A DNA stretch of 64,000 nt from Syntrophobotulus glycolicus DSM 8271 (GTDB lineage Bacteria; Bacillota; Desulfitobacteriia; Desulfitobacteriales; Syntrophobotulaceae): positions 3,224,001 through 3,288,000 of the forward strand of contig NC_015172.1 of NCBI RefSeq assembly GCF_000190635.1, in the 5' to 3' direction. Position numbers and translations under genes: made by a program. Within the stretch, counting starts at the first letter, position 1; every line of letters starts with the position of its first letter. Below the pieces are notes generated by a model that saw nothing but the letters and a program-made list of their open reading frames with translations, did no database searches and was not told the DNA's origin. Positions 1 to 64,000 of the stretch are shown piece after piece.

Positions 1-389
1 AAATGGCGGTAACCAACATAATCCAGGGTACATATCGCGACCGTCCGGATATGCTGAGAGACTTTGGAGAGATATTCTTCCACAACAAAGTGTCCGAACC
101 TTTTGCCAGCTGGTTTCTTCAAATGGGTCTGCAAGCCGCAAGCTGGTCTACGGTCCAAGTGGCTAAGGCGTGGCTTTCAGAGGTACTCTTTGACGATCTT
201 GCCTTTGTGAATATTCCGACCCTTATTCTCCACGGCATTCATGACAGAGTCTGTTTATTCCGTTTGGGTGTTGCTCAACATCAGGGAATAAAAGGCTCCA
301 TCTTTGTTCCGTTCAAGAATAGTGGTCATGGCCTGTTTTATGACGAAAAAGAAAAATTCAACGATCAGCTGATGCGGTTTGTCGGATAG
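1..389 (+). CDS. alpha/beta hydrolase, C-terminal part (cut by window edge)
   Basis: The reading frame is open to the left edge, so only the last ~128 residues are present. The tail carries two features of an alpha/beta-hydrolase fold: an acid-residue turn (LILHGIHDRV, Asp) followed by the catalytic-His segment (SGHGLF). The nucleophile elbow must lie upstream of the window. The substrate cannot be told. It runs convergently towards the HD-GYP gene. An ATG at position 3 exists but is probably internal. Confidence 0.75.
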   Translation, partial: MAVTNIIQGTYRDRPDMLRDFGEIFFHNKVSEPFASWFLQMGLQAASWSTVQVAKAWLSEVLFDDLAFVNIPTLILHGIHDRVCLFRLGVAQHQGIKGSIFVPFKNSGHGLFYDEKEKFNDQLMRFVG

Positions 390-423
390 GGATTTTTTCT
401 CGTTTTTATCCCCATTGAATATT

Positions 424-1509
424 TCAAGGTCCGGTATTCCCTTGGTCTGCCACGGAGGTGTCATTGACAATGCCCACAATGTTTAATTGATTTTCTTTTG
501 ACAGGTCGACTAATTCAGAATTCACATAGATGATCGGCCTTGTGATGTTGTATTTGGGGATATGAATGACCTTCCCTGTCTCACCTGAGTTTAGCAATAC
601 CTGCGAACCTACATAATGAAAGATCAGGTTATTGACAAAAGTGTTCATGATGCTGATATCGTAAGTAGTTAATCCTTCCGTCATCAGGATATCAAGTGCC
701 GTGAAGGGCGTGTATTTGCCCCTGTATTCCCTGTCGGAAGTCAACGCGTCATAGGTATCGGCAATTGAAACAATTTTTGTGTTCATATTCAGCTGCCTTC
801 CGGTATATCTGTTCGGATAACCGGACCCATCTTCTCTTTCATGATGCAAGAGAACCCCTACCTTTATATCAGAATCCATGGAAATGATTTCTTTGATCAT
901 GTTATAGCCGTACATTGCATGTTTTTGGATCACCTTAAGTTCTTCAGAACACAATTTTTCTTTTTTGTTCAGTAAATCGAGCGGAATTTTAGTTTTGCCG
1001 ATGTCATGGAGCAACCCTGTCTTAATAATGTTTTTTGTCTTTTTTTCGGTTAAATTCATCCATCTGCAAATCAGTGCCGAATAAAATGCTACATTTAAGC
1101 TGTGCTCGAATGTATAATTATCATGATTTTTTATATCACAAAGAAATTTCACAAGGTATTGGTTACACGCCATCTCACTAAAAATGAAATCGCTGATCAT
1201 GTCAAGATTATTGATGTCGGCTTGATCATCATTCGACAAATTTTGGATTATCTTTTTAAGCGTTTTTATGTTATTCTCATAGTTTTCATAAAACTCATCA
1301 AGCTCCGGATCAATACCGGCGGATTGTCTTTTCTGCGCTGCCCTGAATATCCAAAAATCTTTGATCCCCATATTAATGAGGTTTTTCAGGATATATTCAT
1401 TGATTATGGTATTTTTTGCTACAATGAGCAAACCATATTGATTGAATATATCAACAGCTACCTGATCTCCGATTTTGCAAGTAAAAGGTGATGCTTTAAT
1501 CTTAATCAT
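424..1509 (-). CDS. HD-GYP domain protein, probable cyclic-di-GMP phosphodiesterase
   Basis: This 361-aa protein has an N-terminal ~110-residue region without clear motifs and a C-terminal HD-GYP domain. Visible metal and catalytic signatures are the first His (HSLNVA), the HD pair in GLLHDIGK, a later helix His (KHAMYGYNMI), the HHEREDGSGYP block that defines HD-GYP, and the IADTYDALTSDR motif. Members of this family hydrolyse cyclic di-GMP to pGpG or GMP. The ATG is preceded by AAGGTGG. No REC, PAS or membrane segment is seen, so control may be transcriptional: the leader contains a cyclic-di-GMP-I riboswitch and a terminator (separate entries). Function is strongly supported by motif; activity is inferred. 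Confidence 0.9.
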   Translation of the reverse strand: MIKIKASPFTCKIGDQVAVDIFNQYGLLIVAKNTIINEYILKNLINMGIKDFWIFRAAQKRQSAGIDPELDEFYENYENNIKTLKKIIQNLSNDDQADINNLDMISDFIFSEMACNQYLVKFLCDIKNHDNYTFEHSLNVAFYSALICRWMNLTEKKTKNIIKTGLLHDIGKTKIPLDLLNKKEKLCSEELKVIQKHAMYGYNMIKEIISMDSDIKVGVLLHHEREDGSGYPNRYTGRQLNMNTKIVSIADTYDALTSDREYRGKYTPFTALDILMTEGLTTYDISIMNTFVNNLIFHYVGSQVLLNSGETGKVIHIPKYNITRPIIYVNSELVDLSKENQLNIVGIVNDTSVADQGNTGP

Positions 1510-1645
1510 ATAACCACCTTAAAGTATAATGTTCTTCCGTAAAACTCATCTAAGATATCTTAAACATCTAAGGCAGAATATTAATAAAAAGACAAATAAA
1601 ATAAATCGTATTTATTTTATTTATTCGATTTTATTAATAATAAAT

Positions 1646-1682
1646 AAAAGTCATAGCCCCCATAAGAGCGCCATGACTTTAA
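1646..1682 (-). terminator. riboswitch-linked intrinsic terminator ahead of the HD-GYP gene
   Basis: On the minus strand an 11-bp stem with one G-U pair (AAAGTCATGGC pairing with GCTATGACTTT) is followed by a T-rich tract (TATTTATTATT). It lies between the aptamer and the coding region, so it would stop transcription before the HD-GYP gene. The left arm contains ATGGC, which is complementary to GCCAT at the 3' end of the aptamer; this gives a plausible antiterminator alternative. Confidence 0.75.
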
Positions 1683-1703
1683 AATCACATTGTTATACGA
1701 TTT

Positions 1704-1784
1704 TATGGCAACCCGGCTATCATGGTTAGATTACTTTAGACCCGTGGCTTTGTGTCCCTGTCTTTCGACAGGTTTACTCTTATC
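1704..1784 (-). promoter_or_regulatory. cyclic-di-GMP-I (GEMM-I) riboswitch aptamer
   Basis: Read on the minus strand, the region shows the family's core in order: AAACC, a stem closed by a GAAA tetraloop (CCTGTC-GAAA-GACAGG), GGGACACAAAGCC, the tetraloop-receptor side ACGGGTCTAA, and the closing segment ATAGCCGGGTTGCC. These match GEMM-I apart from GGGACA for the usual GGGACG and a weak P1 (AGAGT where GGC is usual). It lies about 195 nt upstream of the HD-GYP start, with a terminator between, so it most likely controls that phosphodiesterase by transcription termination. Ligand assignment is by family. Confidence 0.88.
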
Positions 1785-2047
1785 ATATTTTTTCACATCT
1801 CTGTGCTTATGGTCACAATAATATATAGGACCAAAGAACTACACATTTATATCAGGTTACAATAAACGGGGAGAAAAGTCAACAAAATTCTTACTTTTTT
1901 TCACATTATATCCGTTTGTTGCTAATGAAGGCGAATCTGCGTTTTATTTACAAATATTTCGTTGTTGGTTTTAAGTATGGCTTCTCAATTTACAAACTGG
2001 CATCTCACCCCTTCTATCAGTTCATTGATCATCAATGCAATATATAC

Positions 2048-2080
2048 TTTACATAAAGCAATTTATAATATATATTATAA
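2048..2080 (+). promoter_or_regulatory. promoter with palindromic operator for the HTH/membrane-protein pair
   Basis: A -35-like TTTACA (2048-2053) and a -10-like TATATT (2071-2076) are separated by 17 bp. A perfect 18-bp palindrome of A and T only, TTATAATATATATTATAA (2063-2080), overlaps the -10 element. Its position suggests autorepression by the HTH protein encoded 18 bp downstream. AT-only palindromes can arise by chance, so the operator role is an inference. Confidence 0.5.
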
Positions 2081-2097
2081 GCATTAGGAGGTTTCCA

Positions 2098-2298
2098 ATG
2101 AAAAATAAGCGAATGAAAATCGCCCGAATGGAATGTGATATGAAGCAAGAGGATTTAGCGAAAGCTGTAGGTGTCACACGCCAAACAATAGGGATGATTG
2201 AATCTGGGAATTACAATCCTACTCTTAATCTTTGCATAGCAATCTGTAAAGCGCTCGGCAAAACTTTAGATGGATTATTTTGGGAGGAATCGCAATGA
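2098..2298 (+). CDS. small Cro/CI-type HTH transcriptional regulator
   Basis: A 66-aa protein that is almost entirely one HTH_3 (XRE) domain: [23 protein letters not shown] forms helices 2 and 3, followed by [24 protein letters not shown]. Small regulators of this kind usually repress their own operon and a partner gene. The start at 2098 is chosen because AGGAGG lies 8 bases upstream; a longer reading from 2035 would run through the promoter. The stop overlaps the start of the next gene (ATGA), so the two are translationally coupled. Confidence 0.9.
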
Positions 2299-2783
2299 AA
2301 AGAAAACACGGGTCAGATGAAAGAATTCTAATACAAAGCAGGAAAGTATTGAGTGAGGGATATACCCTTTTGATGATTATGCTTCTTGTATCTATCCTTG
2401 TGCAGCAGTTTCTGTTCGACGCTCCATTTGAACAGTATGCCGTTGAATTCATATGCTTTTTTGGTGTATACATTTATATTGTCATTCGAAGGTTAATGCT
2501 GGGAGTCAATCTGTTCGGCGACAAGGATACGACCAAAAAAATGACCTTACTGAATAGCCTAGTCACCGGGTTTATCATAACGATAATGAACGGTGTTCTG
2601 AACTATACCAAATATACGGAGAGCGCTAAAGAGCAGTTGGGATTTTTTATCATTACACTGTTGATTGTCTTTACGTGCGCAACTATTGGTTCATCCGTTA
2701 TGTTGTCGATTCTCAATCATTTTAACAATAAAAAGCAACTGCAGATTCAGAAAAGATTGGATGAAGAAGAACGAGAAGACTAA
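2295..2783 (+). CDS. DUF6773-like four-helix membrane protein paired with the HTH regulator
   Basis: 162 aa with four likely membrane segments: about [47 protein letters not shown] and [15 protein letters not shown]. The C-terminus is charged ([17 protein letters not shown]). The start at 2295 follows GGGAGG and overlaps the upstream stop by 4 bases. Genes of this type next to a 66-70-aa XRE regulator are common in Firmicutes, but their function is not known. It may be the regulated partner or sensor of the HTH protein; this is inferred from the coupling alone. Confidence 0.7.
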
Positions 2784-2820
2784 GAAGAGGGGCTTTTGGG
2801 GGCTGAAAGAAAAAATAAGC

Positions 2821-3189
2821 TTATTTTCTTTTATAAGCAATCGCATCAATCTGCACATGAAGTCCATCCGGTCCGCCCCGATGGGCAAACTCAGTGCTTA
2901 TCGTCTTTCTGGCCGGATACCTTTCTTTGAATCTTTCCTTAAAGACTCTCTCCATGACCGGGATATTCCACGGATCACGCATCATTACGTTTACCTGTAC
3001 TACCGCGTCCAGGGTCAGTCCAATGGTCTCCAGGCGTTTGTTCATATCATCCAATGCGCCGTTGACTTGTGCTTCTATCGATCCGCCAATATTACCGACG
3101 CAAAAGGTCAGAAAGACAAAATCACCGGCTTCCACGATCCCCGAAAAGGCAAACTCCTCGTTTATCAGGCTTCTTTTAATCGTATCCAT
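2821..3189 (-). CDS. RidA/YjgF family protein, divergent subgroup
   Basis: 122 aa of the RidA fold. The conserved arginine is in PARKTIS, where RidA binds the carboxylate of 2-aminoacrylate-type imines. The usual final glutamate segment is altered (QIDAIAYK), so this is probably one of the Rid4-7-like subgroups, whose enzyme activity is uncertain. The start is set at 3189, with AAAGGAG 9 bases upstream; an upstream in-frame start lacks such a site. It lies downstream of the WYL regulator on the same strand with a 75-bp gap. Confidence 0.82.
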   Translation of the reverse strand: MDTIKRSLINEEFAFSGIVEAGDFVFLTFCVGNIGGSIEAQVNGALDDMNKRLETIGLTLDAVVQVNVMMRDPWNIPVMERVFKERFKERYPARKTISTEFAHRGGPDGLHVQIDAIAYKRK

Positions 3190-3264
3190 AATAAAGCTCC
3201 TTTCAAATGCTTTCACATCATCAAGGATAACAGGTCAATGACGACACCTGGCTGTCGTCTATTT

Positions 3265-4182
3265 TCAAGAATCATAATTTTTCAGGATTTTGTTTGCGGT
3301 ATCAAGCAATTTTTTCTTTAATTGATCCGGCTCAAGCACAACCACCTGATCGCCGAACCCCATAATTACAGAAAACCATAGACGTTCTTTCTCCGGCAGG
3401 TACATCTCATAAATAAAACCACCATCCTCAAGCTCCTCGGCTATACTGCCGTTTAAATACTCCAACACTTGCTGTCTGACAGCGGGTTTACAATATAACT
3501 TTATCTTTAAATACCGCCGGATATCTCCACCTGTGCATTCCTCCAGAATGCGGGCGGTGTCCAGGTGCCTGCACGAAAAGGGCCTGTTTTTATGTTCCGC
3601 CCGGGTAATCCTCGCCAGTTTGAAGAGACGATAGTCCTTTTTCTTTTGACAATAGGCAAGAAGATACCACGAATACCATTTATATGTGAGCAACAGCGGT
3701 TCAACATCCCTTGCAGATACGCGGCTGTCCGCGTCGGAATAATCGATCTGAACAATAGTTTCTGTCCATATGGCTTTTTCCAGCAGGGAAAATGTCCTTT
3801 CCAGGTTATCCCCTTCCCGCAAGACGCCAAAATCCAGCGCCACACTCTGTCTCAATGATGAAACGGTAGAGAGCACCTTTTCAAGAGTCGAGTCGGCTTT
3901 TCCCTTTATGTATGCGGAACAAAAACCTTTCAGAGCAATAATGATGTTTTGGTAGTCTTCTTTGCTATATATTTGCTTATCCAGAGAAAAAGTTTCCGCA
4001 ATACTGTACCCGCCAGCGGATCCATGGTATGTTACGATGGGAATTCCCGCCAGACAAAGCGTCTCAATGTCCCGCTGGATGGTTCGTTTAGAAACCTCAA
4101 AACGGTCAGCCAGTGTTTTGGCATTGACTATTTTATGGTTAAGCAGACATGTTGTTATCCCAAGTAATCTATCTATCCTCAT
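3265..4182 (-). CDS. YafY-type HTH-WYL transcriptional regulator
   Basis: 305 aa. An N-terminal DeoR/HTH_11-like winged helix (AKTLADRFEVSKRTIQRDIETLCLAGIP across two helices) is followed by a WYL domain with the diagnostic KWYSWYLLAYC. A C-terminal WYL-associated region ends in a typical strand (WFSVIMGFGDQVVVLEP). WYL domains bind nucleic acids or small ligands and control stress, DNA-repair or metabolic genes. Targets are not evident; the nearest same-strand genes are the MFS transporter upstream and the RidA homologue downstream. Confidence 0.88.
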   Translation of the reverse strand: MRIDRLLGITTCLLNHKIVNAKTLADRFEVSKRTIQRDIETLCLAGIPIVTYHGSAGGYSIAETFSLDKQIYSKEDYQNIIIALKGFCSAYIKGKADSTLEKVLSTVSSLRQSVALDFGVLREGDNLERTFSLLEKAIWTETIVQIDYSDADSRVSARDVEPLLLTYKWYSWYLLAYCQKKKDYRLFKLARITRAEHKNRPFSCRHLDTARILEECTGGDIRRYLKIKLYCKPAVRQQVLEYLNGSIAEELEDGGFIYEMYLPEKERLWFSVIMGFGDQVVVLEPDQLKKKLLDTANKILKNYDS

Positions 4183-4361
4183 CGTCTATTTCTCCAATAT
4201 GAAAAGCAATAATCACAATCCTGTATTCGTGCCTGCCTATCTGTCTCAATTATAGTCTTTAATTTGGGAAAAAAGAAATTATCCTTTTGTGCGGATTTAT
4301 CACCAGCCTTTGGAAAGAATTTACCGTCTATTTGCTCTCATCTTGATAGAAAATTTAAATA

Positions 4362-5540
4362 CTATATTACTTTTTTCAACCTTTTGCCACGAACATCGTT
4401 CATCATTTCCATCATTGCCGTCATCAGCACAGTCAATATCATTAAGTAAAACGGGTATAGGCTGATATCGATTTTTTCAGCCAAAAACCCAAAAAACGGA
4501 GCCATGAATGTCGTTCCTACATATGCACATGCCATTTGCACCCCCATGATTGACTGTGATCTTTCTGCACCAAAATTGTCGGGAGTCTCATGCAATAAAC
4601 TTGGATAAATGGGCGCGCATCCTAATCCCACAAGGACCAGCCCGCTAAGCATGGATATATTTCCAAGCGGAAGCAGCATAGACACAATACCCATCCCGGC
4701 GATCATCTGTCCGATACGGATCATATTTTTATCCCCGAGTTTCTCCGTGATGAAACCGCTCAAAAATCTTCCGGCAGTTATCCCAAGGTAAAACAAAGAT
4801 GCCCATTTTGCCGCTGTTTCTGAATTGATCCCCTTATATAAGACCATATAACTGCTTGCCCAAAGACCTGCAGTCGATTCCAGAGCACAGTACAGAAAAA
4901 AAGCTGTGAAAATTGCCTTTGCACCAGGAAGTCTCAAGATTTCCCGCAAACTAAGGCTTTTTGTTCTTTCTGCTTTTGCTTCTCCTTCTTTTTTCTTTGT
5001 TTTCCATAAAGGCAAAGAAAATGCCAGGCAAATCGCTAAAATGATTTGCATCATGCCTATGACCTGATATCCTGAGTTCCATTTTAAACCACTGGTTAAG
5101 CATAAACCCATGATATATGGACCGGCTGTCGCACCGATTCCCCAAAAGCAATGCAACCAGTTCATATGGCGCGATTTATAGTGCAGGGCCACAAAATTGT
5201 TTAATGCCGCATCGACACTCCCCGCTCCCAAGCCATAAGGAATTCCCCACAGGCACAGCTGCCAAAAAGACTGTGCGCATGAAAATCCGAACAAGGCCGC
5301 AGCGGTCATTGCAACACTTGCCACAGTCACAGCGGCAGTACCATATTTACGGATGAATTTATCGCTAAAAAGGCTGGAGAGGATCGTCCCTCCAGCAATA
5401 ATCATGCTGATGATCCCAGCGTAGGATACGGATACGTTTAACTCTCCGTACATGGCCGGCCACGCGGAACCCAGTATAGAGTCCGGCAGTCCCAAGCTGA
5501 TAAATGCTAAATAAATAACAGCCAATAATAAAGACGTCAT
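4362..5540 (-). CDS. MFS transporter
   Basis: 392 aa with about 12 hydrophobic helices. Typical MFS features are the loop 2-3 motif variant (SDKFIRKYG), a second-half repeat (GRFLSGFITEKLGDK), and a proline/glycine-rich helix 5 region (GIGATAGPYIMGL). The protein resembles sugar or YfkF-type MFS carriers, but the substrate cannot be read from sequence. An RBS (CGGAGGAAAT) lies just before the ATG. No clear operon partner is seen; the regulator at 3265-4182 is co-oriented with a 180-bp gap. Confidence 0.85.
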   Translation of the reverse strand: MTSLLLAVIYLAFISLGLPDSILGSAWPAMYGELNVSVSYAGIISMIIAGGTILSSLFSDKFIRKYGTAAVTVASVAMTAAALFGFSCAQSFWQLCLWGIPYGLGAGSVDAALNNFVALHYKSRHMNWLHCFWGIGATAGPYIMGLCLTSGLKWNSGYQVIGMMQIILAICLAFSLPLWKTKKKEGEAKAERTKSLSLREILRLPGAKAIFTAFFLYCALESTAGLWASSYMVLYKGINSETAAKWASLFYLGITAGRFLSGFITEKLGDKNMIRIGQMIAGMGIVSMLLPLGNISMLSGLVLVGLGCAPIYPSLLHETPDNFGAERSQSIMGVQMACAYVGTTFMAPFFGFLAEKIDISLYPFYLMILTVLMTAMMEMMNDVRGKRLKKVI

Positions 5541-5656
5541 ATTTCCTCCGGATTATGCTTCTGCTCAGTCTTTTCAATAACAGAATATGCCTATGCAAGT
5601 TCGCCATGGATGGCACCGGAACCTTGAACCTCGATTGAAGTTCTTTTCGATCGGTT

Positions 5657-5698
5657 AAAAAAGATGCCCTGCATATCTGACCATACGGCATCTTTTTG
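5657..5698 (-). terminator. intrinsic terminator after the HD-domain gene
   Basis: AAAAAGATGCC and GGCATCTTTTT form a 10-11-bp stem with T runs on both sides. On the minus strand it lies about 40 bp after the HD-domain gene; it could act in both directions. Confidence 0.7.
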
Positions 5699-5736
5699 GA
5701 ACCGTTCTTTACTTACTGTATCTTACAGGACAAAAC

Positions 5737-6300
5737 TTAATTTTGTGATTCACTCCACCTCAATGCCAGAATCGTTTCCTCAATCAGCTGGTCAAGCTCC
5801 CATCCGAGCATTTCTGCCCCTCGCTCTATAACTTCCCGGGAGCATCCGGCAGCAAAATTGGCATTCTTGTATTTTTTCTTGACTGATTTCAATTCTAAAT
5901 CCATCACACTTTTAGATGGGCGCATGATGGCGACCGCACCGATGAGTCCCGTAAGCTCATCAACAGCATAAAGCACCTTTTCCATTTGATGCTGTGGTTC
6001 GATATCTACCGTCAGCGCATACCCGTGGCTGGCAACGGCGCGGATCAAACGTTCATCAAGCCCGCGGTCCCTCATGATTTCCTGCTCTTTAATGCAATGC
6101 TGCTCCGGGTATATTTCGAAATCAAGATCGTGCAAAAGCCCGACAATTGCCCAGAAGTCGGCCTCTTTATCGTAACCCAGCTTATTTGCAAAATAACGCA
6201 TGACATCTTCTACGATCTGAGCATGTTTCAAATGAAATTCCTCTTTGTTATATTCGGTCAGCAATGTCCACGCTTCTTCTCTTGTAATATTCTTTACCAT
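5737..6300 (-). CDS. HD (HDIG) domain phosphohydrolase-like protein
   Basis: 187 aa. HD residues are visible: the first His in LKHAQIVEDVM, the pair in GLLHDLDFEIYPEQHC, the later His in VASHGYALT, and a final Asp in YAVDELTGLIGA. Close relatives are annotated as HDIG-domain hydrolases and have no assigned substrate. GGAGATATC lies before the ATG. A hairpin terminator follows. It seems to be a single-gene unit; the small membrane protein upstream is 57 bp away on the same strand. Confidence 0.8.
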   Translation of the reverse strand: MVKNITREEAWTLLTEYNKEEFHLKHAQIVEDVMRYFANKLGYDKEADFWAIVGLLHDLDFEIYPEQHCIKEQEIMRDRGLDERLIRAVASHGYALTVDIEPQHQMEKVLYAVDELTGLIGAVAIMRPSKSVMDLELKSVKKKYKNANFAAGCSREVIERGAEMLGWELDQLIEETILALRWSESQN

Positions 6301-6357
6301 TGATATCTCCTCGATTCGTTAGTTTTACTGAGCATGCATCTGAATTATCCAAAAATA

Positions 6358-6675
6358 TTATTGACCTTGAGTTATTACTGAACAAGCAAGCCAGCCCATA
6401 ATTAAGACATATGGGATAACTAAAATCCATGCAAGAATATGATTTTTTAATTTAACAGCTATTGCCGAGCCGATAAATAATAGCGGAAGGCCATACATAA
6501 AATACCTAAACTTTGGAGTGGAACCCAAATACCATGACATTGGAATCGCTAATAATGCCCCAAAAACAATTAAGCCAATCCTCTTTGAATATATCCCATA
6601 GCTCACAAAGACAATTGCCCCAATAATTCCAGGCCAACCTATTAGCAATATTTCTAATCCATGAAGCAAGGCCAT
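6358..6675 (-). CDS. small four-helix membrane protein of unknown function
   Basis: 105 aa, nearly all hydrophobic, with about four membrane segments: GWPGIIGAIVFVSYGIY, IGLIVFGALLAIPMSW, FMYGLPLLFIGSAIAV and ILAWILVIPYVLIMGWLA. I do not recognise the family. The start is placed at 6675 because GAGGGAG lies 6 bases upstream; an alternative start seven codons earlier has no such site. It may be co-transcribed with the downstream HD-domain gene. Confidence 0.65.
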   Translation of the reverse strand: MALLHGLEILLIGWPGIIGAIVFVSYGIYSKRIGLIVFGALLAIPMSWYLGSTPKFRYFMYGLPLLFIGSAIAVKLKNHILAWILVIPYVLIMGWLACSVITQGQ

Positions 6676-6838
6676 GCTAACTCCCTCTCTTAACATAATC
6701 TACTTCTTGGTAAGATGTATTCGGAGAATTTGAATTCTTATTCCTCTATTCATGACAAGTTGCTTACTCTTTGTCCTTTTATCTTATCATTTTTCTCATG
6801 ATGAGTGGACCTTATTTTCAGGGAACAAACCAAGTGTG

Positions 6839-6868
6839 AAAACCTGCCCCTAAGAAAGGACAGGTTAT
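6839..6868 (-). terminator. possible terminator after dedA-like gene
   Basis: AACCTGTCC and GGGGCAGGTT form a stem followed on the minus strand by a short TTTTC tract, about 35 bp after the DedA gene. The T tract is weak. Confidence 0.4.
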
Positions 6869-6901
6869 GAACATAACTATATTCTCAAATACCGGGAAAT
6901 A

Positions 6902-7555
6902 TTATCCCTTAGTATTTGATCGCATAACGTTTTGACGCAGATAAGCAATAATTCCCGGCAGCAGGGAGATGAAGATAATTGCCAGGATCACAAGGGTGAA
7001 ATTGTTCTTAACCGCAGGTATATTGCCAAAGAAGTATCCTCCTGTTACAAATATCAAAACCCAGACGACGCCCCCTACAATGTTATAACTGAAGAACTTC
7101 CAATAGCTCATCCTCCCCATACCTGCGACAAACGGGGCAAAGGTACGTATGATCGGGATAAACCTGGCGATGATAATTGTTTTTCCTCCATGTCTTTCAT
7201 AAAACGCGTGGGTTTTTTCAAGATATTCCTTTTTAAAAAATCGACTGTCTTTGATACCAAATGCCTTTAAGCCAATGAATTTTCCTATATGATAGTTGAG
7301 CGTATCCCCTCCTACCGCGGCCACGACCAAAAGAATCGTTACAAGCTGGATATCCAAAGCCCCCGTGGCTCCTAAAGCACCGATTACAAATAGAAGCGAA
7401 TCCCCGGGTAAAAAGGGGGTGACAACCAGACCCGTTTCACAGAATATAATCAGAAAAAGTATCATATAGGTCCACATTCCATAGATTTGAATAAATTCCG
7501 CCAAATGCTTGTCGATATGCAGGATAAAGTCGATGATCCAGGCAATTAACTCCAT
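6902..7555 (-). CDS. DedA family membrane protein
   Basis: 217 aa. DedA/VTT features are seen: an amphipathic start, the [16 protein letters not shown] motif after the first helices, the glycine-rich [14 protein letters not shown] segment, and the [18 protein letters not shown] re-entrant loop with its conserved arginine. DedA proteins are proton-dependent transporters or flippases; some recycle undecaprenyl phosphate or phosphatidylethanolamine. The start at 7555 follows AAGGAG. It is the third gene of a terC-uspA-dedA run, 50 bp after uspA, so it may be read from the Mn2+-riboswitch promoter. Confidence 0.9.
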
Positions 7556-7605
7556 TAGAACTCCTTCACAAAGTATTTTTCCGCGATTATATTTCAGCGT
7601 ATAGC

Positions 7606-8028
7606 TTACGGCACAATCATCACCGGGCAATGAGTCTCGTGCAGCACATGGGTAGCGACACTTCCCAAAATCGCCCGTTTAACAGGCCCCAATCCCCGAT
7701 AGCCCATGACAATGAAATCAACGGAACTCTTTTTAGCTTCCTCCAGGATCTCCTTCCCGGGGTCGCCGATTCTGACGACTGTGCGAACTGGAGTAGCCTG
7801 CTCATTGGTGATTTCAAGCGTGTGATCCAATACCTCTTTGCTTAATTTTTCCTGATAGGAATGAATTTCTTCCGGCGAAAAAAACCGCTTTACATTCGGG
7901 GTATTAAAACCGGGTTGAACATTTAACACAATGACCTCCGCTTCTTTTCCATGAGCCAGAGATATCCCAAAACGAACCGCCTTGTCAGAACCCGCCGATC
8001 CATCAACCGGTATTAATATTTTCGTCAT
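7606..8028 (-). CDS. universal stress protein (UspA family), ATP-binding type
   Basis: 140 aa. The protein starts with the usual KILIPVDGS strand and carries the ATP-binding signature G-x2-G-x9-G-S (GYRGLG...LGS) near the C-terminus, ending HCPVMIVP. UspA proteins of this class bind ATP and act in stress adaptation. The start at 8028 has AGGAG 9 bases upstream; another ATG two codons earlier is too close to that site. It lies 106 bp after terC and 50 bp before dedA. Confidence 0.92.
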
Positions 8029-8134
8029 GCTCATACTCTCCTTTTTTATTTTAATTTCAGGTTGTCCCATTTATATTACACGGTTTAAAAACCCTTGCCA
8101 AACTGAACCTTTGAACGGCCAAAATCAGGATGGA

Positions 8135-8812
8135 TCAGCTAGTTGCTTGCTCTTTTTTTTGTTTCATGATTCTGCCGGTGAACAGAACTCCTGCAATGAG
8201 AACAATACTCAAGCCCCATTTCAGGACGAGATTATCCGCGAAAAAGCCTTTCAGGAACGCTTCGCCGGTAATCATTTTGGAAGCGGTCCAGGCTAATACG
8301 CCGGCCCCAATGTAGATGATGACGGGGTAACGCTCCACCCATTTGAGAATAATTGTACTTCCCCAAACGACGATGGGGACACTGATCAGCAGCCCAAGAA
8401 CAACCAGAACGAAATTCCCATGGGCTGCCCCCGCGACCGCCAGGACATTATCCAGTCCCATCACGGCATCGGCAATAATAATGGTTTTAATTGCACTCCA
8501 AAAGCTTCCCCCGGACTTCATTTCACCGTGCTGTTTTTCTTCAACCAGCAGCTTGAAAGCAATCCAAATTAGCAGTATGCCCCCTATCAATAACAAACCG
8601 GGAATTTTCAACAACCAGACAACGACAAGGGTCATCAAAGTACGAACAGCAATTGCGCCGAAGGTTCCCCAAAAGATAACCTTCTTTTGTTTCTCCAAGG
8701 GTACGTTTCGTGCTGCCAAGCCAATAACAATAGCGTTGTCACCCGCCAGCACCAAGTCTGTAATGACAATAGCCAATAACGCCGACCAAAATTCCGGGGG
8801 GAAAAAATCCAT
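8135..8812 (-). CDS. TerC family metal-ion transporter, probable Mn2+ exporter
   Basis: 225 aa and about seven membrane helices. TerC hallmarks are the acidic helix motifs ITDLVLAGDNAIVIG and IIIADAVMGLDNVLAV, which hold the conserved metal-site Asp and Asn residues. In Bacillus, TerC proteins such as YkoY export Mn2+ for metalation of secreted enzymes. Here the leader is a yybP-ykoY riboswitch, the same Mn2+-sensing class, which strongly supports a Mn2+ role. No TerD/TerZ stress-family genes are near. Confidence 0.92.
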   Translation of the reverse strand: MDFFPPEFWSALLAIVITDLVLAGDNAIVIGLAARNVPLEKQKKVIFWGTFGAIAVRTLMTLVVVWLLKIPGLLLIGGILLIWIAFKLLVEEKQHGEMKSGGSFWSAIKTIIIADAVMGLDNVLAVAGAAHGNFVLVVLGLLISVPIVVWGSTIILKWVERYPVIIYIGAGVLAWTASKMITGEAFLKGFFADNLVLKWGLSIVLIAGVLFTGRIMKQKKEQATS

Positions 8813-8900
8813 TCGCAGGCACTCCTTTTTTGTTCATGTAAACTTTAGTCGTAATGCGCCAAAACCCCTTCAAACATACGACAAAAACCTTGAGCTATAT

Positions 8901-8951
8901 AAAAAGACCCTTAACACAATTCGTTCAAGCCTGAATCGTGTTAAAGGTCTT
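8901..8951 (-). terminator. riboswitch-controlled terminator ahead of terC
   Basis: A long stem on the minus strand (AAGACCTTTAACACGATTC against GAATTGTGTTAAGGGTCTT, G-U pairs allowed) is followed by TTTTT. Its 5' arm reuses CCTTTAA, which is also the 3' strand of the aptamer's P1 helix. Aptamer folding and terminator folding therefore exclude each other. This predicts that metal binding favours read-through into terC. Confidence 0.85.
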
Positions 8952-9030
8952 GCTTCCTATTTGGATTATAAAGCCAGGCAGTTTCAATGCCGGTTGTTGA
9001 CTTTATAGCTTAGAGCTACTCCCCTTTAAT
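8941..9030 (-). promoter_or_regulatory. yybP-ykoY manganese riboswitch
   Basis: The minus strand shows both invariant loops of the family: TTAAAGGGGAGTAGC at the 5' side and GGAAGCAAGACCTTTAA at the 3' side, with GTCAACA and a GCCGG/CTGCC-type stem between. P1 is TTAAAGG with CCTTTAA. The class binds Mn2+ directly at the junction of the two loops. It lies 130 nt upstream of terC, as in Bacillus ykoY. Confidence 0.95.
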
Positions 9031-9196
9031 AGCATTAGAATACGATATCGCAGGACGTTAGTCAAGACAAAACTTTTCCCTATGAGAGATTCTCTGTGAT
9101 AAATCCGCGTTCATCTTGAACTCAGATAAGAACCTTGCTTGATTATCGCTCATTAAAAGCAATATACCGGATAATTTATTGAAATTCTATCAATCC

Positions 9197-10483
9197 TTAT
9201 AAAGAAGGTGCTGTAATAACATTTGAATCTACTGTAATTTCCGTAAACGCAGTCACTTTGCCTGTAGCGTCCACTTCATAAATATCGATATATTTCTTGC
9301 TCGTTGCATCTACTCCCGTAATGTCACCGCCTGAGGTATAGGCCTTTCCTCCGGCTTTTACTCCGATTCCCGGCAGTTTGCCCGGCTTGCTCACTACCTG
9401 TATTTTAAACGTATCCCCGGCATTGTTCGGTGTAAGCGTCAGTTTGACGCTTTTTGCCTTGCTTCCCGGTGCCTGTACCGGCGTCGCCGACAAAACCGGC
9501 GCCGCTATATTGCTTGCTGCTATCGTCAATTCTTTGAACGCGACAACCTTTCCGCTTCCATCTACTTCGTAAACGTCAAGGTATTTATTGGTCGTCTCAT
9601 CAATCCCGCTTATGTCCTCCCCTGAGGTATAGGCAACCGCTCCTCCGGGAACTGTCTCTCCTACAAGCGGCAAGCTCCCCAGAGCAGCATTACTGATCAC
9701 ATACCGGAAAGTATCCCCTTTCACCAGCGGTGTCAGGGTTACCTTTGTCGTACCTGCCACGCTCCCGGGCGCCAGTGTTGAAGTTTTGAGGTCAGGCGCC
9801 GTAATACTTTCGGCAGTTACTGTAATTTCCGTAAACGCAGTCACTTTGCCTGTTGCATCCACTTCATAAATATCGATATATTTCTTGCTCGTTGTATCTA
9901 CTCCCGTAATGTCACCGCCTGAGGTATAGGCCTTTCCTCCGGCTTTTACTCCGATTCCCGGCAGTTTGCCCGGCTTGCTCACTACCTGTATTTTAAACGT
10001 ATCCCCGGCATTGTTCGGTGTAAGCGTCAGTTTGACGCTTTTTGCCTTGCTTCCCGGTGCCTGTACCGGCGTCGCCGACAGAACCGGCGCCGCTATATTG
10101 CTTGCCGCTATCGTCAATTCTTTGAACGCAACAACCTTTCCGCTTCCATCTACTTCGTAAACGTCAAGGTATTTATTGGTCGTCTCATCAATCCCGCTTA
10201 TGTCCTCCCCTGAGGTATAGGCAACCGCTCCTCCGGGAACTGTCTCTCCTACAAGCGGCAAGCTCCCCAGAGCGGTATTACTGATCACATACCGGAAAGT
10301 ATCCCCTTTCACCAGCGGTGTCAGGGTTACCTTTGTCGTACCTGCCACGCTCCCGGGCGCCAGTGTTGAAGTTGCTGCTTCCGCTACTTTTCCTCCCATG
10401 CTGATATTAATCAGAATAATTAAAAGACTTATCACGATACTCTTTTTCAGCCATGGTTTGACGATATATCGAACTGAATTCAT
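9197..10483 (-). CDS. secreted tandem-repeat protein of unknown function
   Basis: 428 aa. Residues ~14-37 form a signal peptide (hydrophobic IVISLLIILINISMGG, then AEA-A). The rest is four ~98-residue modules in A-B-A'-B' order. Each module has APGS near its start, GDTF, YTSG-DI-G-D, and a KY-D-YEVD-GKV-AF closing strand. A and B differ moderately; A-B and A'-B' are almost identical. The modules look like beta-rich surface or bacterial Ig-like repeats, but I cannot name a family. There is no transmembrane or sorting motif at the C-terminus and no catalytic motif. The gene is monocistronic, divergent from nothing close. Confidence 0.8.
   Translation of the reverse strand: MNSVRYIVKPWLKKSIVISLLIILINISMGGKVAEAATSTLAPGSVAGTTKVTLTPLVKGDTFRYVISNTALGSLPLVGETVPGGAVAYTSGEDISGIDETTNKYLDVYEVDGSGKVVAFKELTIAASNIAAPVLSATPVQAPGSKAKSVKLTLTPNNAGDTFKIQVVSKPGKLPGIGVKAGGKAYTSGGDITGVDTTSKKYIDIYEVDATGKVTAFTEITVTAESITAPDLKTSTLAPGSVAGTTKVTLTPLVKGDTFRYVISNAALGSLPLVGETVPGGAVAYTSGEDISGIDETTNKYLDVYEVDGSGKVVAFKELTIAASNIAAPVLSATPVQAPGSKAKSVKLTLTPNNAGDTFKIQVVSKPGKLPGIGVKAGGKAYTSGGDITGVDATSKKYIDIYEVDATGKVTAFTEITVDSNVITAPSL
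9233..10373 (-). repeat. 588-bp tandem duplication inside the secreted protein gene
   Basis: The segment 9233-9785 recurs at 9821-10373 with an exact 588-bp offset and only a few single-base differences, for example CAAAACC/CAGAACC and TGCTGCT/TGCCGCT. The unit is 196 codons, so frame is kept. Near identity even at silent positions points to a recent duplication or ongoing gene conversion. Confidence 0.95.
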
Positions 10484-10622
10484 ATTTTTACTTCTCCTTC
10501 ATGCAATAGCACCTTTTAATTAGTACCTTTATCTAGAATATCGTCATTTTTTTATCTTAACTTTATGTTTTTCGTATAATTTTTCCCAATTTTTATATCT
10601 TTATAGAAAAAGAGCATAATCG

Positions 10623-11105
10623 TCAGTCAGTTCTACACGGACTTTTATTCGGTGTTTCTTTTGTTTCTTTTGCCCTTAATGCTTTGAAAACAGCATCATT
10701 TCCGTTTGGATGAGTAAAACCGAAAATATTAAACGATTGTCCTTTTAAGTGATGATAATTAGCTTGACATATAAAGCCGGAGGCCGTCATGGTGTCTAAT
10801 ATAGTCTGCTCCGGCGTATAATGACCTGATATTCTCATAAAAATGCTTGCCCTTTCATTCCAATCAATAATTGCTATCCTGCCATTTGTTTTTAAGCATG
10901 AACGCAGCTCTGAAAAGTAAGCCACGGGGTTTTGCAGATGGTGAAACACATCACGTAGAAATACAAGATCATATTGATACTGATGCAGTTGATTTCTGTC
11001 CTGAATGTTTATCGTTCGTATATTTCCTATCCCAAGCTTTGCCTTTTCAAGCTGAATATACCCCAACAGCGAACTATCGGTATCGGCGGCGATTACAAGA
11101 CCATT
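10623..11105 (-). pseudogene. class I SAM-dependent methyltransferase, N-terminally truncated
   Basis: The frame encodes the second half of a Rossmann methyltransferase: the acidic motif-II strand (VIAADTDSS), the motif-IV region YDLVFLRDVFHHLQNP, and a post-motif strand GRIAIIDW. The glycine-rich SAM-binding motif I, which should lie just before VIAAD, is missing. Upstream of about 11105 the sequence changes abruptly to unrelated GC-rich DNA. Only a TTG inside the domain could start translation. It is best read as a gene broken by insertion or deletion. Confidence 0.75.
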
Positions 11106-11327
11106 GAAGCCCGTCCGTTTTTCGCCGGACTGCCAGCCCCATAGCGGACTTTCACCGCCCAGTTACGCGCAATGCGTGGCGCACGCCAAAAAATCGGAGC
11201 AAAAATGTTCATTTTTCGCCCCGATTTTCGCTCAACCCAGGTGTTTCGCCACCGGCAGTCTATCGGAAAAAATGCCGGTCGTGGGCAGACTAGCCCCTGA
11301 AATTTTTCCTCTCCCAAATGAGCTCAC
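11106..11327. other. GC-rich, hairpin-bearing block between two broken genes
   Basis: About 220 bp that are clearly richer in G+C than both flanks. It contains a ~40-nt imperfect hairpin at 11189-11228 (AAAATCGGAGC/GCCCCGATTTT outer arms, AAAAATG/CATTTTT inner arms) and smaller inverted pieces (GGACTGCC near 11128, GGCAGTCT near 11255). No convincing protein is encoded. It may be the end of a mobile element or a REP-like unit. Confidence 0.45.
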
Positions 11328-11625
11328 CGCTGTAGGCATTCGACTGAGCGGCCCACCACTCGGAAGACCATCCAAAGATCAAGGACTATTAAGAGAACAA
11401 AAGAAACAAGAACGTCTGGATGCTGGAATTCGAAATGCTGTTGAAGGAAAATTCGGAGAAGGAAAGCGGTTTTATGGGCTCGGACGTATCATGGCACGTC
11501 TTAAGGGAACCAGTGAAACTGTTATCGCCATGCAACTATTGGTGATGAACCTGGAGCGCAGGCTCCGGATTCTTATACTCAATTTTATTGAAGGATATTT
11601 CAGACTGATCAGGTTAGCTTATTGA
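11328..11625 (+). pseudogene. IS5-type transposase remnant, C-terminal end only
   Basis: The last ~98 residues match the end of a DDE transposase of the IS5 group: GIRLSGPPLGRPSK, then the catalytic-Glu helix RNAVEGKFGEGKRFYGLGRI, then ARLKGTSETVIAMQLLVMNLERRLR. The earlier two catalytic Asp residues and most of the protein are missing. The frame extends leftwards into the GC-rich block, but that part does not resemble a transposase. Non-functional remnant. Confidence 0.85.
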
Positions 11626-11868
11626 AAAAGCAGAGATCTGTTCAGCAATCTCTAGTTACATTAGATCAAACATACGTTCTGTCTAACAATATAAAAGCAG
11701 AGGTATCTCGTTAAAATCGATTAAATAAAAAATAATTCCCCCGAATTCGAGCGAATTAAAAGATGTCTGTTTATTCTATGCTCCTAGTCCATGCGTTTTC
11801 CTTCAACACGTTGGCTAAACCCCCCTAAAGCACCGTCATATACATTATGTGTCTAGGCCTTCACAATA

Positions 11869-12378
11869 TTAGCCAGCATATTTTTTTAATATGATTCTCA
11901 TAACACCTGCGATTGTTGCAGAATTTAGGTATGGATGACCATAATGAAAGGTTGTTTTCTTTATCTCTTCTTGAAATAACCTTTTAAATCTTTCTTCATC
12001 ATCTATTTTTTGTTCTTTCAATTCCTCTTCAAAAGACCTACCATATATAATCTGATATTCTTTAATTCCCTGTAACATCCAAAACGCATCATAAAAAGAC
12101 GTTCCGTACGCACGAATCCAGTCCCACATTATTTCTGGATCAGTAACATTAGGATTTTCTAAATGGCATCTATGGCAGAGCAACACTAGATTCGAAGGCG
12201 TGTCTTCTCCCCCCAAAGAATCCGGTATAATATGACATCTTTCAAGTGGTGCTTCATATCCACATCTCCAACATCTCTCATGGGCTTCTGCCGCATCAAC
12301 GCTTAAACCACATTCATCTACTCTAGAAAACCAATAATCAACAATCTCTTGATTATTAGTTTTAATGCTCCTTCTCAT
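11869..12378 (-). CDS. HNH endonuclease domain protein
   Basis: 169 aa. An HNH core lies at about residues 34-80: CWRCG and CHRC form the zinc-binding cysteines, LERCHIIP holds the catalytic His, and TPSNLVLLCHRCH holds the Asn and the final His. The remainder is a charged helical tail. Such small HNH proteins occur alone in accessory DNA, where they may be homing or defence nucleases. No partner methylase or helicase is seen. An AGGGGGAG site precedes the ATG. Confidence 0.85.
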   Translation of the reverse strand: MRRSIKTNNQEIVDYWFSRVDECGLSVDAAEAHERCWRCGYEAPLERCHIIPDSLGGEDTPSNLVLLCHRCHLENPNVTDPEIMWDWIRAYGTSFYDAFWMLQGIKEYQIIYGRSFEEELKEQKIDDEERFKRLFQEEIKKTTFHYGHPYLNSATIAGVMRIILKKYAG

Positions 12379-12677
12379 ATACTCTCCCCCTGAATAAAAT
12401 ATCTACAACTTTTATTGTCGCCTCGATTTTATTAACCCATTCAATTAACCCTCGATAATTCATCATAAAGCATTGAATTTTCTGTACTTTATCCTTATGT
12501 CATCTTTTTTTATCTACTCAAGGGTCTTGCCACTTACGATTAATAAGATATGCCTAACCTCTTTTATTTACAAGGCTTTAATGCCTCTCAAGCAGACAGA
12601 CCGTTTCTGTATGCCTTGAACTGTCAAAAAAGATGCCACTTTAACCTAGTACAACATTCTTAAATTAGTTGCGCAAA
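12379..12677. other. gene-free stretch in the accessory patch
   Basis: AT-rich sequence between the HNH gene and the IS630-type remnant. I see no reading frame, RNA or clear inverted terminal repeat in it. Confidence 0.4.
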
Positions 12678-12965
12678 TCAGATTTGAATTTCATCCATTT
12701 TATATTTCCAATGGTAAACGACAGGAACCTCATTAACTTCATCCATATATCGGTAGATTCTATCGATGAGTTCTTCCTTAGATTTTACCCTGATGCCCTT
12801 CAGGCATACCCTTGCTAACTTCCCGAAGAAGCTTTCTATTAGGTTTAGCCATGATCCGTGTTTTGGGGTGAATACAAATTCAAACCTTCCTGATCTGCTA
12901 GCCAAATATTTCATGGTTTCTTTCGAAGTATGCGCACTATGATTGTCCTGTTGAAATAACTCCAA
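12678..12965 (-). pseudogene. IS630-type transposase remnant
   Basis: 95 residues equal to the C-terminal part of an IS630/Tc1-type transposase: the second catalytic Asp in QQDNHSAH and the final Glu in HGSWLNLIESFFGKLAR. The N-terminal HTH and first catalytic Asp are absent, and the frame begins abruptly at a TTG. A full enzyme would be about 340 residues. Non-functional. Confidence 0.85.
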
Positions 12966-13040
12966 AGGCTAAAAAAAACTTGTACACTGATTCTTAAAAA
13001 AAAGAATTTGATTCCAAATGGCAGCTATAGGAGAAAAGCA

Positions 13041-13084
13041 AAAAGCCTTGAGTTTGTACTAATCTATGTACCTCAAGGCTTTTA
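13041..13084 (-). terminator. terminator after the toxin-antitoxin pair
   Basis: AAAAGCCTTGAG and CTCAAGGCTTTT form a 12-bp stem with T runs on both sides, directly after the hepT-like stop codon. Probably bidirectional. Confidence 0.8.
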
Positions 13085-13089
13085 TCTTT

Positions 13090-13512
13090 TCATTCGCTGG
13101 TTTGTTTAACGGCGGCAACGTCAAGTCTTGCTCTAATATTCTGAAGCAATCTTTCAAATTCCATTACATACTTTTCTTGGATATTATGGCAAATTTCGAT
13201 TGCCGATTGTTCGCTATAAATATGAGTTGTTGAATTCCTGTCCATGAGCATGGTAAGCCAAAGTTCATCGTCTTTTATCAGCCCTGCTGAAAATGCTTCA
13301 CGCAATACTGTCTTAGGAGAATTCAGGCCCGTCAGGCCCTCATGCTCAAAGACTGTCTTCAAGGTTTTCCACGCAAGCTCAAAGGTGAACTCAAAACGTT
13401 GTATGATGCCATCTCTTAACAGGTCATTCGCTTCATCATACTTGGTAATCCCCTCTTTGAGTCTGACAAGTGCACGGAGGAAATTATCAGTTTTAGTGTA
13501 TGGCTCGCTCAT
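13090..13512 (-). CDS. HepT-like protein (HI0074 family, nucleotidyltransferase substrate-binding)
   Basis: 140-aa helical protein of the HI0074/HepT group. The motif RNSTTHIY fits R-x4-H-x-Y, which in HepT toxins is the RNase/HEPN active motif and whose Tyr is modified by the partner. WKTLK and SPKTVLREAF are typical of the HI0074 subfamily. Its start overlaps the end of the MNT gene by 20 bp, so the two are co-translated. In studied MNT/HepT systems this partner is an RNase toxin neutralised by AMPylation; that is knowledge from homologues. Confidence 0.88.
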   Translation of the reverse strand: MSEPYTKTDNFLRALVRLKEGITKYDEANDLLRDGIIQRFEFTFELAWKTLKTVFEHEGLTGLNSPKTVLREAFSAGLIKDDELWLTMLMDRNSTTHIYSEQSAIEICHNIQEKYVMEFERLLQNIRARLDVAAVKQTSE

Positions 13513-13798
13513 ACAGAGATATCCCTTCTCTCTTAATATTTTCCAATAATTTAGGGTCTGTATGTTCGTTGATAAACGTGATATCTATTTTCAGGAGCGT
13601 ATTAAGGTCTTCCAGGTCACTGGTCAAATAGCCTTTGCTGTTAAACTCCGGTAAGAGAAAAATTGCCAGGTCAATATCACTTGCAGGCTTATAATCCCCT
13701 TTTGCTCGTGAGCCAAAAAGAACAATTTTCTCTACTGCATACTTCTGACCAATTTCTTGGATACTCTGAACCAGCTCAGTATTTAAACTTGAAGCCAT
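13493..13798 (-). CDS. MNT-type nucleotidyltransferase (antitoxin partner of HepT)
   Basis: 101-aa minimal nucleotidyltransferase. The active site GSRAKGDYKPASDIDLAIF fits GSxAxG-x(n)-SDxDL, and a third Asp is present in KIDITFI. In type VII toxin-antitoxin pairs MNT transfers AMP to HepT. The start at 13798 follows GAGGTGG by 7 bases; the longer frame reads through this site. It is the first gene of a two-gene unit ended by the hairpin at 13041-13084, inside the accessory patch next to ssrA. Confidence 0.9.
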   Translation of the reverse strand: MASSLNTELVQSIQEIGQKYAVEKIVLFGSRAKGDYKPASDIDLAIFLLPEFNSKGYLTSDLEDLNTLLKIDITFINEHTDPKLLENIKREGISLYERAIH

Positions 13799-14018
13799 AC
13801 ATTGTCCACCTCTTGACAAATTTTTAATTGACCAAGACTCAATGGCTATTAAGAAAGCACCTCAAAACTTTAAAGTGCTTTCCTGAACTGCATATGTATT
13901 AAACGATGTTATCTCTTCAAAGAATCTAGAAAACGGATTATCACAAAAAGCTTAACCTCTTAAAGTGGTAAAGTAACCGATTATTCAGCTACCCCTTCCC
14001 TATACTGGTGGGTTTACA

Positions 14019-14379
14019 TGGTGGAGGCGAGGGGAATTGCACCCCTGTATCGAAAGGCAACTACAACAACTTCTACGTGCGTAGCTCTCATTTTTGTTCT
14101 CGCTTCCTCGGACTCCTGAAAGCACGATTCCTCGGATGCCAGTCTGGTTAATCTCCTCTGTCAGCCTCAGACGGTGGCCGATTCGAGCAGCCTGCTCATA
14201 TGACACCCTGACCCTTCACCGCAGGCACAGAAGGCAGGATGTAGCAGCACTTAGGCTGCTAAAGCGTAATCGTTTTTGCCAGTTATTAACTGATTCCGTC
14301 CTTTTTAACGAGGATCTGACGGGAATCTCGGCACGCGGCTATTGCCATTGCTCCCCCGAGCGATTCTAATAACGCCCCC
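14019..14379 (-). ncRNA. ssrA: tmRNA (ssrA)
   Basis: A 361-nt gene on the minus strand. The 5' end GGGGGCG pairs with CGCCTCC before the encoded CCA at the 3' end. The T-arm region (GGGGTGCAATTCCCC) is present. The tag frame is GGC-AAA-AAC-GAT-TAC-GCT-TTA-GCA-GCC-TAA, preceded by TAACT, giving (A)GKNDYALAA; the GGC resume codon resembles that of Bacillus. With SmpB it rescues ribosomes stalled on broken mRNA and marks the product for ClpXP-type proteolysis. smpB is 1.4 kb upstream on the same strand. Confidence 0.96.
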
Positions 14380-14718
14380 TTATTGGTTGGCTTATTAAGT
14401 ATATCATATGTGCGGGATATTGCCAGTGTTATTTTAAATCATTTTAAATAAGTTTAACTTGATTTCTTTCTTTTTTATCTTTTGCCCTGATAATAGTATA
14501 ATTTTTTATTCATAATCACTGATTCTTATTGTATAGGTAAGCTTAATGTAAAATTACGGATTCTTTTTGGATAAATCAAATAGTTAATGAGATAAATAGA
14601 TAAATTAATGAAAATGATTATCCTGATCTTTCACTTTAATGGCTTATAATAAAAATCTGATTTATAAGAAGAATTTACTTTTTCAATATTTCTTTAAATC
14701 CCTTTTCAATCCTCAGCC
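14380..14718. other. gene-free AT-rich stretch upstream of ssrA
   Basis: About 340 bp of AT-rich sequence holding the ssrA promoter region. I see no reading frame or structured RNA here. Confidence 0.4.
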
Positions 14719-15711
14719 CTAGCTTCCTGAAGATGCTGCTGTCGTCGCTGTGCAGGTTGCTCCGAGCATAATGGCGGTCTGGGCGGAAATCAATGCTTCA
14801 ATGGTTACAAACGATACGGCTTGCAGAACTTCATTATTCCTTTTCATGTTTTCCAGGTATTGTGAGGAAACCAAAGCTGCTGCAGTCAAAAAGATAGTTT
14901 CCCTGCCCAGCCAGCGAAATCTTCTGTCTTCAGAAAGATAGTCCGCCAGTTCTAATGTTCGGTCGGCAGCTTCTGTACTCTTTTCCGCAAGCAGAGTAAT
15001 CAGCCCCAAAGAACTATAATAGGCAGAATAAATATGCTGGCCACTCTTTTTGAAAAATGTGAATAGCTCATGACATCTCCGGGCCTTAACCACATCATCC
15101 TCCACACTAAAATCCAAAATATGGGAAAGAAATTGCAGACCGTTGCTTTTGCTAAATCCGGCTTCTTGTAGTTTATGATAAATATTTTCTATGTTTGTCA
15201 TAATAGCGGAAATTTCTTCTTTTGAACCCGCCAATAAAACCGCCAGAGGATAATCATCCCCCGAGGTAAGCCAAGGATGGTTTTTTCGCATTTCGCTGAA
15301 TATCTTATACGCCTTTGAGATCCTTTGATTAACCTCGTTCTGTGAACAGGAAAGGAGCAGGGTGTATGCTGTCACAGGCCGGTAGGTATAGCTGCGGAAG
15401 CCCTGTTCTTTGAGTTTTTCTTCGTATTCAAGCAATAAATTGAATCTTTGTTCGGGGTCCGGAAAATTAAGATCCAGTAAAACTGAAAAAAGAACAGATT
15501 TTTGTCTATAGCAGGAAAAAACACTGGTATTATCCTTAATATACTCATTGATGATTCCTATCCGCTCAGCGGAGTATTCTCTTCCTTTCATGACATGAAA
15601 AAGAGCAATGAGATTGTTCATATTGCTGGAATTTTTCCATCGAAAGTCCCGGCTCGCTTCATTATAAATTTCTTGCAGCTTATCTGCCTTAACTCGGAGC
15701 TGTTTGTCCAT
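14719..15711 (-). CDS. DUF4003-type protein of unknown function
   Basis: 330 aa, largely alpha-helical and soluble, with no catalytic motif I can name. The overall pattern (an opening MNNLIALFH, repeated leucine-rich helices, FSxxLDF, and an alanine-rich C-terminal helix FVTIEALISAQTAIML) fits the DUF4003 group found in Firmicutes. The very C-terminus is Thr/Ser/Ala-rich and may be membrane-near. It lies 54 bp downstream of smpB on the same strand, so it could share its transcript. Function unknown. Confidence 0.6.
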   Translation of the reverse strand: MDKQLRVKADKLQEIYNEASRDFRWKNSSNMNNLIALFHVMKGREYSAERIGIINEYIKDNTSVFSCYRQKSVLFSVLLDLNFPDPEQRFNLLLEYEEKLKEQGFRSYTYRPVTAYTLLLSCSQNEVNQRISKAYKIFSEMRKNHPWLTSGDDYPLAVLLAGSKEEISAIMTNIENIYHKLQEAGFSKSNGLQFLSHILDFSVEDDVVKARRCHELFTFFKKSGQHIYSAYYSSLGLITLLAEKSTEAADRTLELADYLSEDRRFRWLGRETIFLTAAALVSSQYLENMKRNNEVLQAVSFVTIEALISAQTAIMLGATCTATTAASSGS

Positions 15712-15765
15712 ACACTATAGCCTCCCTGTCAAAAATGCGGACTATCCCCAACATTGATTCCAGTT

Positions 15766-16236
15766 TTAATACTGCCCCTTGTTTCTCTCGCGTAAAGTGC
15801 GCTCTATCTCACGCTTGGCATCTTTGTCAGCCATATCATCGCGTTTATCATAATTCTTTTTGCCTTTACAAAGCCCTAGTTCTATTTTAGCCAAACCATG
15901 GCTTAAATATATCTTGATTGGCACAAGTGTCATTCCCTGTTGCTGAACCTTTGCCGAAAGTTTGATGATCTCCCGCTTGTTTAACAGGAGTTTGCGTTTT
16001 CGGAGCGGGTCATGATTGAACCGGTTTCCTTTTTCATACGGGCTTATATGCGTGTTTAATAGCCATACTTCTCTGTTTTTAATTTCGGCATAGCTGTCTT
16101 TGAGATTTACGCGTCCTCCCCGGATGGATTTGATCTCCGTACCTGTTAATATCACACCTGCTTCATAGGTTTCTTCAATGAAGTAATCATGTCTGGCTTT
16201 GCGATTTTCTGCTATGACCTTAATTCCGCCTGCCAT
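15766..16236 (-). CDS. smpB: SsrA-binding protein SmpB
   Basis: 156 aa, the family's usual length. Typical segments are [22 protein letters not shown] at the N-terminus, [25 protein letters not shown], and the basic tail [11 protein letters not shown]. SmpB binds the tRNA-like part of tmRNA and enters the empty ribosomal A site. The start at 16236 follows GGAGGTGGGTTT; a longer frame has no site. Its partner ssrA lies downstream on the same strand. Confidence 0.97.
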
Positions 16237-16442
16237 AAACCCACCTCCGGTCCGTCTGATTTCCCCTGTCTTTTTCTTTTGATTCATGAATTTTCCTCAT
16301 TCGTGGATCATCCTATTTCGTGGAATATCAAGCATCCTGAAATGCCAGGCTTTTTAAATGATCGCCACTTTATTATGATATTTTTAGGCTGATATTATTT
16401 TGATCCTTCTGTTTTCATGAATGCTTTAATCCATATCTTTTG

Positions 16443-17204
16443 CTATTGCTTCAATCCATATTTCTCAAAAAAAGAATCAATTTTCATCCCCAGCTCTTCT
16501 CTTGCCGTGCTTAAGACGATATAGTGATCTTCCTGCTGCCAGTAGATGACTTCTTTCTTCGCCTTCGTGATGCTTTTTTCAATGATGCGGCCGCTGCGGG
16601 GATTAACGGTTTTATCTTCCAAACCCTGTATGATTAATGAAGGGCATTTCACCTGGGCCAAGCTTTTTTGCACAGGCGTAATCGCCTTAGTGAGAGAGAC
16701 CAAACACTTTATCGGCACTTGGGTATAAGAAAAGTGGGGAATTCCTTCTTTATTGATATGAATTTCATTTTCTTTATTCGGTTTATCCAGGTATTGTATT
16801 TTTGGCAGAAGCCGTTCCACAGAATACAATTCTCTTTCCCCATATATGATTGGGGCGTTTATTGAGGCTACTCCCTCAATTTCACCTGATGCTGCCAAAC
16901 TGAGTGCAATAAGCCCTCCCATGGAATGACCGATCGCGAGAACCTTAGAACATCTTCGGCGCAGGGCAACCACTGCTTCCTGGGCGCTTAGCCTCCAGTC
17001 CTCCCATTTTGTCATGCTCAACTCCTGGGGTGTGGCGCCATGTCCGGCCAGCAGGGGCGCATGGACAGTATAGCCTTTGCCTGCCAAATATTCGCCAAGC
17101 GGACGCATATCTATAGGGCAGGCCGTAAATCCATGGATCAGAACCACCCCGGCCCTGCCTTCTCCCAAAATAAACGGCTGGATCAACTCTTCTTTCGTTA
17201 GCAT
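16443..17204 (-). CDS. alpha/beta hydrolase, carboxylesterase Est30-like
   Basis: 253 aa. The oxyanion segment HGFTACPIDMRPLG, the nucleophile elbow GHSMGG (Ser), the Asp region LEDKTVNPRSG and the final His in EDHYIVL form a full catalytic set. It is close in layout to the monoacylglycerol lipase/Est30 esterases often found between secG and smpB in Firmicutes. Here rnr, often also present in that block, is missing. The natural substrate is unknown. Confidence 0.88.
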   Translation of the reverse strand: MLTKEELIQPFILGEGRAGVVLIHGFTACPIDMRPLGEYLAGKGYTVHAPLLAGHGATPQELSMTKWEDWRLSAQEAVVALRRRCSKVLAIGHSMGGLIALSLAASGEIEGVASINAPIIYGERELYSVERLLPKIQYLDKPNKENEIHINKEGIPHFSYTQVPIKCLVSLTKAITPVQKSLAQVKCPSLIIQGLEDKTVNPRSGRIIEKSITKAKKEVIYWQQEDHYIVLSTAREELGMKIDSFFEKYGLKQ

Positions 17205-17412
17205 TTCATCACTTCCATCGTTACAATTCTATTCTACCTTGTAAAGAAAGGCACCCACCATAAATAAAAATATGCTTAATAAAATGTCTTCGTTTATTTT
17301 TAAACTGAGTTTTATCCATTCTATCATTTTCCAGTTCATTACTATATCATTGAATTAATTTTATATGGTTTTAAAAAACCTTTTTTTCAATCGTTCATGG
17401 GGGGTGTTTTTT

Positions 17413-18015
17413 TTGAAGCAAAAGAATTCTGACCGTCTTCAAACATTTTATAAGTGGTGGCTGCCTGTATACAAAATTTTAAATATCAGAATGCGCTCAA
17501 ACTACCGGGCTGCGCTGCCTGCAATCCTGGAACGGATGGCTATCAGCAAAGAGACAACCGTCCTTGATGTCGGCACCGGAACCGGTGCCTTGGCCGGGTT
17601 ATTGTCGGAGTATACTCCCAATATCACGGGTATTGATTTTTCCATTGATATGCTGAATCAGGCAAAAATAACTTACGGACAGAAGATTGACTTTATTCAT
17701 ATGCCAGCACATGAAATCGCCAAATTTGGACCTGAGTCTTTTGATCTGGTTACATCCGCATTCTGTCTCCATGATATGAATAATGAATACCGGTTAACTG
17801 TTTTGCAAGAGATGCAGCGGGTTGCGGCAGAAAAGGTTGTCATTCTTGATTTCCCCAAAACTTTTAACCCCGTAATCCGCTTGATTGAGCTGTTGGAGGG
17901 CAGTTTTTACCATGATTTTGTTCAACAGATTGATGATCAATTAAACTCTGTCTTCTCCATGGTTGAGGAAATCCTTTTTTCTAATGAATTGATCATCTAC
18001 ATTTGTGATCCTTAA
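17413..18015 (+). CDS. SAM-dependent methyltransferase
   Basis: 200 aa in the preferred reading. Motif I is VLDVGTGTGALAGLL, motif II ITGIDFSIDML, and motif IV region FDLVTSAFCLHDM. It resembles UbiE/COQ5-like class I enzymes; the substrate is unknown. The TTG at 17413 is preferred because GGGGGGTG lies 8 bases upstream; the ATG at 17365 has no such site. It stands alone on the plus strand between the esterase and hppA, and shares a terminator with hppA. Confidence 0.8.
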   Translation: MKQKNSDRLQTFYKWWLPVYKILNIRMRSNYRAALPAILERMAISKETTVLDVGTGTGALAGLLSEYTPNITGIDFSIDMLNQAKITYGQKIDFIHMPAHEIAKFGPESFDLVTSAFCLHDMNNEYRLTVLQEMQRVAAEKVVILDFPKTFNPVIRLIELLEGSFYHDFVQQIDDQLNSVFSMVEEILFSNELIIYICDP

Positions 18016-18039
18016 AGAGCTTTATCTAAGAATAAGATA

Positions 18040-18082
18040 AAAGACAGGCGCTTCAAATTCAATTGAAGCGCCTCGTCTTTTT
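18040..18082. terminator. bidirectional terminator between the methyltransferase and hppA
   Basis: AGGCGCTTCAA and TTGAAGCGCCT form a perfect 11-bp stem, extended outwards by AAAAGAC/GTCTTTTT, with T tracts in both directions. It serves both converging genes. Confidence 0.9.
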
Positions 18083-18120
18083 ATGCTGAATATTGTCTTT
18101 TCGCTCTCAATACCCGCACA

Positions 18121-20121
18121 TTAAGAAAGGAACGGAGCGATAATCAAGGAAATTGTACCCATCACCTTAATCAGGGCATTAAGAGATGGTCCGGCCGTAT
18201 CCTTAAACGGATCACCGACGGTGTCTCCGATAACCGCTGCCGCATGGGCATCTGTTCCTTTTCCGCCCAGGTTTCCTGCCTCAATATATTTTTTAGCATT
18301 GTCCCAGGCCCCGCCGGCATTAGCCATATAAATCGCCAGCAGGAAACCTGCAACTGTACAGCCGGCAAGCATTCCGCCCATAGCGCTTTTCCCGAGTCCA
18401 AAACCGACCAGAACCGGAGTTCCTACCGCCAGCAGACCGGGTATGATCATCTGTCTGATGGCAGCCTTAGTGGAAATATCCACGCATGCCGCATAATCCG
18501 GTTTGGCTTTCCCCTCCATCAGACCGGGAATTTCTTTGAACTGGCGGCGAACTTCCCCAATCATCTCAAAAGCGGCCTTCCCGACAGCTTCCATCGCAAA
18601 GGCTGAGAAAAGGAAAGGCAGACCGCCGCCGATAAACAGACCGACAATTGTTTTCGGCACAAGAATATCAATACTGTGCAATTCCGCCAATTCAGCAAAG
18701 GCATTAAACAGGGCCAAAGCCGTAAGTGCGGCGGAACCGATCGCAAAACCCTTGGCAACAGCGGCAGTGGTATTGCCCACAGCATCAAGCTTATCTGTCG
18801 TTTTCCGGACACTGGGCTCCAGTTCCGCCATTTCGGCGATACCACCGGCATTATCGGCAACAGGTCCAAAGGAGTCAATTGCTACAATCATCCCGGCCGT
18901 AGAGAGCATAGCCATGGCGGCAACCGCGATTCCATATACCCCCGCTACAGAGAAAGAGATCATTGTCGCCGCACAAATCGTAATGACCGGCAGCGCTGTA
19001 CTCTTCAAACCAACAGCCATCCCTGTAATCAGGTTGGTTGCCGGACCTGTGAGTGATGCCTGGGCAATAGACTGGGCAGGTTTTTTGTTATTGGATGTAT
19101 AGTATTCTGTAATAAGTCCGATCAAGATATTGACAACCAAACCGCAAATGACCGCAATAAATACTTTATTCGGTGTAAGCACCACACTTCCGGTATCATA
19201 ACTGGCCGGAAGAAGCAAATGAACCAGTGCATATGATCCGAGCGCAGTCAGAAGATTGGTCCCCCAGAGACCTTTGTTCAAGGCTGTCTGTGGATTGGCA
19301 TTCTCCCCTGTTCTCACCAGAAAGCTGGCTAAAATAGAACTAATAATTCCAATAGCACCCATCAGGATAAAGAGGAGCTCACCCGCTCCATGTCCTTTAA
19401 ATACGGAAAAACCGATTAACATACCGGCAATCGTGGTTGCGGCATAAGATTCAAATAAGTCGGCACCCATTCCGGCCGTATCACCGACATTGTCTCCAAC
19501 ATTGTCGGCAATAACCGCCGGGTTTCGGGGGTCATCTTCAGGAATACCCGCTTCTACCTTACCGACAAGGTCCGCTCCGACATCGGCAGCTTTGGTATAA
19601 ATCCCACCGCCGACACGGGCAAAAAGAGCAATCGCACTGGCGCCGAACGCAAACGAATTAATGGTTTCGGCATTGCCAAACAAAAGAAAAAGGCCTGCTA
19701 CACCTAAAAGACCAAGCCCTGCCACCGACATACCCATTACCGCACCCGCTCTGAAAGATACCCCGAGAGCTTTGTTCAGGCTGGTCCGGGCAGCTTCTGT
19801 CGTCCGGCAGTTTGCTCTGGTGGTGATCCCCATCCCGACATATCCCGCTATACCGGAAGAAACCGCACCGACCATAAAGGATACTGCTACCTGCCAATCT
19901 TTAAAAATAAAGAGTACAACAAAAATAAGAACAGCGATCGGAATAAGTGTTCTATACTGTCTATTCAGATAAGCCATAGCCCCTTCCTGAATAGCCTTGG
20001 ATATTTCCTGCATCCTGCTGTTGCCCGGATTTTCTTTAAGTACACTGCTGGCAAAAAAGACTGCGACCAGCAAACCGAGAACACCGGCTCCTACCCCCCA
20101 TAAAGGCGTTAAGAAATCCAT
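18121..20121 (-). CDS. hppA: membrane-bound ion-pumping pyrophosphatase
   Basis: 666 aa with about 15-16 membrane helices. Pyrophosphate-binding motifs are [21 protein letters not shown], and a second acidic set near the C-terminus ([14 protein letters not shown]). The GNTTAA motif has Ala where K+-independent enzymes have Lys, so this is the K+-dependent type, which may pump Na+ or H+. It stores the energy of PPi from biosynthesis as an ion gradient. AGGAGG lies 9 bases before the ATG chosen at 20121; a GTG one codon earlier is also possible. It follows secG by 77 bp. Confidence 0.96.
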
Positions 20122-20198
20122 CACTTTTTACCTCCTACAAAAATAAAACCAAAGCGAAGTACTCAACATCGCCCGGCTTGAAAAACTTGCGTGACATC

Positions 20199-20429
20199 CT
20201 ATTTCAGGTAAATGGTCAACCCCAGCGAACTGACAAGAAATAATACCGCAAAAGCAATGCTTAGTTTGGCCAGGAAACCTTCCATTCCTTTTGCTGATTT
20301 GCCAAAAAATTGCTCGCCTGCGCCTGTAATAGACCCTGAAAGGCCTGCGCTTTTTCCGCTTTGCAACAGCACAGTAGCGATTAGTCCAAGAGAACTGATT
20401 AAAAGAATTACAATAATAAATATCGTCAT
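20199..20429 (-). CDS. secG: preprotein translocase subunit SecG
   Basis: 76 aa with two membrane helices separated by the conserved glycine-rich loop (QSGKSAGLSGSITGAGEQFFGKSAKG). SecG assists SecYE during protein export. The start at 20429 follows AGGAGGTGAAATCA; an earlier in-frame GTG is part of that ribosome-binding site. It lies between eno and hppA, close to the eno-secG-smpB order usual in Firmicutes. Confidence 0.95.
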   Translation of the reverse strand: MTIFIIVILLISSLGLIATVLLQSGKSAGLSGSITGAGEQFFGKSAKGMEGFLAKLSIAFAVLFLVSSLGLTIYLK

Positions 20430-20582
20430 TGATTTCACCTCCTAAGCCTTATTTATGTAAATATGCCTGAGCTATTGCATGAAATACAACCACAATACGC
20501 AAATATGATGTCAGCAGTCCTATTTTAGCACAGCCCTTATTATCACGCAATATCTATCCTGTGCTTTGATCCCAAACCCTGG

Positions 20583-20623
20583 CAAAAATAACTTGCCCCA
20601 TATGGAAAATCCATACAGGGCAA
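20583..20623 (-). terminator. terminator after eno
   Basis: TTGCCCTGTATGGA pairs with TCCATATGGGGCAA across a 3-base loop, then GTTATTTTT. It lies about 50 bp after the eno stop and separates the glycolytic run from secG. Confidence 0.85.
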
Positions 20624-20671
20624 ATGCTTTGTCCCTGCTCGTAAAATTCTGCTGTCCGGCAGACCGCCCCT

Positions 20672-21952
<1,281 letters not shown>

Positions 21953-21967
21953 TCACTCCTACCCTTT

Positions 21968-23596
21968 TCATTCTTCATTTTGACTCAGCAATGATTTGCC
22001 TGTCATTTCTTTTGGTTTCGGTATTCCCAGTATTTCTAAAATTGTTGGTGCAATATCGCGAAGAGCAGCCCCTTCCCGGAGTATTCTGCCCTTATACGCC
22101 TCATTGACAATAATACAGGGAACTTTGTTGGTTGTGTGTGATGTCATGGGGCTGTAAAGCCCCTTGTCACTGATAAAAGAAATACTGACCATACTGGTTG
22201 TGGGACTATTAATATCGGAAAGCGCCCGCTGGTCAATCATGGTTTCCGCATTCCCGTGGTCTGCCGTAATCAGCAATGTCCCGCCATGCCTCCTGATCGC
22301 TTCCTCCACTTTACCCAGGCAAATATCAACTGCCTCTACAGCCCTTACCGTCGCGTCAAAATACCCTGTATGGCCAACCATATCCGGATTGGCATAATTC
22401 AAAATAATCACATCATAGATATTCTTTTCAATCTCCTGTAATACCGAATCCGTGATTTCATAGGCGCTCATCTCCGGTTTGAGATTATATGTCGCTACTT
22501 TTGGTGATGGAATCAGGACTCTGTCTTCCTTATCGTTTGGTTCTTCAACACCTCCGTTAAAAAAGAAGGTAACATGGGCATACTTTTCAGTTTCTGCTAT
22601 CCGGAGCTGGCGCAGATTGTTATCGGCCAGCACTTCCCCTAAGGTATTATCCAGATTTTGCGGGGGATAAGCCACTGGACAGTCAAATTCAGCATCATAT
22701 TCCGTCATGCAGACAAAATGAACCTGCGGTCTGTCCGGTCTTTCGAACTCTTTAAAATCTTCTTGAATAAAAGCCCGGGTAATCTCTCTGGCCCTGTCGG
22801 CTCGAAAATTAAAAAAGATCAGACTATCCCCATCCTGAATCTTGGCTACCGGTTGTCCGTTTCCCTCTATGATTACGGTCGGCTGGACAAATTCGTCCAG
22901 AACTTTGCATTCATAGCATTTTTGAATAGCTGCCAGGGCATTGGGCGCCATTTCTCCTTCCCCGTAAACCATGGCCTTGTACGCTTGATTCACCCTGTCC
23001 CAGCGTTTGTCCCTGTCCATTGCGTAATAGCGGCCAATCACCGTAGCGATTTTTCCCTTGCCGAGCTCCTCCGTTTTGGTGATCAGCTTGCATAAATAAT
23101 CCCGGGCACTTTGAGGAAGAACATCCCGCCCATCAAGAAATACATGGATGAAAACACGTTCCACTTCTTCTTTAACCGCCATCATCAGCATGTCATTCAG
23201 ATGCTCGATATGGGAGTGAACCCCGCCGTCGGAAAGCAGTCCCATGAGATGCAGTGAATGATTGGTTCCCCTGAGCCGGTGCATCGCCTCCAGCAAAACT
23301 TCATTTTTAAAAAAATCCTCGTCCTCAATATCTTTAAAAATGCGGGTTAATTCCTGATACACCACTCTTCCTGCCCCGATATTCAGGTGCCCCACTTCAG
23401 AATTCCCCATCTGGCCTTTGGGCAGCCCGACTTCTTTACCGGAAGCGGTAAGCAAAGTATGGGGATAACGATCGATCAATCTGTTGAAATTGGGGGTTTT
23501 AGCCCATACAGTAGCATTCCCTATTCTTTCCGGACTACATCCCCAACCATCAAGGATCATCAGCATCAATGGTTTTTTTTGCCCGGCATCCGGCAT
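21968..23596 (-). CDS. gpmI: phosphoglycerate mutase, cofactor-independent
   Basis: 542 aa, about 30 longer than most family members. It starts with the metal-binding LMILDGWG, has the phosphoserine segment GNSEVGHLNIGAGR, HSH ligands in SDGGVHSHIEH, DGRDVLP, and the C-terminal metal sites TADHGNAE and TSHTTNKVP. The enzyme needs Mn2+ and interconverts 3- and 2-phosphoglycerate. The start follows AAGGGGTGAG. The Mn2+ need is interesting given the Mn2+ riboswitch elsewhere in the window, but no link is shown. Confidence 0.97.
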   Translation of the reverse strand: MPDAGQKKPLMLMILDGWGCSPERIGNATVWAKTPNFNRLIDRYPHTLLTASGKEVGLPKGQMGNSEVGHLNIGAGRVVYQELTRIFKDIEDEDFFKNEVLLEAMHRLRGTNHSLHLMGLLSDGGVHSHIEHLNDMLMMAVKEEVERVFIHVFLDGRDVLPQSARDYLCKLITKTEELGKGKIATVIGRYYAMDRDKRWDRVNQAYKAMVYGEGEMAPNALAAIQKCYECKVLDEFVQPTVIIEGNGQPVAKIQDGDSLIFFNFRADRAREITRAFIQEDFKEFERPDRPQVHFVCMTEYDAEFDCPVAYPPQNLDNTLGEVLADNNLRQLRIAETEKYAHVTFFFNGGVEEPNDKEDRVLIPSPKVATYNLKPEMSAYEITDSVLQEIEKNIYDVIILNYANPDMVGHTGYFDATVRAVEAVDICLGKVEEAIRRHGGTLLITADHGNAETMIDQRALSDINSPTTSMVSISFISDKGLYSPMTSHTTNKVPCIIVNEAYKGRILREGAALRDIAPTILEILGIPKPKEMTGKSLLSQNEE

Positions 23597-23612
23597 AGGA
23601 TCTCACCCCTTC

Positions 23613-24368
23613 TCACGCGTTATGGATCAAATCGGCGAATTGCTTCGGATCAAGACTTGCCCCGCCTACAAGCGCTCCATCAATATCTTTTTTCTTGGTC
23701 AGTTCTTTGATGTTATCTGCTTTGACACTGCCTCCGTAGAGAATCTGAATATTATTGGCCGCCGCTCCGGCTATACCGGCCAGTGTGGAACGGATTGCCG
23801 CGCACATTTCCTGGGCGTCCTGAGGAGAGGCTGTTTTCCCTGTTCCTATTGCCCAGACCGGTTCATATGCGATGACGATCTTTCCGATATCGGAGGAGGA
23901 AAGTTCACTCAGGTCTTTTTCGACCTGGGAGCGGACAAAGGACAGGGCCTTGCCGTCTTCACGCTGAGACAGGTTTTCCCCTACACACAGAATAGGCTTA
24001 AGATTGTTTTCCAAAGCAGCTTTTATTTTTTGAGCGATCAGTTCATCATTTTCTTTTAAATAGCCACGGCGTTCAGAATGTCCTATGATGACATAAGTAC
24101 AGGCCAAGTCAACAAGCATTGCCGGTGAAATCTCCCCTGTATATGCTCCCTCCTTTTGATAAAACACATCCTGAGCTCCGATATGTATGATGCCTTCTTC
24201 CCATTCTTCTTTTAAAACATGCAGCGCGGTAAAGGGGGCACAGATCACAATCTCCTTGTCGGTAACATCGGCAACCCTTCCCTGAAAATCCAAAGCAAAT
24301 TCCCTGGCCTGCTGGGTATTCATAAACATTTTCCAATTTCCTGCAATCAACTGCTTTCTACTATTCAC
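23613..24368 (-). CDS. tpiA: triosephosphate isomerase
   Basis: 251 aa. N-terminal AGNWKMFMN, the electrophile His in IIGHSERRGY, the catalytic Glu in VIAYEPVWAIGTGKTA, and the phosphate loop LYGGSVKADN are all present. The GTG at 24368 (reading MNSRKQLIAGNWKM) is chosen because GGAGGG lies 7 bases upstream; the ATG five codons earlier overlaps that site. It sits 16 bp before gpmI. Confidence 0.97.
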   Translation of the reverse strand: MNSRKQLIAGNWKMFMNTQQAREFALDFQGRVADVTDKEIVICAPFTALHVLKEEWEEGIIHIGAQDVFYQKEGAYTGEISPAMLVDLACTYVIIGHSERRGYLKENDELIAQKIKAALENNLKPILCVGENLSQREDGKALSFVRSQVEKDLSELSSSDIGKIVIAYEPVWAIGTGKTASPQDAQEMCAAIRSTLAGIAGAAANNIQILYGGSVKADNIKELTKKKDIDGALVGGASLDPKQFADLIHNA

Positions 24369-24391
24369 GCCAAGTCCCTCCATAAATGATT

Positions 24392-25576
24392 TTAACTGTC
24401 CTGAAGCGCCGCCACTCCCGGAAGCAGCTTGCCTTCCAAAAACTCCAGAGAAGCTCCGCCGCCTGTCGAGACATGAGTGATCTTATCCGCAACACCCATT
24501 TTTTCAACTGCGGCCACCGAATCCCCGCCGCCTACAATCGTCACGCCCTGGCATTCGGCTACAGCTATCGCTACTTTTTCAGTACCCTGGGCAAATTTTG
24601 GCATTTCAAAAACACCCATCGGTCCGTTCCAAATCAAAGTTTTGGCCGGTCTGATCTCCTCGGCAAACTTTGCGGCACTGTCCGGACCAATATCTAAAGC
24701 CTGTTCATCCAAAGCGATTTCTTTAACAGAGGTTATTCTGGACTGAGCATCAGGAGCGAAATCCTTTGCCGCCACCACATCAGTCGGCAGTAAAAATTTA
24801 ATTCCTTTTTGTTTGGCCTTAGCCAGCAATTCTTGGGCCAAACCTGTTTTCTCCTTCTCGACAAGGGATTTGCCCGTTTCATATCCCTGAGCCTTAATAA
24901 AGGTATTCGCCATTCCTCCGCCGATAATCAATGTATCCACTTTACTGATCAGATGATCAATAACGGCTATTTTATCACTGACCTTGGCCCCTCCGATTAT
25001 TGCGACAAAAGGTCTTTCGGGATTTTCCAAGGCCTTGCCCATGATCTCCACTTCTTTTTTCATCAAAAAGCCGGCATAGGCCGGAATAAATCCGGCAATT
25101 CCTTCTGTAGAAGCGTGGGCCCTGTGTGCTGTGCCAAATGCATCATTGACAAAGATCTCTGCCAGTCCGGCTAATTTCCCGGCAAAGCTCCGGTCATTCT
25201 TTTCCTCTTCCTCATAAAAACGGACATTTTCCAAAAGCATGACCTGCCCGCCGGAAAGCTCTTTTGCCTGTTCCGCAACCTCAGGACCAATACAGTCTTT
25301 CGCCATCAGTACATCCGTTTTCAGCAGCTCGCTTAACCTGCCGGCAACCGGGGCCAGGGAGTACTTGGGATTGAATTTTCCTTTGGGTCTTCCCAAATGT
25401 GAAGCCAGAATCACCCTGGCCCCCTTTTCCCGCAAATACTTTATGGTGGGCAAAGCGGCAGTTATCCTGGTATCATCAGTTATTTTGCCGGAATCATCCA
25501 GAGGCACATTGAAATCCACTCTGACCAACACCCGTTTCCCTTTGACATCAACTTGATCAATACTCTTCTTATTCAT
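24392..25576 (-). CDS. pgk: phosphoglycerate kinase
   Basis: 394 aa. [33 protein letters not shown], the hinge region, and the nucleotide motif [13 protein letters not shown] followed by [13 protein letters not shown] identify it. It makes ATP from 1,3-bisphosphoglycerate. The start at 25576 (MNKKSIDQ) follows a GGTGAGGCAGGG site. It is the first gene of the glycolytic run here; gapA and a cggR-type regulator, often upstream, are not present. Confidence 0.98.
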
Positions 25577-25720
25577 TCCCTGCCTCACCTTTCTTAACGC
25601 TATTTGATTGTTCTTATTAAGCTAGTTTTCCGCTATATTGTTTTCTTATTCGAAGCTGTTGCTTGGAAGGTCCCTATTTTAATTGCATATGGTCTATCAT
25701 AGCATACCAGCATAAAATAT

Positions 25721-27451
25721 TCATTTCATTCCTTTTTTTGTTTCTCTGGATAATTCATGGTTATGTCCTTCACCATCCGTTTCCTGCCCGACAATGATCC
25801 TGGCAATATTAAAGATTTCCTCACTGATATTATACATTCCATTGATTAAATCAATCATGATGCTGATACAATCGATTTGAACCCTTCCAGGTTCAAACTC
25901 TGAATTTGCGCTCTTTCCTCCCTCAGAACCGGAAGACGGTGCACTGCCGTACTGAAAGCTGATCGCATTTTCCCTCATATGATGAAATATTCCGATCACT
26001 TCCTGGCGTTTATTGATCACCTCATAGGAGTTGGATCTCGTTTTATTGTCCAAGTCAGACAGAATAGCCAGATAGTGATTGGAATTCAGAATATACAATT
26101 CATCAAACATTGCCGAATCTCTCTCGGTCAATTTTATTTTCTCATTATGCATCCGCATGATATACCTGGTCATCACAACCAGATTATCGGCGATATATTC
26201 AAATTCCTTGGCCATCAGCAAGTAATTTTGACTGTCGAAAATCTGCTGCCTGATCAGGTTGCGCCTGAAAATCGCTGTAATATAGTCGGTGATCTGCCGG
26301 TAATGCCAATCCACATTCCGTTCAGACTGTTCCACAACATCAGCCCAGCGCTGCTCCCCCCGATACATTACTCTTGGCAACAGGTCCACCATATTCTCCA
26401 TGATCTGATGGGAGAGCCACCTGATTTCCTGATAAACCTGGCTTAAGGCAACAACCGGAAGTTCCAGCGCTGTTTTGGTGATAAACATGTTTCGCAGTTC
26501 TTTATCCCTGCCTTTAGGCTGAGGAATAATTTTGATCAAGGCATTGGCGATTAATTTGTTGAAAGGCAAAAATAAAACAACCATTAATATCGCCGAAAAA
26601 AGGTGGGCATTGGCAACCTGCATGGGCAGATAGGGTGAAGACCAAACCAGCAATGCCGAAAATTGACTGAAGAAAGGAAAAACAATCAGAGCAGCGGCAA
26701 CCCGGTAAATGCTGTTGGCAAGCGCTACCCTTTTGGCATCTGTTTTTTCTGCGCTTAAAGCGGAAACTAAAGTTGTTACCGTCCCTCCGATATGGGCCCC
26801 CATCACAAGGGGCACCACCGCCTCAACCGTCAAAAGCCCTTGAGTTGAAAGGGAAATCAAGATGGCCATGAACGCGGAGCTGCTCTGGAGCAATGCCGTA
26901 AAAACAGTGCTGACCAGTATCCCCAAAACAGGATTATCGCCAAAACCGGAAAGAAACGCATTGACTTCCGGTATATTTCGGAAAGGGGCAAATGCACTTG
27001 ACAGGTAAGACATCCCGACAAAGATACAGCCGAATCCGATCATAGCCTGCCCGATCCGTTTTGTCTGGGTCGTTCTGATCACCAGATACAAAATAAAGCC
27101 AATAAAGATCATGGCCAGAGCGATATTCAGGATGGGGAAAGAAATCAGCAGAATCACAATCGATGTTCCGACTGAAGACCCCAGGGCCACTCCTAAAGCC
27201 TGTGCCAATGTCATTAACCCGGAATTGACAAATTCAACCACCATTACTGTTGTTGCGGCACTGCTCTGCAATGCGATTGTCATCACCATGCCAAAAAAGG
27301 CCGCCGTTAGGGTTTTCTTCGTAAGGGATTCCAGAATTTTTTTCAAACGATTGGCGGCTATTTTTTGCAGTCCTTCGGATGTCGCATTCACTCCGTACAG
27401 AAAAAGGCCCATGCCTCCCAGAAACTGCATTACCATTGTTACTGTAATCAT
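25721..27451 (-). CDS. Na+/phosphate-cotransporter family protein with PhoU-like tail
   Basis: 576 aa. The N-terminal ~310 residues hold two Na/Pi-cotransporter repeats, each with the QSSAATT or QSSSAFMA motif, in about eight or nine membrane helices. The C-terminal ~260 residues are helical and PhoU-like, interrupted by a Ser/Gly-rich linker (APSSGSEGGKSANS). Such proteins import phosphate or regulate its uptake. It lies between pgk and whiA where crh or gapA is often found. The substrate is inferred from family. Confidence 0.9.
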   Translation of the reverse strand: MITVTMVMQFLGGMGLFLYGVNATSEGLQKIAANRLKKILESLTKKTLTAAFFGMVMTIALQSSAATTVMVVEFVNSGLMTLAQALGVALGSSVGTSIVILLISFPILNIALAMIFIGFILYLVIRTTQTKRIGQAMIGFGCIFVGMSYLSSAFAPFRNIPEVNAFLSGFGDNPVLGILVSTVFTALLQSSSAFMAILISLSTQGLLTVEAVVPLVMGAHIGGTVTTLVSALSAEKTDAKRVALANSIYRVAAALIVFPFFSQFSALLVWSSPYLPMQVANAHLFSAILMVVLFLPFNKLIANALIKIIPQPKGRDKELRNMFITKTALELPVVALSQVYQEIRWLSHQIMENMVDLLPRVMYRGEQRWADVVEQSERNVDWHYRQITDYITAIFRRNLIRQQIFDSQNYLLMAKEFEYIADNLVVMTRYIMRMHNEKIKLTERDSAMFDELYILNSNHYLAILSDLDNKTRSNSYEVINKRQEVIGIFHHMRENAISFQYGSAPSSGSEGGKSANSEFEPGRVQIDCISIMIDLINGMYNISEEIFNIARIIVGQETDGEGHNHELSRETKKGMK

Positions 27452-27480
27452 TGATTCACCCTTTGCCCTGATTTTTGCGC

Positions 27481-28431
27481 CTATTTTGTTTTCGTAATTT
27501 TTTCCGCAATCTCGTCAATTTTACGGAGCCTGTGATTTATCCCTGATTTTCCTACTTTGGGAACAAGCATCTCTCCTAATTCTTTTAAACTGGAATCCGG
27601 ATACTGCAGGCGTAAATTGGCTACTTCCCGCAGATTTTGCGGGAGAGCTTTCAAGCCGATCGTCTGCTGGATAAGCTTAATATTTTCCAGCTGCCTGACC
27701 GCGGCATCCACTGTTTTATTCAGATTGGCCGTTTCACAGTTGACGATACGGTTAACCTGATTGCGCATATCCTTAATAATTCTAACATTCTCAAAGTCGA
27801 ACAAGGCTTGATGGGCGCCGATTAAAGCGAGAAATTCAAAGATATGCTCACTTTCTTTCAGATAGACGACATGAAAATTTTTTCGGTTGCTGATCTTTGC
27901 CCCAAGATCAAACTTGTTCAACAATTTGCTGATATCTTCCGCCAACACCTGATCATTCGTAATGATCTCCAGATGGTAATTGCCGCCTTCAGGATTGCTG
28001 ATCGATCCGCCCGCCAGAAAAGCCCCTCTCAGATAAGCCTTTTGATCACAGCGATGCCTGATGATGTCCTTATGGATACCGGCCAGTATCTCTCCTTCAT
28101 GATTCAGCAGGCCCAGCTTTTGAAGATCCTGGCCGCCGCGGGGATAAATCCTTACCATATAGGAATTGTTCTTTTTCAGCCTTAATTTGCGGCGGACCAC
28201 AATACTGGCCGGCAACTCCAGCAGGTTACGGGCCATATTATAAATCTTGCGGGCAACAGGGGCACTCTCAGTCGTGACATTGAGAGAATATTGCTGATTG
28301 GAACTGATCTGCAGCGTTCCGTCCATTCGGATCAGGGCCGATAATTCTGCCAGTTCGCAGCATTTCTTCTTTTCTTCAAGCCTTGCCAGTTCTTCCTTCG
28401 TTGAGGTGCTGAAAGACATCGGACCAAACAC
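27481..28431 (-). CDS. whiA: WhiA family DNA-binding protein
   Basis: 316 aa. An N-terminal LAGLIDADG-like fold (the RGAFLAGGSISNPE region) is followed by a C-terminal WhiA helix-turn-helix (ANLRLQYPDSSLKELGEMLVPKVGKSGINHRLRKI). In Streptomyces WhiA controls sporulation division; in Bacillus it affects division and chromosome segregation. The TTG at 28431 is used because GAGGGGAAG lies 6 bases away; the ATG at 28419 (MSFSTSTKEEL) matches the family's usual start and is possible. It follows yvcK by 30 bp. Confidence 0.95.
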   Translation of the reverse strand: MFGPMSFSTSTKEELARLEEKKKCCELAELSALIRMDGTLQISSNQQYSLNVTTESAPVARKIYNMARNLLELPASIVVRRKLRLKKNNSYMVRIYPRGGQDLQKLGLLNHEGEILAGIHKDIIRHRCDQKAYLRGAFLAGGSISNPEGGNYHLEIITNDQVLAEDISKLLNKFDLGAKISNRKNFHVVYLKESEHIFEFLALIGAHQALFDFENVRIIKDMRNQVNRIVNCETANLNKTVDAAVRQLENIKLIQQTIGLKALPQNLREVANLRLQYPDSSLKELGEMLVPKVGKSGINHRLRKIDEIAEKITKTK

Positions 28432-28460
28432 TTCCCCTCATGTCTTAATCAAATGTCCCA

Positions 28461-29828
28461 TCATAAATTCTTCATTTTACGGTTAAGAAGAAACGAATCC
28501 ACCAAAGCAACTCTTTCATTTACAGGTTTCAGGCGGAATAACACCAGCAGAATTTCCTTGGCTAACGTTTTAGAAGCATGCCTGATCACATCGCCGCCCG
28601 CATAGAAACTGCCCGCAAAATACTGAATGCCCATTTTTCTGACCTTATCCTCATCACCGGTAACAGGCTCACCGCCCTCCTGCGCATAACGCCCGAGAAC
28701 ATCCTGCGGGAATTCTTCTTTCGCCGCCAGGACAGCATCGACGATCCCTTTCCCACAGTGCCGGACAATCACTTTCAAATGGTCAGAAACACTATAATGA
28801 TCTGTTTCTCCAGGCTCGGTCATAATATTGCAGACATAAACACAGGGAGCCTTGGAGAGCGTAATCGCATTGCGGATATCTTTGACCAATAAATTTGGCA
28901 GGACACTCGTGTACAGGCTTCCCGGTCCTAAAACAATCATGTCCGCTTTCATGATCGCCTCCAGGGCTACAGCCGGTGAGGTGCAGTTGCCCGGGTTCAG
29001 CCATAGTTTTTTAATTTTCCCGGGAGTATCCCTGATTGAGGACTCCCCTTTCACGGAGCGGCCGTCTACGAAAGAAGCCTCTAGCGTAACCTGGGATAAT
29101 GTTGAAGGGAATACAGCCCCCCGGAGGGCAAATACTTTGCCGACTTGCTCAATCCCTTTTTGAAAATCTCCAAACCGGTCTGCTAACCCGACCAGAAGAA
29201 GGTTACCCAGAGAGTGGCCTGCTAACGTCCCACTCTCAAACCGGTAAGAGAAAAGATCTTTCATAATATCTTCTTTTTCGGCAAGAGCCTCCAGGCAATT
29301 TCGGATATCTCCGGGAGGCAGAACCCCCAATTCTCTGCGCAGTTTACCCGAACTGCCGCCATCATCCGCCACGGTCACTATGGCCGTCAGATTACAGGTA
29401 TATTCTTTCAGCCCATTGAGAAGAGCGGACAAACCGGTTCCTCCGCCAATCACCACAATCCGGGGACCCCTTTTTAAATGTCGGCGGGAATACACCACAT
29501 CCAAAATCTTGTCTTCATTATCCGGCAAAAGCACAGAGATCACAGACCTCAACATATTCTTCAGTCCGGTATAGATCGCCAACAGACCGATGACAAAGAT
29601 GACCACACCCGCCGGGACCACAGATTTAGGGGTTTTTCCGGTCAAAGTATATATGATCTCTCTAAACTGAGCTTCCAAATAACCCAATGCTTCACCATAG
29701 CTGATCACCGCCAATCCGGCTGAAACTAAAAACAACCCTATGACAGCCACGAAAAAGTAGCGTTTTACACCCAGATTGGGGTATAGCCACTTCATAAAAT
29801 CCGAAAAATACTGTCCCGTTTTTTTCAT
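28461..29828 (-). CDS. yvcK: YvcK/CofD-like gluconeogenesis factor with membrane anchor
   Basis: 455 aa. Two N-terminal membrane helices (~residues 22-45 and ~70-90) precede a CofD-like domain: VVIGGGTGLSALLNGLKEY, VADDGGSSGKLRRELG, PPGDIRNCL, GHSLGNLL, and VLGPGSLYTSVLPNLLV. YvcK binds UDP-sugars and is needed on gluconeogenic carbon and for cell-wall synthesis. The N-terminal membrane extension occurs in many Clostridia and is absent from Bacillus YvcK. It sits between rapZ and whiA, the standard order. Confidence 0.95.
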   Translation of the reverse strand: MKKTGQYFSDFMKWLYPNLGVKRYFFVAVIGLFLVSAGLAVISYGEALGYLEAQFREIIYTLTGKTPKSVVPAGVVIFVIGLLAIYTGLKNMLRSVISVLLPDNEDKILDVVYSRRHLKRGPRIVVIGGGTGLSALLNGLKEYTCNLTAIVTVADDGGSSGKLRRELGVLPPGDIRNCLEALAEKEDIMKDLFSYRFESGTLAGHSLGNLLLVGLADRFGDFQKGIEQVGKVFALRGAVFPSTLSQVTLEASFVDGRSVKGESSIRDTPGKIKKLWLNPGNCTSPAVALEAIMKADMIVLGPGSLYTSVLPNLLVKDIRNAITLSKAPCVYVCNIMTEPGETDHYSVSDHLKVIVRHCGKGIVDAVLAAKEEFPQDVLGRYAQEGGEPVTGDEDKVRKMGIQYFAGSFYAGGDVIRHASKTLAKEILLVLFRLKPVNERVALVDSFLLNRKMKNL

Positions 29829-29866
29829 CAGGCTTTTTCCTTTCTTAAAATAAGCTCTTTCTTATT

Positions 29867-30730
29867 TTAGACATCCCTGTGACTTACGGTACAGAAATAA
29901 TTCTTTTCACGCAGAAATTCAGCGGTTTTTTCAGCAATTGCTACAGATCTGTGTTGCCCCCCCGTACAGCCGATTCCAACGACCAGGTGGCTTTTCCCTT
30001 CTTTAATGTAATAAGGAAGAGTAAACTCCAAAAATTTCAAAAATTTCTCAAGGAATTTCTTCGTGACATCATTGTTCAAAACATAGTCCTTTACCGCTTG
30101 ATCTTTACCGTTCAGAAGTTTTAATTCCTCAATATAAAAGGGATTGTTCAAAAAGCGCACATCAATGATATTGTCCGCATCAAGAGGTATCCCATATTTA
30201 TAGCCGAAGGAAACCACTGAAACATTCATTCTGGCCGGGTCATAGTTTTCTCCGAATAATTCCCTGATTTTATTCCTCATCTGGGCAGCGGTCAAATCGG
30301 TACTGTCGATAATCTTGTGCGCATTTCCCCTCAGCTCGGCCAAATATTTCCGTTCCATCAATATTCCTTCCAGGATATTGCCCAGAGGGGAAACCGGATG
30401 TCTCCGGCGGGATTCTTTGTACCTTTTCACAAGCACTTCATTAGAAGCCTCTAAAAAGAGGATCTCATAATGAAAGCCCACTTTATCCAGATCCTGCAAG
30501 GCTTGGTTTAGTGAAGAGAAAAACTCTCCTCCCCGCAGATCGCAAACTACGGCAGCTTTGTTAATTTTGCCCTGGGATTGGGAACAAAGCTCTACAAATT
30601 TCTCTATTAAGCTGGGTGGAAGATTGTCGACGCAAAAAAAGCCCAAATCCTCCAGACTCTGCAAAGCCTGTGTCTTTCCAGCTCCAGAAAAGCCCGTGAT
30701 GATCACAAGATTCAGATTTTTTTTGAACAT
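29867..30730 (-). CDS. rapZ: RapZ/YvcJ nucleotide-binding protein
   Basis: 287 aa. Walker A (ITGFSGAGKTQAL), FFCVDNLPPSL, the Walker B-like VVCDLRGGEF, and the C-terminal domain signature GIGCTGGQHRSVAIAE are all present. In E. coli RapZ controls glmS sRNA decay; in Firmicutes YvcJ is a GTPase-like protein with a less clear role. The start at 30730 follows AAGGTGAAGGCA. First gene of rapZ-yvcK-whiA here. Confidence 0.96.
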   Translation of the reverse strand: MFKKNLNLVIITGFSGAGKTQALQSLEDLGFFCVDNLPPSLIEKFVELCSQSQGKINKAAVVCDLRGGEFFSSLNQALQDLDKVGFHYEILFLEASNEVLVKRYKESRRRHPVSPLGNILEGILMERKYLAELRGNAHKIIDSTDLTAAQMRNKIRELFGENYDPARMNVSVVSFGYKYGIPLDADNIIDVRFLNNPFYIEELKLLNGKDQAVKDYVLNNDVTKKFLEKFLKFLEFTLPYYIKEGKSHLVVGIGCTGGQHRSVAIAEKTAEFLREKNYFCTVSHRDV

Positions 30731-30768
30731 TGCCTTCACCTTCTATCCTTTCATTATCCATGGGTCTG

Positions 30769-31947
30769 TTATTTTTGGCTGCTGAGATAGACGGTCAGCT
30801 GCTGTTGAGCCTGCTCCAGAGCTGTCTCGGCACTGCCGCCTCCGAAAATTGAATCTTGAAAAGCATTTTCCAGTATGGGCAGCATTTTCAGTTCCAGGGA
30901 GGAAACCTCTATTCCCCAAGCTGTCGTCAATGCCTTAGCTACTTCATTCTTGATGAACTGATTTTGCTGTCCGGCATAGTATTGGTCATTGGCGGGCAAT
31001 AGTTTTGCCGGAATACTCAGGGCTTCCGCAACCTGCGGCTTCAGCAGCTCCTCCTCGACCAATTGTATCTTGCTGTGCAGACCCGCTGCTGATTTGGTTG
31101 AAGAATTCGCCAGGCAGACAGAACGACCGGTCACTGCCTTAGCATTGTCGCCAAGCAGGGAAGCAAAGGAAACACAGCCCCAGCTGACCTGATTTGCGGT
31201 TAATGTCTGAACCGTACTGCCCCAGGCCAAAAGATAGTTCTCTTCTCCTTTCATAAATTTCTCCACGGCTTGAGGGTCTTCCTTTACTATTCCTTCTGCT
31301 CTCAAGGTGCTGATATGATTCAAAAAAGCAAGGTTGTTTGCTGTATTAATCATCGGATTTTGTCCCGATACAAAGCCGCCTCCTTCCGCTTTCCACCATC
31401 CGCTAAGGAGGGAGATATTGAGCTTCTCAGCATAAATCGCTGTTCTGCGGGCAAGCAGGTCATTAAGATTCACGGGAGCCTCAACCAAATCCGTTCTGTA
31501 GAAAAGCAATGGGACATCCGTAAGCAGCGGCAAGGCGTACGGCTGCTCATGGGAACTATAACGAACCTTTGCCGGTTGAAAAAGATGATCGCTTTGGGCC
31601 AGGACCGGGGAAAGAGCGCCTTTGCTGAAAAGCTGGTCCATAATACTGCCGCTGGTCACAAATATCTCCGGCCCTTCTCCTCCAGCCTGCAGCTGCCACG
31701 TCTTCTCCACAAATTCACTTTCGGCAAGGTAATCCGCCTTAATCACCAGATCCGGATGGGCACTCATGATCTGGCTGCACTGTTTTAACAATTCATCGGC
31801 CTGGGCCCCGCTCAGGGAATACCAAACAGAAATAACCGCAGGAGCAGTTTCCTCGCCGCGATCAGAATTCCCGCATCCCAACGGCACCGATATCAGAAAT
31901 ATTACGATTAAAATAAGAAGCAACCCTTTTTTTGTTGTTTTACCCAT
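30769..31947 (-). CDS. extracellular solute-binding lipoprotein (family 1 type)
   Basis: 392 aa. A signal peptide ends in a lipobox-like VPLGC (Cys ~25), so it is likely a lipoprotein. The body resembles family 1 sugar-type binding proteins: VISVWYSLSGAQADEL, IMDQLFSKGALSPV, LPLLTDVPLLFYRTDLV. The ligand is unknown. No ABC permease or ATPase gene is adjacent, so it is an orphan, or its transporter is elsewhere. It lies just upstream of rapZ (38 bp) on the same strand, which could put them on one transcript. Confidence 0.85.
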   Translation of the reverse strand: MGKTTKKGLLLILIVIFLISVPLGCGNSDRGEETAPAVISVWYSLSGAQADELLKQCSQIMSAHPDLVIKADYLAESEFVEKTWQLQAGGEGPEIFVTSGSIMDQLFSKGALSPVLAQSDHLFQPAKVRYSSHEQPYALPLLTDVPLLFYRTDLVEAPVNLNDLLARRTAIYAEKLNISLLSGWWKAEGGGFVSGQNPMINTANNLAFLNHISTLRAEGIVKEDPQAVEKFMKGEENYLLAWGSTVQTLTANQVSWGCVSFASLLGDNAKAVTGRSVCLANSSTKSAAGLHSKIQLVEEELLKPQVAEALSIPAKLLPANDQYYAGQQNQFIKNEVAKALTTAWGIEVSSLELKMLPILENAFQDSIFGGGSAETALEQAQQQLTVYLSSQK

Positions 31948-31976
31948 TAGAAACTCCTTTTAGATCGTCCCTCATT

Positions 31977-33776
31977 TTAGTTTGCGCATTTAAAGAACTT
32001 TTTGTCTTTCCCGTAATAAAAGAGGTACCATCCTCCCTGAGCCTCCTGCGGAAGACCGTCTTTGGCTTTATTCAGGTTGGACATATCGACATGGAAATAG
32101 TCGATTGCGGTCGCTCGTTCCCATTGCCGTTTATCCATGGACTTGCTCTCAGGAATTCTGTCCTCCCACAAAGTCCTGTTCCGCCTTTGCTCTTTTGCCG
32201 TTTGATATCCTTTCGGTTCCAAAAGGTTTTTTCCCAAAAAATCCGGGATATTCCCCGGACGGTCTAAAAGATAATAATCAAATTTCAGGGTCTCCAGAAA
32301 AAAACCGAACCGGCGGCTCTCCTCTTTGGACGGAGTGGAGCCCAAAATATTTTTGACAAATAAACAAAGTTTCTCAAACAAGGCTTTTGGTTTCCAGGCC
32401 TGGCTAAACCACTTCCCTTTATGCCAGAAAGCCGCAAATTTTTGATAAAAAGTAAATGCGTCCGGGAAAAAACTTTCGGCATATTTCAAACTATAGGAAA
32501 ATATTGCGGAATTATAGTACTTCTCCAGGAGCTCTTCTATCCTTGTCAGCTCCAGAATTTCCTGATGGCTTAAGCATTTGGTTTGAAGTACAGTATAAGG
32601 CGGATCAGGCAGATAGGTGATTCCATATTCTATGCTTTGGCTCTCCAGCGCCGAACCTTTGAGCACTTTAAGAAATCCCAGTTGCAGGCGGTCAGGCCTT
32701 ACTTTGTAGACATCGTTAAAGGATTTTTTGAACTCTGCCGGGCCTTCCTCCGGCAGCCCGGCGATTAAATCCAGATGAACCGGGATGTTATCCTCATGTT
32801 GGATCTTCCTAATCTTTTCCTGCCAATCCTCAAAATTCTGCCGCCTGGCAATTGCCTCCAGCGTAGGCTGAAACGTGGACTGAACACCTATTTCCAATTG
32901 CAGCATTCCTTTGGGATAGGCAGCCAGATAATCCAGCCAGTCCTCATCCAGCAATTCACCGGCCATTTCACAATGGGCGCGGGGAACATCCTGGCCGGCA
33001 CCTGCATATTTTGCTGCCTCTTCTTTAAAAATATCCAGGATAGCGAACGCATGCGCCTTGCGGACATTAAATGTCCTGTCCACAAATTTGACCGTTCTGG
33101 CCCCATATTGCAGGATATTCCGCAGAATAGCCCTGAATTTGGATGACTCCAAATAACGGACCCCTTTCAGAGCGGATGAGATACAAAAACTGCAATGAAA
33201 AGGACAGCCTCTTGTTGTCTCGACATAAACCAGCTTCCCCCGCAGATCTTCAGGCTCCGAGTAAGGATTAGGGAGATGATTCAGTTCCGGAAGCAAGGCC
33301 TCTCGACTATTACTGACGATCTTATCCTTATGCCGCCACAACACCCCCGGTATATTTTCCGGGTCCAAACCCATCCTCCATGCCTGAAGCAGCTCGGGCA
33401 GAATCAATTCCCCTTCTCCAACAATAATGGCGTCAGCCTGAGGATTGTTCTTTAAAATTGCCGCGGAATCATAAGATACCTCCGGCCCTCCTAAAATGAA
33501 GCGTGTTTCAGGCAGCACAAGCTTAAGTCTCCGCACTAGAGAAAGTACCATGATGATATTCCAAATATAACAGGAGAAACCAATAAAATCCGGTTTCTCT
33601 TCATAGATTGCAGCAGCAATCCTTTCCGGCTGTTCATTGATCGAAAATTCCTTGCATTGAATTCCCCAAGAGCCGCCAAAGTCATTCTGCTTGGATTTTA
33701 GGGTTTGGCGCAAACTGCGTATCGCCGGATTCGTGTGGACATAACGGGCATTGATCGCTGCCAACAATAGCTTCAC
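31977..33776 (-). CDS. B12-binding-domain radical SAM protein (DUF4080 type)
   Basis: 599 aa. The N-terminal ~150 residues form a cobalamin-binding-like Rossmann domain (IGFSCYIWN, FILGGPEVSYD). A radical SAM core follows with CPFHCSFC, the C-x3-C-x2-C cluster site, and a B12/SPASM-independent C-terminal DUF4080 region. The reaction is not known for this family. The GTG at 33776 is chosen: AGGAG lies 10 bases before it inside the HAD gene, and only one base separates it from the HAD stop, so the two are coupled. Confidence 0.88.
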   Translation of the reverse strand: MKLLLAAINARYVHTNPAIRSLRQTLKSKQNDFGGSWGIQCKEFSINEQPERIAAAIYEEKPDFIGFSCYIWNIIMVLSLVRRLKLVLPETRFILGGPEVSYDSAAILKNNPQADAIIVGEGELILPELLQAWRMGLDPENIPGVLWRHKDKIVSNSREALLPELNHLPNPYSEPEDLRGKLVYVETTRGCPFHCSFCISSALKGVRYLESSKFRAILRNILQYGARTVKFVDRTFNVRKAHAFAILDIFKEEAAKYAGAGQDVPRAHCEMAGELLDEDWLDYLAAYPKGMLQLEIGVQSTFQPTLEAIARRQNFEDWQEKIRKIQHEDNIPVHLDLIAGLPEEGPAEFKKSFNDVYKVRPDRLQLGFLKVLKGSALESQSIEYGITYLPDPPYTVLQTKCLSHQEILELTRIEELLEKYYNSAIFSYSLKYAESFFPDAFTFYQKFAAFWHKGKWFSQAWKPKALFEKLCLFVKNILGSTPSKEESRRFGFFLETLKFDYYLLDRPGNIPDFLGKNLLEPKGYQTAKEQRRNRTLWEDRIPESKSMDKRQWERATAIDYFHVDMSNLNKAKDGLPQEAQGGWYLFYYGKDKKFFKCAN

Positions 33777-33777
33777 C

Positions 33778-34602
33778 TTAATTTTGCTCCTGTTTGATTT
33801 CTTGAGCAAGCACCAGGTTTTCGATGGCCTTGGCTACTCCGTCCTCAGCGTTGGAATCCGTTATGTAATCGGCTATTTCTTTTATTTCCTCCCGGGCATT
33901 GCCCATGGCCACACCGATCCCGGCATATTCAATCATTTCCCGGTCATTCCAACTGTCTCCGATAGCCATGACCTCTTCCCTCCGTATGCCCAGCTGGTCG
34001 GCCAGATCTTTAATGGCCGTTCCTTTGTTCACACTTTTATTTAACAGATCAAGGTAAATCGGTCGGGACGAAGTAAAATGCAGGCTTTGTGCATAGCGGG
34101 ATGTCAATTCTCCGGTCAATTCGGCAATTTCTTTTTCCCGGCCTATCAAAAGAATCTTTTCAAATCCTTCTTTTTCTTCTTTCATCAACGCGAAAACATC
34201 GGTTTCCTCAACATTAACCCCGGACATTCTCCGGTAGTAATCAGAATATTCATTGGCCTGATTGACAAAGACCCTATCCTTTACATAAACCTGAGTATGG
34301 ACTTTTCGATCAAGCAGTTCCCTGATAATCGGCTCAGCTAAGGATATGGGAATAACCTTGCGGTATAGAACTTCACCGCTTAAAGCCTCTTCAACCAGTG
34401 CTCCATGATAGGTAATCACAGGGACGTCCAACCCGAGTTCCTTTGCGAATTTCCTGCAGGATGCGGCCATTCTGCCCGTTGCCAGAGTAACCCTTACCCC
34501 CTGGGCCGCCGCTTGCCGGATCGCCTCCACATTGCGCCGAGAAATCTTCCAATCATGATTTAACAGCGTTTCATCCATATCAATAGCGATAAGCTTGATC
34601 AT
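33778..34602 (-). CDS. Cof-type HAD-IIB phosphatase
   Basis: 274 aa. HAD motif I is IAIDMDETLLNHD, motif II LATGRM, motif III Lys in SVNKGTAIKDL, and motif IV AIGDSWNDREMIEYAG. Cof-type HAD-IIB enzymes hydrolyse sugar phosphates, flavin or pyridoxal phosphates, so the substrate is open. It is directly followed by the radical SAM gene with a one-base gap. Confidence 0.93.
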   Translation of the reverse strand: MIKLIAIDMDETLLNHDWKISRRNVEAIRQAAAQGVRVTLATGRMAASCRKFAKELGLDVPVITYHGALVEEALSGEVLYRKVIPISLAEPIIRELLDRKVHTQVYVKDRVFVNQANEYSDYYRRMSGVNVEETDVFALMKEEKEGFEKILLIGREKEIAELTGELTSRYAQSLHFTSSRPIYLDLLNKSVNKGTAIKDLADQLGIRREEVMAIGDSWNDREMIEYAGIGVAMGNAREEIKEIADYITDSNAEDGVAKAIENLVLAQEIKQEQN

Positions 34603-34841
34603 TCCGATTTCTCCTTCAACATTCCATTTATCAGTATTATAGCATATTCCTATCCGGAAAAAAAAACAGCTTGAGCAGCTCCCGGGGCTATCGTTGTCCG
34701 GTAATCAAGGGTTTACCTTTCTTTTTCTTTGGAACTTTTCCGCCAGGCAAATTCACTATTTTCCACTTATTGGTATTGTCACAGCAAAAAATTTTTTCAT
34801 ATATTATATCGCACCGATATAATAAAGGGGATGAGAATGAG

Positions 34842-35618
34842 ATGATGATACCGCCAACCAATTATCCTACTCTGCAAATTGGCTCAACAGGACCTGCGGT
34901 TGTACATTTACAAGAAAGCTTAGTCGTTCAGGGCTTTGACCCTGGGATGATTGACGGAATATTCGGCCCAAAAACGCAGGCTGCTGTAATTGCCTTCCAG
35001 TCTTGTTGTTGCCTGGTCCCTGACGGCATTGTAGGACCTATTACATGGGCAGCGCTTGAAGCCGCCTGCCCGCCGCCTCTGGACCATCTTTCCGGAGCGC
35101 AGATGTCTTCCTGCATGCCTTATGTCTCTCAGGCGGGCTGCGCTCCTTCCGCTCCCGCCCGCCCGGCGCGCACTCAGAGCTGCCCTACTCTCAGAGAAGG
35201 TTCACGGGGAGCTTCAGTCAGAGAGCTTCAGACTCTTTTAAGCAACCATGGCTTTAATCCCGGGCCGATTGATGGTATTTTCGGTCCAAGAACCCGGGCG
35301 GCTGTTGTCTCCTTCCAGACCAGCAAGGGTTTGTCCCCGGATGGTATTGTCGGCCCAAGAACCTGGGCAGCGTTAGGCGTCAATTGTACTTCCTCTCCCT
35401 CGACAAAGTGCCCGACCTTGAGAAGGGGATCAAGAGGCTCTTCAGTCAGAACACTGCAGACCCGCCTGAACAACCAAGGTTTTAATCCCGGTCCTATCGA
35501 TGGAATCTTTGGTTCAAGAACCCAGGCGGCTGTGATTGCTTTTCAGAACAGCAGATGCCTTTCCCCTGACGGCATCGTCGGTCGAAAAACCTGGGCGGCA
35601 TTGGGTGGCTGCTGTTAA
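34842..35618 (+). CDS. protein with three peptidoglycan-binding repeats
   Basis: 258 aa. Three PG_binding_1 repeats (about residues 9-69, 115-180 and 190-256) each read LQ/REG-S-G-x-V-LQ, GFxPGxIDGIFG-xTxAAVxxFQ, and PDGIVGxxTWAAL. A Pro/Ala/Ser-rich linker (~70-112) separates the first two. There is no hydrolase domain and no evident signal peptide; the ATG at 34842 follows AAAGGGGATG. It may be a spore or cell-wall protein that binds murein without cutting it. This is inferred from domain content alone. Confidence 0.85.
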   Translation: MMIPPTNYPTLQIGSTGPAVVHLQESLVVQGFDPGMIDGIFGPKTQAAVIAFQSCCCLVPDGIVGPITWAALEAACPPPLDHLSGAQMSSCMPYVSQAGCAPSAPARPARTQSCPTLREGSRGASVRELQTLLSNHGFNPGPIDGIFGPRTRAAVVSFQTSKGLSPDGIVGPRTWAALGVNCTSSPSTKCPTLRRGSRGSSVRTLQTRLNNQGFNPGPIDGIFGSRTQAAVIAFQNSRCLSPDGIVGRKTWAALGGCC

Positions 35619-35674
35619 GCATCCCGCTTAAATAAGCCGATAAGTGTATGGAAACATGGCAAAGATCAGAAAAA

Positions 35675-35712
35675 GGGCATCTCAGGATTAAGCTTGAGAT
35701 GCCTCTTTCTTA
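35675..35712. terminator. terminator between the PG-binding protein and rubrerythrin
   Basis: GGCATCTCA and TGAGATGCC form a 9-bp stem flanked by AAAAAGG and CTCTTTCTT. It lies between two converging genes and could serve both. Confidence 0.75.
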
Positions 35713-35761
35713 TGATTTTTTAATTAATTTTTTTTCGGTTGTTCCTTTGTTCCGGTCTTAC

Positions 35762-36247
35762 TCAGCCGATGTTTCTGAACTTGCTGGCCGGGACTCCGCA
35801 GACCGGACATTTTTCCGGGGCGCTCCCTTCGTGAATATAGCCGCAAATCCCGCAGAAGTAATAATCCTTGTCTTGCTCCAGGGAGTCTAAAGCCTTCTGG
35901 TAAAGCTCGGCATGAGACTTTTCCGCTTCGTTTGCCAAATGGAACACTCTTTTGGCTGTTTTTTCCTCACCGGCTTCAGCTTCAGCAATGAATCCAGGAT
36001 ACATCACGGTAAATTCGTATGTCTCCCCCTCAATAGCCGCTTTTAAATTCTCAGCAGTCGTGTTCACCATACCTAACGCATTCAACTGGCTTAAAGCGTG
36101 AAGGGTTTCCGCCTCGGCCGCGGCTCTGAAAAGCTTTGCCACTCCTTTATAGCCTTCTTCGTCAGCTTTTTTGGCAAACGCAAGATATTTGCGGTTAGCC
36201 TGAGATTCCCCGGCAAATGATGTTTTGAGATTATCTTTCGTACTCAT
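35762..36247 (-). CDS. rbr: rubrerythrin
   Basis: 161 aa. The N-terminal ferritin-like diiron domain has AGESQANRKY, EAETLHALS and EAEKSHAELY, carrying the Glu/His ligands. The C-terminal rubredoxin domain has CGICGYIHEG and CPVCG for one iron. Rubrerythrins reduce hydrogen peroxide in anaerobes. GGAGGGAAATC precedes the ATG. A PerR-like box lies 27-41 bp upstream of the start, consistent with peroxide control. Confidence 0.96.
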   Translation of the reverse strand: MSTKDNLKTSFAGESQANRKYLAFAKKADEEGYKGVAKLFRAAAEAETLHALSQLNALGMVNTTAENLKAAIEGETYEFTVMYPGFIAEAEAGEEKTAKRVFHLANEAEKSHAELYQKALDSLEQDKDYYFCGICGYIHEGSAPEKCPVCGVPASKFRNIG

Positions 36248-36273
36248 GATTTCCCTCCTGTGAAAAATATTTG

Positions 36274-36288
36274 ATATAATTATTATTA
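36274..36288 (-). promoter_or_regulatory. PerR-like operator upstream of rubrerythrin
   Basis: ATATAATTATTATTA matches the Bacillus/Clostridium PerR box TTATAATnATTATAA at 12 of 14 defined positions. It lies between the divergent rubrerythrin and hflX genes, nearer the former. Low-complexity AT sequence makes chance matches possible. Confidence 0.5.
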
Positions 36289-36327
36289 CATAATACTTCT
36301 ATAATAGTAAATACAAAAGGAGCGCCT

Positions 36328-38121
36328 ATGAGAGTACACGGTGAAACAGAAGGCTTAAAAAGTTCCGTATTGGAAAGATTGGACGCCCTTTATGACTTGC
36401 GTATTCCCCAGAATCAGCTCTGGACAGAATCCTTGGTTGAGGAAATCTCTTCTGTTTCTTCTGGAATCAACCGCGAAATCGCCGTCTATCTGGATCGTAA
36501 AGGAAACGTGACCGATGTCAGTATTGGGGACCATCAAACAGTGACTCTGACCGAGGTCGCGGGAAAACGAAACACCCGCCGGCTGACGGGAACAAGATGC
36601 CTTCATACCCATCCCGGGGGCAGCGGGATGCTATCCTCTGTCGATATCAGTTCTCTCAAGATATTGCGTCTTGATGCCATGATCGCAGTATCTGTACGCG
36701 ATGGCTGCCCCGGTGAACTGTTTGTCGGCGTGCTTTCGCCGGAAAATCCGGATGGGATCGAGCTTTTCGGGCCGCTCAGTCCGGGTCAGACCTCTTTTGC
36801 CGAATTGCTGGAGTCTATCCGGCATACTGATGATACCCTGCGCAAAACCCTGCCTGAAAATCTCAGTGAAGCAGAAAGAACTGTTCTGGTTGGAGTTCAG
36901 ACCCAGGAATCCCGTGACCTTAATGGGATAAGTGAAGCCGATGTCTCATTAGGCGAACTTGAGGAGCTGGCCAAAACAGCTGGAGCCACCGTTGTCGGCA
37001 AAATTTTGCAAAAACGTGACAGCCTCAGTTCATCGACCATCATCGGCCGCGGCAAACTGAATGAGCTCCGGCTTCTTGCCCAGGCCCTGGAGGCCGATAC
37101 TGTGATCTTTGACTGTGAAATCTCCGGGACCCAGCAGCGAAACATTGAACAAATCCTGGGTATAAAAGTCCTCTCCCGCCCAAGCCTGATTCTGGACATT
37201 TTCGCCCAGCGGGCGCGCTCCCGTGAAGGGATGCTGCAGGTGGAACTGGCCCAGATGGAATACCGGCTTCCTCGTCTGATGGGAATGGGCTTGTCTCTTT
37301 CCCGCCTGGGCGGGGGTATCGGAACCCGTGGTCCCGGTGAAACCAAGCTTGAAACTGACCGGCGCCATATCCGGACACGGATCACCCATCTTAGAGCACA
37401 GCTTGCCGGTATCCGCAAACAACGCGGAGTATTGCGAAGCGAACGTCAAAAGAGCGGAATTCCGGTTGTCTCTATTGTCGGATACACCAATGCGGGAAAA
37501 TCTACTCTCTTGAATACCCTGTGCCAAACCGCCGTCTTCGCTGAGGACAAATTATTTGCTACCCTTGATCCAACTACACGCAAACTGGAATTCAGTGATG
37601 ACCGTACTGTTCTGCTCACCGATACCGTAGGCTTCATCCGCAAGCTCCCCCACCATCTGCTTGAAGCTTTTAAGTCAACTCTGGAAGAGGTTGTCCTGTC
37701 CGATCTAATCCTGATTGTAGTTGATGCTTCCGATCCTCAGGTCGAGGACCATATTCGGATCGTTGATGAAATTCTCGGGGAATTAGGAGCATCAGCCAAA
37801 CCGGCTATCATTGTTTTAAATAAAATCGACAAGCTGGCGGATAATCCCGTAATCCTCTCTCGGGAAAACCGGCCGGTTATCGAAATCTCCGCCAGAACGG
37901 GCCTTGGGCTCGACCATCTTAAACACGGGATAGAAAAAATCCTGTACAGCAACCGAGTCCGGGTTAAATTAGCCGTCCCCTTTCAAGATGGAGCGGTTAT
38001 GGCCTGGCTTTATGCCAACAGCAAAGTCCTCTCAGCAACCTATGATGAAAACGTAAACATTGTTCAAGCAGAGTTGGACAAGGCACTATTAAAAAAGGTT
38101 TCACCCTATAGGATCAACTGA
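36328..38121 (+). CDS. hflX: GTPase HflX with N-terminal JAMM-like domain
   Basis: 597 aa, against ~420 for common HflX. The C-terminal ~400 residues are standard: the HflX N-domain (GRGKLNEL, AQMEYRLPRL, GIGTRGPGETKLETDRR), then the GTPase with G1 GYTNAGKST, G3 DTVGFIRKLPHHL, and G4 NKID. HflX splits or rescues stalled ribosomes. The first ~170 residues are an extra domain with E50, H93-x-H95, S103 and D106, which fit the JAMM/MPN+ zinc-site pattern E...HxH-x7-SxxD seen also in RadC. AAGGAG precedes the ATG. The fusion's biochemical meaning is unknown. Confidence 0.95.
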   Translation: MRVHGETEGLKSSVLERLDALYDLRIPQNQLWTESLVEEISSVSSGINREIAVYLDRKGNVTDVSIGDHQTVTLTEVAGKRNTRRLTGTRCLHTHPGGSGMLSSVDISSLKILRLDAMIAVSVRDGCPGELFVGVLSPENPDGIELFGPLSPGQTSFAELLESIRHTDDTLRKTLPENLSEAERTVLVGVQTQESRDLNGISEADVSLGELEELAKTAGATVVGKILQKRDSLSSSTIIGRGKLNELRLLAQALEADTVIFDCEISGTQQRNIEQILGIKVLSRPSLILDIFAQRARSREGMLQVELAQMEYRLPRLMGMGLSLSRLGGGIGTRGPGETKLETDRRHIRTRITHLRAQLAGIRKQRGVLRSERQKSGIPVVSIVGYTNAGKSTLLNTLCQTAVFAEDKLFATLDPTTRKLEFSDDRTVLLTDTVGFIRKLPHHLLEAFKSTLEEVVLSDLILIVVDASDPQVEDHIRIVDEILGELGASAKPAIIVLNKIDKLADNPVILSRENRPVIEISARTGLGLDHLKHGIEKILYSNRVRVKLAVPFQDGAVMAWLYANSKVLSATYDENVNIVQAELDKALLKKVSPYRIN

Positions 38122-38128
38122 AAAACTC

Positions 38129-38213
38129 GTCTGGGATTTCCAGACTTTTTTCTGTCCATATGGACATACATATGCCGGGAGGCCATTTTTTCCGCTTCCC
38201 GGCATTTTATATT
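38129..38213 (+). terminator. double hairpin terminator after hflX
   Basis: GTCTGG-CCAGAC followed by eight T (38129-38153) is a clear terminator for hflX. A second hairpin, ATGCCGGGA-TCCCGGCAT (38172-38205), is followed by TTTTATATTTT. The pair separates hflX from converging speD. Confidence 0.85.
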
Positions 38214-38232
38214 TTACGTTTTTGTTCTTATG

Positions 38233-39051
38233 CTATGCTTTTGTTATTCTTGTTCCGTAAAATATTTCGACCATTTCTTTCTTTAAACGCTGTTTAATCT
38301 TCTTTTTTTCACCCGGCAACAGCTCTTTTTTGGCCGTCCCAAACAAATAATTGTCCAGATCAAATTCTTTCAGAATCATTTTCGTGTGGAAAATATTCTC
38401 CTGATAAACATTTACATCGATCATCTGATACAGGTCCCGTGTTTCTTTGGTAATATAATTCTGGATAGAATTAATTTTATGGTCGATAAAGTGCTTTTTA
38501 CCCTGAATGTCCCTGGTAAACCCGCGCACCCTATAATCAACAATAGCAATATCCGAGGTGAATGATTCGATCAAATAATTCAGTGCTGTCAACGGGGAAA
38601 TTTCCCCGCAGGTTGAAACATCAATATCGGTACGAAAAGTGCTGATTCCCTTGTCCGGGTGCCTTTCCGGATACGTATGCACCGTGATATGGCTTTTATC
38701 CAAATGCCCTACAACCGCCAAAGGATGCTGCCCTTTCTCCGATTCGGCTTCTTCCTCTATTTCAGACCCGGCAGGAATCTTGCCTTCCGCTATAAGCATC
38801 ATCACACTTGCTCCCTGAGGCTCATAATCCTGGCTGGCAATATTTAAAATACTCGCCCCTATGATATTGGCGACTTCAGTCAAAATTCCGGTAAGCCGCT
38901 CCGAATTGTATTCATCGTCAATATAATCCAAATACTCATCTTGATGCTGGGTATTTGTTGCGTAACAGATATCATACATATTAAAACTCAAGGTTTTTGT
39001 TAAATTATTGAATCCATAAAGCTGCAACTTTTTTTTCGTTTTAATATCCAT
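38233..39051 (-). CDS. speD: S-adenosylmethionine decarboxylase proenzyme (E. coli SpeD type)
   Basis: 272 aa, the long bacterial class rather than the short Bacillus SpeH. The self-cleavage site is [12 protein letters not shown]: the chain is cut before Ser, which becomes the pyruvoyl group. The [16 protein letters not shown] segment holds the conserved Cys. The enzyme makes decarboxylated SAM, the propylamine donor for spermidine. No speE is adjacent. The AGGGGGAAAG site precedes the ATG. Confidence 0.95.
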
Positions 39052-39201
39052 TATCTTTCCCCCTGATCAAGGTGAGATTTTTCCCCTGAAACTACAATAA
39101 ACTCAATAATTTTATCATATTGTTCAAAAATGTAAAGGAAAAGATGCTTCATATTGTTCCTACATCGTTATCACTTTTCAAGCGATTGAACAAACCGCCG
39201 A

Positions 39202-39663
39202 TCAATGCGCCTTCTTGTGCAGACAGATCAGGTTTGTTTTGCGCCAGTTCATTTTAGCGTAAAATTTCAACGCTTTTATATTCTGCAGGTCCGCAAGGAG
39301 CTGCAGTCTTTTTACTCCTTTTTCCATCGCCCAGTTTTCGGCATGATGAAGCAGCGCTTTACCAATGCCGTGACCCCGGTAATCTTCTTGCACTACGACA
39401 TCTTCAATCACGGCAGCCAGTCCTCCCTCTGCTGTGGATATGAGGATCTGAACCGTGCACATGCCGATTACCCCTTCCGCGGCTTCAGCCACCAGCAGGC
39501 AGTTTTTCTCGTCGTCTGAGAGCATCAACGCCAGCCCCTTTTTTTGCTTTTCCTCATCAAATCTAAAGTCCTCCTCAATCACAAAAAGGGCCTTAAGCAA
39601 AGCCGCCATCCCGCCCAAGTCAGTCAAAGCCGCTTTCCTGATCACATAGTTCGGTTTCATCAT
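39202..39663 (-). CDS. GNAT family N-acetyltransferase
   Basis: 153 aa. The acetyl-CoA motif is EDYRGHGIGKALLHHAE, preceded by the strand AAVIEDVVVQ and followed by the LLADLQNIKALKFYAKMNW helix typical of the fold. The acceptor is unknown. It starts ATGATG after AAAGGA. It lies 31 bp downstream of the Nudix gene on the same strand, probably one transcript. Confidence 0.9.
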   Translation of the reverse strand: MMKPNYVIRKAALTDLGGMAALLKALFVIEEDFRFDEEKQKKGLALMLSDDEKNCLLVAEAAEGVIGMCTVQILISTAEGGLAAVIEDVVVQEDYRGHGIGKALLHHAENWAMEKGVKRLQLLADLQNIKALKFYAKMNWRKTNLICLHKKAH

Positions 39664-39694
39664 CTCAGTCCTTTATTCTCAGTTTATTTTTATT

Positions 39695-40354
39695 TTATTG
39701 CTTACAATATTTTATTACTTCATGAATGAGTTCCGCTGTAATTCCCCATATTGTTCCCTGGGGAGTTTCATAGACAAATACTCTGTTCTGTTTTCCGCCC
39801 CATGCCTGGTGATATTTGCGGGGTAAGCCCAATCTTTCCGAAGGAAGAAGTTCAATCTTATTCCCGTCCTTAAAAAAATAAGGCTCCGCCATAAGCCTGA
39901 CCTGATATTCATCCGGCAAATTTTCTTTAAAGTATGCCACCGGCAATGTAAATACAGCTTCTACTTCAAGCTTATTGAGAGAGAGTTCATCCATACCCTC
40001 TATTTTTAATCTTCCTATATAAGGCTCAACTAATACCCCCATATTGGAGACAACCGTATCCAGCCTTCCTTCAATCGTGATCTTCTCTTCCGGTATACCA
40101 AGCTCCTCACAGGTTTCTCTTATTGCAGACTGTCGGAAATCCAAGTCAATACGGGGGTCAAACCCTCCTCCGGGGAAGCAGACTTCTCCTCCCTGTCTTA
40201 TTCCGGCCGCCCTTTTCTGAAATAAAAAATGGTATTGCCGGTGAATAAGAACTAATGGAATTAGAACCGCTGAATTAAAATATTTGTCTCTGCCTAAGAT
40301 TCCCGGTTTCTCCGGTAATTTTGATTTAAGCCGCTTCAGGTCTTCCTCTTTCAT
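39695..40354 (-). CDS. Nudix hydrolase, CoA pyrophosphatase-like
   Basis: 219 aa. The Nudix box is GGFDPRIDLDFRQSAIRETCEELGI, with the upstream segment QKRAAGIRQGGEVCFPGG matching the UPF0035 motif of NudL/Pcd1-type CoA pyrophosphatases. Those enzymes split CoA to phosphopantetheine and 3',5'-ADP. The N-terminal ~45 residues and the C-terminal extension (GITAELIHEVI) also fit. GAGCTTT precedes the start. Confidence 0.88.
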   Translation of the reverse strand: MKEEDLKRLKSKLPEKPGILGRDKYFNSAVLIPLVLIHRQYHFLFQKRAAGIRQGGEVCFPGGGFDPRIDLDFRQSAIRETCEELGIPEEKITIEGRLDTVVSNMGVLVEPYIGRLKIEGMDELSLNKLEVEAVFTLPVAYFKENLPDEYQVRLMAEPYFFKDGNKIELLPSERLGLPRKYHQAWGGKQNRVFVYETPQGTIWGITAELIHEVIKYCKQ

Positions 40355-40425
40355 TCATCAAAGCTCCTTTTCGTTATTCAATCATCGGAACCCGGAGTTG
40401 GGGCTGATTTTTAACGATCATCGCA

Positions 40426-40465
40426 GAGCAAGGATGCCCCTTTGGTGGAAACAGCATCCTTGCTC
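40426..40465. repeat. perfect 12-bp inverted repeat
   Basis: GAGCAAGGATGC and GCATCCTTGCTC are perfect complements separated by 16 bases. There is no T tract on either side, so it is not a standard terminator. It lies upstream of the Nudix gene and could be an mRNA leader hairpin or processing site. Confidence 0.6.
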
Positions 40466-40482
40466 ATCCTCACGGCAAGGAA

Positions 40483-40524
40483 ATAAAAAAGTCACCTCAA
40501 AAGGAATACACTTTGAGATGACTT
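40483..40524 (-). terminator. terminator after citDEF
   Basis: On the minus strand AAGTCATCTCAAA pairs with TTTGAGGTGACTT, followed by TTTTATTT. It lies about 55 bp after the citF stop. Confidence 0.85.
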
Positions 40525-40578
40525 AATTATATCAAAATATGCTCTTTGTTTTGTAACAATACTTTTAATGATGAACTA

Positions 40579-42120
40579 TTATTTTGGCTGCCTTACGATA
40601 TCGATTACTGTTCCATCCCGGTATTCTACAACCGCTACAACCCTGTCATTAAACTCAATAGGCTCCGCCTGGCCGGTCATGGACTCGGAGATCGTTTTTA
40701 ATTCTTCAATTGTCATGATATTGAGATCTGTCGCTTTCAATTTTTCTATGAGATCCTGTCTGAGCGGATTGACCGCAATTCCCCTCTCTGTCACGAGAAC
40801 ATCTATAGTTTCCCCCGGAGTGGTTACTGTTGTGACTTTATCTTTAACTACAGGCAGTCTCCCCTTAATTAGGTTCGTCACGACCATAGCCAGTTTTGAT
40901 CCGGCGGCAGTGTCATTATGTCCGCCTGAAGCCCCCATGATTACACCATCTGATCCTGTAACGACATTGACATTAAACCCAACATCGATTTCAGTAGCTC
41001 CCAAAATCATGACATCAAGGTTATTCACAATGGCCCCCTTATCATGCGGGTTCCCGTAAAGAGAGCCGCTCATTGCCTGATGTCTGGGATTGTCCCGGTA
41101 CGAAGCAACCGCTTTCAGGTCAAAACATTGTACATCAAAAAGATTTCTGAATAACCCCTCGGTCAGCATATCAACAAAGTAACCGGTAATACCGCCCGCT
41201 CCAAAGCTGCCGATAACCCCTTTTTCTTTCATAATTTTCCTTACTTCGGCTGCCACGGCAAGAGAGGTTCCGCCCGCGCCGGTCTGAAAGGATAATTCAT
41301 CTTTGATATATCCGCAAGCATCGATTACCTTGGCAGCAATCTTAGCGATTTTTAACCCTACAGGATCTGATGTCACTTTAGTTGTGCCCGAAACAATCCC
41401 GGTAGCGTCACCAATAGAATCGACAACAACGACATAATCGACAAAATCCTGTGTAATATCAATCGGACAGGCAGGATATGGAGAGAGAGTATCTGTTACC
41501 GCAACTACTTTATCAGCATAAATTGCATCCGCCACCGCATAGGACAATGTCCCGCATGAAGCTTTTCCTCCTACACCATTGATATTGCCATAGGCATCGG
41601 CTTCTGGGGAAGCAATGAAGGCCACATCAATATGCAGGTCACCGCTCTCAATAGCCCTGGGACGACCACCGTGGCTCATCATTACCGCCGGGCGTTTGAG
41701 AAAACCCTGAGAAATCGCCTTGGCGACAGGCCCCGGTGAAATATAGTTAACAGAAATACCGGTAACAACACCGTTTTTCATATGTTCAACAAGCGGCTCA
41801 TGAATGGGGAATATCCCCGTCGAGGCAACGTGAATATCTTTAATTCCCCTTCTGGCAATTGCTGCCATGACAAGATTGATCACATAGTCCCCATTTCTGA
41901 GATGATGGTGAAAAGATACTGTCATGCCGTCTTTCATTTCTACTTTATCCAAAACCTGATCAATGGTATCCAGCAGCTTTTTCTCTCCCGGCTTTACGGA
42001 ACGCAGTCTCACAGAAGCTCTTTGTCTTTCCCCATAATTTTCAAAGGCCCCCATAAACGGTTTTGTTTTTCCATAGCCTTCTATGTATTCCGGGATCTCT
42101 CTTCCAACAGCGTTTTTCAT
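40579..42120 (-). CDS. citF: citrate lyase alpha subunit (citrate CoA-transferase)
   Basis: 513 aa, normal for CitF. Recognisable segments include RSVKPGEKKLLDTIDQVLD, VSFHHHLRNGDYV, MSHGGRPRAIESG, YADKVVAVTDTL and SFGAGGITGYFVDML. The alpha subunit swaps acetyl on the acyl-carrier subunit for citrate. The start at 42120 follows GAGGGATAG; the long upstream frame overlaps citE. Third gene of citD-citE-citF, closed by a terminator. Confidence 0.96.
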   Translation of the reverse strand: MKNAVGREIPEYIEGYGKTKPFMGAFENYGERQRASVRLRSVKPGEKKLLDTIDQVLDKVEMKDGMTVSFHHHLRNGDYVINLVMAAIARRGIKDIHVASTGIFPIHEPLVEHMKNGVVTGISVNYISPGPVAKAISQGFLKRPAVMMSHGGRPRAIESGDLHIDVAFIASPEADAYGNINGVGGKASCGTLSYAVADAIYADKVVAVTDTLSPYPACPIDITQDFVDYVVVVDSIGDATGIVSGTTKVTSDPVGLKIAKIAAKVIDACGYIKDELSFQTGAGGTSLAVAAEVRKIMKEKGVIGSFGAGGITGYFVDMLTEGLFRNLFDVQCFDLKAVASYRDNPRHQAMSGSLYGNPHDKGAIVNNLDVMILGATEIDVGFNVNVVTGSDGVIMGASGGHNDTAAGSKLAMVVTNLIKGRLPVVKDKVTTVTTPGETIDVLVTERGIAVNPLRQDLIEKLKATDLNIMTIEELKTISESMTGQAEPIEFNDRVVAVVEYRDGTVIDIVRQPK

Positions 42121-42148
42121 TTCTATCCCTCTTCCGTTATATTTATGA

Positions 42149-42856
42149 TCATTCGAAAATATCATGTATGATATCGATCTGTCTCCCATCAATGGCCGCC
42201 TTGCCAGTAAAGCCCATATTTCTGGCCCTGAGCGCGTCCTTTTGCAGACCTTCATAATCATCCCCGTCTAAAAACGGAGTATCGATCACATTCTGTTTTT
42301 GTGCCCTGCAAGCCATAACAACCCTGCTTCTGGCGTAAATAATTTCTTCGCCTTCCTTGGTTCTCTTCATGCCGAAGTCTGCCGTCAGGCCCTCTGCATT
42401 GAGATAAGCTCCGGTTATTCTCGGGGTAGAGGTAATGATATTGGTGACATATTCCAAGGCGTACGCCGTTTCGATCACAGGGATCAGCCGGATACTTCCT
42501 TGGACAAACCCCTCTTTATTTTCAATACATGTTAATTTTTTATCAATCTCATGCATCTGCTCCTGACTGGCCCTTGGGATCATAAACGCAAAAGGTTTTT
42601 CTTTGGCAATCATTTCAATATCATTTATTCCATGCTTTGTCGTCAGCGGATTAATTTTGACGATAATGTCAACTTTGGAATAATCCAAAAAAGTCAAAGC
42701 TTCTTTTACAAGCAAACGGGCACTGTCTTTATCTTCTGTAGGGACGGCACTCTCCAAATCAAAAACCACGCCGTCAGAGCTAAAAACCGGTGCATCCTGA
42801 AGCATTTTCGGATTATTTCCGGAAACAAACAAAATACTTCTTCTATATCCTCTCAT
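42149..42856 (-). CDS. citE: citrate lyase beta subunit, short form
   Basis: 235 aa, clearly shorter than the ~290-300 usual for CitE. The N-terminal RRSILFVSGNNPKML, the metal-site region VVFDLESAVPTEDKDSAR, KINPL, and IPVIETAYALEYV are intact. It ends at GFTGKAAIDGRQIDIIHDIFE, about where the last ~50-60 residues normally begin. The beta subunit cleaves citryl-ACP to oxaloacetate and acetyl-ACP. AAGGGGTAAG lies before the ATG at 42856, 4 bp after citD. Confidence 0.9.
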   Translation of the reverse strand: MRGYRRSILFVSGNNPKMLQDAPVFSSDGVVFDLESAVPTEDKDSARLLVKEALTFLDYSKVDIIVKINPLTTKHGINDIEMIAKEKPFAFMIPRASQEQMHEIDKKLTCIENKEGFVQGSIRLIPVIETAYALEYVTNIITSTPRITGAYLNAEGLTADFGMKRTKEGEEIIYARSRVVMACRAQKQNVIDTPFLDGDDYEGLQKDALRARNMGFTGKAAIDGRQIDIIHDIFE

Positions 42857-42860
42857 TTTC

Positions 42861-43160
42861 TTACCCCTTCGTATAAAATTTATCGTAGACGAATACTGCT
42901 TTTTCAATTGCTGCCTGAAGCCTTGCGCGGATCACATAATCCAAAGCCCCGTTATCTTTAGCCTTGATCACAATATCGGTAACTCCCATTTCTTCGACCT
43001 TTTGGCGAATAACTTCCTCAATATGCCTGCCAAACTGTTTCATTACAACAGGCTTGCTCTGGATTTCCAACTTAACTCCGCCTTTATCGTTAGGTGAAAC
43101 CATAACCATAATATCACTAGCATCAGGAGTCCCAACTTGGGCTGTTCTTGAAATTTTCAT
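42861..43160 (-). CDS. citD: citrate lyase acyl carrier protein (gamma subunit)
   Basis: 99 aa. The prosthetic-group serine is in GTPDASDIMV, to which phosphoribosyl-dephospho-CoA is attached. SKPVVMKQFGRHIEEVI and DNGALDYVIRARLQAAIEKA are typical. First gene of the cit operon. GAGGAGGAAG precedes the ATG. The activation and prosthetic-group genes citC, citX and citG are not in the window. Confidence 0.96.
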   Translation of the reverse strand: MKISRTAQVGTPDASDIMVMVSPNDKGGVKLEIQSKPVVMKQFGRHIEEVIRQKVEEMGVTDIVIKAKDNGALDYVIRARLQAAIEKAVFVYDKFYTKG

Positions 43161-43270
43161 TAAATCTTCCTCCTCATTTGCAATATAACTTGACCGCTAA
43201 TATCTCTATTTCCCTACCATTAGTCAGCCTAATGTTTTATTGGATAAAACAAAGTTTCACATCTCTCCTC

Positions 43271-43320
43271 AAAAAAAACGCCATTTTCATATAATCATCT
43301 CATTATACGAAACGGTGTTT
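43271..43320 (-). terminator. terminator-like hairpin in the citDEF leader
   Basis: On the minus strand AAACACCGTTTCGTATAAT pairs with ATTATATGAAAATGGCGTTT (one mismatch, one bulge, one G-U) around a GAGATG loop, and eight T follow. No minus-strand gene lies upstream, so it would act on the cit transcript itself, 110 nt before citD. This is the layout of an attenuator. Confidence 0.75.
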
Positions 43321-43421
43321 CATGATTTTAATACATAACAAGTCCTTGTTTTACTTCTTGAAACAACGTTTTATAGAACTAGAACAAGAAAAAGCCGAAT
43401 ACTAATACCATTATAGCCTTT

Positions 43422-43450
43422 ATGTTAAATCATTTAGCTTTTGTTGTCAA
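43422..43450 (-). promoter_or_regulatory. probable citDEF promoter
   Basis: A consensus -35 TTGACA (43450-43445) and a -10-like TAACAT (43427-43422) are spaced by 17 bp on the minus strand. Transcription from about 43414 would give a ~250-nt leader containing the hairpin at 43271-43320. Confidence 0.6.
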
Positions 43451-43639
43451 TAACATAATATAGTAGTTCTGGCTATTTTTATATTTGGATTTGACTTATT
43501 CTTTCTTTACAGTTATAATAAGATAACTCGTTAGATATTGTGGATTTAGGAAAACCTTCTCATTTGCCTAGTGCTCAGGGAAGCGGTAAATACTTCCCAA
43601 GCAACGGGTAAATTTCAAAATTTCGGAGGGTTTTTTTTC

Positions 43640-43939
43640 ATGTTTAATGACAAGGTATTATCTTGCAAGGACTGCGGTAGGGAATTCACTTTTTCTGCTT
43701 CAGAACAAGAGTTCTATGCGGAGAAGGGGTTCACTAACGAGCCTGGCCGTTGTCCAGAATGCCGTTCTGCAAGAAAAGCTCAAGGCAGATCAGGCGGCTA
43801 TTCCCGTCAGCCAAGGGAAATGTTCCCTGCAGTATGTTCAGCTTGTGGGAAAGAAACTACAGTTCCTTTCCAGCCTACAGGCGAAAAACCGGTTTATTGC
43901 CGCGACTGCTACCAACCGCGTTCACGCAGCAATTGGTAA
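43640..43939 (+). CDS. zinc-ribbon protein with CxxC-x17-CxxC domain
   Basis: 99 aa. The first ribbon (~residues 9-45) has CKDCGREFTFSASEQEFYAEKG then CPECRSARK, the zf-trcl type. The second (~66-92) has CSACGKETTVPFQPTGEKPVYCRDC, with 17 residues between the CxxC pairs. The linker is Arg/Gly/Ser-rich, as in RNA-binding tails. Such proteins are common in Clostridia and Deltaproteobacteria; the role is unknown. The start at 43640 follows CGGAGGG. A strong terminator follows. Confidence 0.85.
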   Translation: MFNDKVLSCKDCGREFTFSASEQEFYAEKGFTNEPGRCPECRSARKAQGRSGGYSRQPREMFPAVCSACGKETTVPFQPTGEKPVYCRDCYQPRSRSNW

Positions 43940-43955
43940 AATCTTTTTGCTTAAG

Positions 43956-43992
43956 AACCTTCCCCAGCTTTGAGCTTGGGAAGGTTTTTTTA
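43956..43992 (+). terminator. terminator after the zinc-ribbon gene
   Basis: AACCTTCCC and GGGAAGGTT form the stem, followed by TTTTTT. Confidence 0.9.
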
Positions 43993-44026
43993 TGCTTTTT
44001 CACAAGTCGGATCAATTACCTGAAAT

Positions 44027-44057
44027 AAAAAGGAGCTTCACCGCGAAGCTCCTTTTT
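44027..44057. terminator. bidirectional terminator hairpin
   Basis: AAAAGGAGCTTC and GAAGCTCCTTTT are separated by a short ACCGC loop, with A and T runs outside. It serves the minus-strand exported protein gene and backs up the zinc-ribbon terminator. Confidence 0.85.
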
Positions 44058-44079
44058 ACACCTTATCTCTCTGTCATCT

Positions 44080-44610
44080 TTATTTTTTACAATTCAAGGC
44101 CTTTTTTATCCTATTATGCAAAATGGAAAAATCCTGGATGATTTCTTTTTCGCCATTCGGCCCCGCCAGCCATTCCTCTTGCTTGATCACATAAAAACCA
44201 GGATATCCAATAGCCTCAAGCGGAACTTCTATTGCTCCGGGTATTGCTTTTTTAGGTGAATAAAAAATCTCAAACTCCAGATGCCAGGTCCAGCCCAGCT
44301 TTTCTCCTGATAAATACTCCCACAACTTTGCTTTTTGCCACGCGCCCGCACTTGGCTTTTTGCTCTTAATCAAAGGGTCAAAGAGAATATTCCACTTTCT
44401 CTCTACGAAAATGATATCCGTTCCTTTAGGATCATAAGGGGTTGGCGGGGTCCCCGCCAAAAATGCTTCCCAGTTATCCAGAGTCCCTTTAAAGGTCCTG
44501 GCTTTCGCATTATACCCATACTCATCAGTTTTGGCTAAAACAATCCCCGGAAAAGATAATACGATGGCCAGTAGCAAGACGATCAATGTCAGCTTCCTTG
44601 TTGCTTTCAT
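44080..44610 (-). CDS. exported protein of unknown function
   Basis: 176 aa. A clear signal peptide (KATRKLTLIVLLLAIVLSFPGIVLAKT) is cleaved near residue 26. The mature part is rich in Trp, Tyr, Lys and Pro (WEAFLAGTPPTPYDP, ERKWNILFDPLI, LGWTWHLEFEIFYSPKK). I do not recognise the family. The start at 44610 follows AGGGGGAA. It stands alone between terminators, about 170 bp from uppP. Confidence 0.7.
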   Translation of the reverse strand: MKATRKLTLIVLLLAIVLSFPGIVLAKTDEYGYNAKARTFKGTLDNWEAFLAGTPPTPYDPKGTDIIFVERKWNILFDPLIKSKKPSAGAWQKAKLWEYLSGEKLGWTWHLEFEIFYSPKKAIPGAIEVPLEAIGYPGFYVIKQEEWLAGPNGEKEIIQDFSILHNRIKKALNCKK

Positions 44611-44780
44611 AGAAATTCCCCCTAACATTTATTTGGAGGTAGGATTTCGCCATGAAAAAAGCAACACCTTGCAAGGTTGATTTATTTTCTCTTTTTCCGG
44701 TATCTTTTCTATGTTTTTACTGTTCTTGACACTTTTCTGCTTTGACCAAGGCTTTAACATGGTACTGAATGAAATCAGCT

Positions 44781-45602
44781 CTATAAAACATGAAAGACAG
44801 CCATCGTTAAAAGAATAACCCCAACAATGATTCTATAGACAGCAAAGCCTTTCATCGGCTTATGCTGCAGATAAGCGATAAACCGGTCAATTACGACTAA
44901 CGCTACAAAAAAAGAAATGATAAAACCTACCACTAAAGCAATGATTTCTATTGAGCTTAAAATTAATTTTGTTTTTAGGAGAGAATATCCCGTTGCGACA
45001 ACCATTGTTGGCAAAGCTAAAAAAAATGAAAATTCTGCGGCAGCAACCGTTGACAACCCCACTATCCAGCCGCCAATGATTGTGGAGGCTGATCTGGAAA
45101 AGCCCGGCCATATTACTGCGAGGCTTTGAAATAAGCCAATGATTACCGCCTGTCGATAGGTCACATCTTCCACTTTTACTGTTTTGTGATGATTCCTATA
45201 CCTCGTCTCCGCAAACATCATCCAGAATCCGCCTGCTAAAAGGGACGCTGCGACAGGGACAGGGCTCATTAACAAAGTTTCTATTTTGTCATGGAGCAAA
45301 AAGGCAATCAGGCCCGTCGGAATAAAAGCGACGATCAGACTCGACCATAGCTTGAACCCGTATTCCCCCGGTTTTAGATTGTTTAAGGATTGAAAAATCC
45401 GTTTTCTGTATAAAACGATAACGGCCAAAATTGCTCCCAATTGAATAACGATTTGGAAAAGCTTGGCAAAGTCTCCCTCAAAATTAATAAAATGTCCTAC
45501 AATGATCATGTGGCCCGTCGAGGATATCGGCAAAAACTCTGTTATCCCTTCAACTATACCAATAATAACAGCCTTAATCATGAACAAAGTATTTGTATCC
45601 AT
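44781..45602 (-). CDS. uppP: undecaprenyl-diphosphatase UppP/BacA
   Basis: 273 aa with about seven membrane helices. The two active-site motifs are GIVEGITEFLPISSTGHM and PGFSRSASTIIGG. It recycles undecaprenyl pyrophosphate for cell-wall synthesis and gives bacitracin tolerance. An AAGGAG site precedes the ATG. It lies 26 bp downstream of the YdcF-family gene on the same strand, so they may be co-transcribed; both are envelope proteins. Confidence 0.96.
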   Translation of the reverse strand: MDTNTLFMIKAVIIGIVEGITEFLPISSTGHMIIVGHFINFEGDFAKLFQIVIQLGAILAVIVLYRKRIFQSLNNLKPGEYGFKLWSSLIVAFIPTGLIAFLLHDKIETLLMSPVPVAASLLAGGFWMMFAETRYRNHHKTVKVEDVTYRQAVIIGLFQSLAVIWPGFSRSASTIIGGWIVGLSTVAAAEFSFFLALPTMVVATGYSLLKTKLILSSIEIIALVVGFIISFFVALVVIDRFIAYLQHKPMKGFAVYRIIVGVILLTMAVFHVL

Positions 45603-45628
45603 TTCTTTGTACTCCTTATCTTTTATTT

Positions 45629-46318
45629 CTATTTATCGTCAGTCAGCCCGCCATCGCCGAAAACAGGTATCGGTTCACCAAGATAGGTCGGTTTAGGCCG
45701 GATAATCCTGACCCAAAGGAAATCCTTATTCCTTGCTATAATCTCCCTTAGCTTGTAAGTATCCATGACCTGTCCGTAATCATGCCTGTCTGCACTCACT
45801 CCCCCAGCCTCAATTCCCAATCCCCGGGCATCAAAGACCGCTCTTTTGAGGTGATATTCCTGCGTTACAATAATCAGCCTTTGTACTTTGAAAATATCCC
45901 TGGCTCTATACATGCTTTCATACGTACTGAAACCGGCATGGTCCATAAAAATATCCTGAGCCGGTACTCCCTTATGTACTAAAAAGCTTTTCATTGAATT
46001 TACTTCATCATAATCACTTTGCCCGTGATCCCCACTGACAATAATTTTTGGGGCCTTGCCCATTTTATACAGTTCATCTCCCACTGCCAGCCTGTCTTCA
46101 AGCATTCCTGAAACAGTCCCATTGGGCAGCACATAAGCGCCCAGGATCAGGATTGCCTCAGCTTGAGGAATCTCATCCAAGGAGCAAATATATTCCGCGC
46201 CTTGTTTTTCAACGTAATGGTTAACAGCAAAGATATATGTACTGAGGGAAATTGTTATGCCCAGTAAAAATAATATCATTTTCCTGAGCTTCTTTTTCTT
46301 CAATCGTTTATTATTCAT
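45629..46318 (-). CDS. YdcF/SanA family membrane-anchored protein (DUF218)
   Basis: 229 aa from the ATG at 46318. One N-terminal membrane helix (MILFLLGITISLSTYIFAV) anchors a DUF218 domain: AILILGAYVLPNGT, the IIVSGDHGQSDYDEVNSMKSFLV motif, and IVTQEYHLKRAVF. SanA/YdcF proteins affect envelope integrity in other bacteria; the chemistry is unknown. The start is uncertain: a GTG eight codons earlier is also open, and neither has an ideal ribosome-binding site. Confidence 0.82.
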   Translation of the reverse strand: MNNKRLKKKKLRKMILFLLGITISLSTYIFAVNHYVEKQGAEYICSLDEIPQAEAILILGAYVLPNGTVSGMLEDRLAVGDELYKMGKAPKIIVSGDHGQSDYDEVNSMKSFLVHKGVPAQDIFMDHAGFSTYESMYRARDIFKVQRLIIVTQEYHLKRAVFDARGLGIEAGGVSADRHDYGQVMDTYKLREIIARNKDFLWVRIIRPKPTYLGEPIPVFGDGGLTDDK

Positions 46319-46757
46319 TTCTCCGCCGTCGATCACTTTCACCTTTTCAGCATGCTTTCTATCCCTAAAACCTGTTTTCTTTAATTGGTCATTTCCTTAT
46401 CCTCATGATTATACTATAAATAGCCTCACTAAATCCAAACAATAAGTAAAGAGATAATTCTGCGCCTACTGAATAATCCTTATTTCTCATAAATATGAAG
46501 AGATTCAAATCAGTCATTTTCATCCAGGAAGAAAAAATTTTAATTTGTTTACTTTTGCTTCGATTATACATCCTTCACATCACGTGATATATTGGAGATA
46601 AGAGGAGATAACCAGATTTGATCGCAGTGATGAAGAAATTACCTTTTAGGATTATAATAAATATGTCGCCACAATTTGGCAGCCAAAATGTGCGAAAAAA
46701 CGATCAGAAGATCGTCATAGGGGCTTATTGCTAATGAAATTTTTGGGGGGATAAAAT
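46319..46757. other. intergenic region with map leader hairpins
   Basis: About 440 bp between divergent genes. The map side holds two short inverted repeats: CACAATTTGG/CCAAAATGTG (46670-46692) and ACGATC-AGAA-GATCGT (46700-46715). There is no T tract, so no attenuator is evident. No small gene is seen. Confidence 0.4.
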
Positions 46758-47507
46758 TTGATCGTAATTAAAACTGCGGAACAAATCGAGTTGATGGCCG
46801 AAGCCGGAAAAATATTGAGTTCCTGTCACAGGGAACTGCGCAAAATCATTCGTCCGGGTATAACCACTGCGGAGATCGACCGCTTTGCGGATGACTTCAT
46901 CCGGTCTCACGGAGCGAAAGCTGAGCAAAAAGGTTACAAAGGCTATCCCTTTGCTACCTGTGCTTCAGTCAACGATGAAATCTGCCATGGATTCCCCAAT
47001 CAAACCCCTCTACGGGAAGGGGATATTGTTACTATAGATATGGTTGTCAATCTTAGGGGTTGGCTGGCTGATTCTGCCTGGTCTTATCCGGTCGGCCGGA
47101 TATCCGGGCAGGCTGAAACTCTCCTCAGAGTAACGAAAGAGTGTCTTTATATTGGGATAGAAAAGGCCGTTAAGGGCAATCGTCTGGGGGATATTTCCCA
47201 TGCCATTCAGGCCCATGCAGAATCGCACGGCTTTTCCGTGGTCCGTGAGTTTACAGGACACGGTATAGGGGCAAATATGCATGAAGATCCTCAGGTCCTT
47301 CATTATGGCCGCCCCAACAGGGGCCTTAGGCTTAGTGAAGGAATGGTTTTTACCATAGAACCAATGGTTAATTTGGGTGCTTATCATCTGACCATTGATC
47401 AAAACGGGTGGACGGCCAGGACGGCAGACGGCAGCCTGTCTGCCCAATATGAGCATACCTTAGCCATCACCGAGAACGGCACCTTGGTGTTAACTGAACA
47501 GGACTGA
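46758..47507 (+). CDS. map: methionine aminopeptidase, type I
   Basis: 249 aa. The five metal ligands are visible: Asp in IVTIDMVVNLRGWLADSAW (two Asp), His in GHGIGANMHEDP, Glu in FTIEPMVN, and Glu in SAQYEHTLAI. The start is a TTG behind GGGGGGAT. The enzyme removes N-terminal Met. This copy is alone, not in the ribosomal-protein operon with adk and infA, so another copy may exist elsewhere in the genome. Confidence 0.96.
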   Translation: MIVIKTAEQIELMAEAGKILSSCHRELRKIIRPGITTAEIDRFADDFIRSHGAKAEQKGYKGYPFATCASVNDEICHGFPNQTPLREGDIVTIDMVVNLRGWLADSAWSYPVGRISGQAETLLRVTKECLYIGIEKAVKGNRLGDISHAIQAHAESHGFSVVREFTGHGIGANMHEDPQVLHYGRPNRGLRLSEGMVFTIEPMVNLGAYHLTIDQNGWTARTADGSLSAQYEHTLAITENGTLVLTEQD

Positions 47508-47776
47508 CCGATTGAACGGCGGGCCTTTTGGAGGAAATTTTGCTTAAATATGGACTCTTTGCGTCAAATATGCTAATATTGATAATATAGATAATTGCAT
47601 TGCATATTATCATCGATTATCGCTTATTATCTTTGTTTTAACGATAACTGTGTCAAATGTCAGTTGTGATTAATTATTTGTGTCTCGAATTTCTTCGTCC
47701 TTCCTTGCCAATTGTTTTTCAGAAGGTTAAAATGAAGGAAATCGTGTCGCCAATTATGATTGAAGGAGGCTTGGCA

Positions 47777-48088
47777 GTGGAATCAGAAGATTACAAACTG
47801 ATTGTTACCATTGTGAACAAAGGTAAAGGGGAAAAGGTAGCGGATATCGCCCACCAAGCCGGAGCTCAAGGAGGAACCGTTCTCTATGGTCGCGGAACGG
47901 CGGTTCGTTTATTGTTAGGAATCAGTATCGAACCGGAAAAAGAAATCTTTCTGACTTTGATTCAAAAAGAGAATGCTCAGGCGGTGCTGGACGCTATTGT
48001 GAAAAAAATGAATTTAAATGAACCCCATAAGGGAATTGCTTTTATGCTTTCTCTTGATCAAGTAACGGGCATCAATAAAGGAGAATGA
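47777..48088 (+). CDS. PII-like signalling protein, short atypical form
   Basis: 103 aa from the GTG at 47777, which follows GGAGG by 7 bases. It has the PII ferredoxin-like fold pattern (YKLIVTIVNKGKGEKVADIAHQAGAQGGTV, then EIFLTLIQKENAQAVLDAIV) but lacks the RGAEY-type uridylylated T-loop of GlnB/GlnK. It is therefore probably a PII-like regulator of a transporter rather than of glutamine synthetase. It sits 174 bp upstream of an ArsB/NhaD-type transporter on the same strand. Confidence 0.85.
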   Translation: MESEDYKLIVTIVNKGKGEKVADIAHQAGAQGGTVLYGRGTAVRLLLGISIEPEKEIFLTLIQKENAQAVLDAIVKKMNLNEPHKGIAFMLSLDQVTGINKGE

Positions 48089-48140
48089 AGCTACCGGCAG
48101 GCAGCGGAAACTAGGAAGAATACAAATAGCCGTATAAATG

Positions 48141-48214
48141 AAGAAGATGCCTGAAGAGTTGCTTCCACAGACTGAGATCTGCGAAATGCGCTCAGAGGAT
48201 CTTCTTTTTATTTT
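48141..48214 (+). terminator. imperfect terminator between PII-like gene and transporter
   Basis: AGAAGATGCCTGA and TCAGAGGATCTTCT form an interrupted stem followed by TTTTATTTT. It could reduce read-through from the PII-like gene into the transporter. Confidence 0.5.
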
Positions 48215-48262
48215 GAGAAGGGGGGACCCGGAAAAATAATACGATGAAAGGGGATACAACTA

Positions 48263-49591
48263 GTGCTCAATATGGAACAGCATATTGCCTATTGGCAAGT
48301 TATCGCGGCAGTAGTTATCTTTCTCACAAGCTACGCCATCATTGTTTCGGAGAAAATCAATCGCTCTATTATTGCCCTGTGCGGCGCACTCCTCATGATT
48401 ATATTAGGTATTGTAGACCTGCATGACGCCTATACGGAGCATATTCACTGGGCGACCATCTTCCTGCTTCTTGGTATGATGATTTTAGTTGGGATTACAA
48501 ACAAAAGCGGAATTTTTCAATATATTGCAGTCAAAACCGCACAAAGCGCCAAAGGAGATCCGGTGAAAGTATTGGTAAGGCTTGCCTTGCTGACAGCTGT
48601 CGGGGCAGCTTTTATCGATAATGTAACTACCGTTTTGTTGATTACACCCATTACGATCGGTATTGCCCGGGTTTTACATGTCCGGCCTTTTCCTTTTCTC
48701 ATCACGGAGATCTTTATCTGCAATATCGGCGGTGCCGCTACTTTGGTGGGAGACCCCCCCAATATTATGATTGGCGTAGCGGCAGACATTTCCTTTAATG
48801 ATTTCCTTTTTCATATCACACCTATCATTATCATTATTACGCTTATTACAATCGCTTTTTTAAAATTTTCCTTTGGCAGACAGCTCCATGTAGAGGAGCA
48901 ATATAAACAGCAGCTGATGGACATTGATGCGAAAGAATATATCCGGGATATGGTTCTGGCCAAAAAATCCCTCTTTGTTTTTACTCTTACCTTATTGGGC
49001 TTTGTCCTGCATCAGTTTGTGCACTTGGAACCGGCGGTGGTCGCTTTGTCCGGCGCTACCCTTTTGATGCTTATCGGTGTCAAAGAAGGCGACCTGGAAG
49101 AAGTCTTTCATACGGTAGAATGGGTAACCATTTTCTTCTTCGCGGGCTTGTTCATATTGGTAGGAGGCTTGGTTGAAGTCGGTATTATCGGCAAAGCCGC
49201 TTCATGGATGATAGAAGTTACCGGCGGAGATATGGGTCTTACCTCCCTGGTCATCATGTGGGGGGCCGGTTTGGCTTCCGCTTTTATTGACAATATTCCC
49301 CTTGTGGCCACCATGATTCCCATGCTTCAGGACATGATTGTTCAGTTATCTCTGCCCCAAGTGGAAGCATCCACCCTCTGGTGGTCTCTATCCCTGGGAG
49401 CTTGTTTGGGCGGTAACGGTACATTGATTGCATCCTCCGCAAATTTGATTGTGGCTTCAATTGCGGCTAAAGAAGAAGCGCCCATTTCATTCATAGAATT
49501 TCTCAAAGTAAGCATTCTAGTCACCCTGATGTCTTTAGTGCTGGCAACCGTCTACGTGTATGTGGTGTTTATTAAACTGGGTTTTGCGTGA
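48263..49591 (+). CDS. ArsB/NhaD-type ion transporter
   Basis: 442 aa with 11-12 membrane helices and two internal repeats of the ion transporter superfamily. Key segments are the helix-break motifs FIDNVTTVLLITPITIGIA and FIDNIPLVATMIPML, and GGAATLVGDPPNIMIG and GGNGTLIASSANLIVAS. This fits the ArsB/NhaD/P-protein family, which includes arsenite exporters, Na+/H+ antiporters and anion carriers. The substrate is not decided. The GTG at 48263 follows AAAGGGGAT; an ATG three codons later is possible. Confidence 0.9.
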   Translation: MLNMEQHIAYWQVIAAVVIFLTSYAIIVSEKINRSIIALCGALLMIILGIVDLHDAYTEHIHWATIFLLLGMMILVGITNKSGIFQYIAVKTAQSAKGDPVKVLVRLALLTAVGAAFIDNVTTVLLITPITIGIARVLHVRPFPFLITEIFICNIGGAATLVGDPPNIMIGVAADISFNDFLFHITPIIIIITLITIAFLKFSFGRQLHVEEQYKQQLMDIDAKEYIRDMVLAKKSLFVFTLTLLGFVLHQFVHLEPAVVALSGATLLMLIGVKEGDLEEVFHTVEWVTIFFFAGLFILVGGLVEVGIIGKAASWMIEVTGGDMGLTSLVIMWGAGLASAFIDNIPLVATMIPMLQDMIVQLSLPQVEASTLWWSLSLGACLGGNGTLIASSANLIVASIAAKEEAPISFIEFLKVSILVTLMSLVLATVYVYVVFIKLGFA

Positions 49592-49765
49592 TCATCCAGC
49601 TGTTGATAAAGATAAAGTGATCATAAGCAATATCAATACCCTTATTTTCTTCAAAATTAACATCCGCCTCTCTAAAATCCTATCCTCCGGTAATGATTTC
49701 ATCTGAATAATCGTCTCCAACCGCCCTTCCAGTATCTTATACCCGCTTCCTCCATGATACCACAT
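49592..49765 (-). CDS. possible small membrane protein (57 aa)
   Basis: A 57-codon frame with an excellent AGGAG site 8 bases before its ATG. The protein starts MWYHGGSGYKILEGRLETI, has a charged middle (PEDRILERRMLILKKIR), and ends in a hydrophobic stretch (VLILLMITLSLSTAG). Its stop codon lies directly against the stop of the converging transporter. I know no family. The ribosome-binding site and charge pattern support it; it could be chance. Confidence 0.4.
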   Translation of the reverse strand: MWYHGGSGYKILEGRLETIIQMKSLPEDRILERRMLILKKIRVLILLMITLSLSTAG

Positions 49766-49878
49766 GAATTTCTCTCCTAAAAATATTGACCAAGTAATAT
49801 CAATATGTTAAAATGTAGGTTTTCGTTTTATTCTATATATGGTATACTTAAAAGGAATCGTCAAAGGAGGCGGATTAT

Positions 49879-50367
49879 ATGTTTCAAGTCGGAGATAAAA
49901 TTCTGTATCCGATGCATGGAATTTGTATAATTGATGCTGTAGAAAAGAAAGAGCTTTTCGGCCAACAGGAGCTTTGCTACATTCTGAATATCCAAAAAGC
50001 AAACATGAAGATTACTATTCCTGTAGATAAAGCTACAAAAATAGGAGTCCGCAAGGTAGTCGGACCCGAGATCTTAGAAAATATACTCAATAGTTTCAAC
50101 CTTGGAGATACAGATTCCAACATTTTTGAAAACCAAAGATACTGCAAGGAAATCAATAAAAAGAAATTTAAAACTGGGAACATCAACCAAGGTACTGAAA
50201 TCATTCGTGATTTGACTCGTAAGAGCCGAAGGACCAAACTCGGACAAGACGACACAAATATGTTGGACAACGCTCGACGGGTTTTTGTCAGTGAGCTGAT
50301 GGAGGTAAAGGGTCTTGCTCTGGAACAAGCGGTCTATTTACTCGACGAAGCGCTGAATTCCAAATAA
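49879..50367 (+). CDS. CarD/CdnL-type transcription regulator
   Basis: 162 aa. The N-terminal ~60 residues form a CarD/TRCF RNA-polymerase-interaction domain (FQVGDKILYPMHGICIIDAVEKKEL, YYIL-like strand, KITIPVDKATKIGVR). The C-terminal part is helical, with an RDLTRKSRRTKLG...LDNARRVFVSELMEVKGL pattern typical of CdnL. CarD proteins stabilise the open promoter complex. AAAGGAGGCGG precedes the ATG. Its 3' end overlaps the converging lipoprotein gene by 30 bp. Confidence 0.92.
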   Translation: MFQVGDKILYPMHGICIIDAVEKKELFGQQELCYILNIQKANMKITIPVDKATKIGVRKVVGPEILENILNSFNLGDTDSNIFENQRYCKEINKKKFKTGNINQGTEIIRDLTRKSRRTKLGQDDTNMLDNARRVFVSELMEVKGLALEQAVYLLDEALNSK

Positions 50368-51135
50368 GAGGCTCTCGTTGGAAATTAACACTGTTTTTTC
50401 TTCCGGGAGTATCCGTATTTCAATTTGCTTTCTTGGAAATGATATTGGCTCGAATATCTGTGTTGACTCTGCTGTTGTTGAAACCGTGCTTGAATGCCCG
50501 AGAACCTTTTGGGCTTTCCTATCTATAATGATGAAATCATTGTTTCCTTTTGTTTCTATGACCGTACTGCCAATACCCACAATTACTCTATACGCAGCTT
50601 TTGTTCCTTCATTTACTGCCTTTCCTGTAGAATCAACCATTACATCCCGTGTTGCTGATGCTATTTTCTCACCCGGAAAGTCAATCTCAAACTGATTCTC
50701 TTTTCCATTAAGATTGATCTCAATTGATACTGATTGGTTGACTAATTCCAGATTATGTGGAACTTTAACAACGCCATAATCATCACCTGTTACTGTCACC
50801 CCAAACCCACCCTTAGTCTCATCCATATGTTCCAGAAAATTTCGGGGGCCGTCCTTACGCTCAATCCCTTTAACAACGATAATGTTTGACAACTGTATAT
50901 TTCGGCCTTTATATACAAAGGTTATAGAATTCCTGTCAAAGGCAGCTTTCTGAAAAACGACTTTTTCATCTCCTAAATCAACCTGCTGGTTTAACTTAGA
51001 TATAAACCCTTCTTGCTCTAATTGAGCCTCGTTATTCAATTGAACCCCTCCTGACCCCAGCGGCGAGCAGCCGGTTATATAGAACGCCCAAAGAATGCAC
51101 AAAAACCATAAAATACTGTGTTTAGGTGGATTCAT
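50338..51135 (-). CDS. lipoprotein of unknown function
   Basis: 265 aa. A signal peptide ends in the lipobox YITGC (Cys ~23). The mature part is beta-rich: VVFQKAAFDRNSITFVYKGRNIQLSN and SVSIEINLNGKENQFEIDFP, resembling DUF4179/DUF5643-like domains of anti-sigma-associated proteins, but I cannot assign it. The start at 51135 follows GAGGGG. It is 27 bp from rsgA on the same strand and converges with carD, with overlapping coding ends. Confidence 0.75.
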   Translation of the reverse strand: MNPPKHSILWFLCILWAFYITGCSPLGSGGVQLNNEAQLEQEGFISKLNQQVDLGDEKVVFQKAAFDRNSITFVYKGRNIQLSNIIVVKGIERKDGPRNFLEHMDETKGGFGVTVTGDDYGVVKVPHNLELVNQSVSIEINLNGKENQFEIDFPGEKIASATRDVMVDSTGKAVNEGTKAAYRVIVGIGSTVIETKGNNDFIIIDRKAQKVLGHSSTVSTTAESTQIFEPISFPRKQIEIRILPEEKTVLISNESLLFGIQRFVE

Positions 51136-51162
51136 TGTTTTTCCCCTCATCCTTCATTAGGC

Positions 51163-52236
51163 TTATTTTTTATTTTTAGATTTCATATAATCTCTTGCGT
51201 TTTTTATTCCCCCAAACTCAGTAAACATTTCCGTGATTTTCTCTTTTTCTATTTCCCTGGAATTTAAGCCTTCATACTTTGCCTCTCTCTTAAGCTTTTT
51301 ATAGTTCTGCAGGCGTTCTTGGGTAATCAGACCTTCTTCAATAGCTTTTTTGACTGCGCAGCCCGGCTCATTCTCATGCAGACAGTCTTTGAATCTGCAG
51401 CGTTCGGCAAACTCATCGATATCCGCGAAGGTCTTCACAAGGTTTACACTTTCCGCGCCGATTTCGCGCATTCCCGGTGTATCTATAACCGCTCCACCGG
51501 AAGGGATAACGATTAGCTCGCGTCTTGTCGTCGTATGTTTTCCCTTATCATCTTTTCTAATCTCTCTCGTTTCCATTGCGTTTTCACCAAGAAGGCGGTT
51601 AATCAAGGTTGATTTTCCGACACCGGAGGAACCTATAAATGCAACCGTCAAACCCGGTGAAATATACTTCAGGATTGCATGATATCCATCCTCTGTCATG
51701 CTTGAGGTGACCACAATATCAACACCCGTCGCAACACTTTGGATTTCCGTAAGTCTTTCAGGAAGATCATTACATAAATCCGACTTTGTCAGTATCACTA
51801 CAGGCACTGCTCCGCTGTCCCAAGCAATCGAAAGATAACGCTCCAACCTTCGCAGATTGAAATCATGATTGAGAGACATGCAGATAAAAATGGTGTCAAT
51901 GTTTGCGGCCACTACTTGAACATCGTGGGAAGTTCCTGCCGCTCTGCGAACAAATAAGCTTTTTCTCGTCAATATTTTATGGATAATGGCATTGCCATGC
52001 TGCTCATCCTCCCGGTCGACCATAACAAAGTCACCGACCGCCGGATAATCCGACGACTCATCGGAAGAATAGCGCAGCTTTCCGGATATTTGCGAGAGGA
52101 CTTCAGATTTTTCTGTTGCTACATTATACAAATCTTTGTATTGGGCAACAACTCTCCCCAAATAAAGCCCTCCATGGAATGTCGATTCTTGAAGGAATCT
52201 CTCCGAGAATCCTAAATTTATTAATTTCTTATTCAA
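51163..52236 (-). CDS. rsgA: ribosome small subunit-dependent GTPase RsgA (YjeQ)
   Basis: 357 aa. It has the circularly permuted GTPase order: G4 ILTKSD first, then G1 GSSGVGKSTLINRL, G2 region HTTTRRE, and G3 DTPGMRE. An N-terminal OB fold and a C-terminal zinc knuckle (CRFKDCLHENEPGCAVKKAI, C-x4-C-x-H-x5-C type) complete the family. RsgA checks late 30S assembly. In many Firmicutes it follows prkC; here it stands apart, which suggests a second paralogue may exist. Confidence 0.95.
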   Translation of the reverse strand: MNKKLINLGFSERFLQESTFHGGLYLGRVVAQYKDLYNVATEKSEVLSQISGKLRYSSDESSDYPAVGDFVMVDREDEQHGNAIIHKILTRKSLFVRRAAGTSHDVQVVAANIDTIFICMSLNHDFNLRRLERYLSIAWDSGAVPVVILTKSDLCNDLPERLTEIQSVATGVDIVVTSSMTEDGYHAILKYISPGLTVAFIGSSGVGKSTLINRLLGENAMETREIRKDDKGKHTTTRRELIVIPSGGAVIDTPGMREIGAESVNLVKTFADIDEFAERCRFKDCLHENEPGCAVKKAIEEGLITQERLQNYKKLKREAKYEGLNSREIEKEKITEMFTEFGGIKNARDYMKSKNKK

Positions 52237-52310
52237 AATTCCACCTTCTTATCCGTCCATCTTATTGATACAGACTATGGTCTCTCGGTTTGGCAAAGTC
52301 GCCATCCCTC

Positions 52311-52931
52311 CTAATTTGATAGCTCGAATAGCCCATTTTGTTTATTGTAAATATACACCTCACCGGTCTCTATCATATAATACCACCCATAAATTGAAAG
52401 GGTTTTTTCTGTATATTTTTCTTGAATAAAAGGGTATGTTAACAAGTTTTTCATCTGCTCTAAAATATTAATTTGCTCTGTCATCCATTCTCGTTTTCCT
52501 TTTTCTTCAATAACATCGGCTAAGACTTTATTTTTAACAGGAACTGCTAGCTCCAACCACTTTTTTGTATGCGGAATTGTACTTAATATTTCATCAGGTA
52601 AATACAGAGATCTGCATCCTCCACAATTTGAGTGCCCGCACACAACAATATGTTGTATCTTTAGAACCTTTACGGCATATTCAATTGCTGATGTCGTTGA
52701 TAAATACTCCTGTGATTTTCTATACGGCGGAACGATATTGGCAATATTTCTTACGACAAATAATTCTCCAGGCAAAGTTTGCGTAATTAAATTTGGATCT
52801 AACCTCGAATCGGAGCATCCGATAAATAAAGTGTGCGGATTTTGGGCTTCCCTTAACTCCTCAAAAAGTTCTTTATGTGTTTCAAAATCATTCTCCTTGA
52901 ATTTGTTTAATCCTTCTAAAAGCTTCTGCAT
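52311..52931 (-). CDS. beta-class carbonic anhydrase
   Basis: 206 aa. Zinc ligands and dyad are in IGCSDSRLDPNL (Cys, Asp, Arg) and VVCGHSNCGGCRSLY (His, Cys). PGELFVVRNIANIVPP and SAIEYAVKVL are also typical. It hydrates CO2 to bicarbonate. AAGGATG precedes the ATG. It is the first gene upstream of rsgA, with a 74-bp gap; co-transcription is possible but not shown. Confidence 0.95.
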   Translation of the reverse strand: MQKLLEGLNKFKENDFETHKELFEELREAQNPHTLFIGCSDSRLDPNLITQTLPGELFVVRNIANIVPPYRKSQEYLSTTSAIEYAVKVLKIQHIVVCGHSNCGGCRSLYLPDEILSTIPHTKKWLELAVPVKNKVLADVIEEKGKREWMTEQINILEQMKNLLTYPFIQEKYTEKTLSIYGWYYMIETGEVYIYNKQNGLFELSN

Positions 52932-53303
52932 AATTAATCATCCTTTAATTCTATCTCCATTCGATACATTCAATGATATTCCATACTAATGCAAAGGAAA
53001 CAGCATGTGTTCGCAAAAGATCTAAGCAAATTTCCTGTGGACGTCCGTAAATCTATCATTTCTTTTACAGACAGTACTAATATTTTCATTAAACTCTCTT
53101 ATAAATCAATTCCACACTATTAATTTGAACATAAGGACCAGGAATAATCTTCTCATTGCTTATCCAGAATATTTTACTCCATCACCAATGAATTTATTGA
53201 TTTCGGCATCAAAGGTTAATATCCTGCCAATAACAGGAAAACAATAAAAAACCAGCATTCTTGTACTTAAAGAACCCTCATTCAATTGCGCTTTACAATT
53301 TAT
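52932..53303. other. gene-free stretch between carbonic anhydrase and uvrA
   Basis: About 370 bp, AT-rich. It contains a short open frame (ending near 53163, reading ...FDAEINKFIGDGVKYSG on the minus strand) without a ribosome-binding site. I do not count it as a gene. No RNA or clear terminator is seen. Confidence 0.35.
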
Positions 53304-56138
53304 TCAGCTTTTCCCCTGCTCCAGAGCTTTAACCAAATAATGCCCGGTATGGGACTTCTTATTTCGGGCAATTTCTGTGGGAGTTCCTTCGGCCACGATC
53401 TCCCCTCCCCGGTTGCCGCCTTCCGGACCGAGATCAATGATATAGTCTGCCGTTTTAATCACGTCCAGATTATGCTCAATAACCAAAACTGTATCCCCGG
53501 CTTCTACCAGACGGTGCAATACCAGCAGAAGTTTATCCACATCGGCGATATGCAACCCTGTAGTCGGCTCATCCAGAATATAAATGGTCTTGCCCGTGCT
53601 GCGCCGGGAAAGCTCTGTTGCCAGCTTGATTCTTTGGGCCTCTCCTCCGGAAAGTGTGGTGGCCGGCTGTCCCAGCTTGATATAGCCCAGGCCGACATCA
53701 AAAAGAGTTTGAAGTTTGCGGGCGATTCGGGGAACCGCGCTGAAAAACGCTAAAGCCTCTTCGACGGTCATATCCAAGACTTCCGCAATATTCTTGCCTT
53801 TATAGCGTACTTCTAAGGTTTCACGGTTATATCTCTGGCCCCGGCAGATTTCACAGGGCACATAGACATCCGGTAAGAAATGCATTTCAATCTTGATAAT
53901 GCCGTCCCCCCTGCAAGCTTCACATCTTCCGCCTTTTACATTGAAGCTGAAGCGGCCCTGTTTATATCCCCGTATTTTTGCTTCGGGAACCTGAGAAAAA
54001 AGCTCGCGAATCAAATCAAAAACACCTGTATAGGTTGCCGGATTTGACCTGGGAGTCCTGCCTATTGGCGACTGGTCGATATCAATGACCTTATCAACAT
54101 ATTCCAATCCTTTTATCTGCTCATATTTCCCGGGCTTGATTCTGCTGCTTTGTCCGATCTCATTCATCAATCCTTTATAGATGACTTCATTGACAAGGGA
54201 GCTTTTACCTGACCCCGAGACTCCGGTTACGCAAGTAAACAATCCCACCGGAATTTTAGCTGTTATTCCTTGCAGGTTATTCTCCGCCGCTCCTTTGACT
54301 TCCAGCCATTTGCCATTGGCCGTCCGGCGTTCTTCAGGAACGGCGATTTTTCTTTTGCCGCTAAGATATTGACCGGTTATTGATTCCGGGACTTCCTTGA
54401 TCTCGGCAACCGTTCCCTGGGCAATGATCTTTCCTCCATGAGCGCCGGCTCCTGGTCCGATGTCGATAATGTGGTCGGCTTCCAGCATGGTATCCTCGTC
54501 ATGTTCGACAACCAGGAGGGTATTGCCGAGATCCCTCAGATTTTTCAAGGTAGACAAAAGACGGGCATTATCCCGTTGATGAAGACCTATGCTGGGCTCA
54601 TCCAAAACATACAGTACACCGGTCAAGCTCGACCCGATCTGAGTGGCAAGGCGGATCCTCTGCGCCTCGCCCCCGGACAATGTTCCTGCCGCTCTGCCCA
54701 AGGTCAGGTAATCCAAACCGACATTGACCAAGAAGCCCAGCCTCTCCTTGATTTCTTTTAAGACCTGGCGGGCGATAACCTGTTCTTTTTCGGAGAGCTG
54801 AAGCAATTGGATAAACTCCAGCAGTTCACTGATATTCAAGTCCGTCATTTCCACAATGGAGATTCGTCCGACTTTGACAGCCAGCGCTTCCGGTTTCAGG
54901 CGTTTTCCGGCACAGACCGGACATGGCTTTTCCGTCATATAGCTTTCTATCTCCGAACGGACATAATCTGAGGTGGATTCCTTGTGTCTGCGCTGAAAAT
55001 ATGGAATCAACCCTTCGAAAGGGGCCTTCCAAACCTTTAGCTCATCAAAAATATTGTGATAGGTGAACCTAATGGGGACATCGGAACCATATACCAGAGC
55101 CTGCCACTGTTCTTCCGTAAAATCCTGGACGGGCCGGTCCATGCTGAACCCCAATTTCTCGGCCAGCCCTTCCAACAGAGCGGGATAATAATTCGAGCTT
55201 GATTTTGCCCAGGGTACGATGGCTCCTTCATTAATTGATTTACTGCGGTCCGGTATGATCAAGCCGATATCCGCTTCCAAATTAGCGCCCAGACCGGTAC
55301 AAGCGGGACAAGCTCCATAAGGGCTGTTAAAAGAAAACAGCCTTGGCGAAATCTCTTCCAGAGCAATCCCGCAATCCGGACAGGCAAAATTCTCACTGAA
55401 TAAAAGCTCCTCATGATCGATCACGTCGATAACGACTGTCCCTTCGGCCAGCTTAAGAGCTGTTTCTAAAGAATCCGCCAGACGGGCGGCACTTTCATCC
55501 TTTTTCAGGGAAATCCTGTCAACCACTACCTCAATCGCATGTTTTTTATTCTTTTCCAAGGTTATTTCTTCACTGAGATCACGCATTTCTCCATCAATCC
55601 GCACCCGTACATAACCGTTTTTGCGCGTCTGTTCCAAAAGCTTGGTATGCTCCCCTTTTTTACCCCTGACAACAGGAGACAGAATCTGCATTCTGGTTTT
55701 TTCAGGATAGGTCAGCAGTTGGTCCACCATTTGCTGGATTGTTTGCTGGCTGATCTCCTTGCCGCATTTAGGACAATGAGGATGGCCGATTCTGGCATAA
55801 AGAAGCCTCAGATAATCATAAATTTCCGTCACGGTTCCGACTGTCGAACGGGGATTGCGGGTAGTCGTCTTCTGATCTATGGAAATTGCGGGAGATAACC
55901 CTTCAATATCATCGACATCCGGCTTGTCCATTTGTCCCAAAAACTGACGCGCATAAGCGGAAAGGGATTCCACATATCTTCTTTGCCCTTCGGCATAGAT
56001 GGTGTCAAAAGCAAGAGAGGATTTCCCTGAGCCGGATAAGCCGGTAACAATCACCAGCTTATTGCGGGGAATATCTACATCCATATTTTTTAAATTATGC
56101 ACACGTGCACCGCGCACCTTGATATACTCCTGTGCCAT
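53304..56138 (-). CDS. uvrA: excinuclease ABC subunit A
   Basis: 944 aa. Two ABC ATPase halves: Walker [17 protein letters not shown] and [14 protein letters not shown], signatures [16 protein letters not shown] and [16 protein letters not shown], and Walker [14 protein letters not shown] and [12 protein letters not shown]. Two zinc sites are [13 protein letters not shown] and [14 protein letters not shown]. UvrA scans DNA for damage in nucleotide excision repair. The start at 56138 follows GCGGAGG. It directly follows uvrB by 96 bp. Confidence 0.98.
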
Positions 56139-56234
56139 AAAACCTCCGCTCAAACATTTAATATTTATATTTATTCTAATTATAGAATAAACCATTTCAT
56201 TTGTCCCATTTTTGCGCTTGGGATTATCCGGATA

Positions 56235-58295
56235 TTATTTTCGGCGCCTTCCCTTATGGCCATAGACTGGACCAGGATTCCCTGCCGCCTTGCCGCCTTT
56301 AGACGAGGATAAGGCTTTTCTGCGTCCCTTGGCTGTTTCACCCTTTAATTCAATGATCGCATCCCGCAGCTCCGCAGCCCGTTCAAAATCCAGGTCTTTC
56401 GCTGCTTTATACATCTCCGCTTCAAATGCTTGAATCAGTTTTTGCCGTTCTTCAGGAGAAACTTCCCCTGTTTTTCCGTACCCGGCTTCTTTTTCGGCCG
56501 CCCTCGTGGCTTCCGGAACCTCGTAGATTTGCTTACGGATGGTTTGCGGTGTGATCACATTTCTGACGTTGTATTCATTTTGAATTTTCCGTCTGCGATT
56601 CGTCTCCTCAATAGCAATTTTCATCGATCTTGTTAGCTTATCCGCATACATGATTACTTTACCGTTTGCGTTACGGGCCGCCCTTCCTATGGTCTGGATC
56701 AATGAGCTTTCCGAACGCAAAAAACCTTCCTTGTCCGCATCGAGAATAGCGACTAAAGACACCTCAGGCAAATCCAGACCTTCCCTGAGAAGATTGATTC
56801 CGACAATGATGTCGATTTCACCCAATCTCAATTCCCGCAGAATCTCCATTCGCTCTAAAGCGGATATATCGGAATGGAGGTATCTGACCTTCATGTTCAG
56901 CTGTTTAAGATAGTTCGTCAGCTCCTCCGACATTCTTTTTGTCAGGGTAGTGACGAGTATTCGTTCATCCCGGTCTATGCGCAGCCGGATTTCCCCGATC
57001 AAATCATCGATCTGTCCTTTAATCGGACGAACATCCACTTCGGGGTCCAATAATCCGGTTGGTCTGATGATCTGTTCAACCGAAACCGGACTATGCTCCA
57101 ACTCGTAAGGCCCGGGAGTGGCACTTACATATATCCTTAAGGGGGTATACTGTTCGAACTCGTTAAAGCGCAAGGGCCTGTTATCCAGTGCTGAAGGCAG
57201 CCTGAAGCCGTAGTCGACAAGCGTTTCTTTACGGGAACGGTCACCTTCGTACATCCCTCTGATCTGGGGCAGAGTCCGGTGAGATTCATCGACAAACAGC
57301 AGGAAGTCTTTAGGAAAGAAATGCAACAGTGTGTAAGGCGTCTCTCCAGGCTCCCGAAAGGTCAAATGACGGGAATAGTTTTCAATTCCGTTACAAAAAC
57401 CCAGCTCCCGTAACATCTCCACATCATAACGGGTTCTCTGTTCCAGTCTCTGTGCTTCGACCAGCTTTTCCCTCCCTCTTAAGACCTGAAGTCTTTCCTC
57501 CAGTTCAATTTCAATATTGCCTACAGCCTTGAGAAGTTTTTCCCGCTCTGTGACATAGTGGGAATTGGGGAAAATGGAGACATGTCTTCTTTCTCCCAGG
57601 ATTTCTCCTGTTAACACATTAACCTCATAAATGTGCTCTATCTCATCTCCGAACAGTTCTACTCTAATTGCTTTTTCACTTGATGAGGCCGGACAGATTT
57701 CCACAATATCTCCACGGACCCTGAATGTTCCCCGGGCAAAGGCGATATCGTTACGGTCGTATTGGATCTCGACCAGCTTTCGTAAAATCTTATTGCGGTC
57801 AATCTCCTGATTTTGTCTCAAAGAGAGGACCATATCCCGGTACTCGTCCGGGGAACCCATGCCGTAGATACAGGATACGCTGGCGACAACAATGACATCC
57901 CGTCTTTCAAACAGGGCGGCTGTCGCTGAGTGCCGAAGCTTTTCGATTTCCTCGTTAATGGAGGCATCCTTTTCAATATAAGTATCACTGAACGCGACGT
58001 AGGCTTCCGGCTGATAATAATCATAATAACTGACAAAATATTCAACTGCATTTTCCGGGAAAAATTCTTTGAACTCACAGTAGAGCTGGGCAGCCAAAGT
58101 CTTATTATGAGCCAAAACCAAGGCAGGTTTATTCGCCCCGGCAATGATATTGGCCATGGTAAAGGTCTTGCCGGAACCGGTAACGCCAAGCAAGGTTTGG
58201 TGCTTTTTTCCCTTTAAAACTCCGGCGGTCAGCTTGTCCACCGCTTGCGGCTGATCTCCTTCCAAACGATAGGGGGCATGCAGGTTAAAATCCAT
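56235..58295 (-). CDS. uvrB: excinuclease ABC subunit B
   Basis: 686 aa. Helicase motifs: [16 protein letters not shown] (I), the beta-hairpin with [25 protein letters not shown] (II), and [20 protein letters not shown] (VI). A C-terminal UVR helix pair ([20 protein letters not shown]) binds UvrC, and a Lys/Arg tail follows. The start at 58295 reads [19 protein letters not shown]. UvrB verifies lesions and loads UvrC. Confidence 0.98.
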
Positions 58296-58509
58296 CTCAG
58301 TCACTCTTTCCCACAAAAATACTCGATAGTTAATTATATCATTTAACCTGAATGAAAGCATTTTTAGGAGCACTCATCTCACAGGATATCTCGTCATTGC
58401 TCTTAAAACCAGCTTTTATAATCGCTTTTGATTTCTTATCCCGAAATAAAATTTTACTCATCTTGATCTGAGCCGTTTCTCCGCATGCGGATAGAACCTT
58501 TAAAACAAA

Positions 58510-59526
58510 TTATATTAGCTGTGCCAGGATACTATTTAGAATGTCCGTGCGTAATTTATCCATGCCCTCAAAATTAGCACATTTGTTCATCAGATTTTTC
58601 AGTTCTATTCTCTTTTTTCGGTAAGCTTCCAGTGTTTTGACGATTTCCCGGCCGTGTTCATCTGTCAGGCCCTGTTCTTCCAGCCCATTCGGATCTCCTC
58701 TCCAGATAGCGAGATTTTTCTCCGGAAATACGATGCCGATTAAAGAGTCTGTGAACAAGGGATGGACAACAATATCTGCCGCCTGCCCCATGCTCCTGGT
58801 CTCCTTGAAAATATCTCCCAGTATTCTGTTTGGATCTTCCGTTTCCAGGCAAATGCAGTCATATTGTTTTAAATATCTGGGGGCGAGATTCAGCCAACCC
58901 TCAATCTGTAAAGCATGCAGAAATAAAAACGAAATCGCTTCTTTCTTGATTGCCAAGAGAATTCTCTCCAGTTCTCCTGTCTGCCCCGCCTTATTGACAG
59001 TGCTTTCGGACATCCCTTCTCTTGTAATTGCTTTGTTGAAAATATGCTCCAACTTAAAGTCCTTGCTTATTGTTTCATCTTTATACTCTATACTCAATTG
59101 ATATAATAATTTTGTTTCCAGAGCCTCAAGCTCAAATTCGATTTTTGCAATTTCATTTTTATATTTGCCCGCTTTGATCCGGTCGCAGAAGCGATTCGTA
59201 TCGATAAGCCGGACATCCCCTTCGGCGAAATTGATGTCATCAGTAGCAAATTCTTTTACATCAAGCAGACAAATTTGTTGTTTGGGCAGCAGAAATCCTG
59301 CAACTGAATCCGGGTCCCTGATGGATCGAATATAATCCAAGTCATAACCCCTGTCCAGAAGCTGAATTCCTATCAGCTTGATCATCGTCGATTTTCCTGT
59401 TCCCGGTCCTCCTTGAAGCAAATATGTATGTTTTCTTTTTGCCAAAAGCTTTGGCAGTAATGAAATATATCCATTAGGGGTAAAAGCCTCAATAAAATAA
59501 TGGCGAACGCCAACCATATTTCCCAC
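58510..59526 (-). CDS. P-loop ATPase, PRK06851-like
   Basis: 338 aa. One clear Walker A (LLQGGPGTGKSTMIKLI) lies near residue 40. After a helical insert with several Lys/Glu-rich coiled segments, the C-terminal part resembles a second, degenerate half (CICLETEDPNRILG, IGIVFPEKNLAIWRG). Family members are described only as ATPases. The GTG at 59526 is chosen because GGAGGAAG lies upstream; a longer frame to 59592 would run through the ctpA terminator. It lies between ctpA and uvrB. Confidence 0.75.
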   Translation of the reverse strand: MGNMVGVRHYFIEAFTPNGYISLLPKLLAKRKHTYLLQGGPGTGKSTMIKLIGIQLLDRGYDLDYIRSIRDPDSVAGFLLPKQQICLLDVKEFATDDINFAEGDVRLIDTNRFCDRIKAGKYKNEIAKIEFELEALETKLLYQLSIEYKDETISKDFKLEHIFNKAITREGMSESTVNKAGQTGELERILLAIKKEAISFLFLHALQIEGWLNLAPRYLKQYDCICLETEDPNRILGDIFKETRSMGQAADIVVHPLFTDSLIGIVFPEKNLAIWRGDPNGLEEQGLTDEHGREIVKTLEAYRKKRIELKNLMNKCANFEGMDKLRTDILNSILAQLI

Positions 59527-59573
59527 TTTTGATCTTCCTCCAGTCCACTTCTGTTTATTTATTTTATGCATAA

Positions 59574-59598
59574 CAAAAAGCCGGGGATACACCCCGGC
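59574..59598 (-). terminator. terminator after ctpA
   Basis: GCCGGGG-TGTAT-CCCCGGC followed by TTTTTG on the minus strand, about 20 bp after the ctpA stop. It also argues for a downstream start of the next gene. Confidence 0.9.
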
Positions 59599-59617
59599 AG
59601 ATTATCTTGCCATTATT

Positions 59618-60811
59618 TTATGATTTCATTTTTGATCTTATGACTTCTGCCGCTTTTTGCAGCTGGGTATCAAGCTTATTGTCCGAAGGCAGAATAGTCG
59701 GCTTTTCTCCTTCTTTAAGCTGGACAGCAATATCTGGCTCAATGCCGATCTTATGAATATCGTTCTTGTTGGGCGTAAGGTACTTATCGGTCGTCAGCTT
59801 GACACTGGTCATACTATCAAGTTGAAAGACCGTCTGGACTACTCCTTTGCCATAAGTTTTTTGCCCGATCAAGGTACCGGTCCCATAATCCTTGACAGCG
59901 CCGGAGACAATTTCCGATGCTGAAGCAGTGTACTCATTCGTCAGAACAACAAAAGGAAGGTTCAAGTACTGGGCAGTCGATTGCTTAGTTTCGGTTTTGC
60001 CTTGATTATCCACGATATGAACGATGGGACCTTGGGGAACCAGCATGCTCGCTACCTTCACTGCCGCATTGACTTCACCGCCATAATTATAACGCAAATC
60101 AATAATCAGGCCCTGACAATTCTTAGCAAGTAATTCCTTGACCACCTTTTCAAACTCATCTCCGGTCTGGGCGGAAAAGCTCGCTATATTGATTAAGCCT
60201 ATTCCTGAAGATCCCGGCAGGATCTCCCCCTCTACTGTAGGCACATCAATATATTCTCTTGTCATGGTGACATTAAACTCACTGTTTGTTTTTGGCCTTA
60301 CAACACCAACTGTCACCTGGGTTCCGGGTTCCCCGCGCAAGATGGCAATTGCCTGGTCCTGACTGATGGCGGATACTTCCGTACTATCAATTTTGTAGAT
60401 AATATCCCCTGCTTCCAGTCCTGCTTTTTCAGCGGGGGAATTTTTGACGGCCCGCATAATCACCAGCTTTTGCGGATCAGCAGTGCTGATATGGACCCCT
60501 ACTCCGCCTATCCTGCCTTGAATAGAATTCATCAGGATAGTATTTTCTTCTTCATTTTGAAAGGAACTATACGGATCAAGGGAACTCAGCATTCCTTTGA
60601 TTGCCCCGTCTACAAGCTCTTCTCCGCTCGCTCCGTTCAGATACTGTGTCTCAATCAAATGAACCACGGCAACAAGCCGGCCCAAGTGTTTATAGTTGGT
60701 CATCGCCAACCCGGCTACAGCCAGAACGATAACCAGACACAAGATGAGGCCGACTACAGCGGCCTGTTTGAATGCTCTCAGCCATTTTGTTTTATCAGAC
60801 AAATTATCCAC
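59618..60811 (-). CDS. ctpA: S41 family carboxy-terminal processing protease
   Basis: 397 aa. An N-terminal membrane helix (~residues 16-37), a PDZ domain (GVHISTADPQKLVIMRAVKNSPAEKAGLEAGD), and the S41 catalytic domain with the Ser in YTASASEIVSG and the Lys in GQKTYGKGVVQ. It cuts proteins from the C-terminus outside the membrane; CtpB in Bacillus acts in sporulation signalling. It follows the M23 protein by 45 bp and belongs to the ftsEX-M23-ctpA unit. Confidence 0.97.
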   Translation of the reverse strand: MDNLSDKTKWLRAFKQAAVVGLILCLVIVLAVAGLAMTNYKHLGRLVAVVHLIETQYLNGASGEELVDGAIKGMLSSLDPYSSFQNEEENTILMNSIQGRIGGVGVHISTADPQKLVIMRAVKNSPAEKAGLEAGDIIYKIDSTEVSAISQDQAIAILRGEPGTQVTVGVVRPKTNSEFNVTMTREYIDVPTVEGEILPGSSGIGLINIASFSAQTGDEFEKVVKELLAKNCQGLIIDLRYNYGGEVNAAVKVASMLVPQGPIVHIVDNQGKTETKQSTAQYLNLPFVVLTNEYTASASEIVSGAVKDYGTGTLIGQKTYGKGVVQTVFQLDSMTSVKLTTDKYLTPNKNDIHKIGIEPDIAVQLKEGEKPTILPSDNKLDTQLQKAAEVIRSKMKS

Positions 60812-60856
60812 CTGCCAAATTGTTGATCCTTCTTAAGGCTATTATATGCTTGTATT

Positions 60857-61993
60857 CTATTGGAAATACCCCAATGGATTAACTGGATTTCCATTTTGTC
60901 TGATTTCAAAATGGAGATGCGGTCCTGTGCTCCATCCTGTGGAACCGACATAGCCTATCGTCTGTCCGGGTGAGACTGCGGCACCATTGGCAATGGCAAT
61001 TGAAGACATGTGCCCGTATAATGAGGAGAGTCCATTACCATGATTAATAATCACCGCATTACCGTATGCGCCGTACCATCCGGCAAAAATCACCTCTCCG
61101 GTGCCGGCAGAGACGATCTTGGCCGACGCCGGTGCGCCAATATCACAACCGGTATGCAGTTTGTTTTGGCCTGTAATCGGATGGGTCCGATATCCGAACG
61201 GACTTGTGATATACCAATATCCCGGTGTGGGCCAAGTCGATATGCTGCCCTTGACTCCGGGATTATCTTTTTGGAGCTGACGGATCTTTGCTCCCAGAGC
61301 CTGGGAATCCGCCTCCAATTTTTCTATCTGTGTAATCAGATCGTCCTGTTGCTTTTTATTCATTGCCAAGGCTGTTTCCTGTTTGCCTTTACGGTCGCTT
61401 AAATACGTTTTAGCATTTTCAGCTTCAGATTTAAGCTTCTCTGTTTCCGCTAACTTTACCGTAAGCTCAGCTTTTTTATCCTTTAACTCCTCTTGCTGTC
61501 CTCGTATCCCGCCGAGAATATTTTGATCATTTTCGACCAGGCAGCCCAAATATTCTACTCTGGAAATAAAATCTGAAATGCTCGTTGAATTGAATATGAC
61601 TTCCAAATAGTTTACCTGTCCATTTTCATAGATGGCCCGTACTCTCTTCTGCAATGTGACCTGTCTTTGCTCCAGCTCCTCTGTCTTCTTTTCGACATCT
61701 TGCTGGACGACAGCAACATTTTTTTGAGCCAGTTTATATGCATTTTCTTTTGCGGTTAAATCCTTCTCCGCCTGAGAAATCTGAGATTTTAGAGTGTCAA
61801 TTGTCTTCTCCATCTTTTCCGCGCCATTAGTAAGGGTATTCAACTGAGACTGAACCGTATTTTGTTTTTGACTGAGTTCCTGCTGCTGCTGCAGAAAATC
61901 ATCCAATTCGTCGGCACATACAGGTAAAACAGGGGCCGCGAAAACAAACAGACTGATCACCAAGGCTATTCTGCCTTTTTTATGTAAAAACAT
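60857..61993 (-). CDS. murein hydrolase/activator with coiled coil and M23 domain
   Basis: 378 aa. A signal peptide (~residues 1-27) is followed by long coiled coils to ~residue 240 (QQELSQKQNTVQSQLN... and KIRQLQKDN). The C-terminal LytM/M23 domain keeps the zinc ligands: HTGCDIGAP (H-x3-D) and GPHLHFEIR (HLH). Unlike E. coli EnvC, it appears catalytically competent. It is probably the hydrolase controlled by the adjacent FtsEX complex, as with PcsB or CwlO in other Firmicutes. Confidence 0.94.
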   Translation of the reverse strand: MFLHKKGRIALVISLFVFAAPVLPVCADELDDFLQQQQELSQKQNTVQSQLNTLTNGAEKMEKTIDTLKSQISQAEKDLTAKENAYKLAQKNVAVVQQDVEKKTEELEQRQVTLQKRVRAIYENGQVNYLEVIFNSTSISDFISRVEYLGCLVENDQNILGGIRGQQEELKDKKAELTVKLAETEKLKSEAENAKTYLSDRKGKQETALAMNKKQQDDLITQIEKLEADSQALGAKIRQLQKDNPGVKGSISTWPTPGYWYITSPFGYRTHPITGQNKLHTGCDIGAPASAKIVSAGTGEVIFAGWYGAYGNAVIINHGNGLSSLYGHMSSIAIANGAAVSPGQTIGYVGSTGWSTGPHLHFEIRQNGNPVNPLGYFQ

Positions 61994-62074
61994 CTTCTCA
62001 CCTCTCTAAACCATTTCTGAGACTTATTTATCATCATCTTTACTTTGCTCAATCTTTAGTTTCGGTCACTTTTT

Positions 62075-62959
62075 CTAGAAATTCAGGAATTTTCTCATAG
62101 AAATCGCTGTTCCCAAAACGCCCAGGGTAATGCCGATTAAGAGCATGGCGCCTAAAACACCGAAAACGAATAAAGCATCGGATACAATTGGGACAAAGGT
62201 CAGTGTGGTAATGATATAATCCATCAGTCCGGAGTATGTCACTCCCACAATAATGATCGCAAAGACTGCTCCCAGAAAGCCCATAAACACGCCCTCCACA
62301 AAGAACGGCCACCTGATAAACGCATTACTTGCCCCGACCAGCCGCATGATACGGATTTCCTTTTCCCTGGAATAGACATTGGTTTTAATGTTTAATGAAA
62401 TCAAAATCAGAGAAGCGCCGGCAAAAGCAATAACAACCCCGATCCCGATCATGCGGAGCCAATCTGTAAACTTCAGGAGGTCTTCCAGAATCCCCTCTCC
62501 ATACCGGACTTTTTCGACTCCCTGAATTCCGGATATGGAATTTGCAATGTCCTTCACAAGATGGGCATCGGAAGATACGATCGAAAATTTATCCGGTAAG
62601 GGGTTTACTCCCCCCATATCCTCCACCAAAGATTCCGAACCCATAGAATTTTGAAAGTCAGGCAGCGCCTGCTCTTTCGTAATCAATGTCACTGTCGCGA
62701 CTCCGTTTAACCGTTCAATCCGTCCCCGGATTTCCTCAATTTGCTCCGGTGTGCTGTTGTCCTCTATAAAAACTGCTATTTCCACCTGAGATTCAAAATT
62801 TTTGGCGATATTTGAGGTGTTGGCCAAAAAAATAAAAGAGAACCCCAGCAGAACCAGTGCTATTGTCAACGTGAGAATGGAAGCAACGGTTAACCATATA
62901 TTCCGTTTCAGGGATAATAAGGCTTGTTGGATGATATAACCAGCTGAATTAACTGCCAA
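62075..62959 (-). CDS. ftsX: cell-division protein FtsX
   Basis: 294 aa with four membrane helices. A short N-terminal cytoplasmic part, one helix (IWLTVASILTLTIALVLLGFSFIFLA), a large extracellular loop (~residues 45-165) that contacts the murein hydrolase, and three C-terminal helices. The start is a TTG at 62959 behind AGGAGG that lies inside the end of ftsE; the two coding regions overlap by 11 bp. Together with FtsE it forms the ABC-type signal device for wall hydrolysis. Confidence 0.95.
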   Translation of the reverse strand: MAVNSAGYIIQQALLSLKRNIWLTVASILTLTIALVLLGFSFIFLANTSNIAKNFESQVEIAVFIEDNSTPEQIEEIRGRIERLNGVATVTLITKEQALPDFQNSMGSESLVEDMGGVNPLPDKFSIVSSDAHLVKDIANSISGIQGVEKVRYGEGILEDLLKFTDWLRMIGIGVVIAFAGASLILISLNIKTNVYSREKEIRIMRLVGASNAFIRWPFFVEGVFMGFLGAVFAIIIVGVTYSGLMDYIITTLTFVPIVSDALFVFGVLGAMLLIGITLGVLGTAISMRKFLNF

Positions 62960-63635
62960 AGTAGGGTACCTCCTCAGCAATGTCTTCGGCTACTGTACTG
63001 CCTTCGATTTTGATTACCCTTTTTTTCATTTGTTCAACAATGTGCAAGGCATGGGTGGCCATCACAACAGTTGTTCCGAGCTTATTGACTTGAGTGAGGA
63101 GATCCATAATCCCCCATGCCGTATCCTGGTCCAGATTCCCCGTCGGTTCATCAGCAACCAGAAGCTGAGGTTTGTTAATAATGGCCCTGGCTACACAAAC
63201 CCTTTGCTGTTCTCCGCCAGAAAGCTCATTGGGGAATACATTGCCTTTTTTACTCAACCCAACCAGCTCCAGCATATTGGCAGTATTATTTCTGATCTCG
63301 CGCGACGACTTCCCAATAACTCTCTGCGCAAAGGCGATGTTTTCAAAAACCGTCTTATTGGGCAGCAGCTTAAAATCCTGAAACACTACCCCGATTTTGC
63401 GCCTGAACATGGGAATATCCTTGGATTTGAGCCTGACGAGATTGACATTGTTTATGATGACCTGTCCGCGGGTTGCAAATTCTTCCCTATACAACAGTTT
63501 GACTAAAGTAGACTTTCCCGCTCCACTCTGCCCAACCAAAAAAACAAATTCCCCTTTTTCAATGTTCAGGTTGACATTAACCAAAGCCTTCGCGCCATTT
63601 GCATATATTTTGGAAACATTCCTAAGCTTGATCAT
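62949..63635 (-). CDS. ftsE: cell-division ATP-binding protein FtsE
   Basis: 228 aa. Walker A GQSGAGKSTLVKLLY, Q-loop VVFQDFKLLPNKTVFENIAFA, signature LSGGEQQRVCVARAI, Walker B LLVADEPTGNLD, and the H-loop ATHA. AAGGAGGAC precedes the ATG. First gene of ftsE-ftsX-M23-ctpA. Confidence 0.97.
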   Translation of the reverse strand: MIKLRNVSKIYANGAKALVNVNLNIEKGEFVFLVGQSGAGKSTLVKLLYREEFATRGQVIINNVNLVRLKSKDIPMFRRKIGVVFQDFKLLPNKTVFENIAFAQRVIGKSSREIRNNTANMLELVGLSKKGNVFPNELSGGEQQRVCVARAIINKPQLLVADEPTGNLDQDTAWGIMDLLTQVNKLGTTVVMATHALHIVEQMKKRVIKIEGSTVAEDIAEEVPYFGS

Positions 63636-63780
63636 TTTGTCCTCCTTGAAACCGGCAAAAGCACCACATTAAAATCTACTTTAAAATTTCCTCAATCTAT
63701 ATTTATTTCGACACTATACCACATTCTCCTGTCAATTCCCTTTGGAAATTTTTTTCGGCCAAAAAATCAGGTTATGTCCG

Positions 63781-64000
63781 CTAACCCTTTCTTGTTCGTA
63801 CTTCCTTAACCGCTTTGATGATGGCCTCTTTTGTCAGGTTGTATTTGATTAAAAGTTCCTCCGGTTTTCCTGACTCCCCAAAAGTATCTTTCAGTCCCAC
63901 TCTTTGTATCGGCACCGGGCAGTTTTCACCCAAAACTTCGGCAACCGCGCTTCCCAGCCCGCCAATAATATTATGCTCTTCAGCCGTGACTACCGCCCCG
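63781..64000 (-). CDS. transketolase C-terminal subunit, 3' end only (cut by window edge)
   Basis: The last ~72 codons read [23 protein letters not shown], then [21 protein letters not shown] and a Lys/Arg-rich end. This matches the C-terminal domain of transketolase family proteins (the split-subunit or DXS-like type); the His in TAEEH is a known marker of the domain. The start lies beyond the window. It is about 145 bp upstream of ftsE on the same strand. Confidence 0.88.

Follow-up and report, generated by a model that had tools for sequence, protein, structure and literature searches.

The single HflX protein of Syntrophobotulus glycolicus is a fusion, in which an N-terminal domain with an MPN fold and an exact, conserved JAMM active site precedes a complete HflX GTPase. 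Its gene lies in the window, i.e. the whole stretch of 64,000 nucleotides that was analysed. The fusion is old and mostly vertically inherited, and the site has decayed in two lineages. The physiological role of HflX, a near-universal ribosome factor, is still under debate, and JAMM domains are zinc metalloproteases of the type that removes ubiquitin in human cells. The MPN fold and the metal site are assigned with great confidence, and sequence and model together make the domain quite likely to be a working hydrolase. On balance, the protein is probably a housekeeping HflX with a catalytically competent N-terminal JAMM (MPN+) metallohydrolase that acts at the 50S interface, and the fusion suggests that bacterial ribosome rescue includes a cutting step of its own.

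The long-form hflX gene (36328-38121, + strand) encodes 597 amino acids from an ATG start (coding part 36328-38118 without the stop codon). An AAGGAG resembling a ribosome-binding site is read at 36317-36322 (+), 5 bases upstream of the ATG. From about residue 182 onward the protein is an ordinary HflX according to TIGR03156 and the Pfam families GTP-bdg_N, GTP-bdg_M and MMR_HSR1. Within this canonical part (36871-38118, +), GTP-bdg_N covers residues 207-293 and GTP-bdg_M residues 295-373, the G domain begins at residue 381, and a weak HflX_C match spans residues 515-570. The TIGR03156 score of 457 bits over residues 185-538, against a cut-off of 216.75, places the protein within HflX and the GTPase core is complete. 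A model of the full-length protein reached a pLDDT of 82.5 and a pTM of 0.66, too poor for fixing the placement of the domains. The neighbouring genes, both on the opposite strand, are rubrerythrin-like and AdoMet-decarboxylase-like as named by reading their translations. Also by reading, an ORF at 34671-35618 holds three very similar peptidoglycan-binding-like repeats (PTLRxGSRGxxVRxLQ...DGIVGPxTWAAL) with no evident catalytic domain, and the gene at 31977-33809 (- strand) encodes a cobalamin-dependent radical-SAM-like protein with CxxxCxxC in TRGCPFHCSFC.

The N-terminal domain comprises residues 1 to about 175 (36328-36852, +), based on the AlphaFold2 model and on profile and fold matches to JAMM proteins. 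Their active sites bind zinc and cut peptide or isopeptide bonds, and the published motif is EXnH(S/T)HX7SXXD (PMC300881). This motif is matched to the letter, with exactly seven residues between H95 and S103 and exactly two between S103 and D106. Conservation and the model identify E50 (36475-36477, +) as the predicted general acid-base glutamate. The segment H93-T94-H95 (36604-36612, +) contains two zinc ligands predicted from conservation and motif, H93 at 36604-36606 and H95 at 36610-36612, and is followed directly by P96 in the sequence HTHPGG. The segment S103-x2-D106 (36634-36645, +) contains the predicted oxyanion serine (36634-36636) and the predicted third zinc ligand (36643-36645). 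A sequence-only reading of the same DNA had placed E50, H93-T-H95-P, S103 and D106 in HflX and reported an exact HxH-x7-SxxD pattern, all of which proved correct. The span it gave, 36463-36650, does contain the site, but covers only residues ~46-108 of the domain.

In the six frames of the 64-kb window, hflX has the only copy of the H[ST]H-x7-SxxD core, and among the neighbouring ORFs at related loci (740 ORFs, 223,619 aa) none contains it. A chance motif is ruled out by these two results and by the conservation across the phylum. As a single sequence, residues 1 to ~175 gave no significant Pfam, NCBIfam or PDB match; the domain is visible through profiles only.

A domain profile was built from 69 member domains. 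Searched against PDB sequences, it retrieved AMSH-LP (E=0.0022), Sst2 (0.013), STAM-binding protein (0.015) and an archaeal Rpn11-like protein (0.2). In a Pfam scan of single members, Prok-JAB was matched by 41 of 69 (best E 9.3e-5) and RadC by 22 of 69 (best 0.0011), and hhalign gave E-values of 0.00094 for RadC and 4e-3 for Prok-JAB at low probabilities of 22% and 9%, respectively. A sequence-profile relation to known JAMM proteins was found in this way, with modest E-values of 1e-5 to 0.02.

The AlphaFold2 model of the domain has a pLDDT of 91 and a pTM of 0.87. It consists of a helix (34-47), three strands (50-56, 60-67 and 89-96), a second helix (104-113), three further strands (117-124, 127-136 and 144-150) and a terminal helix (158-174). 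This order, a-b(E)-b-b(HxH)-a(SxxD)-b-b-b-a, is the MPN element order, and in the model E50 opens strand 1, HTHP closes strand 3 and S103/D106 begin the following helix, as in JAMM proteins. The Foldseek ranks 1-17 were all MPN/JAMM or unnamed, at E-values of only ~1e-3. The VIA-align Z scores were 7.7 for PfJAMM1 (over 110 residues at 16% identity), 6.8 for Sst2 (5.8-6.8 for AMSH, AMSH-LP and Sst2), 6.8 for yeast Rpn11 and 6.7 for RadC (2qlc), all below 8 and within the range reachable by chance according to the warning of the tool; its rows are also one-sided, and the absence of other folds among them proves nothing. The JAMM identification holds despite these Z scores because motif, profile and fold agree. 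A match to the MPN fold, on which the sequence-only reading had staked its claim, is seen with the AlphaFold2 model, the profile search against the PDB, Foldseek and VIA-align. The RadC-like relation that it had proposed is also borne out, by the retrieval of RadC in two genomes with the domain profile and by the hhalign E-value and the 2qlc score given above.

Between strands 2 and 3, where a helix is usual in JAMM proteins, the window domain has a loop of ~20 residues (68-88; 36529-36591, +), modelled with low confidence (pLDDT ~51-78). Residues V72, L74, R81, R85, L86 and G88 are conserved in this candidate substrate-binding loop, and a natural guess from the model is that it becomes ordered by substrate. 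The replacement of the helix before HxH by an arginine-containing loop would also suit a hydrolase of a non-peptide bond, such as a peptidyl-tRNA ester or a nucleotide, in ribosome rescue; peptidyl-tRNA is held where HflX works, and the JAMM and cytidine deaminase folds are related (PMC300881). We consider such an activity very improbable, as the residues E, HTH, S and D follow the peptidase and not the deaminase pattern and the top sequence and fold matches are peptidases. No support was found in this analysis for a deaminase-like over a protease-like module.

An initial alignment covered 53 long-form relatives, and none of the 53 deviates at any motif residue. A search of a broad genome collection matched at least 575 loci, and the best 80 of them all encode HflX fusions, from Clostridia, Negativicutes and relatives. 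With the window protein included, 81 of 81 keep E50, S103 and D106, which are the only independent evidence in this set because it was partly picked by the pattern RC[IVL]HTHP. A motif-independent sample, in which a profile search of 398 genomes was pooled with the first sample, yielded 72 distinct long-form HflX proteins. All five residues E, H, H, S and D are present in 59 of the 72, and 13 retain the domain without the zinc-site histidines. Both histidines are gone in 12 of these 13, and one is aligned with a single H, its E, S and D all being absent. The losses belong to two groups on the HflX-core tree: nearly the entire site is absent in families f41 and f93, while family f85 retains E and S with HTH changed to FTR or FTK. 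The sequences concerned (L150, L153, L154, L249-L251 and L254-L260) constitute a natural MPN- control set. The expectation that long-form HflX proteins would conserve these residues is upheld, the two lineages above being the only ones to have lost them.

MPN- proteins are known to have lost the zinc site as a unit, and the joint loss of the residues looks like the decay of a catalytic centre. In the 13 site-less long forms the domain may also be useful without catalysis, or may be decaying. Their retention of the domain would fit a module that binds metal without catalysis and serves for ribosome docking or as a sensor, similar to an MPN- scaffold, with zinc only as a stabiliser and HflX binding or splitting as the activities that it tunes; the extension of mycobacterial HflX is a purely rRNA-disordering arm (PMC12493154). 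However, a structural zinc needs neither E50 nor S103, yet both are invariant wherever the histidines are present, and the active site is the most conserved segment of the domain (mean entropy 0.80 compared to 1.0-2.7 in other segments). A docking or sensor role on its own is therefore judged unlikely.

The domain was found in 38 of 199 genomes sampled from the phylum, each time in a long frame consistent with an HflX fusion, and HflX in 157 of 199 equally drawn genomes. About one in four HflX-bearing sampled genomes (38/157) thus has the predicted hydrolase fused to HflX, largely with a perfect active site. The only non-HflX matches of the domain profile at E<=1e-4 in 398 genomes were two RadC proteins. 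Apart from these, no stand-alone copies were seen in the genome samples of the phylum, the 398-genome search included, and the profile found nothing beyond HflX in the S. glycolicus genome. On a quick HflX-core tree with many forks open, the long or short state changes 4 times, against 19.9 times with shuffled labels; the fusion is therefore old and mainly vertically inherited. The short HflX proteins of some genera of the window's own family (L065 and L066) stand apart from the long forms of the family on the tree, which suggests replacement rather than simple domain loss. In family f2 of the same order (L052-L064), the JAMM-bearing HflX frames are only 535-555 aa long, the alignment to the window HflX mostly ends at residue ~503-525, and the usual HflX C-terminal domain is apparently missing. 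The longest HflX frames (L270, L272 and L276) were considered as carriers of an extra domain, and their added length is mainly C-terminal and not JAMM.

Among 80 long-form hflX loci, neighbour genes gave no clue to a substrate: there is no conserved operon partner, the largest ortholog cluster reaching at most 13 of 80, and no ubiquitin-like or E1 gene is evident among the recurrent neighbours. The neighbours vary by clade. A spoVK-like gene lies upstream in one clade, as it does at ordinary Firmicute hflX loci. Beyond the window, the S. glycolicus genome contains two related operons (L292:1967-5787 and L293:2688-5474) for ThiS-like, E1-like ThiF/HesA, Prok-JAB protease, sulfite-reductase-like and TusA-like proteins. 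The ThiS-like C-termini are GGGAR or GGGR, i.e. capped, and one of the operons adds an O-acetylhomoserine sulfhydrylase-like gene. Judged by their gene content, these operons look like HcyS/HcyD-type protein-bound sulfur-transfer systems. This leads to the question whether the JAMM domain has a ubiquitin-like sulfur carrier as its substrate and works away from ribosomes, with HflX merely coupling the GTP or stress state, since the two ThiS-like proteins encoded beside E1-like and Prok-JAB proteins would be candidate substrates in the same cell. Both operons already own a JAMM protein, however, so that the sulfur-carrier JAMM work appears to be served, and the 80 long-form loci lack a conserved gene as described above. 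This role is considered quite improbable.

The favoured reading remains that of a housekeeping HflX with a catalytic JAMM domain. HflX-GTP splits ribosomes, and its ND1 displaces H69 (PMC12493154). The JAMM domain would use H93, H95 and D106 to hold one Zn2+, E50 to act as the general base and S103 to stabilise the oxyanion during hydrolysis of a peptide or isopeptide bond. HflX in its GTP form would enter the intersubunit space and bring the JAMM domain to the 50S interface side near uL16 and H38, by analogy with the unrelated extension of mycobacterial HflX. This placement is proposed because the linker from the JAMM domain to the HflX ND1 is only ~10 residues long and the mycobacterial extension is seen there. 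Ribosome splitting may expose a protein, tail or modifier there for trimming or deconjugation by the domain. The chances of a ribosome-bound substrate are put at slightly short of even. The resulting prediction is that a covalent processing step is tied to the splitting of ribosomes. More tentatively, the protein could be a GTPase-coupled ribosomal metalloprotease whose splitting of the 70S ribosome goes together with the cutting or deconjugation of a ribosomal protein, of a nascent chain or its tail, or of a modifier on the 50S. If true, its logic would make it a bacterial counterpart of Rpn11 or of the peptide release in eukaryotic ribosome quality control.

No paper naming a fusion of HflX with JAMM, JAB1, a JAB domain or RadC was found in the open-access literature searched, and HflX is not mentioned in a survey of prokaryotic JAB proteins (PMC1779556). 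The JAMM and HflX modules are both of known kinds, and their combination, its breadth and the conserved site appear to be undescribed in the open-access papers searched. A 2025 review refers to N-terminal HflX extensions in several Clostridium species without stating their nature (PMC12493154).

Canonical HflX (TIGR03156) has the same full core without the N-terminal JAMM domain. The N-terminal extension of mycobacterial HflX is 39-58 aa long, contacts uL16 and H38 and reaches toward H69-71 (PMC12493154), whereas that of the window protein is a folded, enzyme-like domain of ~175 aa and does not belong to the mycobacterial type. With RadC (PF04002) the domain shares the JAB fold, the HxHP-x6-SxxD pattern and a conserved Gly past strand 2, but it has HTHPGG instead of HNHPSG and lacks the invariant GSLN and HPRE segments. 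The window protein has no RadC match up to E 10 (Pfam cut-off 22.1 bits), and the same genome encodes a separate RadC gene. By these sequence signatures, the domain falls outside RadC. The Prok-JAB, Mec+ and HcyD-like sulfur-carrier proteases (PF14464) have the JAMM site in common with it and account for the weak matches of the 41 members, but they sit in ThiS-ThiF operons without a link to HflX, and the window protein itself is unmatched at the Prok-JAB cut-off of 25 bits.

The archaeal desampylases and deubiquitinases PfJAMM1 and CsRpn11 have the same site, and PfJAMM1 is the best fold match; in contrast to the HflX fusion, these proteins are stand-alone or Ubl-linked. The best PDB profile matches are the eukaryotic JAMM deubiquitinases AMSH, AMSH-LP and Sst2 (M67), which share the exact motif and a near-identical HTHP-x6-LSSVD stretch. 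The inserted zinc-finger-like element of these enzymes was not identified in the HflX domain, and unlike them the window domain is fused to a ribosomal GTPase, in a host without ubiquitin.
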